Assembly: GCA_025201365.1 (NCBI GenBank)
Contig: JAIXMF010000070.1
Location: 1 to 46,981 of the forward strand
Direction: 5' to 3'
Origin: Syncephalis plumigaleata
Taxonomy: Eukaryota; Zoopagomycota; Zoopagomycetes; Zoopagales; Piptocephalidaceae
DNA: 46,981 nt
This document shows positions 1-46,981 of the stretch, one piece after another. The translations under genes were made by a program, and so were the position numbers. The first letter of the stretch is position 1. Each line of letters opens with the position of its first letter. The notes under the pieces were generated by a model. It had not been told where the DNA came from. It ran no database searches and was given only the letters and a program-made list of their open reading frames with translations.

Positions 1-508
1 ATCAGTCGACGTAATGTGTCAGCAACTTGTGTGGTATTCCTTGTCATAACTTGAATATGACTAGTCATCTGAGTACTACTAGATCTAAACAAGTTTATAC
101 TTGTATGTGTATATAAAGAGGAAGAGGGAGATAGGTTTACGAACAGAATAGCAGTAACAATAGGGGAAAGTAATAAAGTTCTTGGTACGGTCTTTTATTA
201 CGAGAACACTATCTATACCAGACATGCTAATCCCTGCAAGAATAGCTGCAATGATCTTCCTATAAATGTACATTGAATAATCAATCACATAATGTCATAA
301 TATAGATGTATATTTATAAGAAAACTAAAATCGTTTACTGGTTAGACGTGATATACAATCGATATATAAAAGTCATGTGTTTGGAACAAAAAACAAGAGC
401 AATGTAGACTCATTATCCACTCGATGTACTATGCAAATAGAAAACTCAATCATTGTGTAATATACGTGTATATCACAATCAACGAGTAGTAGAGATGGCA
501 TAGATCTC
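1..508. other. gene-free left edge
   Basis: AT-rich DNA with no convincing reading frame. The only long frame, on the minus strand near 85-288, has the composition of translated noncoding DNA. It lies downstream of the minus-strand Stc1-like gene, so part of it is probably that gene's 3' untranslated region. Confidence 0.5.
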
Positions 509-1570
509 TTATTGATAATCATCAAAGCCATCGTCTATCAGTTGACTATGCTTGCTACGATGACTAGAGATTGACATGTTATCTCTTCCCTGATACGTAT
601 TACTAGTTCTACTGCTGCCATGGCTGTCATATTTACTAGTGAAGCTGCTATCCATAGTCGATTGATAGTCGGTAGTATAGTCGCTTCCCGTTGTACTATA
701 ATAGAACATGTCATCGTCGCCATAGCCGAATACGCCGTAATCCTTGAAATCATCGCCTTGTGCAAAATCATTGTCATAATTGCTTGCTTTAATGGCCACT
801 TTATCCATCGATTCGAATGGTGTTTTCTCGCGTGATCCTTTATGATTGTTTGTCGTCGTCGTCATTGTTGTCGGCTCAGCTACGATTGTTGTTGCGCTCG
901 TGTTAGCTGATGTGTCGGTTGTCATGCTGTTATTCAGCTGAACACGACGTAGACTACGTTTATTCGCATGAGCGATTTGCGCTGCATGTGGAAGTGTAGC
1001 AATATCCACGTCAGGATCATACGTGAACTTCTCAGAAGTTAAATCGTGAATATGGTCCATATCGGCATCTTCTTCGAACTTGTTCATGCACTCCTGACAT
1101 GTGGCATACTCGCCCTTCTTCCATTGCGTTGAATTGTATGCGGTTTTCGGTTTCGTTTCTGAACAATAGGAACATGTTCGTACAGGTATTGGATTGTTGT
1201 TCACCATACCACGGACCATGCCTTGACTGCTTCTACTTGATTTTACGCTAGCATTAGACGCGGACGAGGATGCAGGGCCGTGTCTATCGTCTGAAGTGCC
1301 AGATGAACTACGTGGTCCCGATCTTGATGACGAGCCACCACCACCACCACCTCCACTACATTGCAAACAAAGTGGAGGTCGTTTCTTTTGAGCCAGCTTT
1401 GCCAATTGAGTTGGATTAAAGTGATTGCGAGTCTTCTCTGTATTGCAGCCAAAGCAATGAATCATTTCTCCTCCGGTGGCACCTCCTTGAGAGCGCTGAC
1501 CGCTATAGCCACCACCATTGGTGCCAGGTGGCTTGTTGAGATTTACTTTCCATGCGTTACGTTTCGGCAT
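509..1570 (-). CDS. Stc1-like protein with two zinc-binding modules
   Basis: Single-exon frame of 353 residues, starting at the ATG whose first base is 1570 and ending with TAA at 511-509. Two cysteine modules are visible: C39-x2-C42 with C68-x2-C71, and C133-x2-C136 with C158-x2-C161. Each has an aromatic/Gln stretch between the cysteine pairs (FNPTQLAKL in the first, YNSTQWKKG in the second), as in the Stc1 domain. In fission yeast, Stc1 links the RNAi complex to the CLRC H3K9 methyltransferase. The modules are joined by a Gly/Ser linker with seven glycines, and the C-terminal half is a Thr/Asn/Ser/Asp/Tyr-rich, probably disordered tail. The family call rests on the cysteine pattern. A heterochromatin role is inferred, because many fungal proteins carry Stc1-like fingers without known function. 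The ATG lies 300 bp from that of the divergent SCC3 gene. Confidence 0.75.
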   Translation of the reverse strand: MPKRNAWKVNLNKPPGTNGGGYSGQRSQGGATGGEMIHCFGCNTEKTRNHFNPTQLAKLAQKKRPPLCLQCSGGGGGGGSSSRSGPRSSSGTSDDRHGPASSSASNASVKSSRSSQGMVRGMVNNNPIPVRTCSYCSETKPKTAYNSTQWKKGEYATCQECMNKFEEDADMDHIHDLTSEKFTYDPDVDIATLPHAAQIAHANKRSLRRVQLNNSMTTDTSANTSATTIVAEPTTMTTTTNNHKGSREKTPFESMDKVAIKASNYDNDFAQGDDFKDYGVFGYGDDDMFYYSTTGSDYTTDYQSTMDSSFTSKYDSHGSSRTSNTYQGRDNMSISSHRSKHSQLIDDGFDDYQ

Positions 1571-1870
1571 ATTGACACTATTCCTTATAGTGAATATGAA
1601 TATATCATGGAGTGTACTAAGAAACGAGGCAGTAAAATAAAAAAGATCAATAGTAGGAAAAGGTAAGGTTAACGAATGGCTTACGAATCACGTAGGCTAT
1701 TTTTGAGGGAAAGGAAAGTGACATAATAAACAATACAAGTCGAAATCATTGTAATATATGACTCATCCAATGATATTTATTAAAGATTATCGCGTCAAAA
1801 AACGCGCTTTTTGTTTTTGGTTTTTTGTTGTTGCTGTTCTTGTCGTTCCTTCTCCTTTCTCAAGTTAATT
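1571..1870. promoter_or_regulatory. shared divergent promoter region
   Basis: These 300 bp separate the ATGs of the minus-strand Stc1-like gene and the plus-strand SCC3 gene, so both promoters must lie here or overlap. The SCC3 side ends in a T-rich tract (about 1805-1860). No clear TATA box or other factor site was recognised. Confidence 0.5.
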
Positions 1871-4800
1871 ATGCCCACTACCACCACCACAAGAATAACA
1901 CGACAAACTCGCCAGCCTTCTATTGATGCTGTAGATATGGACGAGCCATCGTCTAGTAACGCACCAGCCAGTGAGGCTGTTACCATGGAAGCTGACGATT
2001 TGGAACAGGATCTGGCTGAGAACTCTGTAAATAATACCTGGACGTTATACGGTAAATGAAACAGGTTGTATGCCGTGTAGACACTAATACCGCTGGGTGT
2101 AGAGCGTTTAATGTCAGAGACGATTCCAATTACAGAACTGGCCACCAACTGGTTCTCCTCCTATGAGGAACAGCCGACCAGTGCACTTGCCGAGCTAATC
2201 AACATACTTATTCGCGTGAGTGCTCAATTTCATTATTGTTCTCAGTGTATTGACTTGTGCCATAAATATGCATGTTTATTTATCTAGGCGTCAAAATGTA
2301 CCGGTAGCATTAATGGCGAGCAATTGGACGAGCATGATAGAATACCTAGTATATTGGAGAATCTCCAGACCGAATTTGATAATGTATGCTGCAATGATTA
2401 TTTAGTAGACATCCAATGCATATACTTACATTGAATATAGACTGGCAAGGCGGATTATCCATTTGCTGGTCGTGATAAACCGAATCGTGTACTACGTGCG
2501 AATATAGTACATTACTTTGAGCAGATTATATCCGATGCTGGTGATGCACAGCTATGGGATGGACAACTTGTAAGCGTGCTCACAGCGTGGATTACTTGCA
2601 TGTCTAGGTAGGTGTCTTTCTTTTTCTTTGCAAGTACATATGCTTACCTATTTGAATTAGCTCGCAATTCAGACCATTTCGTCATACTGCCACTGTTGTG
2701 GCACTTGCCATTGCAGGTGCATTGTGTTTCATCGGTCAGCGTACGACAACCACGCTACGTACACTGCGACAACAATTGGAGACGGAACAAAAGAAGAGTC
2801 GTCCAAATGCACAACGTGTCACATCGATTCGCACGCAAGTGGAATCACTTGCTAGTCGACAAGGAACTTGCGATGAAATGCTCGATCACCTATTCGATGG
2901 GTAAGTATACGTATTGTCATTGTGTAGTACACGGACTAATTACATCATACGGTTGCTCATAGTATATTCGTGCATCGCTACCGAGATATTGATCCTGCAA
3001 TCCGTGTGGATTGTGTCTCATTCCTGGGTGACTGGGTTATTCGATATCCAGATCGATTTGTGGATAATCAATATATACGCTATCTAGGATGGTCTATGAC
3101 AGATAATGCAAGTTAGCCAGCGATAATATTTATTAGTAATCATATAATAATCACTATTGTCTATATGTATATTTAGATGCCACATCCACGAATTGCAACA
3201 TTACGTGCTCTTATTAAACTGCATCGTGATCGTGCGCTTAACACCGTTATAACACCATTGACGGAACGATACAAGCCGCAACTATTGCAACTGGCCACGC
3301 GAGAGAAGGACATTAATGTACGTGTACCAGCCATTCAATTAGCGGTCATATTCGGTAAACAAGGTGCTTGGGAGACGGATGAGGAGCGTAACGAGCTTTG
3401 TCGTCTCATTGTGCATCCTCAACCAAGAATTCAGAAAGGTAATGTGATTGACATTGAATGGTGAAATCATTCATATGTATATATATATACATGTATCTAA
3501 TGGCTAATGTCTGCTGAACATACCGTTTAGCCATTGCCCCTCTTTGCGCACAAATGATCAAAGAGGAGTTTATAGAACCGGCACTCGACGAGGCAAAGCA
3601 CGATGCATCTCATCAAACGGCAACCATCAATGAAAGCTGGATAGCCTGGAAGGCATTTGCCGCTTTCTGTTTGCAACATTTCGGTGATGCTATTCTAACT
3701 GTAGCTGCAAACACGTATAAAACATCGATTATCGATAATATTGTTGCAGCATTATGGAATGACATTAGTGTCATTAAGGTTTGTTACAATTTACTATTAC
3801 TGTAATAACCACTGTTACTAATATTAATATCATGTAGGAGTGGCGTGCTCTAGCTGATCTACTAGCCATGGATCATTCGGTAGCCATCACTACTGGCAAA
3901 AAGTCTAAAAGACGACAGTCAAGTATGGGACATACTGGTGCACAGCAACCCTCTTATCATACGCTGAATGAGCAAGAGGAAGCAATTCTACTCAATATAC
4001 TACCAGCTTCTATCCGTTTACTAGTGACACCAACTGAAAAGGGATTAACTCGTCGTTCTACAAAGCAAGAGGCATCGACAGACGAAATACACAAGGATAT
4101 CTCCATTTATTTGATGTCTATACTACCGAATCTATTTGCAAAATATGGACCAGATGCCAATCGAGTTGTAGCATTGCTTGCCATTGTTCGATTACTGGAC
4201 TTTGGCAATTACTTGACATTAAATCAACCTGCAGTAAGTTTTTATTAGTAGCAATAATAGTGGCAACAGATTACAAATAATAAGTAACAAATGATCATTA
4301 GGAATTAGCAGATCTACTAGAACAAGTGGCACGAGCATTCCTTAACTTTGATCATACCATGTCGAGTGTTACATCTGCAGCTGCAGAAACACTAAGAGCA
4401 ATGCGTATATGTGCACCGGTAGCACAACAAACGAGTATGAAGTTATTGGAGATACGTGACATGATATTGGAACCATTCTGGATGAGTTGTGCTGACAAGG
4501 TAAATATACATATACATACAATGTCATTTACATGGAGATAAGAGTAAATGTAGAGACTATAACTAAATTACTAACAATGACAATTATAATAGATCCAATC
4601 ATCGAGTAGTTTATCCGCGAATGAACAAAGTGTAATTAGTACAGTGGTGACACGCATTGAAATATTACTACGCTACTTGGACGTAGCAGATATACTGAAT
4701 GAGTGTCGTAAAAATGAAACTATTGCTCAATTGCTTGGTAAACTAATGGGCATGCTTAGTATGGATCGTGTAGATGATGTTAAGGTAAGTAGGAGTATTG

Positions 4801-6637
4801 ATATAATAACTATTACTGACAATAATCTTGCATTGAATAGTTAATGGAATCCACATTGAATCTACATTATCGTGCTATTCTGTGGATGATTCGTGAACAA
4901 TATGAAATGGTACCAGAAACATTCGGAAGAAGCACATCCGGCAATGCGGATCACTATATGGAATTGGCTAAATGCTCATTGGAGCAATGCACTCGAATCA
5001 TAAACAACATCACGTCAAACTCGAGTGAATTAAAGCAACGAGCATTTAATATTGGCTGTCAGCTTTACTGGATGATCTTCGTAAATCAAAATACAGCCAA
5101 TAACAACAATAACAACAACAATAATAATAGCAATCGTATACTAGAAACTAGTGTAATTCCATGTCCCGTGGAAGTACAACGTATCTATTCGCAATTTATC
5201 GAACAGCTAATCGAACAGCATGGCGATGTATTGTACGAATCAATGGGAACCTACTCTGAAGATGATGACGACGACGAGGATGACGATGATAGAGCAACTA
5301 GAGGCAGATCAAGAGGAGTTGTTAATAAGAATAGCGATAATAGGCCAGAAGGTAAATGTTCCGATATGTATATGTGACAATCACACGGCTAATAAATCAA
5401 TATGTACGATGATAGATGATCATGCTGAACATACACTACTAATCATGTTGGGTTCATTTGCACGATGCATCATTAGTGGTGTCTTTGATCCATCACGTGC
5501 CACACAAATATTGGCCAGTTATGGAAGATTCAGCGGTGCATTCGATGAGCTTGTACGTAATGTTATCGAGAAGACCAGTATGTCTACTGAAGTAGTATCA
5601 AAGAGTCTAAAAGAAGTAAGTAGACATCATGTTGTTGATATAAAGTAGCTAATATATAATTGTTAAATCACTGATTATTCCTAGTCATTTGATCATGTTA
5701 CCTTCAAACGATTGCCCTCGCTAGAATCAACCCTGGGATTAGCGCGTCTACTTGTAGACAATTGTTCAGGCACATCATTGGTCGATCTACATTGTGATGG
5801 TATCACATTTGTTATTAGTAAGATGGCAGGCTATACACGTGTCGGTAATACGCGTATTAAGATGGATATGCTACGTTATTTCCGAGTATTGTCTATTCTA
5901 GCGAAGTATATACAACCTGTTGAGGCAAATGAAATGTAAGTTACAAATTTGCTATTGTGTGTTGTTTCATTTAACCCTAACTATTCGCTAGTTTGACATT
6001 CCTCGAGACTACATGTAACGAGCATAATGTTCATCCGAATAATCGAGCAAAGTCGTGGGATCCATACACGGCTTACACCAAGTTGTTAGCAACCATTAAG
6101 GATAGACCAACCACAACAACAACAACCGCAACAACAATGATGATGGATGAAAATCGCATTCTAGATTCACCATTATTAGCGATGAATAAGCAGCGACATT
6201 CACATGCTATGCAATCGGTAATGGTAGATGATCATGAACAAATGGAGGATGATATGAATCAATTAGATATGTTGGCACACGATTTACGTCAAATGCCTGT
6301 TGATGGTAACAATGCATTGAGTACATCTATGCATACTCCACCACGTCAACATGCAGTGCGACATCGTGACATTTCACAACAACTCGATACGGATGTCCAT
6401 AACACGAGTGTACTCGATGATACACCCACACTCCGTGGCAAGAAGCGTGATTTTACAGCATCACTTATTAGTACGAATAGCGATGATAGTGCCGCCGACA
6501 ATGAGAATGGTAGTAATGACGGTAACAATGATCAAATGGAGCAGTCATCGGGTAATGAGAATGTGATATCAGATACAAATGAGTCGAATGGTTCGTTGAA
6601 TACACGACCAAAACGTATTCGTGGCAATCGTCATTAG
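1871..6637 (+). CDS. SCC3: cohesin subunit SCC3/STAG (15 exons)
   Basis: Exons: 1871-2051, 2103-2215, 2288-2383, 2441-2607, 2661-2900, 2963-3107, 3177-3438, 3531-3778, 3838-4233, 4302-4499, 4593-4784, 4841-5351, 5416-5615, 5685-5935, 5992-6637. All phases agree and give 1,281 residues. The key evidence is the stromalin conservative domain at about residues 265-345, with HRYRDIDPAIRVDC, RYPDRF and YIRYLGW blocks. It is preceded by the STAG-like block SSQFRPFRHTAT. The rest is alpha-helical repeat, with an Asn tract and an acidic stretch in exon 12 and a basic, low-complexity C-terminus. SCC3 is the HEAT-repeat subunit that binds the kleisin and loads or retains the cohesin ring on chromatin. 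Intron 6 (3108-3176) begins GCAAGT, a GC-AG intron. The start is the first ATG of the frame before the Arg/Thr-rich N-terminus. Family identity is firm; the far C-terminus is poorly conserved. Confidence 0.9.
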
Positions 6638-6871
6638 AATTACGTATTAATCAATAAGCGTATAGTTAGTGTGCAAGTATTAATACGTACTCATGATGAG
6701 CAGTTATTAAAGTAAATTAGTATTATCCCGATGAATGATTCGTATACTTGCATGTAATGAAGTGATTATTTAATGGTTGCATCATACTAATGGATGTTTA
6801 TTAGCATAGCAACGAAAGAATCACGAATGATGATTAGTTTTGAGTAGGTAGCCGCTAGCTTGTAATGCTCA

Positions 6872-7625
6872 TTAGGCTACAAGCGTTTTTTCAGTATCAA
6901 TTGATGCTGGCAATGATGATGTAGCATCAATATCCTCGATGGTATCATTCATTCCTGTTTCCCATTGTAGCATAGCACGTCGTACTAGAATAATAAGCAC
7001 AACTTGTAGATATGCTCCAATGAGTACGAGGTAGGCAGCATCCGCATCTGATTGTTGTATACACCTGTATATTAGCAAAGTAGAAACAGTAGAATGACTT
7101 GTCTATCGACTCACCTATTAATTGAACGCCTATAATTAAACTAGCGACTGCTAGTAGCCAGGCACAAATACCGCCTAGAAACACGGCCCAAAAGAACCAG
7201 TGTCTACCATGAGTGTCACGCTGGCTCGTGGCGTCTCTCCACCAAAAATGAATAAAACTAAATATGAGATAAACACCGAGTAGCACGTAGGATACATAGC
7301 CGATTATACTATGTGTTGACGATACTACAGATTGATTTTGTCCAGGTCCAAATACAAGTATTAATAGACCGATGGTCGCTAGTAGAAAGGTGGCGATTAG
7401 CGTTTTAACGTAGAGACAGGTCCATAGAGAGGTGGGTCGTGCCGAGTTACGATGATGCTCGATCCAATTATACTGCATTTGCATCTCAAAAACCGCAGTC
7501 AATGGAAAACATAAAAGGACGCTCACCTAGCACGATGCTATCAATGCTGCAACAAAATCGCGATACGCTAATGGAACACTTACCCCGGTGAACACGATAT
7601 GCATTAGTAGAAAAAAGTCGTCCAT
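6872..7625 (-). CDS. cytochrome b561-type membrane protein
   Basis: Proposed exons on the minus strand: 7625-7584, 7526-7115 and 7047-6872, giving 209 residues with consistent phase. The protein has about five membrane spans. Span 1 contains LMHIVFTG, span 3 starts at THSIIGYV and span 4 at GRHWFFW, the positions where cytochrome b561 domains carry heme-ligating histidines. This family moves electrons across membranes, often from ascorbate to ferric or other acceptors. The histidine usually found at the start of span 2 is not seen (sequence LYVKTLIA), so one heme site may be altered. A short acidic tail ends the protein. The acceptor of intron 1 was chosen because it completes span 1; the acceptor of intron 2 (7049-7048) was chosen by phase. 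Both need transcript support. The neighbouring plus-strand gene is divergent. Confidence 0.6.
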
Positions 7626-7969
7626 GATGATATTAAGTTTGTATATATGGAATGCGAAAGTATTGATTTCCTTTATGATATGCGAAATTTACAACAATAT
7701 TGAAATACTCATGATCTATACTGACATTTATAACCAGTCTCGCTGGTAGTATTGTAGAGTAGAATGAACAAAAATCATTTATAATCCCATACTTGTTATT
7801 AATTATTATGGATGTATGTGTGTCTATTGGAATATGTTGTACAACAACAGGAAAATACGTAAGAATGAGCACACATGCACACAACATATGTGTGTTCGGA
7901 AATGCAAAAGTATTTGAAATAAGCTTTACCAATTCTTTTTATGTTATGCAACATTATACACTACTCGAC

Positions 7970-9721
7970 ATGAATGTACAGTCCAATATTCTAGTCTCGT
8001 CTATTACTGAACTATTAAGTGGGAATTCAAGAGTAGCGGTGTCCTTGGTAATAGCAACTGCATTGGCACTTGTAGTCTTGGCAGTCATTCTACGAGTGAA
8101 ATTTGTCATTAAACAAAATAGACAACGGAATGTTGTCTCGAGTAGAGGTAGCATTGCTCATATACGACATAAAGGAAGCAAGTCAACACGTAGAACAAGA
8201 GATAGTAATGCAAATGATAAACAAGAACAGCAGCAACAGCAGACAACAGAAGAGGAGGGCAGGTCTCGTTCGCCTAACCTAGTGTTTGTTGTACTATTGG
8301 CACCTATCGGTATACTGACCCTATTGTTACTATCGGTATATCGATGGATGAAGCATGCTATCGAGTATATTGCAGTAAAACTATTGCTATCAATACATTT
8401 GTCGTCGAGAATGGTAGCGCTACAATTGCGTCAAATCAGCTATCCACAAGTGATGTCAGTATGGTATTATTGGCAGCCTTACTTGATGAATTGCTATACT
8501 GCCTCTGAACGATTTGCAATTAGTCTGTGGACGAGTATACTGTCGATATCGCAATGGCAATGGACGAGGATCTATCGACCATTATCCGGAATGATCGGAC
8601 AATGCTTGACAGCTGGCTATCAAGGAATGATGCTTGCATTCACTCTTCTAAGCGTATCACTCGTGAAGTACACGGGAGTACTACAAGCAAGTGCACGTCT
8701 ACTCCTATGGCTAGGGAGTAGAGCGTTGAAGTGGCATAAGCAATTCGTAGCAAGTATTGTCTTCTGGTGTTGGTCCTACACGATGGTCTTAGGCGATATA
8801 GCGATCCTAGTGTATTCGAGCATGTCGCAATGGTTCTTCCAATTGTCTATACTATGGACACATCAGCGATTAAGAATCTACGTAAAATGGGTGCGTTTCC
8901 GACAAATATTCCGACGATGGAGGCGACACTACAAATGGTCCTACTTTTTTGCGAATATTCGTGCCATAACAATGAGTTGGGCATCATCGCTAGTGCATGA
9001 TTTAGCGCGAACATTGGCCACCATCTATAACTGGTCGATCAATCTAAAGTATATACACTGGCCCAATTACGATCAGCTGCGTAATATCTATCAGCTATTG
9101 AAGAGCTATACAAGTATTGTCGCTACACGTTATGTAGTACGACATGCCGTTGAAGCCTATATTCACTCATCACTACGTATAGCATTACTTATCCTACAGG
9201 ATAGCTATCTTTTAGTTCACCTCATGTCTATTACTATAGTATGGTTGAAACAAGCAACCGTATATTACGGTAGTTTTATGTATCTGCTTCTGCTATGCTA
9301 CTGGCGACAAGTGATAGTTTATTTGCCATTGCTCACTACATGGATTCATACGCCGTTGATTGCACAGGCATTACGAGAAATGCACAGTGTACTCGGTCGT
9401 ATTTATCAGCCGGGACTCATTTGGATGAATCGAATGACTCGTCACTTGACCGATCACCTAGCTAGCCTTGGTCATGGTATTTGGCTCTACATTCCAGTAT
9501 TGTTAACCGGTATACAAGCTCAATTTTTATTATTTCCATCGTACATTATCGTTACCGGTAGAGCGACTGCCCTCCTCTTTCTACGTGTACTAGCATCCAT
9601 TATCAGCGCTATTGGACCATCCACCCATTATATAATGGAATGGACTAGATGGTTTATCGATTTACTTTTACTCTTACTGTCCCATAGTGTATCTACTGTG
9701 CGTTGGTGGATACAACAATAG
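7970..9721 (+). CDS. unrecognised tryptophan-rich hydrophobic protein
   Basis: One uninterrupted frame, 583 residues if started at 7970. In-frame ATGs at 7808, 7865 and 7946 would lengthen it, but the stretch they add looks like translated intergenic DNA. The N-terminus holds a strong membrane segment (about residues 22-48), then a basic, Gln-rich loop with six consecutive glutamines, then a second strong segment (about 103-127). The rest is a long run of Trp/Tyr/Leu/Ile-rich stretches separated by short basic patches, with further likely membrane or amphipathic segments up to the C-terminus. I recognise no catalytic motif or family. It could be a multi-pass or membrane-lining protein. Length without a stop and sustained hydrophobicity argue that it is coding. 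It is divergent from the cytochrome b561-type gene. Confidence 0.6.
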   Translation: MNVQSNILVSSITELLSGNSRVAVSLVIATALALVVLAVILRVKFVIKQNRQRNVVSSRGSIAHIRHKGSKSTRRTRDSNANDKQEQQQQQTTEEEGRSRSPNLVFVVLLAPIGILTLLLLSVYRWMKHAIEYIAVKLLLSIHLSSRMVALQLRQISYPQVMSVWYYWQPYLMNCYTASERFAISLWTSILSISQWQWTRIYRPLSGMIGQCLTAGYQGMMLAFTLLSVSLVKYTGVLQASARLLLWLGSRALKWHKQFVASIVFWCWSYTMVLGDIAILVYSSMSQWFFQLSILWTHQRLRIYVKWVRFRQIFRRWRRHYKWSYFFANIRAITMSWASSLVHDLARTLATIYNWSINLKYIHWPNYDQLRNIYQLLKSYTSIVATRYVVRHAVEAYIHSSLRIALLILQDSYLLVHLMSITIVWLKQATVYYGSFMYLLLLCYWRQVIVYLPLLTTWIHTPLIAQALREMHSVLGRIYQPGLIWMNRMTRHLTDHLASLGHGIWLYIPVLLTGIQAQFLLFPSYIIVTGRATALLFLRVLASIISAIGPSTHYIMEWTRWFIDLLLLLLSHSVSTVRWWIQQ

Positions 9722-10944
9722 TCCAATGGGTGTCTATTCAATCACGCATATCAACTAGCATGCTGCATTTCTTTCTTTTCTTTTCTTCTTTTTTAGCATC
9801 ATTTATCCGTCATATCCATCAAATGGTTATTGAATTGTTTCAACTATGCTCATATATGTTATACATCAAAATTAAATAAATATATGCATTTATCGTACTA
9901 TTCTATCGTGTATATATATATCTAGTCAAGCAGATCCTAATTGTTACTAATTGCATTGACATGACAATCCTTGTTACTTTTACACGTTAGTCGAGTTCAG
10001 CCTCAATTAACCACATCATATTTTCATCACATTTTTTATTTATTTATGCCATGAAACCTGATAGCATAAGACTATGGTAGACGCGTACAAGTCATAGAGG
10101 AGTTGATGGTTGCATATGCACTGCAGCATACCCGTATCATCCCTCTTTGCTGAAGAATGTTCATCCCCGGCTTGCATCCAATGCAGTTAAACGCATGTTT
10201 ACACGTGTTTACTTGATTTGCATTTTAACGTGTCTTCCTTCTTTCCTTTGCTATTATGACTGCTATAATAGCGGCACATGAGCTAAAGAAGCATGCTATG
10301 CATTTTCGCGGTGCTTTGCGTTCAGCATGCCGTAGAGCCGTAACAATTGCATACGCTCACTCGAGGCAAGGAACAAAAACACGAGCAAGTTACAGATGAA
10401 TTGGGGACGCCTTACTGATTCGTGACACGTCCACCGCCATCATCATCATCATCATCAATGTCAAATTAACACGGTTACTCGCGCCATGCCAGGTTAGAGA
10501 AAAAGAGTACCCTTGTGGAAAAAGAGAGCTGACGTCGACAGTAATGTTATACAACTTGCCCTAATGTTCAACGGTTGAACAAGTAAAAGTCGACGTGTAG
10601 CCCTTTTCTTCCACAATGATCAATCTCACTGCATTTAGGTGAAGATATCCACTTGGATCGACTTTATTCGGTCCCGTTCTAATTTCCCTCCCTCTCTATC
10701 TCTCTCTATCTCTCTTTATCTCATATGCTCCTTCTAATCTTGTTTCTCCTTTTATTCATTTTATCATTCGCGCGCACGCGTGTGTGTATGTGTGATGATA
10801 GCCATATTCTTGGATCCCGAGTCAATTTGACTGCTCACCTTTGTCGCCTGTATGTACATGTACGAGTAAAGGAGCGAAAGAACGAGTAATCGCCTAGGCT
10901 CATTATTACAGTATTGTAATATACTCATGCTATAGGCCCATATA

Positions 10945-10979
10945 CGTACATACGTATGTATGTATCATACGTATGTACG
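10945..10979. repeat. perfect 14-bp hairpin
   Basis: The left arm 10945-10958 (CGTACATACGTATG) is the exact reverse complement of 10966-10979, with a 7-nt loop between them. It sits in TACGTA-rich DNA, so it may be a by-product of a simple alternating repeat rather than a functional site. Confidence 0.8.
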
Positions 10980-13148
10980 CACACACCCATGTACATGTAC
11001 AAACGCAAGCCCACACGTACACGCATCACACTCCCGCACATCCATAATCACTCGCATATCCGTTAGGGATAATAGTGCTTCTGTAGTCAGTATTCCTATT
11101 GTAGTGAAAGTGCTCTCGTCCTCGCTACTGTTGAGGGCTGGACCTGCTGGAAGAGCTGCCGCCTTTCCTAATATTACTCGGATATGCATCAATAGATGGC
11201 GTATATTCACCGACTGACCAATTAGTTGCTTCAACAAGCAGCATGTGATTTGGCTATAACTGCCCCTTGCACGCCTACTTTTGTTATAATAGGTCACATT
11301 CCACCGCGCGTTATCCTTGCGTATTAACTTCTCCTCCCTTGTCGTTCGCTATTGTTAACCTTGATTATTTACTATTACTATTACTATTATTATATATGCC
11401 ATATTATATATAGACAATTACAATTCATTCTATCGATATATTAAAGACATTTCGTGCTCTATCAAACCATATTAACTGTAAGCGTAGCAAATACTTGTTT
11501 CATTATTATTATTGTTATTCTTTATTTACGATACAACAAGCCTCCTTGGTGGCATTATTGCTTTAGTGGCGTCAGCATAGTCATTTCTTCTAGGCGTACC
11601 ACCTTAGTATCGATTATATCGACTAGTGATGCAACATTCTCATTGATTATTCCTGCAAAACATACGAGAAACACTATTGCCGAGTTATTCTATATAGGCC
11701 ATTTGTGATTGTCATTTTGGTGTGCCGACCGTGTTTTAGCTGTTTCCATTGTTACTGCTATCACATTCTGACATACCTAGTGTCTTGTACTTCTCTTTCA
11801 ATTGACCACGGAGCGTTGCCCTCACGTACACGTACGCCAACCGGCAAACCAATACATCCGCTTGTTCACCCGCTCATCCATTCACTCGCCCGTTCATACA
11901 GCCATACAACTATAGACACATACACACACATACACACGCACGCAGACAGGCAGACAGACAGACATCTTTTCATCATAGGCCTATGTCCGCACATTAGATG
12001 GTATTCGGATCAAGTGAGCGCATCTACATATTCTACATATAACTGTCAAGTCGACCTTGTAAGTTGCCACCGCACCGTTATTTCATCTCCGTGTTTATAG
12101 TTTTATTCGTTTCCTACTGTTCTGTCCGACTACTAGTTTGTTCATATTTAGCTTGCCCCATTATCATCATCGACATCATTTCATCGGCATAATATTTGCA
12201 AATATCTGTGACTGGTGCCCTTATCATTACCATCATTGCCATCATTACCACTACCATTATCTCATCGCTGCTAGTATACCATCGATTGAATCTATTGCAA
12301 CAACATTTTACGGTTGTTTCTCCTTCTCTTTCTTACACTCACGGCTACTCTGCCTTTTAGCGCTGCTATAGTCCCTTCTAAAGAGGCGTGTACGCTTACT
12401 GCTACGCGGTTCTCACCTGTTGTGAGTTGTTCACTCACTTAAATTTATTATTTATTCAACCACCAGCACTATAATTCGAATTGTACCGTTCACTCCGAGC
12501 TAGTTTCTTTTTTCTACGTAAAATCGCTTTCGGTAAGTTTATTAGCGCCACTCTTTGCGTAATTTCTATTTGTTGGTTATTGCACACGATTAAACCGTTA
12601 TATGTCATCGCGTTTCATTGTTTGCTACTACGCTAGCAATTAATGGCGTGCTCGGAACATTCTTTCACGTCTATTCGTTCAATGTGATCATTTTTGTGAC
12701 ACCACATTGGTATTGCATGTGAGCCAAACATTGGCACCATGTACAATACAGGTATATGATAACAACAATAATCCATCTAGACCTATTGATCTTGGAATAT
12801 TTATTATTGCAATTGTGAGAATAATGATATACTGAATGTATCGATATCGTAAATTGGTCATTTTCTCTTGCTTTTTGTTTTACGATGATCTAGCCAACTC
12901 TGATGCTTTTGTGCCTAATCCATTTCTTCTTTTTTTATTTTCATGACTGGTTGGGGAGGAAGCAGTTATACTGCTGCACATAGGGGAGGTAGAAGATCCT
13001 GACCTCAGTTGGCATGCGTTACATGGATTCATTGCCATCCACACATGTAATTATTCATTCTTCCATCCGTACATATGGATGCTAGCATGGGTGAGGGATG
13101 TATGAGTGTGTATGAGTGTATACGTGTATGTAAGAGATAAATAGTAAT

Positions 13149-13169
13149 AGAGAGAGAGAGAGAGAGAGG
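13149..13169. repeat. (AG)n microsatellite
   Basis: About ten consecutive AG dinucleotides in noncoding DNA, read directly from the sequence. A similar tract lies at 14044-14066. Confidence 0.9.
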
Positions 13170-13506
13170 AAAAGTGATAATAGTTTACCACATGATTTTC
13201 AATGCCTATTCGATCTCATTTGAATGGACGAGTGAATGAGTGAATGGGGCCAAACGCGGGTGACGTGTCCGTCATTCAGGTGGTGTAGGGCCACATCCCA
13301 TTTGCTCTATATTTACTCAGGGGAGGAAGGGAGGTTAACCGGATGTATGAACAAGGATACAAGAGGAGAGAAGGGACAGCATCGGTTATTGCAACGGGTA
13401 ACAGTAAGAGACTGTTGACAAGGAAAATCCAGTTGACTGAGGACAAACCTGCATGGCATATAGATGGCGTGCGGCTTGACATGGAAGAGCATTGTATGCT
13501 TCTTTT

Positions 13507-13524
13507 TAGCTAGCTAGCTAGCTA
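13507..13524. repeat. (TAGC)n tetranucleotide repeat
   Basis: Four and a half TAGC units. The unit is nearly self-complementary (AGCT core). Confidence 0.9.
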
Positions 13525-14034
13525 TCTAACCAACTAGACTGGTTTACAAGCTGATTCGTTGTCATAATAGTGCGATGCTTAATATTCATCGGATATCATT
13601 TTAGTAATGTTTATTGCCTATCTTTACATTGTTTCAACTGCACTTTTCTATATGTACATATGAATGAATGAATGGATGAATGGTTGTATATACGCGTGGA
13701 TGCTCATTAATGCAAATAGTCATGCTATATATGATATGACGGGACCTGACCTAGTCTCTGATGTTTTATTTTCATCATTGATGGTCATCTACCATTTCAT
13801 CAATGTATGGGCCTATTAAAGATGATGTCGATGGTTGTCGCGGCTCGTCTTTACCCGTCCATCTACTCGCTCAGCCAACTAAAGGAGGTGTATCCCGTAA
13901 TCATCATACTGTGACAGCGAGAGAGAGAGGGGAAAGTGAGGAAAAGCATATGCACATGGACGAGACGCGTGTGTATTGTATGTATGGCAGACACAGGCAG
14001 ATGAACAAGTAAGAAGTGTAGGAAAGACATAGAC

Positions 14035-14043
<9 letters not shown>

Positions 14044-14065
<22 letters not shown>

Positions 14066-14066
14066 G
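14044..14066. repeat. (AG)n microsatellite
   Basis: About eleven AG dinucleotides within the gene-free region. Open frames crossing it are produced by the repeat itself. Confidence 0.9.
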
Positions 14067-16548
14067 GTCGAGTATGAAAGCTGAAACAAGGGTCAATGTT
14101 CATCAGTGCAAGTCATTATTATTACTATTACTGGTACCGGTACTGGTACTATTATTGTTACTCTTATCCAGTGCGCTACTTGTTCTCTTGAAGACGAGGC
14201 GAGTGTGCACCCAACGATAGTAACAATAATAATAATGATGATGATGATGAGGGACCGAGACCGCCCCGCCGCCTCTGCCTCTCACTCCTCACTCCCCATG
14301 CTTCGGTCTTTCCCTGTACGCCTCTCCTTTGCGCTGTTCTCAAACATGCGTGTATTAGAAGCTATTTAGCTGTCACTGCCTCTTCACCGGTCGGTTTGGA
14401 AGTATTTTTTTCCCTTTGTTACAGTGTTATAATATTCGCAACTAAACAACTCTTCCTTGACTCTTCTTCTTTTTCTAATACTTGCCTCCTCTCCTCTTCC
14501 GTTATTAGTATTATTATTATTGCTGTTGCTATTGTTGTTGCTATTGTTGTTGCGACTGCAATTACTTTCTCATCTCATTAGTACTGATTATTTCACTTCT
14601 TTTTTTGGAATTCCAATTTTATTATATCAATTGCGGTTATAGCTACAGTCAGCAATTATATACCAAAGCATCATAGTATTCGTACTACTTGTTAGAACAC
14701 GCGCTATATTGACATCGCCTCTACATATACTTGTTTGTTCGTTCGTTTGTTTGTTCGTTCAATTAGTTGCGTAGTTTCTATAACTTACTTGGTGAACAAG
14801 GCTTTCGTATACATCGTGGGTCGTCTTACTAGCTGGCTAGCCTCCCTTTTTTTCTATTATTGACTGTTGAATCGACGATACGCATTCGTCCTATAAGGTA
14901 ATGACCGTTCCCTTTTACAATTGACAAAGAGGGTATACATTACGGATAATTTACACATCGGGTGACTTGCTTAAAGGCCTTTTTTGTTCCGGGCAGTAGG
15001 CAACAATGACAATATCATCGCTACTCGCTTGCTTTTCCCTGCCATGCCATACTATAATCACTTCAAAACACTTTGCTAACCTTGCTTTCCAACTATTAGT
15101 GCTTGATTATTAGGGCGTATTCGTGTTACATCGCTCGCGTTTCATCCGAGTGCTATTTAGGTGAGTAGACGAGTAGGAGTTGCTACTATAACACCGCATT
15201 AGTGTGATGGTTATTGCAAGCGGGCTGGGTTCTATTTCCTCGAGCGGAGAGATTATTCTTCAATTAGAGAGTAGCAGTTACCCCTCCCTATAAAAGGACG
15301 AACGTCAAAGTAGCATGTTGGACGTGGGTGCGGCAATGTGTGCCATATCTGTTTAAAATAACATGATGACTAGCTACGGTGGCTGGTGTGTACGTATACG
15401 TATATGTATATGTGTGTGGATATGTGTGTGGACATGGATCGGGTTTGCACTTGTAGTGGTACAAACAAGGTTTTTCCTCTGTCATTCCTTTATTTATTCT
15501 ACACGTGCTAGATTAGACATGCGGCTTTTTCCAAAGAAAAAGACACTAGTAGTACAATTGCTTGAATAGTCTGTTGTAGGTTGTATTTGTATAGACTAGT
15601 CATTACCATGATCCATCTATTGGATGTAATGTCGTCATTACTAGTTGACTAATGACGGCGACGACGACTACGACGACGACGTTCTATATACGACAATACA
15701 CGATGATGATGATTTATTCAGTATTGCTGCAATAATCCTATTTGTACTGAGGGGGGAATAGGGGGGTAATCACTACGCTATGCTCAAACACTTTGCGATA
15801 TCGTTCATGTGAATCATACACCCATTTTGGTAGAATAGATTTTCAACTAGTGTGCGTAGACGCATGCACAAGTATCAGCGCATGCATACGTGCGGAGATG
15901 GCTGCGATGATAGGTGAAGAAGGTCTGTGAGTGTTTAGATTGGAATGATTTAGCTGATGCTTTTTTTGGTGTACGAATATGAGTATACAATGAGTTATGA
16001 AGAAGTGTATGTTGGAGTGAGCTGAGTGGGTTGATCGAGCTAGTTGAGTGAGTTGTTGTAAGTGTGAGTGTGAGTGTTGTGAGTGAGCGAGTGAGTGACT
16101 GGAATAAGGAGAAGCTGATTGATAGAGAGGATACGCGGATGGAAACAACACATTAACGGATGCAGTGTCGTGTGGTGCGGTGTGTGTGTCTGTGTCTGCG
16201 TGTGTCTGCGTGTATCTGCGTGCGTGTGTGTGTGGTGTCGTCTTCTGCCTTTTTTCGTTTCAGTTGTATCAATTCGTTTTTTATATACCTATTCCCATTC
16301 TCCTTATTGCCACCTTTTTTTACTTAACGAATTCCACTAATTCTCATTCTATTTTATTAATCGTTTCTCTTCCGTTTAATTGCTATAATAATGTGCGTGT
16401 TTATATATGCGAATATGGGGGAAGGGAGCGAGAGAGAAATGTGTTTGTAGAGAAATGTAGAATTGCTTAACTAACCAACAGTACTATTGCTATTATTGTT
16501 ATTGTATTACATAGTCATTGCTTTTTTCTTTAGTAGTTCTAGTATTCA

Positions 16549-18333
16549 ATGTCTACGGCCGTATCCCCTTCAGCTGCAGAGTTACACCAACAAATTATGG
16601 ACGTAGTTACCGAAGTAGAGACCACATGTGCTATGCCAGTGGAAAGACCCGGCAAGCGTAAGCATTCCGAGGTTGACGCTGCTGAGACTGACTTGAGTGC
16701 GGATCATCATGTTGCTCCATCCGCTGCCAAACGAGCTCATACATGTTCCGGTTCGACTACAACAATGACCACTACCACCACCAACAACAACAACAATGGC
16801 AGTAATGGTCTAGCTATTGTTTGTACAGATAATACATGTGTAGCACATGATAACACAGCAGGTAGTAGTACTAATCATCATCATAGTAATGATCCATCCG
16901 GTACTAGTGGTAATAATAGTAGCAGTACTACGACGACAACTGCCCTTAATACTACGACAACTACGAATACCGCTATTGGCACTGGTCATCCCACTGATAC
17001 CAGTAATCTAGTAGCAATGGATACTGCCTCGCTTTCTTCTCGTGTTTCATCCGACGTGCATCATCTCTCTTTGTCGCTGGCTAATCAAGACACCGCTGAA
17101 CACACTTACGAGTCAACCTTACGTATGCGTCCTATTCAACAAGGTATTCGTCGACAGCGTCGTCCATCCTCGTTACGCTCTCGTGATGGTATTGGTGCTC
17201 TCATGCCTGCACCTGCTGGTGGTCCACTTACACCATTGACTTTGTATCCAACATTGTCATCGTCATCATCGTCATCGTCATCATTTGCCACTGCTACTGC
17301 TACCGCTACTGAAGTGATAGCTGAACATGAATCAACTGCAGGTGTGGTAACAGCATCGTTGGAGAATGAAGAGGCGCCTTGGCTTGATGTGGATCGTAAT
17401 GTACGCAAAATGGACGAGACATTTGATGCGTCCTTCCATGCCTGGCTACGCAATGAAGCCAATGTATGGGTTAGTGCTGGCTATCTACAACGACTGGCCA
17501 TCGAGTATCCAGCTGAACGTACAGCGCGTGCCCTAGCCTGGCTGGCCGAAGGATGGTCCGTTCGATCTGCCGCGGTGTTGGCCCGTGTCGTCACACTACG
17601 CTGGTGTTTAGCAGCCGGTGTCGTCGATCAGTCGACTGCCGGTGCTCATTCCGGTACTAGCACGAGCATGCTCGACAAATTGACTAAACCGCCCGCATCA
17701 CCTTCATTGTATCTATCGAGCGCAGCTACATCGGCCAACACGAGCAACATTGGTTCATCTGGTGCTCAGCGTTGCTGTCATTTATGCTGTGCCACAAATG
17801 GTCTTGTTTATCCATCGACGCCAACTTTTACCACATCTAATCCCCCTACTACTGCTGCTACTGCATGTACAACTCCTGTATCATCATCCTTATCATCATC
17901 AAACAATGTGTCATCCTCATCTTCGCACTCCTCATCAGGAGTAGTAACAGCAGCAGCAGCAGCAGCAGCCACACTATCCGATAACACTCATTCCAGTGCT
18001 GCCATTGTATCGGATCTAACTCGCTCGCATCAGTTACGTGGTGTGGCCAAGGTGGTATGCGCTATCACACGATCCTACACACCACGCGATGTAGGTCGTC
18101 TATTGACAGCCGCTTATGGTGATTTAGATGCACCACGTCTACAAGCACTCGTAGAATTAGTTGGTGTTGGCTGGCCAGCCAATGACTTTGCCGTTCTCGT
18201 AAGCAGTCTAGGCGATCCTGTCCCTGCCAATGTTCGCTTGGCTCTACTTGATCGTGTACGTCACACCTTATCCATTGAACGTACAGTGAGCGAAAGAATT
18301 GTTCACGTGTTTTGTACTTTCCCACTTTTCTAA
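16549..18333 (+). CDS. low-complexity protein, truncated by element insertion
   Basis: A frame of 594 residues whose last 17 codons or so lie inside the mobile element. The native part runs to the TA at 18282-18283. The N-terminal region is Ser/Thr/Asn-rich and includes a basic, nuclear-signal-like PGKRKHSE segment and homopolymeric Thr, Asn and Ser tracts. An ordered helical part follows at about residues 285-360, and another at about 495-578. Two stretches resemble each other: ALAWLAEGWSVRSAAVLARV (about 328-347) and ALVELVGVGWPANDFAVLVS (about 532-551), sharing the pattern A-L-x2-L-x3-GW-x5-AVL. This suggests a helical repeat. I do not recognise the family; a nuclear regulatory role is only a guess from composition. 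Without the element the frame would continue into 19915-20294. Confidence 0.65.
   Translation: MSTAVSPSAAELHQQIMDVVTEVETTCAMPVERPGKRKHSEVDAAETDLSADHHVAPSAAKRAHTCSGSTTTMTTTTTNNNNNGSNGLAIVCTDNTCVAHDNTAGSSTNHHHSNDPSGTSGNNSSSTTTTTALNTTTTTNTAIGTGHPTDTSNLVAMDTASLSSRVSSDVHHLSLSLANQDTAEHTYESTLRMRPIQQGIRRQRRPSSLRSRDGIGALMPAPAGGPLTPLTLYPTLSSSSSSSSSFATATATATEVIAEHESTAGVVTASLENEEAPWLDVDRNVRKMDETFDASFHAWLRNEANVWVSAGYLQRLAIEYPAERTARALAWLAEGWSVRSAAVLARVVTLRWCLAAGVVDQSTAGAHSGTSTSMLDKLTKPPASPSLYLSSAATSANTSNIGSSGAQRCCHLCCATNGLVYPSTPTFTTSNPPTTAATACTTPVSSSLSSSNNVSSSSSHSSSGVVTAAAAAAATLSDNTHSSAAIVSDLTRSHQLRGVAKVVCAITRSYTPRDVGRLLTAAYGDLDAPRLQALVELVGVGWPANDFAVLVSSLGDPVPANVRLALLDRVRHTLSIERTVSERIVHVFCTFPLF
18282..18283. 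other. left TA target duplication
   Basis: A TA dinucleotide directly precedes the element end CAGTGAGCG, and the matching TA is at 19913-19914. TA duplication with CAGT termini is the known signature of Tc1/mariner-superfamily insertion. Confidence 0.75.
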
Positions 18334-19023
18334 TCACCACATAATCAGTATGCAATGTATTTCTCTATTCTTTCACAAGTAAATAAAGGTATTTATTCTC
18401 TTTCTAACGATATAAATTAATCATATATTTAATTATAAAATGCTTGAGATATTAGTGTTGAAAGTCACGTGGTGCACGTGAACAATTTTTTCCATTACTA
18501 ATAAAATTAATATTCTTGAGCAATAATCAATTTTTATTCAATTTAAATGTAATAAAATGTTTATATATGAGTAAATACGAGCTGTCGTGCATCGTACGAG
18601 CAATAAATAATTATAAAGCAAGTTGATGTAGTTGAGCAATATGGCTATAATTGCTCATTTTAATGTATAGTAAAAATGTTACTACAGTATGCTTTATTCA
18701 CTTCCAATTGCCGTGCAAATGCTTATTAAAGCGCTTTTAAGCAATGGTAGCCTCCCTAGAACCACTGCGGGCAAGTTAGCTATGGTTAAAGATATGATTA
18801 CATTGAACAATCACGCATGCAGTTGCTGGAATAGCGTTCACGTTACTACAATTTCGCTTATTACTCAGTGTACATTCGACCGATCCTACTTAAATTGCAG
18901 GTTATGATAAAGCACGTCTTCGCGCAGATAATGATATAAAATAATGCTATGTCGATGGGAAAAGTGTCTAGTTGCCATCCTACAAAGATGATGTCACATT
19001 AATGTCACTGAATAGCGTAAATT
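18282..19023 (+). repeat. left arm of 742-bp inverted repeat
   Basis: Reverse complement of 19173-19914 at every base. The match stops at 18281 (G, opposite T at 19915) on the outside and at 19024 on the inside. The arm holds an 18-bp subterminal motif at 18292-18309, with an inverted 17/18 copy at 18475-18492, and two CACGTG sites three bases apart near 18466-18480. Confidence 0.95.
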
Positions 19024-19912
19024 TTAATTTTAATTTTTTGTAATAAATTTATTAATTAATGCCAAAAATAATAGTAAAAAATAGCGCAGAGCACGTTAAT
19101 AAAGCATAATAAACAATAACAATAGCAGTTAATAAAGTGTTAAAGAATTTATTAAAAGATCTAATAAGAATTAATTTACGCTATTCAGTGACATTAATGT
19201 GACATCATCTTTGTAGGATGGCAACTAGACACTTTTCCCATCGACATAGCATTATTTTATATCATTATCTGCGCGAAGACGTGCTTTATCATAACCTGCA
19301 ATTTAAGTAGGATCGGTCGAATGTACACTGAGTAATAAGCGAAATTGTAGTAACGTGAACGCTATTCCAGCAACTGCATGCGTGATTGTTCAATGTAATC
19401 ATATCTTTAACCATAGCTAACTTGCCCGCAGTGGTTCTAGGGAGGCTACCATTGCTTAAAAGCGCTTTAATAAGCATTTGCACGGCAATTGGAAGTGAAT
19501 AAAGCATACTGTAGTAACATTTTTACTATACATTAAAATGAGCAATTATAGCCATATTGCTCAACTACATCAACTTGCTTTATAATTATTTATTGCTCGT
19601 ACGATGCACGACAGCTCGTATTTACTCATATATAAACATTTTATTACATTTAAATTGAATAAAAATTGATTATTGCTCAAGAATATTAATTTTATTAGTA
19701 ATGGAAAAAATTGTTCACGTGCACCACGTGACTTTCAACACTAATATCTCAAGCATTTTATAATTAAATATATGATTAATTTATATCGTTAGAAAGAGAA
19801 TAAATACCTTTATTTACTTGTGAAAGAATAGAGAAATACATTGCATACTGATTATGTGGTGATTAGAAAAGTGGGAAAGTACAAAACACGTGAACAATTC
19901 TTTCGCTCACTG
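18284..19912. mobile_element. Tc1/mariner-like foldback element, non-autonomous
   Basis: The 1,629-bp element consists of two 740-bp inverted arms (742 bp with the flanking TA) around a 149-bp AT-rich spacer. Position x pairs with 38196 minus x. I compared every base of the arms and found no mismatch or gap. The ends read CAGTGAGCGAAAG and are flanked by TA, as expected for Tc1/mariner-type ends. No transposase is visible; the longest frame (72 codons) appears once in each arm because of the symmetry. Removing the element with one TA rejoins the host reading frame exactly. An assembly or amplification artefact could also give a perfect palindrome, but it would not be expected to give TA-CAGT borders and a restored frame. 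Confidence 0.85.
19024..19172. other. spacer between palindrome arms
   Basis: 149 bp of very AT-rich, non-symmetrical DNA forming the loop of the foldback structure. No coding potential or recognisable motif. Confidence 0.9.
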
Positions 19913-19914
19913 TA
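19173..19914 (-). repeat. right arm of 742-bp inverted repeat
   Basis: Exact reverse complement of 18282-19023. It therefore repeats the subterminal motifs, at 19887-19904 and 19704-19721, and the 72-codon frame on the opposite strand (19507-19289). Confidence 0.95.
19913..19914. other. right TA target duplication
   Basis: TA directly after the element's right end (CGCTCACTG). Host sequence resumes at 19915 with a TCG/TCA serine-codon run. Confidence 0.75.
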
Positions 19915-20294
19915 TATCGTCATCATCGTCATCGTCATCATCGTCATTGTCTGCAAGAGGTGGCAACGTGGCAACAGCCAATATAATGAATCCAATGACA
20001 CATTCAGTATTACACCGATCATTCGCTAATACTATGACTACGAGCAATGGTTCTCGTATAGCAACAGCGGTTCCTACAGCTATTGCAACAGCTACAACTT
20101 CGACTACAGCCAATGCTAATGGTGCAAGTAATACATTGCGCCATCCAGCCTCATTACATATTCGTACTGCAATCTCATCATTTGCTAATGCATCGATTCC
20201 ACCAGCACCTCGTTCGGCACCCTTATTTGGTCGTATGGATAGATCCGCTATGGGCAATACTGCTAATACTACTGGCACTGTCACCTTCATCTAG
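19915..20294 (+). pseudogene. severed 3' part of the 16549 gene
   Basis: Host coding sequence cut off from its 5' part by the element. After removing the element and one TA, codon 578 (CGT) is followed by ATA and then this segment in frame, ending with TAA-free sequence up to a TAG stop at 20292-20294. The joined frame would be 705 codons including the stop. The segment begins with a serine run from TCG/TCA repeats and continues Ala/Thr/Asn-rich with a basic, Pro-containing C-terminus, matching the composition of the 5' part. It has no start of its own outside the element; an ATG at 19890 lies inside the right arm. Whether any transcript still includes it cannot be judged from DNA. Confidence 0.7.
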
Positions 20295-23047
20295 ACTATT
20301 ATACCATATTCGATGGATATGTAATCATATCTATACAAGTGTATATGTATCTTTACTAGTCACATTTATATGGCGTAGTCTTGTTGTTGTTGTTGTCTTT
20401 CCTGTATACTGAAGCAAGTGTTTTCTTTCTTTCTCTTTCTCTTTTCTTTCTTTCTCTATTTCAAACTAGAGAATATGAATGGTTTATTGATCATGTTCCT
20501 ATTATATTCTCGCGAATCACTTGCTTACTCTATGGATAAATGATGACGGTGACGTATGTATAGCATGCCTTTAGTTATATATATATATATATCTCATTTA
20601 GCATCATCATTAGCATATCATCACTATATACTGCGATTATACTCTAGTGCGGATAGTATAAAATGTGCATGATGTTGCTATTATTTACCATCTTCTCCCT
20701 CTCCTCCCTCTTTTCTTTCCTTTTCACCGCATTCACACATACATGTAACACATATACGTACATGCATCTACGTATATGCATGCATGTTTTTTATTATTAT
20801 TATTATGAATGTGGTGTATTTTTGTAAGCAATATATAAGCGATGCTTTACTTTCCTTTGTCTTTTTAAGTGTGCTATTTTTTCTATATTCCATTTCACTC
20901 GACATCTCCTTTCCCTAACATCGCTTAGTTGATGGTCATTTTGCGACAAAGCTATTATTAAATCTTTACCTGACAAACATATACATATATACATTGATCA
21001 ATCTCAACTCTCTCCTAGTAGTTGTTGTTGTTGTCTCGTGTTGCTCTTTAATAAAATGACCTGATCGGCTCATTGAATGCACACTGCATTTAATCTAACG
21101 TATGAAATAATAAACAACCTGCTACTGCCATTATTATTATTTACTAGTCTATAATGTTAACTCACGTTTCTTTTTCCATTTCCATTCGTGTTAAACGACT
21201 CGTTATCTCCATTGATCATGAGCAAAGTATGCTAGGTGGGCAAAGGCGACTCATCTCTTTATAGCTTGGATGTTATTGGATGCAATCAACGACGAGATAT
21301 GCACCGACTTCCATGCGTACATCAATGACAACTTGTGTCCATCACTCGCTCACCCACTCACTCATTCATTCATTCACTTGTACACATCCAGTTTGTTCAA
21401 CTTGCACTATCGTTTCTCTTTTTTGTATCTCGTTCTCTAATTAATACTCGTTCTAATTTGTTTTCCCTTATAACTCCTAATTGTGATAATAATAGTAATA
21501 ATAAGGGGCGCTAATCTCGGTAGAATATCTTACTTCTTGTAGACCAACCATTCTAGTATGCTTAGTAATTAGCTGCATCTCTATTGGTAAAGGTTTACAC
21601 TTTCTGTTGTTTCTAGTATTGTTGTTCTTCCTTATACGCACGTTATACTTGCTTGCGTATACTCTCCTCTCAATTCCTTTCTTCCTCTTCGTGCGTGTGT
21701 GTGTATGTATGCGTATACGTAGACACACGTACGTACCTATACACTTACTATTTGGCGTTGTCTTCCCTTTCTTTGACCTTCCCCCTTTTTACTTGCGCCA
21801 CTTGTTCCCTTTCTTTTCTAGTCTAATTAGCCTACAATAGACCAGTTAATCTTGTCAAATACTAGAGCGAATTGGTGCATCCCTCCTATAGAACAACGAT
21901 ACTTTGTTGATATATACTGATATATTATTGCTCTATTTATTCTCACTCCCTCTCTTACTCTTTCTTTTTTATTAATTCATTAGAAGTCTATGTATCTACT
22001 TAGTTATACTACTACTACTACTACTACTAGTTAATTTACACTTTGTTAAACCTATATCCTCGATTCAATCTCCTTTTTATTTGTTTGATTCAATCACGTG
22101 GATAAATATTATTGTTATAGCGTCAGAGTATTGAAAAGTATAATTCAGTAACTCGACGTTTACTAGTAATATTCCTATCATTGATTACATGTAAGTATCG
22201 GTATTAGTAGTGCTACTCATTTAAGGTATCAATGGATTGGATGAATATATGCGTGTATATATATATATGGAGTATGGTGTATGGTATTGAATGTCCGATT
22301 TATTTTCCACTATTATGGATGTTTAGCAAGTAGAGTGTTGCTTAGATAAGTACACGTTACCAAGGCGAATGTACTACACTATAATGATGTTACCGTTGTT
22401 ATCAATAGATTATTACCACTATTGGACAACAGTAACAACCTATTGATAATGTTATTAAGTAAATACAACAAGTTGATTGATGGTAAACAACTTGTTCTTC
22501 GCCAATTAACATAATTAATAATTGGCATGTTGTTTGGCAAAGAAAAAAAGGAAAAGATACCGCATCCTTGCAACACTCTATTAGCTGACGACTATTTAGT
22601 TGGTTACCAACTCCTTGATTATTGAATGGCTTTCGTTTCCATCCAGCGTGTGTGTGTGTGTGTGTATGCGTGCTACACCAGTGACCTACACATCCTCGTT
22701 TCCATCCGTTCATTACTCTTACCACCCTTCTATTCCACTGCTCGTCTTTCTTTCCTTCTGGTTCAATTGTTTTGCAAGGTACTGGCGTAGCATGCTAAAC
22801 GCTACGACAACTACTTTGTCAACGTCTACCGTCTATTGCCTATTGTCTATTACTGTCACATTGGTTGTCGTGCTAACCTTGTTGTTCTCTTGTCAATATT
22901 CCGTTTATTACCGGTGGTATAGACATTTGGTTCTACCATTTCATATATATAGTCTCGAGCAAGGCTTGCTCGTCAGCCATTGAACGTGGACGCGGAGGAC
23001 GGTCTCGTGTGGAGTAGCGAGTTACTTTTCTTTTATTCCTTCTTGTC
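20295..23047. other. 2.75-kb gene-free region before chitin synthase
   Basis: No convincing exons on either strand. It contains CT-rich tracts (about 20418-20460), TA repeats near 20577-20592, TAC/CTA triplets around 22007-22030 and a GT tract near 22645-22663. A TATATATA stretch at about 22943-22951, roughly 100 bp before the chitin synthase ATG, could act as a core promoter, but TA-rich stretches are common here. The length suggests a large regulatory region. Confidence 0.45.
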
Positions 23048-26000
23048 ATGGCTCGTGGAAATAATCGTACCTCTACGATTGATGGCGAGGACCATAATCT
23101 CGTGCAATTATCTGTCAATTCGGCAAATCCAACCGCTGTCACTCAAGCGTTAAAAAATTGTCATGCCCAAGGCCAACCTTACGCTGATTGTGGCACCAAT
23201 GCCTTAGTGGTCGTTAATCCTGGTCGTGTACTAGCATTGATGCACGATGAATGTGCCAAACAGTATGCTAAGGAGTACAAGGAGAGTGGTCATAGTACGA
23301 CGAAAACGTCACCACTATCACCACATATCTTCTCCCTTGCATCAAAGGCCTATTTGCACCTACGTCGTTTAGGTCAGGATCAAGCAATTATTATGAGGTA
23401 AGCTGTCATTATTACTATTTTTATTGTTATTGTTGTAGTTATTAATGTAATATGATGTAGTGGTATTGCTGGCAGCGGTAAAACTGAAAGTCATCGAGCT
23501 CTTGTGCGTCAACTATGCTTGTTGGCCGCACATTCAAAGAAAGATGCCAAGATGCACGCTCAGGTGCAACAGGCTCAGCATGTACTAGAGGCTTTCGGTA
23601 ACGTACGTAGCAGTAATAACCCCAATGCCTCCAGCTATGGTCTATTCGAGGAGTTACAATTCAATGAGCGTGGTCGTGTCATTGGTGCCAAGTTTCTTAC
23701 TTTCGGCTTCGATAAGACACGTATGTTGGCGGTCAGTCCGCAAGAACGTAGTTTCCACGCCTTCTACTATTTGCTAGCCGGTGCCACAAGTGAAGAGCGT
23801 CAGCGTTGGCAACTACGCGATCTATCCTTTTATGCTTATCTACGCGGGCGTGCCACTCAAATTCCCGGCGTTGACGATGCACTCCGTTATCAAGAACTTA
23901 CCGAGGCCATGCGAGTATGCGGCATTAAAAGTCGTGCCCGTGATCAGATATTCCAACTGCTATCGGCCATTCTACACTTGGGCGAGCTCGAGTTCGATGA
24001 CGGTGAACTAGCGGATGATGCATGTGTTATTCGTAATCATGATCAACTGGAAGTGGTGGCCAGCTTACTCGGTGTCACTACCGCTGCATTGGAGACGGCA
24101 CTCACTTATCAAACGAAACAGGTGCGTGGCGACGTGTGCACCGTACTACTCAATCCTGAATCCGCACGACAACACCGTGATGCCTTCGCCTGTTCACTCT
24201 ACTCATTACTGTTCACCTGGCTTGTCGAGTGTCTCAATCAAAAGCTGTGTCACGAGGAGGAAACCGTCAATATTGTGGCACTACTCGATCCACAGGGTTT
24301 CCGTACGACGGCGGCTGGCATGCAATCCAACAAATCGGCTGCTAACGGCAACTTTGAGACGTTCCTTACGAATTTCGCCGCTGAACGTGTACACAACTAT
24401 GCGTCACGTCGTGCATTCGAGGGCCCGGTTGACGCGGAAATGCGTAATGATGGTGTACAAATATCTCGTATACCGTATACCGATAATACGACATGTGTTG
24501 AATTACTACGTGGCAACGACTCCACCGATAGAAAGAAATCCATCCTGGCTATACTCGACTACGAGACGGCTAAAAAGGAGAGCATCAACTCGGAGGGTCT
24601 TGCCACGAAACTTGGCCAGAAAATTGGTGCACACTCATGTTTCTCGTTGACATCGGCGAAGCACAACACGTGGACGATCAACCATTTCGGCGGCAAGGTA
24701 ACCTATACCGATGCTAAAATGCTGGAGAAACACAGCGACACGCTAGTACCCGATCTAGTGAGTGTGTGTCGCGCGTCTAAACTTCCATTTATCGCCGAAT
24801 TGTTCAGTACTCTCGCCATCACTACGGAAGCGGATCCACGCGACGAGAACTCGATCGTTGCTGCACGTCCGCAGGGACGATTGATCCGATCGCCATCCCG
24901 TCGATTTAAGCGTGATGCCACTCGACTCAAGACCTCCAGTAATGCTGGGGATGACCATTCACTTAGTGACGCATATAGCGGTAAAGAATCATCCTCGCCT
25001 GGTGTCAATTCAATCAACAACGGCAAGAATGGTGGTGTGGCTCGTCAACTGGACAACACCATGAGTGAATTCTTCATCACACTAGACGAGTGTCGAGTAT
25101 GGCTAGCGTATCATGTGCAACCGAATAATCAGGACATTGCTGGTAGTGCCACTACGGGTACTGCACCGCGCTTCGATGCAAAACACGGGCAGTATCAGGT
25201 GCAAGCGTTGTTAATCGCTGAACTAGTACGTCAACGCCATAATGTACCCGATATGACGATTGGGTTTAGTTACGAGGAATTCCTAGAGCGTTACTCGCCC
25301 ATTATACAGTCGTTGCAGTTGAACACGTCACGACCACCTAAGGAAAAGGTACACGCGTTGGCAATGCTTAACCATTGGTCGGACAACGATATACGTACGG
25401 GTAATCGACGCGTATTTTTATCCGAACCCATTTGGCGCGAATTGGAACACTCCTTGAAACAGCATGAAAAGGGTGAACGTAATAAGGAGCAACCGGATGG
25501 CGCTACTACCACCACCACCAATAATGATAATGATAATGATAAAAGTACTCGTGCTGCTTCCGCCTCCGTCAAGGGCGGTTCTATTCGTAATGGTCACACG
25601 CCCGACGCAGCAGCTCATGAACGACGCACATCGGCGTATAGCAATGCAAGCACAGAATTCGGCAATTATCCTGTACGTACACCCGGTGGAGAAAGTCAAA
25701 GTATGGCGAGCGACGATGATGATGGCTACTTTGAAATGCGTAATCATGGTGCATTCGCCACGAGTAGTGTTCGTGCCAGTACCATTGGTAATGGTAGTGT
25801 ACATGACGGTGGTAGTATACGTCACGGTAGGAATAATGCAGGTAGCGGTGATGATAATGCATCCGCCTATGAATCCGTCTATCATGGTACACGTAGCGAC
25901 GCGGGTAGGGCCGATCATCTACGACAAATGTGGGGAGACGATCCACCGAACGATAACGGTGCAACTGAGTTACATGGTGATAAAAATACAGGCAAGAATG

Positions 26001-29000
26001 AAGGAGCACAAATAGAAGATGACGACGATGATGAAGAGGAGATATCACGTCAACGTCGATGCTGGGTATGTTGTACATGGTCACTCACCTGGTGGATTCC
26101 TACCTGTTGCCTATCGACATGCGGCAGGATGAAGCGTGACGACATACAAATGGCGTGGCGTGAAAAGGTGGCCATCTGTATTATCATCTTCTTTTGCTGT
26201 TTAATATCCGTACTCTTTATTGTATTACTACCATCGCTGTTATGTCCACGTACCTATGTGTACTCGCCCGAGGAGATCGCCTACCATCAGGGTCCGGACG
26301 ATTTATACATGTCCATCTACGGTGTCGTCTACGATGTGAGCATATTCGCACGTAACGGTCATGGATCCGTGCAACGTAAAGCGAGTAGAGATGATATGAT
26401 CGCGCTTGGTGGACAAGATGTCACGCCACTCTTTCCGCTCCCCTTGACGGAGACATGTCCAGGTCTAGTGTCGAAATCCTACGTCGAGGTCAAGGACAAT
26501 CGTACCACCACGATGAACGCGTTCATTCATCGATCGGGCGATGACCCGCGTGTCGATGTTACGTCCGACCTACACCAGCATAATTGGTACAGCAACCACG
26601 TCCTCAAAGCGCTGAAACGTAGTCGCAAGGGACAGATCGCCTTCGAGCCTAAGCGGGTGGCGGACGAGGCACGTATCAACAATCGTCGCTGGTGTATCAT
26701 CGAGCAGAACGTCATCGATTTGACGTATTATTATGATACGTTGGCTGATCCAGCTGCCGCCTCGTTGAATATCACGGACTTCCAATACCTCAGCAAAGCC
26801 ATTGACCCGCTATTCTCCGAGTACAACGGGCAGGATAACACGGAACGATTTCTGCGTATTAATCCACCATCTGCGCGTAAAATGCTTTACAACTGTATGC
26901 TGAATAACTTCAAGGTGGGCGTGGTCGATCAACGTCACTCCATTCGGTGTCAGCTTGCCGACTATCTACTATTAACCACGGCCTGCTTGCTTGTTGCGGT
27001 TATTTTCGTTAAATTCTTGGCCGCTCTACAACTTGGTACACGTCGTAATCCGGAGGATCATGACAAATTCGTTATTTGTCAGGTGCCTTGCTACACGGAG
27101 GGTGAAGACTCGCTACAACGCGCCTTCGAATCATTGGCCATGCTCAACTACGACGACAAACGCAAGCTAATCTTCGTCATTGCCGACGGTATGATTGTTG
27201 GTAGTGGTAACGATCGTCCCACACCACGTATTGTACTGGATCTACTCGGTGTCGATCCTAAATACAATCCAGATCCATTGCCGTTCAAGAGTGTAGGCGA
27301 GGGTGCTAACCAGTTGAACTACGGCAAGGTCTACTCCGGTCTGTACGAATACGAGGGACACGTCGTACCCTATCTCGTAGTGGTGAAAGTGGGTCGACCC
27401 ACCGAGCGTAATCGTCCTGGTAATCGTGGTAAACGTGACTCGCAAATCGTACTCATGCGATTCCTTAATCGTGTCCACTTTGATCGTGCCATGTCACCAC
27501 TCGAATTGGAGGTCTACCATCAACTGAAGAATGTCATCGGTGTACATCCCAGTTTCTACGAGTACATTCTCATGGTGGATGCCGACACACAAGTATCGCC
27601 ACAATCGCTTAATCGTCTCATCTCGTGTATGTTGCACGACCAACGGGTAATGGGTATTTGCGGTGAGACTCGCTTAGCAAACGAGGATCTTACATGGGCC
27701 ACGATGATTCAAGTGTACGAATACTACATCTCCCATCATATGGCCAAAGCATTCGAGTCCCTATTCGGTTCAGTTACTTGTTTGCCCGGTTGTTTCTGCA
27801 TGTATCGTGTACGCACGCCGGTTAAGAATCGCCCATTGATTATCGCCGATGACGTTGTAACCGCTTATTCCGAGAATCATGTTGATACGCTGCATAAGAA
27901 GAATTTGCTATCCCTCGGTGAGGATCGTTACTTGACCACACTCATGCTTAAACACTTCCCGCAATACAAGATGACCTTCACACCGGATGCCACTTGTGAG
28001 ACGGCAGCACCCGAGAAATGGTCCATTCTCCTGTCACAACGTCGTCGATGGATTAACTCGACTATTCACAATTTAATCGAATTGCTATTCCTGGAAGATT
28101 TGTGCGGTTTCTGCTGTTTCTCCATGCGATTCGTGGTGATGATCGACTTGGTCGGTACCATCTTGATGCCTGCCTCACTCGTCTACATCGCGTATCTCAT
28201 CTACTTAGTGATTGAGGCTCAGAACTCTGGTAGTCCCACCGGTACAAGTTTCGTATCGCTAATCATTCTAGTGGCTGTCTACGGTCTACAAGCGGTTATC
28301 TTTATTTTGAAACGACAATGGCAACACATTGGCTGGATGATCATCTACTTGCTTGCCATGCCAATCTTTTCCTTCCTGATTCCAATCTACTCGTTCTGGC
28401 ATTTCGACGATTTCTCCTGGGGTAACACGCGTGTTGTCGTCGGCGAGAACAAGAAGAAGAAGGTGATCGTGATGGGCGAGGAGGAGAAATTCGATCCACG
28501 TAAGATTCCTATGCGCACATGGGCACAATACGAGCAGGAGATGTGGGAGGTAGGCTCGAATGGTTCGCGCGACTCTCGTATTTCGGGTGCCACTGGATAC
28601 ACGCACAACACGTATCGTAGTAAGGCAGCATCGCGTACAGGAGCTGAATCGTATTATGGTGGTGGTGGTGCTAATACCAATATTGACATGGGATCTAAAC
28701 GATTATCCGGTCATCAAATGGACACTATGATGAATATGTCACAAGGATATCATCATCAGCAGCAGCATCGTATGAGCCATACTGCATCCATTATGAATGG
28801 ACATGATCCTAATAGTAATCTACCACCTCATTCGGATCATCGATTATCTTATTCTAATTCAACCGGTGATCTAATGAATCAACCGCAGCAACCATACTAT
28901 TCACCTAGTGGACATGTCATTGATCCACGTCAATCGGCCGTCTATAATCCTAGTAGTCATCATTCATCATCGCATTATCATTCGCGCAGCGAGTATAATC

Positions 29001-29302
29001 CTACAACGAATATAGATAGCAATAACGGCGGCACTATACCACGTCCTATATCCGCATTTAGCACTACCGGTCGCTATTCAATGACAAGTAGTGGCAATGC
29101 TAATAATGGTTCAACCGGTCAACAACCAAGCGATGAACGTCTTATGGGCTCCATTCGGCAAATACTATCCACGAGCGATTTAATGACCATTACTAAGAAG
29201 CAAGTGCGGGACCAATTGAGTATGATGTACGGCGTGGATCTAACACCGCGCAAGGATTTCATTAACAATGCTATCGAGATGATCCTACAAGGTCGTCTAT
29301 AA
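23048..29302 (+). CDS. chitin synthase with myosin-like motor head (class V type)
   Basis: Exons 23048-23397 and 23461-29302 give 2,063 residues. The intron (23398-23460) falls just before the P-loop GIAGSGKTES (G121-T125 core). A myosin-like head covers roughly residues 20-720. Next come a Ser/Asn-rich linker, a membrane segment near 1020, a cytochrome b5-like fold near 1045-1120, another membrane segment near 1170-1190 and the GT2 chitin synthase core. Catalytic marks are VPCYTEGEDS, D1490-A-D1492, E1604-D-R1606 and Q1643-RRRW1647. At least three C-terminal membrane spans follow, then a disordered Ser/Asn/His-rich tail and a DEK_C domain at about 2007-2063. The enzyme polymerises UDP-GlcNAc into chitin at the plasma membrane, and the head aids delivery along actin. 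Switch motifs are divergent: NPNASSYG in place of the usual NxNSSRFG, and LLDPQGF in the switch II region. Codon use is more GC-rich than in neighbours, consistent with high expression. Confidence 0.95.
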
Positions 29303-31027
29303 TACCACAATGATAGTACTAGTAGTAATACGCTAGTCATTGTCGTTATAAATCTCTACAACTATTACAATTGATTATTATTGATATCCTTTCACTTTTT
29401 GATCAATTAATAAATTTCCATTTATTCTAATAAGCATTATTATCCTCTATCATTGAATGAATAAGCGAGTGTATTAATTACTTTTATTAATGCCTTTATG
29501 CTTTCTCTTTCTTGTTGTATCAACTCTGTTTGTTTGTTTGTTTGTTTGTATTCAATAAGCATATGTGCTCATTCGCTCTATTCACTCTTACTGCTATCCA
29601 TACTACTTGTCCTTCTGCTTCTATTCTCATTCAGCCAATAAACACCATATCAACTTCATACATATCGCTGTATCCTCTACACTCTATTGAACATACTCTG
29701 CTTTCAACCAATACTACTACTACTACCACTACTATTCCTATCATTCTTATTCAGCTATCAGCAGTATGCAGTCAACTAGAATATATCACTCATCCACTCA
29801 CTGATTATGCATTAATATTAATGGATGTATATTTGCCTGTAGTCATTGTAATGAATTGTATAGCAAATCATCGAACAACACAATAGATGCTGACCATCTG
29901 ACATGATCGTGCGTGCATTGACATGAATACACGATTACTACCTAATACTTGAATCATGAACTATAACTGAATGACAGCATGGCTTACAAGTAGAAACAAT
30001 GGTTTAATGGTCATTGCCATCATAGTTGGATCGTGTAATTGTCTTTATTAATCAATGGTATGTACGTCTATTAGCTTAGACACTTTCTAGTTATAATCGA
30101 TACACTATTAGTATACGGTAAGTACCGAGCAGTAGCTGATGCATTCTACTAAAATGCTAATATGTCATTGAATCGATTAGTAATCATATAGACAATGAGA
30201 ATGTGATGGCACTCGCACAACATGACCATACAACTACTGATATTGCTGTATGACCTAATGATTTCATCATCAATAAAGCGTATTCACTATTTCGATACAA
30301 TATTATTATAGATTTTAAGTGTATATATTCTTACCAACATCATCGATACATAACCATGATGAACAGCTATATCACATCATTTATTATAATGAATAGATGT
30401 TATAATAAACAATAATAGTAGTAGAAGTAGTAATATATATAGACTAGGAAGTAATACAGAAATGGGTTTGTACATATCGGTTTTATTATTTCCATTACGT
30501 AGAGAGCATGATTGTGGCGGGTTAATGTTGTAGTTGTTGGGCCTTAGTTGATCTCCCATGTTGCTGCGGTGCACCACACGCTTGGTAGTCGAGTAGCTAG
30601 GCTCTATGAAGACCTTGTAGTAATCCGTTTTGTTAGTTTAGAACTGCTCACTCGAACAGTACACGATACTCTTGAATATCAACTACTCACAAACCAACTC
30701 TGATTTGCTTTCTTAATAACTCAATAAACACAGTAGACTAATAGAAAATTCTCGTTGTAAAAGCTTCGATGTTCTTCTTTATTTAATTAGTGCTTTCGCT
30801 CATATTTATAGCAAAATAGCAAACTTCTAGTAAATAAGTAGATTCAATTCCGCTAGAACTGCTTCTCCAAAAGCGTCTAACGAATTGAAATAAGTATTTA
30901 AGGCAATTGTAATTCAATCTCCATGAAACACCTATTTCCGCACCACATGATGACATTATCTGATCTGTAAATCTTCATTAAAGATTTTCTTTTTGTTATT
31001 GTTGTTTTCTTCTTTTTACGATACATC
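29303..31027. other. 1.7-kb gene-free region
   Basis: AT-rich DNA between chitin synthase and SWC5. AATAAA-like signals soon after the chitin synthase stop (about 29408-29413) fit a 3' end. Open frames such as the one near 29512-29886 are translated simple repeats (TTTG units, ACT triplets) and lack protein-like composition. A T-rich stretch lies just upstream of the SWC5 ATG. No RNA gene was recognised. Confidence 0.45.
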
Positions 31028-31892
31028 ATGTCAACGCATTCCATTATTGAACTAAATAACGAGTCTGATTCGAATGATTCTGACTATAAACCAGGTAGCT
31101 GCCTCTTTATTAACTATTGTTCTATTCTAATACATATATATATATATACGTGATTGTAGGAGCAAATCTATCCAGTGACGAGGATAGTGATAATGACTTT
31201 GTAGAATCAGATCATAATACGTAAGCACCAATAATAGTGTCATAACTTGTTTACCTGTCAAATCGTCTTACTTACGAGTAATGCAATAAGTGAAACAATA
31301 AAAGCAACTGAGGAACGTCGTGAACGAGTTGAAGAAGCATGGACTATTATGAAAGCTGATTCAAACAAAGTGAACAAGTCGACACTTGAATCTATAACCT
31401 CGGTGGAAATAGCGACTACTACGAATGATGATTCAAAGGAACAACATCAAGAACAAGTATCTGTATCTGATAAACAAGTAGCTGTTGCTACTGCTACAAG
31501 TGATGAACAACAGCCACAGCAACAGCAGCCATCATTGCCGCCACTTAAATCACGACGACGTAAGAATCGTGAGGATATTTTCGCTTCATACTTGGGTAAA
31601 TCAGAGATCGCATCACAAGTACGTGTAAAGAAAGCACGTACACCCAACACATTGGAGCAATCGAAAAACGATTGGGATTCCTTTGTTCATCGTGAAGGTA
31701 TCCGTGATGATTTAACCTTTATCAACAAAGATGGGTAAGTATATGTGTACACGTGTATACACGATAGCTATACATACTAATTCAATTGTGAATGATGCTA
31801 GATTCTTGGAGAAGCAAGCTTTTCTGGAACGAGCCTCCGATCGTGGTAGCGAGAGTATTAAATCAATGAAGAAAACTACACGTCGCCGTTGA
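31028..31892 (+). CDS. SWC5: SWR1-complex subunit SWC5 (BCNT/CFDP1 family)
   Basis: Exons 31028-31094, 31160-31220, 31279-31734 and 31802-31892 give 224 residues. The C-terminal BCNT domain is clear: basic RRRKNREDIF, then LEQSKNDWDSFVHREGI, and after the last intron GFLEKQAFLERASDR. The N-terminus is acidic, with DSNDSDYKPG and SSDEDSDND blocks, as in SWC5 proteins, which use acidic motifs to engage H2A-H2B while SWR1 exchanges in H2A.Z. A Gln-rich and basic linker lies between. The acceptor for exon 3 is uncertain by 12 bp, because an in-frame alternative exists at 31290. Length is slightly below the yeast protein. It is convergent with prolyl-tRNA synthetase, with about 106 bp between stops. 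Confidence 0.9.
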
Positions 31893-31962
31893 TGATGATG
31901 ATAAAGTAAGCTGTACGCTTTATCATTTATTAAACATACGTACAAACGTACTATTTCCTATC

Positions 31963-31998
31963 TCTTTCCTCCTTTCCTCCTTTCCTCCTTTCCTCTTC
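31963..31998. repeat. pyrimidine tract between convergent genes
   Basis: Repeated CCTTTCCT units between the SWC5 stop and the prolyl-tRNA synthetase stop (31999). It forms a polypurine 3' UTR start for the synthetase and may lie in both transcripts' 3' regions. Confidence 0.8.
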
Positions 31999-34684
31999 TT
32001 AGTAACTACGACCGAATAGTGTATGACGCTTAGCAAAGTGATCGCATGCCACACATTTAGTAACTCCCTCCACGATAGCATTATCCTTTGGTTGTTCCAA
32101 TGGAATACACAATGATTTCGCGCCCATTGATGGAGCACGCTCGTCTTGTTCGGCATCTTGTGCCACACGAGCACTACGATCCTTGATGTTATCCTCACAT
32201 TCCTCACGCTCGCACCATGGAATAAGAACGAGGTTCTTGGCGTTCAACGCGGGCACAAAGTCATCCCACTTGTCGACACGAATAATATGTTGATCGAAGG
32301 TTGCCTTGGCACGGTTGAACATATCCTGCTGAACGGTAGCAAGGAGAGCCGGTACAGCAGTGGCGAGATTATCGACAGCAATTGCTTGCTTAGCACCATT
32401 GTCACGACGTACAGACATGGTGGAACGATTCTCCAGATCCTTTGGACCAACTTCCAATCGGATTGGAACACCCTATATACATATATGCATATATATATCA
32501 TTTGATATTAGTAAATAAACTGTTGTATAATCATTAGCATATACATACACGTAGTTCCCAATGATTAAACTTGTAACCTGGCGTATAGTTATCGCGTAGA
32601 TCGCTACGAGCACGTACACCCGCCTTCTTTAGGATTTGCACCACATCTTCGACGCCCTTGTTAATATTCTCGCGATCTTGTTCAGTAGATCGTGCAGTAA
32701 TACCGCATGGCACTACAATTACTTGGACGGTAGCCACGCGAGGTGGCAATACAAGACCCTTGTCGTCACCGTGTACCATTACCATAACACCGATGGTACG
32801 TGTAGTGAGACCCCACGAGTTCTGCCATACAAATAGCTTCTCGGGTTCACCGGCATCTGCTGGCGTATTTGGATCCTCGACAACGATGTTGAACATTTTG
32901 GCAAAGTTCTGACCGAGACAATGACTAGTGGCACCTTGAATACCACGACCTGTAGTGGGGATGAACGCCTCGCATGTCGTGGTGTACAAGCCACCGGCAA
33001 ACTTCTCTTTCTCCGATTTGATACCCTTGACTACTGGTACGGCCAGAATATCCTCGTATACCTGACGGTATAGATCGAGGATCTGGTAGACTTCCTCGCT
33101 AGCACCCTCCTTGGTCAAATGGGCGGTGTGACCCTCTTGCCACAAGAACTCTCGAGTACGAAGGAATGGTTCTATAGTTAACGGGCAGCATTAGTATGAT
33201 TGATACTGTTGTAATTGTCATTAACAACATGAGACGATATACTTACGTGGATGTTTAAACTCCCAACGTACAACACTGCACCACTGGTTAAGACGTAGTG
33301 GCAAGTCGCGATGACTACGAATCCATTTGGCATAGTATGGATACATTACAGTCTCGGAGGTGGGACGAATAGCCACTGGTTCTTCCATATCGGATGATCC
33401 ACTATAGAATGATAGCAAATGATGAAATGAATAAATAGCACATATAAATATAAATAGCTGTGTAATACGTACGCTTTAGTAACCCAGGCTACTTCAGGAG
33501 CAAATCCTTCAATGTGATCCTTTTCCCGTTCAAGCATACGCTGTGAGACAAACATCGGGAAATAGGCTGATTCTACGCCCATCTCGGTAATAGCGCCATC
33601 AAAGAAGGCTAAACAACAGATAGCGTTAGTGATATATATATATATATATATATACAGCTATTCTACAAGCAATAGTAGTCATCATTTACCGGTAATGTGC
33701 TTCCAAATGTTAAATGATGCAGGGCGTAGAATGTAACAACCACTAACATCGTAGTAGTCCATCATTTCACTACGTAGCAAGACCTGCTGATACCATTTGG
33801 CAAAGTCGTCATCCTTCTTGACTTCAACGCCAATCTTGGTAGTACCAGCTGCCTCGGAATCTATTAGAGAAAGAGAGAGAGAGGAACATTGAATCAGCTA
33901 GACTTCATTACATCGAGTAACCACTAATATCTACCATCCACTTTAGTTTCCTTGGCTGGCTTGCTATATTTACAAAGTATATTAGTCAATATAAAAAAGA
34001 GATAGATAGACATTATTATAGAACGATATTTACCTTTTGGAAGCAGAAGCAGCACCAGTTGATGGAGGAGGTCCAGTAGTTGCCAATTCCTTAAAGTCCA
34101 CCTGTACATACTCGATATTGGCCTTGGTCAAGAAGGTGGCCACGTCACCGGCCGATAGACAAACTGTCTTGCTAGACTGTCCAGGATGGAAGGCCAATGG
34201 CTTAGTGGCTGCCATAAGATCAGCATCAATGACAACATGCACTGTAGGGAAGGCATCTCGATTGACATTAAGTAGCATAAATGGCGATACTATTATTGTT
34301 GTTATTGTATAACACACATCAATAAATGGCCACTCTAATAATCGTTCCTCTTAATGCTAACTCACCATTATCCTTCTCCACTGAGAACACTTCTTGTAAA
34401 AGTTCTGGAGCAGCCATACGCATTTCCTTTACGTTGATCTTCTTCGCCAATGGTCCCAAGGGCACGGTAGTCTCTTCAAGAGCTATTACTACTACGGGTG
34501 TAGCCACGGCAGTCTTGGCGGTCTTTGGTTTGAACACTAGTGTTTTGGTAACATGCGCGTCAACATTATTCTTGTTGAGCTCCTCTTTCCATGCAGCACC
34601 CGCATTCACCGCATCATGACTAGTAGATGAAGGAGAGATGGAGAGTGCGGCCAAATGAGCCAAGATATCCTCGAGTGTAGTCAT
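31999..34684 (-). CDS. cytosolic prolyl-tRNA synthetase with YbaK-like N-domain
   Basis: Minus-strand exons: 34684-34366, 34289-34034, 33963-33935, 33860-33690, 33608-33473, 33401-33247, 33171-32549, 32472-31999. Phases agree and give 720 residues. An N-terminal extension with a YbaK/ProX-like domain (about 45-180, LVFKPKT to SPFMLLNV and beyond) precedes the class II core of the eukaryotic/archaeal type. Class II signatures include [19 protein letters not shown], motif 2 in [16 protein letters not shown] (about 358-373) and motif 3 around [10 protein letters not shown] (about 470-480). The anticodon-binding domain begins near [13 protein letters not shown], and the protein ends FGRSY, the C-terminal tyrosine typical of this ProRS form. 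It charges tRNA-Pro with proline in the cytosol. Exon 3 is only 29 bp. The N-domain may be editing-related, but its activity in fungal ProRS is not certain. Confidence 0.95.
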
Positions 34685-35196
34685 AGTGTTGAATCAAGCT
34701 ATCTAGTCCAATATTAAACCAACTATTAGTAACAATATTAGTGGATCATGTAAAGACATTACAGTTATCAATGACGATAAAGCTATCCGATATAGATCAA
34801 CAAGGAGAGAGAAGCAACTACTGAGCGTACTAGTAGTAGTAATAGCAGCAATAGCGGAAGAAGAAAAGCGAGAGGATAAACAACAAAAGCGGGAAAGAAA
34901 GAGAAAAAAGACCGCTATCACAATGCTGACGTGTAGATGGGTGAATGAATTGAGAATGGGGTAGAGAGAGATCATAAAATATAGAAAATAAAATAGCTAT
35001 CATTATTATTACTGGATAGATGAATGCATACACTCACTTGGCGTTTTGTTATTCCTTACCACCTTCTATCCTTTTTATTTTCCATCTAGTATTATTCTAT
35101 TGATTATTATCGAGGATCTCTTTATTCATCTGGTTACATCGTGAACATATCTATTCTATTCTATCTGCGATTAACTAGATCACTCGATTGTATGCA
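34685..35196. promoter_or_regulatory. shared divergent promoter region
   Basis: About 510 bp between the prolyl-tRNA synthetase ATG (minus) and the CDK gene ATG (plus). AG-rich stretches around 34855-34970 are the main compositional feature. No TATA box or defined factor site was recognised. The minus-strand frames here are translated purine-rich repeats. Confidence 0.45.
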
Positions 35197-37654
35197 ATGT
35201 CCTCGTCACTAGTAGAGAATCAGGATAGTCCTGCTGCGATGAATCTCAATTCAGCGGATACACCAACAGCCACTGAAGGCGATGATCGTGAAGAAGGTGA
35301 ACTAGAACCAGGTGAATGTCTACCCACCGACGATTATCCTAAACCGCCTAGTGGTGCTCCTCCTCCTCCTCCTCCACCCCCTGCACCAATAGACGATGGT
35401 CATTTATCAGGTACTCGATCAAGTGGCCACTATAGTGATAGACGCTATAATTCAATGGCACGCTCTCTTTCAGAAGTTGATCGTGATCGTGACTCACATG
35501 GTAGAGCACGCTATCATAATAACAATGACTATAATACTCATCGCTACAACAACAACAACAGCAGCAGCAATAATAATAATAACAGTAACAATACAAATGG
35601 AGGACATCATTCTCGTTTGGTGAGTCCACACGGTTACATGTCAGCATCATCATCTGCACCGCGTAGTGGACATCGTACTATGGGTACAGGTGGTAATTAT
35701 GGCGAGTCAAGATCCGAACAACGTATACGACCGATGACTACCACTAAGCGTACAGCGGCCGATCTCGATTCAGGTACGGGTGGTAGTGGTAAACGATCAG
35801 ATGGTAAACGGGCACGACATTTGCAAGAGTCTGCCATAATGCGTGATGGCGAATTAATAGATGCCCGTGTTCAAGAGGCACGCAATAAAGCGCATAATGT
35901 ACGCAAACCTAAAACGAAGTTTGGCAACATTTCATTGTCGGGAGCATTTTCAATCGATGATTTCGACTTTACAGAAAGTAATCGAGTGGGTGCCGGTACA
36001 TTTGGGTAGGTTAATAGATAGACTTGCTTATATCATTCAACTATGAATGCTAATACCACGATTATAGTGTTGTATTGCAAGGTCGTAATAAAAAGACCGG
36101 AGAAGAAGTGGCATTGAAGCGTATCATTATCGATCGTGATAACGGTATTAATCGACCAGATGTAAGTAGAATATTAAACAGTGTATATTCCCTCATTACT
36201 AACTACTTACTATTAATCATTAGCTACCAATTACAGCAATTCGAGAAATAAAGATTCTCAAATCGTTAAAACATAAAAATGTCATTGAATTACTAGGAAT
36301 GGCTATCGTACGAGGTAAGTCTATTACGCAATGCATTCACTACAAATGAGACTAATGAACACACTATTATGATTAGGTGATCGAATGAAGAACGAGAAAA
36401 GCATATACTACATGGCATTCCCCTATATGCAATCTGACCTGGCAGGTGTACTGGCCAATGAGAACTTTATTCTAATGCAACAAGACGTCAAGATTCTAAT
36501 GAAACAACTACTTGAAGGATTGGCCTATATACATTGTGTAAGTGTATGATCACCATTGCTGTTATTGCCCTCGTTGTTGTTGTTTATTAACAAACAAATA
36601 CATTAGAACAATATTATCCACAGAGATATCAAAAGTAAGTAGACAAGCAATGCTAATGGCAGTAATAGAGAGAGAGAAATGTATTAAATTCGACATTTTA
36701 TAGCGGCCAATATATTGATCAGCAATAAGGGTGTACTAAAAATCGCTGATCTTGGTCTGGCACGTCCGGTAGATCCCGATGAGCATCAACGTCGCTACAC
36801 CATGTCTGTGGTAACTCGATGGTATCGTGCACCAGAACTATTTCTAGGTGATGATCAGTATACAAGAGCCATTGACATATGGAGTGTAGGGTGTGTATAT
36901 TAGCGAGTGAGTGAGTGAGTGAGTGAGTGAGGGGGTGAGCGTATTTGGGTATGGGTTTTGTTTTACGCATTGAAATACATGCTTATAGCCACATATTAGA
37001 TGTGTATTCGGTGAAATGATGATACGAGAGGCTTTAATGCCTGGTATCACGGATGCTGATCAATTAACAAAGATATGGAATTATCGCGGCACACCTGATC
37101 AAATACTAGAACAGCGATGGCAACATCTAAATGGATGGAAATCGGCAAAACCACAAACAGAAATACAACCACAAATGCGTAAATCAATCGAGAAACTGAT
37201 TATTGAACGGTACGTATTGATGAGTAATAACAATACTAATAGTAATGATAACTGGATATTTACATATTGTATATGTATATGTATATGTATATGTAATATA
37301 GTAATCGAGCTGCAGGTACAGGTATCAATACAGCCAAGTGGCGTGTACCGCAAGAGGATGCATTTGAGTTATTGGAACAACTATTAGCACTGGATCCATC
37401 AAAGCGTGTTACCGCCATGGATGCCCTTTGTCTACCCTATTTTATCAATGAGCGTGGTAGTCTTGATCCATCAAGGTAAATAATACATTCCATGTCATGT
37501 ATATATATATATATATATAATTATAGAATTGCTATTCTAATTGATGCACATTCATATGATTAACAATGACTACTTTAGTCTACAACCATTGCCTGCTGTT
37601 CATGAGATTGACAAGGAACGAGCAAAGAAAGAGAAAGCAGCTGCACGACGATAA
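35197..37654 (+). CDS. BUR1: cyclin-dependent kinase, BUR1/CDK9 type
   Basis: Exons: 35197-36005, 36068-36161, 36224-36314, 36377-36537, 36607-36634, 36704-36890, 37000-37209, 37302-37475, 37579-37654; 609 residues. A disordered N-terminus (about 1-255) has EGELEPGE, a poly-Pro run and an Asn/His/Ser-rich part. The kinase domain starts at [15 protein letters not shown]. The cyclin-binding helix reads [11 protein letters not shown]. The catalytic loop is HRDIKTAN (D392), the metal site is D410-L-G instead of the usual DFG, and the activation loop ends [28 protein letters not shown] and [14 protein letters not shown] resemble BUR1/CDK9 more than cell-cycle CDKs; PITAIRE also occurs in CDK12/CTK1, so the exact subfamily is moderately sure. 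Such kinases phosphorylate RNA polymerase II and Spt5 with a cyclin partner. Exon 5 is a 28-bp microexon that holds the HRD motif. Start chosen at the first ATG of the frame. Confidence 0.88.
36901..36930. repeat. (GAGT)n repeat inside CDK intron 6
   Basis: About seven GAGT units just after the donor of the 109-bp intron 36891-36999, the longest intron of this gene. The repeat probably lengthened the intron. Confidence 0.8.
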
Positions 37655-37836
37655 TAAGTCAAGGATGAATATAAATGACATGTAGAACGTCGAATGTACG
37701 TCTACATATGTCTGCGTATATCTGCGTATATGTGCGAGTGTGTGTATTATGATATGAAATATACAATAAAAAATCATCATCGTCATCATCATCGTAGATG
37801 AGTGTGTGCATTCCTTGTTAGAGGAAACCTCATAGA

Positions 37837-38270
37837 TTAAATGTCAAGTATCAATTGAGGAGCTATCTTCTCTAAATGCTCTACATCTAATCGACGCGCC
37901 GATGGATCCTGCTTAGCTTCCTCTGTAGCACGCATGATCGCCTCTATTACATAGAAAGTATTAGAAGGTAATATAGTCATCATTATCGTTGTGATTCACC
38001 TTCTGTAAATAGGGTTATCAGTAATTTAGCAGCACTGGAAGCATCTTTATGAACTATAATGCACACATCATTAGCAAGCATCTATGTATCGTAGACATTA
38101 AAGCACTTACTCTTAGTTTGTGGATGTTGCCATCCTTGTTTAAACACATGATTGATGGTTGCCTATCACATAATGCAAGCATATAATCAATCCATCTCTC
38201 TAATACTAACAATAGCTTAAAGGAATACCTCTTTAAACTCAAATGGCATCGGATCGGTATGTGATGCCAT
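37837..38270 (-). CDS. MHF2: MHF2/CENP-X histone-fold protein (4 small exons)
   Basis: Minus-strand exons 38270-38229, 38162-38111, 38053-38000 and 37943-37837 (42, 52, 54 and 107 bp) join in phase to an 84-residue protein. The size matches CENP-X/MHF2 proteins, which are about 80 residues. Matching features are the N-terminal helix (INHVFKQGWQ), the TKIHKDASSAAKLLITLF stretch aligned to the loop and second helix, and the ending RRLDVEHLEKIAPQLILDI, the typical V-D-x-L-E-K-x-x-P-Q-L-L-L-D signature. The protein pairs with MHF1/CENP-S to bind DNA, working with the FANCM/Mph1 helicase in fork repair and in the CENP-T-W-S-X kinetochore complex. Introns are 66, 57 and 56 bp with GT-AG ends. No single exon is long enough to be found as a plain frame, so it is easily missed. 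It is convergent with the CDK gene. Confidence 0.88.
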
Positions 38271-38784
38271 CGCTGTTAACCTGCTTACAACGATAATCTA
38301 CTAAAGAACAAATAATGGCAAAGGAAACGAGAAAGGAAACGAGAAAGAAGTGCGTCATGATCGCATTGGTTGCTTTATAATTTTTATTCTATTTATTCTT
38401 TTCATTTTTACATAATAGCCACTCATTAACCGTAGTAATAACGCGTTATCCTATCTATTCATATCTCTATCTATCTACGTACGTACATATATACATATAT
38501 ACATACATATACATATACATATATATGTGATAGTAATAATAAACTAGTAGCCATTACAAGTCGTATTGCATTTGTTTACATGAATGGGTCGCGTTTATTT
38601 TTTGTAGTTTTTCCATTTGGTATGGGTCAATTATAAGTGTACGCACACACGCACACCACCGCGTACATTTCTTCTTCTCCCCTACTTGGTCTACTTTGCG
38701 TGGCCGACTCTTCTACATTTCTTTACTGATTGGTTTACTTCATTGACAATAATCAAGTACACGGATCTTGGCCCATACTCCATA
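38271..38784. promoter_or_regulatory. shared divergent promoter region
   Basis: About 510 bp between the MHF2 ATG (minus) and the WD40 gene ATG (plus). It contains a TACATA/TATACA-rich stretch at about 38480-38525. No defined promoter motif can be named. Confidence 0.45.
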
Positions 38785-39091
38785 ATGACTGTTACGCGTA
38801 CCAGTAAGGTAGTATAAGCTAGTTGGTATAGTTACCTGTTGTACGGCTGACACTTGCTATTGTGATATAGCGTCAAACAAAGCTTGCCGACCACTTTGTC
38901 AATGTCGATATCATTGATATGCTGGACGAAGAGAATGTCGACCCTAGTTCCAGCGAGGAATTTGTCACCAGTCCCACGCTTACTCAACCGAATACCGCTG
39001 GAAAAACGTCAAGTGTCAAGGTAAATTATCAATATAATGACAACCTAATAGAGGTCACTTGGCATGTCTCTCTATTCCATAATACTAATAC

Positions 39092-39122
<31 letters not shown>

Positions 39123-40403
39123 GATAATAAGGTGACGAAGAAACGCGCTACTTCCGGCTATGAACCGACTATCGTAAGAAAAATGGCTCAGCAGTATCCG
39201 GACCCGTATTGGCAACATCACGCTGAAAGTGACTCGGGCATGATTAACTTTGTAAATGAAGAGCAACACCCGCTCTATTGTATAAAGGAGGCCAATATTC
39301 ATGATCAAGGTAAGGTGCAAGCATGATTATTATAATGGACAAGCGTATAATAGATGATAGGCTAACGTATAAGAGGAATATAGGTCCTATTACGGGTATG
39401 AAGCTGTCGCCAGATGGTACAATGCTTGCCACATTCTGCAATGTTGGTTGTGTCAAGCTATGGGATTTGGAGGATTGGAGTCTATTAAGACATTTACGCG
39501 ATACTGAGGTAGTAGCTATGATGGGGAACAATGTATATACTAGATAACTAACCTATTATTGACACTGGACAGGAGAGTAACATTGATGAATTCTATGTGG
39601 GACAATTTACACCCGATCAAACTCGACTTATAGTGGCTGGCAAGTTAAAGGATCGCAATCGATGGTCAGAGGCCGATGAAGACAATCACATTATGGAGAC
39701 ACCGATCAAGGTAAATCTAGTCTATTCGTTTATTTACTTACCTCTTTAACTAATAATACTAACGGTGATTACTTTATACAGATATTTGACGTGGTTACAG
39801 GTCAAGTAATAGCTAAACTGGATGGTCATGAGGAAGAAGTAATCTGTATCAAGTTGATACAATTCCAAGGGGACAACTATATCATTTCAACTAGTCAGGA
39901 TGGTTACATTATCAAATGGAAGATGGAATCAGATTGGTGGTAAGTAGTATGATACTACAACAATAACAGTGATGTATGAATGTTACTAAGCATAGTGCAG
40001 TACACTGGTAGAACACACACGGATGGAGGATGGAATAACATGTATGGCATTTACCGTGTCATTCCTGCCAAACACCGGTAATCGATACTTTTTAGCTGCA
40101 TGTGATGATGGCATCAAGCTATTTGATTTCGAAGCAGCGCGTGTAAGTAAATGGTCGTTATTAAAGTATGAGTACTAGCTAATGGTAGAATGCTCGACTA
40201 GGTTATTCAAACATTTGATAATCTTTACTCTTCCTATTGTGATTGTGGTAAATTCGTCAACTGTGTTGATATGCCCTATGACGATACAGGCAAGCGACCT
40301 TACGAGTACTTTATCACGCGTGGTGTTGAGCTACTCGACTCGGAGGATTGCACTCTAGGTAAGTGGAGAGTTCTCTCGCTTAAATATACGATACTGACAT
40401 TAT

Positions 40404-40439
<36 letters not shown>

Positions 40440-41161
40440 CAGCAACTGAACCTAACTCGGTTATTCTGCATAAGCTTATATATCCCACCACCAAAGGAGG
40501 TGTATTCAAACTGACCGAAGAGAAACGATATCAACATGAAGAGTAAGAAGTTGCCACGTATCTGTTATATCTAGTGATTAATAATGCATTACTCCAATCA
40601 ATAGGTATCATTCCAACTCATGGCTAGTGAAGATTGCATCGAATGGTCGATTTATACTGGCACCCACACTTAATGGACAAGTATTTCTATTTGACATTCG
40701 ATCTGGCAAGATGCTAATGGTACTAAAAGACTCGGAAGGTAATTGAGTAGTGCATGTATGAATTGTGGCAAACACTGACACTATAATGATCATATACTAG
40801 TAGAACGAGAAATGCGTGATGTATTATTCCATCCTACAAAACCCTTAATATTTACTAGCAGTGATGGTACATATAAATAGATAGATATATAAACGATAGC
40901 ATACTAACGAACATGTATTTAGATGGTACGGTCAAGGTCTATACACAAGCAAATCCATCCAGCAGTGCTGATGCGGAAAAGGAAGCGGATCTGGCCGCTA
41001 ACATGAAAAACGTAAAAATAGATCCAGACTCATCGTCTAATCATGTAACTACTACGTCATCATCATCAGTAACAGCGTCGACATCGAATGATCCTAGAGA
41101 TGCGGAAGAAGCAAATGTAGTCATGAGTGAAGACGCGGATTCTATTATCAATGTTGTGTAA
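38785..41161 (+). CDS. WD40-repeat protein with N-terminal PIP-box-like motif
   Basis: Exons: 38785-38808, 38871-39020, 39132-39309, 39384-39508, 39573-39710, 39782-39939, 40001-40142, 40202-40358, 40443-40542, 40605-40738, 40801-40866, 40923-41161; 536 residues, phases consistent. WD-type blades are visible: ITGMKLSPDGTMLATFCNVGCVKLWDLED, the IFDVVTGQVIAKLDGHEEEV unit followed by STSQDGYIIKWK, ACDDGIKLFDFE, APTLNGQVFLFDIRSGKML, and DVLFHPTKPLIFTSSDDGTVKVY. The N-terminus reads MTVTRTSKRQTKLADHF; QTKLADHF fits the PCNA-interacting pattern Q-x-x-L-x-x-aromatic/His-aromatic. The C-terminal 70 residues are acidic and Ser/Thr-rich. Function is unknown to me; WD40 propellers are usually assembly platforms. 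Intron 2 is in frame without a stop, so it could be retained. Intron 8 carries eleven or so GAT units. Confidence 0.82.
40405..40439. repeat. (GAT)n in WD40 gene intron 8
   Basis: A GAT triplet run immediately precedes the acceptor (CAG at 40440-40442), where a pyrimidine tract would be expected. The joined exons on both sides keep the frame, so the acceptor is still preferred. Confidence 0.85.
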
Positions 41162-41461
41162 TGTCGTGCCAAAGAATATTAATAGCAATAGTATTAAAAA
41201 TTCGTTTGTTCCACCTTACTATACTACGCTTGTAGTCAGGAGTAGCTCTTTCTTCTTATCAACAAAGGAGAACGACTATTTATCTTACAATGGAGAATTG
41301 ATTGATTTCCCCTGAAGATAATGATGATACGACTTCTTAGAAGTTAGTTTGGTACATGTTACAAATACGAAAACACATCAATCTATTAGATATCGTTGTA
41401 CTATAATCTCCTCTATTCATTACAAAGGGTAAATCTAATTAACATCGACTATAATAGCGTC
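41162..41461. other. spacer between WD40 gene and small gene
   Basis: About 300 bp probably made up of the WD40 gene's 3' end and the next gene's promoter. The open frame at the right side has no ATG before 41462. No other feature seen. Confidence 0.4.
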
Positions 41462-42004
41462 ATGTGTAGTGTTATTACTAGTGTGTGTTTCGCCACATCT
41501 CTCGTAGATGTCGAGACAGATCATCCTAATAGATATCAGACATTACAAGCATCATCCTCTCCATGTTATCTACCAATGCCTCAGCTACACTGCGAAGCCA
41601 TAGACGATACTACCACTGAGAGTTCGGATCAATTGAACAGTAGTGATAGTAGTAGCGATGATCATTATCATGATGACGATGAAGAGACAGATTTACTATT
41701 GAATGGGAGGAGAACATTTAAACGTCGTTCATGGTTTAGCATCATTCGTAGTGCATACGATCATGCTCGTTACAATCGATATTCTAGTATGTTCTACGCA
41801 TTATGTAGATGCAGTACAAGTCGATCAAGACAAGACACAGAAGTGGCCTCCATGTTCACAATACCACTTGAGGACACGAGTGATGCGGAAACATGGTTAC
41901 AACAAAGTGGAAATAACGATGCACTCATGGATACTCCATTAGAACTGAATCAACAACATATGGACGAGTTTCAACGCTGGCTAGATGCCCGACTAAAGGT
42001 ATAA
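41462..42004 (+). CDS. unrecognised acidic small protein
   Basis: Frame of 180 residues from the first ATG (41462) to TAA at 42002-42004. It has a hydrophobic, possibly signal-like N-terminus (MCSVITSVCFATSLV) and a Ser/Asp/His-rich acidic stretch (SSDSSSDDHYHDDDEETD). A basic central block (RRTFKRRSWFSIIRSAYDHARYNRYSSMF, quoted here in part as FKRRSWF) and a helical C-terminus (DEFQRWLDARLKV) follow. No known domain is recognised. The stop follows AAGGTATAA, so a splice donor at GTATAA is possible and the true protein could be longer. It sits between the WD40 gene and PRP3 on the same strand. Confidence 0.5.
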   Translation: MCSVITSVCFATSLVDVETDHPNRYQTLQASSSPCYLPMPQLHCEAIDDTTTESSDQLNSSDSSSDDHYHDDDEETDLLLNGRRTFKRRSWFSIIRSAYDHARYNRYSSMFYALCRCSTSRSRQDTEVASMFTIPLEDTSDAETWLQQSGNNDALMDTPLELNQQHMDEFQRWLDARLKV

Positions 42005-42151
42005 TATACTTGTTATAGCAATATCATATGTGCTCCTAATAATCCTTAATTGGATGGTGTCAATAAAAATAAAAACAAATGATGACCACTCGATTGATTC
42101 CATCGTAGATAGCACAGAGTATTATTTTTCTCGTTTCTTAATTCTTTAATC

Positions 42152-44339
42152 ATGTCTGGACTGCCCACTGATCCTGCCCAGGTAGGTGACATGCAAAGGA
42201 AGCGTGTTTGCAGTTACATTAGTAACAATAGAATATGCAATAGATCCAGGCGTTTATTGAAAGTAAAAAGCGCGAAGTAGCTAAACAGCTACAGCGTATA
42301 CAGCAAGCGAATGCAGCGAATGCAGGCGCTACAGAAGCTGCCAGTAGGCAGCAGCCTGCACCTATGGCGGGTGTGACCTCCACCGCGACTACCGGTGTAT
42401 CGTCAGGTAGCGCGTCATCGTCACGAGCGGAAACCAGAACTCATACGACGCGATCAAGTCAGGCATCTCTGGTAAGTGACGAGGTAAACATGCAGTGATA
42501 GCAGACTAAACAGTCTTTCGAATGCGATAGTACTCGACACAACTAGGCGAGAAACGCGGTGGCCTCGCTGGACCTGTACATCCACTTATCGAACAACTAA
42601 CCGGTGGTTCGGGGATGTCAGGCTCGTCAAAGCGTATGCATCCACTTCAAGGAAATATACCAAAAGCAAGCTTTGCCACTATCAAGGTGAATGACCATCG
42701 TTAACATGACAATAGTAGAATGGATGATGCTCATTCTAAGGACAATACAGGCAAATCAACGCGGCAAAGAACTCAAGAAGGAGATTCGTCTACTCGATGC
42801 ACCTGCCGACTTTTCCGATCCCAACAAGAACCCGCACTTTGATCCAAATCTAACGACATCAGGTGCCAAGCATCGAGGACGTCGACAATTCAACTTTGTT
42901 GGGCATGGCACTTATATTAGACAGGCAGAGAAGATACGTACCGAGGTAAGCATGACCAGTATATGTTTAATTGATATTTACTATGTGAATATAGGCGCAA
43001 ATGGAAGAGTTACGTAGGAATATTGCACTTAGTGCAGAGAAGGCGGGTATGGAGGTGGAGTTGGATATCGCTACCGACAAACAGATTCGCGTAAGTAGAG
43101 GCGCAAGCATAATGAGAGATGGAATAACCGCTTATACTATGTTCATCATTGATTAGGGCGATCCACCTCCAGAGGTGGAGTGGTGGGATGAGCCACTACT
43201 GGCCAATCGTACCTACAACGATATTGATGAAGGCCAGCTATTGCTAACAGGCGAGGGATCGGCCATTACACAATATGTACAACATCCGGTGCCGATTCCC
43301 GGTCCTCAAGACTTGAAGGCACCGGTAGCACGACCACTTATGCTTACCACAAAGGTACGTAGACAATACTATATATATATGTATGTATACATATATAACT
43401 CATCCGCTTTATTATAATAGGAACAAAAGAAACTACGTCGACAACGTAGATTGGAGGTGCTCAAGGAGAAACAAGACAAAGTGCGATTGGGTCTCTTGCC
43501 ACCTGATCCACCTAAGGGTATAGTAGCTAAACTACAATCCAGCTAGAATAATGCACTTACTAATCTCGCACACTGTATGATAGTTAAAATGAGCAATTTA
43601 ATGCGTGTACTAGGCAACGAGGCCATTCAAGATCCCACTAAGATGGAGGCCTACGTACGCAATGAGATGCGTAAACGACAGGATGCGCATATGAAAGCGA
43701 ACGAGGAGCGTAAATTAACGGATGAGGAACGGCGTGAAAAGCGACAACGAAAACTAGATGAAGATGCCGCTAAAGGCATTGAGGTGCTTGTTTTCCGGTA
43801 AGTGCACGATTATACATTTCAAGTCGAATATGACGTAGCATAACAATCAAACGCTTATCGTCAATGAGTTTAGCATTAACAGTCTCACTCATCCGCAAAA
43901 GAAGTTCAAGGTGGAGACTAATGCTAATCAACTGGGACTAACAGGAGCGGCAATTATCAGTTCCCGGTTTAGTGTAGTCATTGTTGAAGGAGGACCCAAA
44001 AGCATACGAACCTATAAGAAGCTGATGCTCCGTCGCATTAAATGGAGCGATTCTGAGAGTGAACATGACAATGTCAATTTATCGGACAACGAAGCCATGG
44101 ACACCGATGCAGTTGGCGGTCAACAGCAACAACAGCAGCAACAGCCAAACCGATGTGTTCTAGTATGGGAAGGTCGAACACGCGGTAGAACATTTAGAAG
44201 TTTTCGCTTTAGACGCTGTCCAACTGAAGGTGTAGCCAAGGAGTTCCTTAGCCATCATCGAGCAGATCATTACTGGGATATTGCGCGTAACATCAAGGAA
44301 GAAGACTTGCTTGCCGACTCGAATCAACCTGATAGTTAA
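42152..44339 (+). CDS. PRP3: U4/U6 snRNP protein PRP3
   Basis: Exons: 42152-42181, 42244-42471, 42531-42686, 42751-42945, 42995-43090, 43157-43354, 43421-43517, 43584-43797, 43874-44339; 559 residues. Diagnostic stretches are FNFVGHGTYIRQAEKIR, VEWWDEPLL, KLRRQRRLEVLKEKQDKVRLGL, PPKVKMSNLMRVLGNEA followed by DPTKMEAYVR, and the C-terminal ferredoxin-like domain with VVIVEGGPKSIRTYKKLMLRRIKW (quoted block VIVEGGPKSIRTYK). PRP3 binds the U4/U6 duplex and its snRNA 3' region and is needed to assemble the U4/U6.U5 tri-snRNP. The middle has a Ser/Asp-rich acidic segment and a run of eight Gln. The first exon is only 30 bp. The N-terminus is shorter than in animals and seems to lack the PWI domain, as in yeast. 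AATAAATAAA just after the stop fits a polyadenylation signal. Confidence 0.93.
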
Positions 44340-45388
44340 TTAATAAATAAATGTAGAATTTTCCATACATACCTCAATATCCTCGTGCTATTTATGACAT
44401 GTACCCATTTAGTATAAACGTGTATCGACTTGTCTAGTTGAAACAGCAAGAAAGAGCGGCTAAATAGATGGAGCTTTAACTAATCTATATAGCATTACCA
44501 TTTTGGTAGTAGCATATATGTCGCTCTATCAAGATGTAAGAATGAAATTGCATTTGTTTTTCTTTACAAATTATAGAATAAAAGTGCCATTTATTGCGAT
44601 GATGATAATAATGCGATACTGATACGTTGCTACTTGTTACAATGTGCCATTTATTATGTAGCTACTCATACTCACTCGCATAATAGCCTAGCATCAAAAA
44701 AGTATAGGTACATACGTATATGGTAAGGCGGGTGTTTCTGGCAATCAATAGATTAGTAGCTTGCCATATACCCCTGATTTTATTATCTCCGTTCAAGCAG
44801 CAATACTGGTATACTACATAGATGTTATTGGATCGCTTATCATGTATATGGCATGCTTATCACCCATTTTAGCACATCATTCATATGCGATAACTGCTGT
44901 TAAATGCAGCTTACTCGTTCCAGTATATATCCTTTATCTTACAAACGTGGTAAAGCTGCAACTTTCAAGGCACTTATTGCTTATCATTACAGCGTATAAT
45001 AATTCTATGAAACGATATCCATTTGATACTTGGCCATGTGAGACTTTCAGAAAGAATGACGCATTTAAATTTGGCGTATGCCCAAAATAGTCATTAAGGA
45101 GAAAATGCGTGTTACAGGTTAGCATGTTGTTATCCAGTCAAGTAATACCATTCGCATTTACTAAACACCACTAGAATTGCCATGAACATTATACGGCGCA
45201 GTACGAAAGCAAGAACACTACAGCTATAAATACAAGCATATTTTACTCATTATCCATATACTATTCATTCACTCATTCACTCATTCGTTCACTCGCTCAC
45301 TACCAATTCACTATCCATTCATCCAATTCTTCTTAGAGGACAACACTCGCTTGTCAACGACACATCATCACTGTTACGAAACCTCACA
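44340..45388. other. 1-kb gene-free region before kinase-like gene
   Basis: No convincing gene. A plus-strand frame near 44761-45090 has no ATG start at its 5' end, and its composition is not clearly protein-like. From about 45260 the DNA is rich in CATT/CACT units (probable 5' leader of the next gene). Confidence 0.45.
45225..45232 (+). promoter_or_regulatory. TATA box
   Basis: TATAAATA about 157 bp before the ATG of the secreted kinase-like gene, followed by a pyrimidine/CATTCACT-rich stretch that looks like a leader. This is the best TATA match in front of any gene here. Confidence 0.55.
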
Positions 45389-46940
45389 ATGCGCTTCCAT
45401 ACTGCGGCCATTCTACTATGCTGTGCCTTCGCCATTAGCCACACCAGTGCTAATCCGGTTGGCGATAACCTTCCCGGTGGCAATATATTTGGCGTGACGT
45501 TAAAGAAAGTCGGTGACCCTGCTGTTTTGGAAAGAGAAGAGACTTACACGGCTATAGTCGACATGTACCGAGTTTATGCGACTCAAATCCGGTGGACAAC
45601 CTATCATGTCACAAATGAGTGAGGAACAACTGGGGCGTGCCACATACTCTAACTACAAGCCTGCACCAAATGCACCCGCTAAGCTAATGCAAGCCGGCCA
45701 ATTAGATGCACTACGGCCAAAAATTCAAGACCTCTTCCACAAACACCCATAGATAAGATTCGTGCGGCGTACAACTTCCAAGGACACATCGCCAGGAAGG
45801 GAACCATCTATTTACGGCTATTATACCAAGCACTACAACTCCTGGTCAATCGTCTTTCCTAAAGTGTAGCACTCGGACTGATAAAGCAGACCTTGAAAAT
45901 AGAAGCTTCAGTGTAAGTATTTATTACTATTTATATTCGTATTCATATACTAATTATATATTATTATTATTACTATTTTAGCGTTTGGAGAACTATATGC
46001 AACAAACTCGAAGCAAACCACATCCTGGCCAGGACAACGTGGTCCGCCGAGTGAGCTGGCGCCAACTCGATGGACTTTACTGTATCGAGCTTGCCATGGC
46101 CGGACAGATAAATCTGTTCGATCTTCTTAATATGTTGTACCACACAAGTCAACAAAAGGCTGGCCCGCTTTTAAAACACGCCAACAGAATCGGAACCATT
46201 CGAAATCGTCTAGTCATAAAGCTCACCCATGACCTACTTCAAGGTAAGAACGATAGTAATATGCACAATTTGGTTGTAGCATTAAGCATAAACAACTTTA
46301 TGCATCGTGATCTAACCGTGCCAATTTAGGTCTTGCTTTCATGCATGCTGCCGGTCTCGCTCACAACGACATTAAAATCGATAATGCCATGCTTTATTTC
46401 GACAATGAAAAGAATTACAAGCTCGTCATTATCGATCTGGACTTAGCAACCGAAATCAAACCTGCTCCACAAGTTCAGCTCGGTGATCAAAGTGTGTTAA
46501 CAGTTATACCACAAAACTTTGCTTTCAATGCGCCTCATGGCTACACCGTTGGATATGCGCCACCCGAAATGGTGGTCAAGGGAACCTACGATCTACGTAA
46601 GGGCGATGCATGGAGTGCAGTATCAACTGTCCTTACTCTTAAGTACGGCTTACCTCCATTCGGCTGGGACTTTATCGGCAATCAATGGGTACCTCAAACA
46701 GAGAGGCGATACGGTGAAGTGCTAAGAAACCTTTTCCAAAGCGGAAAGGATATTCCTGATCCAATTATTGGCCCTGGACCAGATGACGAGCCTTATATTA
46801 CGGTGCTAAATAGAATTAACCCCTTCCTTGTGAATGGCTTTTCCGTTAATCCCAATAACCGCTGGACACCCGAGGATATCCTGCGGTCAACAGATGAGAA
46901 GTCAAATCTAAAGCAACTCGCAATGTCCACCATTCGGTAA
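45389..46940 (+). pseudogene. secreted protein-kinase-like gene, broken in its 5' half
   Basis: The start has a clear signal peptide (MRFHTAAILLCCAFAISHTSA). The frame breaks near 45580: the plus-one frame carries on as SGGQPIMSQMSEEQ and reaches a TAG at 45750. A further frame change near 45850 is needed to reach KCSTRTDKADLENRSFS before an intron (about 45914-45981). From 45982 the kinase part is intact apart from an intron at about 46243-46328: HPGQDNVVR, YCIELAMAG, catalytic loop HNDIKIDN, IIDLDLATE in place of DFG, GYAPPEM for the APE region, and a GDAWSA helix, ending at 46940. Catalytic Asp, Lys and Asn are kept. As read, no full-length protein can be made, so it is a pseudogene or has sequencing indels. 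What it phosphorylates, if anything, is unknown; a secreted kinase would act outside the cell or in the secretory path. Confidence 0.6.
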
Positions 46941-46981
46941 TGATTTATTCAAAAGTCGTTTATTTATAACACACATACATA

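Follow-up and report, generated by a model that had tools for sequence, protein, structure and literature searches.

A family of palindromic transposons in the genome of Syncephalis plumigaleata (assembly GCA_025201365.1) is best read, with a probability of about 0.8, as a set of non-autonomous foldback elements of the Tc1/mariner type, which are likely mobilized by the transposase of a second element (element C) and which have two arms that are copied from one another and ends that can be replaced by gene conversion. The member from which the analysis started lies in contig C352 (JAIXMF010000070.1), the whole of which, at 46,981 bp, constitutes the window analysed here.

The palindrome in the window is perfect. 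Positions x and 38196-x are complementary at every x from 18282 to 19023, a run of 742 bp with no mismatch, and complementarity stops at position 18281 on the outer side and 19024 on the inner side. A repeat search of the window returned the same pair (18282–19023 and 19173–19914; 742 nt, 100% complementary, 149 nt between them), while the second-longest inverted pair in its repeat list measures 65 nt at 71%. Both results agree with the first-pass annotation of this DNA, which had described two mismatch-free 742 bp arms and a 149 bp spacer. The ends of the element read TACAGTGAGCG...CGCTCACTGTA. Arm length, together with the existence of 20 further copies (see below), excludes a palindrome arising by chance. 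The coordinates of all features are collected in Table 1.

Table 1. Features of the palindromic element and its host ORF in the window (strand relative to the forward strand of the contig).
Feature	Position	Strand	Basis
Whole palindromic element, 1633 bp including one TA per end	18282..19914	.	mirror comparison, repeat search, empty site
Left arm, 742 bp	18282..19023	+	mirror comparison, repeat search
Right arm, 742 bp, perfect reverse complement of left arm	19173..19914	-	mirror comparison, repeat search
AT-rich spacer, 149 bp	19024..19172	+	spacer search of assembly
Outer 213 bp module, counterpart of the 213 bp terminal repeat of element C	18282..18494	+	alignment to C
Outer 213 bp module, right end	19702..19914	-	mirror of left module
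Outer motif (arm positions 10–28), candidate transposase-binding site	18291..18309	+	motif comparison
Outer motif, right end	19887..19905	-	mirror and motif comparison
Inner motif CACGTGGTGCACGTGAACAATTTTTTCCA, contains inverted copy of outer motif; two per element in 26 elements	18466..18494	+	motif search
Inner motif, right arm	19702..19730	-	motif search
Weak collinear trace of transposase N-terminal region	18680..18802, mirrored 19394–19516	+	31.7% over 41 aa
Arm position 204, A or G within subfamily A copies	18485, mirror 19711	+	copy comparison
Arm position 349, A or G within subfamily A copies; subfamily B has G here	18630, mirror 19566	+	copy comparison
Host ORF as it stands, 594 aa, extends into left arm, broken at TA 18282–18283	16549..18333	+	ORF and empty-site comparison
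Rest of host ORF past the element, read across the empty site	19915..20294	+	uninterrupted copy on contig C362

The spacer has 21 matches in the assembly (32.6 Mb in 383 contigs), of which 13 are at 100%, one is at 99% and seven are at 95%. A 40-base probe from the inner arm (up to three mismatches) has 42 matches, two per palindrome in the same 21 and none elsewhere. The 19 complete, uninterrupted palindromes are all 1633 or 1634 bp long. By composition, the 21 consist of (i) 12 copies with subfamily A arms and an A spacer, (ii) seven with subfamily B arms and a B spacer, (iii) L057, in which B arms are combined with an A spacer, and (iv) L041, a palindrome with a hybrid left arm. The seven B copies, each of 1634 bp, are mutually identical, and four of the A copies, including that of the window, are identical across 1633 bp. 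No mismatch separates the two arms in 17 of the 21 over their comparable length (729 positions in L039; all but the first 21 bases in L045, which is cut by a contig end); L043 and L046 have two mismatches each, L044 has one, and L041 has 44. Contig C184 begins inside a copy. The entry L055 is the same element as L059 and was left out of the counts. Matches to the end pattern (up to three mismatches; 11 in a reversed control) were counted only where a whole element was found. Two candidates were rejected: L039, which at 7.75 kb had been considered as an autonomous element, is an A copy with a nested gypsy-type retrotransposon, and L064 (contig C101) is a chance match to the pattern, with a single end and no alignment to A.

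Since the end pattern itself contains TA, the TA borders recovered by the pattern search are partly circular, and empty sites serve as the independent test of insertion at TA. Five such sites, each with a single TA, were found for four palindromes and one C element, as in Tc1/mariner insertion with duplication of the TA. For the window element, contig C362 holds an uninterrupted copy of the host ORF that is 99% identical over residues 1–581 (so that contig C352 appears to represent a second haplotype or a duplicate). When joined, the flanks align to C362 through a single TA; the alignment has gaps of 3 and 15 bases within simple repeats, and a few bases close by are substituted. A Pfam search with the host ORF, 16549..18333, returned no match; elsewhere in the window, positions 23504–29302 encode a chitin synthase that carries a myosin motor domain, in keeping with a fungal genome. 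The next two sites come from an allelic pair, the palindrome L049 and the C element L052: minus both insertions, the two sequences are identical at 802 of 802 bases, and each carries one element and, 259 bases away, the other's empty site. L039 is inserted in a gypsy-type element, and the copy nested inside it spans the site without a gap (93% overall). Finally, the joined flanks of L041 match at 18 places, 13 of which are whole and uninterrupted, including one at 100%. Across the 25 elements with both flanks (20 palindromes and five C elements; L045 and L055 left out), the base adjoining the TA is T in 24 of 50 flanks, and the third place is T in 27 of 50.

The first-pass annotation had given the element outermost TAs and Tc1/mariner borders, which the ends as read and the single-TA empty sites bear out, and had proposed a foldback family mobilized in trans, with further TA-flanked copies; the assembly holds 21 palindromes in all. 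The element is a foldback element in the broad sense, its inverted arms accounting for 2 x 742 of 1633 bp. It is not of the FB type: its arms are constant in length and its empty sites are single TAs. The label "MITE-like", also suggested at the outset for what is a short, high-copy class, is a poor fit at 1633–1634 bp and 21 copies.

A potential source of transposase was found by end pattern. Element C is present as four mutually identical copies of 1656 bp and a fifth, L054, of 1855 bp, with about 190 extra bases near one end; all five have perfect terminal repeats of 213 bp, and their ORF encodes 380 aa (376 in L054). The C protein matches the Pfam families DDE_3 and HTH_Tnp_Tc3_2, both over cut-off, and its sole match in PDB is the catalytic domain of Sleeping Beauty (5cr4, E = 4.6e-48). 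Placed by motif, its catalytic residues are D188, D281 and E317; the 35 residues between the last two set it apart from the DD34E signature of the Tc1 clade. A search of the assembly with the C protein returned the five C copies and four weaker matches. A further element, D (contigs C42 and C77), has 225 bp repeats and a 347 aa frame, and there are further DDE_3 matches at other loci. The earlier prediction of an autonomous element with the same ends and a DD34 transposase is supported by these five transposase-bearing copies with matching end motifs, with two corrections: their ends are related to those of the window palindrome rather than the same, and the spacing is 35.

The palindromes have terminal sequence in common with C. 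The outer module of A is alike at 169 of 213 positions (79%; 44 differences), that of B is closer (193 of 213), and the left module of L041 is identical (213 of 213). Within the module, A, B and C all carry an outer motif at positions 10–28 and an inverted copy of it at 194–212, agreeing at 17, 19 and 18 of 19 letters, respectively; in each end of C, outer and inner motif are spaced about 180 bp apart, and none of 300 shuffles of the C module reach its outer/inner motif value. Element D displays the same geometry with another motif (17 of 19). In the whole assembly, the inner motif (up to three mismatches) has 52 matches, two in each of the 21 palindromes and five C elements, against none in the control; with all 52 assigned, no further element carrying the motif at this threshold was found. 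Comparison of A with C places 2 differences in the 69 positions of the outer and inner zones, against 42 in the 144 positions of the middle (Fisher 1.4e-6). For A and B the figures are 3 of 69 and 37 of 144 (p = 1.2e-4); for B and C they are 3 of 69 and 17 of 144, a contrast without statistical significance (p = 0.13).

The conservation of the zones, together with the common inner motif, supports a single transposase serving the ends of A, B and C. Judged from these sequences, C is the likely autonomous partner of the palindromes, which are probably mobilized in trans by its transposase. The palindromes might instead have been moved by an A-type enzyme since lost, or by another DDE_3 family present in the genome: the 44 differences between A and C ends and the DDE_3 matches at other loci would fit such a history. 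We consider it unlikely, in that every one of the 52 inner-motif matches (up to three mismatches) belongs to a palindrome or to C, and the motifs of element D differ.

The second part of our reading, copying between arms, is suggested by a comparison of subfamilies. Arms are perfect in the window copy (A) as well as in the B reference, yet the two copies differ from each other at 56 of the 742 positions, with every difference repeated in the opposite arm. The differences are concentrated at the ends, with 40 of 213 in the outer module and 16 of 529 inside it (Fisher 5.9e-12), so that A and B are 81% alike at the ends and 97% alike over the remaining arm. At these 56 positions, in all 21 copies (with the first positions of one arm of L045 missing from the comparison), the two arms are unequal only in the left arm of L041 and at position 349 in L043 and L046. 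Had one recent, perfect palindrome simply spread without any copying between arms, the identity among the four A copies and among the seven B copies would be explained; the 56 mirrored differences speak against the simple youth of a single palindrome, and unequal and equalized states occur side by side at two sites, making the youth account very unlikely.

The two sites are arm positions 204 and 349. For the 12 type A copies and L041, reading 204 and then 349 in one arm and afterwards in the other gives AA/AA in seven copies, GG/AA in two, GG/AG in one, AG/AG in two and GA/GA in one; GG/GG was not seen among these 13 copies. Position 204 is G in each arm of L048 and in a single arm of three further copies; the A reference, B and C do not have this letter there. 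At position 349, G is the letter of subfamily B, and exchange with B could supply it. The three copies that are unequal at 204 or 349 sit on contigs of 10–30 kb, where consensus errors are likelier, and seven of the 13 sampled copies are on contigs under 60 kb. The combination of states is what would be expected if mismatches between paired arms were corrected singly and in either direction. Perfect arms are probably maintained, rather than being a sign of youth alone.

Mirrored differences could also arise without copying, if A and B stem from two independent head-to-head duplications in diverged parents. A short AATT stretch lies at both arm-spacer junctions, where a duplication could conceivably recur. 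Against this, arm length and junctions are the same in both subfamilies, the spacers are 95% alike, L057 joins B arms to an A spacer, and within A itself the G at position 204 is mirrored in L048 and confined to a single arm in three others. Two duplications accordingly carry little probability, and copying between arms remains the preferred account.

L041 points to a further process. Its left arm is identical to C over positions 1–213 and to A over the rest (529 of 529), while its right arm is of type A. We infer that its left end was acquired from C by gene conversion. A crossover between a C element and an A palindrome was weighed as an alternative: the flanks of L041 join into one intact repeat (the target, whole at 13 of the 18 matches given above), and no reciprocal product is present among the ends listed by the end-pattern search. 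The intact joined target and the lack of a reciprocal product make conversion the preferred explanation, while the target is itself a repeat, which leaves crossing over a residual chance. The outer module of B may, less surely, derive from an earlier conversion by a C-like element.

The arms themselves have a discernible relationship to C. A aligns to the left side of C at 78% over the first 295 bases, a stretch that passes the 213 bp repeat and reaches the point where the ORF begins, and to the right side of C over 232 bases. Further in, there is only a weak collinear protein trace: arm positions 399–521 align to residues 38–78 of the C transposase at 31.7% identity, and 5 of 1000 shuffles score as high. 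No trace of the element D transposase was seen in the arm (490 of 1000 shuffles score as high), and a Pfam search for transposase remains in the arms gave no match. The arms probably descend from the left end of an old relative of C that underwent head-to-head duplication.

A hairpin of this kind might also yield double-stranded RNA that would silence the transposase of C, in the manner of the maize Muk locus. If transcribed, a perfect 742 bp inverted repeat would fold, and 20 of the 21-mers of the arm are present in C too. Such silencing has been suggested for fungal Tc1-mariner elements (PMC4188875). The DNA likeness of the arm to C is, however, restricted to the ends and the first part of the gene, and we regard this role as very unlikely. 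That assembly or polishing created the arms or their small differences is highly implausible: the structures are known from one assembly, the unequal copies are on small contigs and one contig starts inside a copy, but 20 of 21 copies are flanked on both sides, 400 bp flanks are shared only by the allelic L049 and L052 and by neighbours in L046, empty sites exist, and L041 retains its 44 arm differences, so arms were not simply forced to be equal.

Taken together, the mobile palindromes could have arisen and persisted as follows. In a founding event, the left end of an old C relative—the terminal repeat plus the start of the transposase gene—would have been duplicated head to head. The resulting palindrome, devoid of transposase, would be cut and pasted into TA sites by the transposase of C. 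One arm would act as the template for the other, either through mismatch repair in a hairpin or cruciform or through gene conversion between arms. Another element, C for example, could donate a new outer 213 bp module through gene conversion, and the swap could refresh recognition by the transposase, after which copying between the arms would bring the new end to the opposite side.

Non-autonomous transposons rely on a transposase that may change or vanish. We tentatively propose, at somewhat less than even odds, that a palindrome may stay recognizable to successive transposases by capturing the whole terminal module of a current element in one arm through gene conversion and copying it across, while its core hardly changes. 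The apparent stages of such an escape are found in one genome: unequal arms, arms partly or fully equalized, and an end of the partner on one side. The system also makes arm-to-arm conversion in a mobile palindrome testable. Foldback elements, exchange of ends and conversion of terminal repeats are each known singly; what appears to be new is their combination. A literature search (foldback, palindromic, long-repeat or converting Tc1-type elements; Mucorales and related fungi; few subscription papers) gave no direct report of the same combination in the text available, and the accessible part of PMC4168063 contains nothing decisive for the palindrome question.

Comparison with known systems places the family among several partial counterparts. 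Autonomous Tc1/mariner elements such as Sleeping Beauty resemble C in their TA target, in a DDE transposase that combines HTH_Tnp_Tc3_2 and DDE_3 domains, and in the pairing of an outer with an inner motif. The outer and inner motifs of Sleeping Beauty are direct repeats; in contrast, the inner motif here is inverted relative to the outer, the palindrome lacks a transposase, and the spacing in C is 35. Judging by the available portions of the papers cited here, Galileo, a P superfamily element of Drosophila (PMC3573991), has long terminal repeats, copies consisting of nearly nothing else, and exchange between subfamilies with chimeras, for which conversion was proposed. Terminal-repeat exchange and chimeric copies are common to Galileo and the palindromes; the superfamily is another, and in L041 the two flanks join into one intact target. 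In Foldback4 of Drosophila (PMC2955051; long inverted arms with strong internal variation) and Tm1 of Meloidogyne (PMC3169594; terminal repeats that are composite and vary in length, 9 bp target duplications), long inverted arms likewise make up much of a non-autonomous element, whereas the palindromes have a constant arm length and a TA target. The Tc1/mariner-like element Mcmar, mentioned in PMC3169594, has 355 bp repeats. Palindromic transposons of Caenorhabditis elegans and mosquito, mentioned in PMC3212995, are also palindromic mobile elements; the portion of that paper seen reports neither mirrored subfamily differences nor end replacement. In ISWpi1 of Wolbachia (PMC3004938), recombination between the terminal repeats of one element leads by conversion to identical repeats, in a bacterial setting with short repeats and a single mismatch, as opposed to 742 bp arms and many sites. 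Lastly, the palindromes of mammalian sex chromosomes (PMC8981503) keep a high arm identity through arm-to-arm gene conversion; those are large and chromosomal, while the palindromes described here are mobile elements.

A second Tc1/mariner element, element D, was found at two loci (L076 and L077) and carries 225-bp repeats. Its geometry, an outer motif with an inverted inner copy, is that of the palindromes and of element C (their presumed transposase-bearing partner), but the motif itself is different. Five DDE_3 matches in a 383-aa open frame, on contigs C39, C90, C116, C344 and C362, represent a further putative transposase family. One copy of element C, L054, contains ~190 additional bases close to its right end, and these alter the final transposase residues.

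Two observations concern the palindromes themselves. Firstly, the palindrome of subfamily A at L039 was inserted into a gypsy-type element, and a second gypsy-type element, whose direct terminal repeats measure 186 bp, is nested close to the beginning of the palindrome's right arm. Secondly, alignment revealed a short copy of inner-arm sequence inside the spacer of subfamily B (B 809–830 versus A arm 630–651), at the place where the B and A spacers differ; this copy perhaps results from a template switch at the palindrome centre.

Coordinates of element loci and of other window ORFs
Feature	Location	Strand	Evidence
L076, element D	C42:1470-3106
L077, element D	C77
L054, element C with ~190 additional bases	C318:676961-680815
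L039, A palindrome within gypsy-type element, another nested inside	C112:1953341-1963093
ORF with Stc1 domain	window 509-1570	-	domain match, E 3.2e-6
1932-aa ORF, myosin-chitin synthase	window 23504-29302	+	domain matches

A gene on C362 (C362:637227-638978) has a 99% identical copy on the window contig, and thus the assembly probably retains two haplotypes or duplicates. Elsewhere in the window, a single ORF combining myosin head, cytochrome b5-like, chitin synthase and DEK_C domains is a fungal myosin-chitin synthase. The domain search also revealed an ORF that matches the Stc1 domain, which in fission yeast is associated with heterochromatin directed by RNAi.
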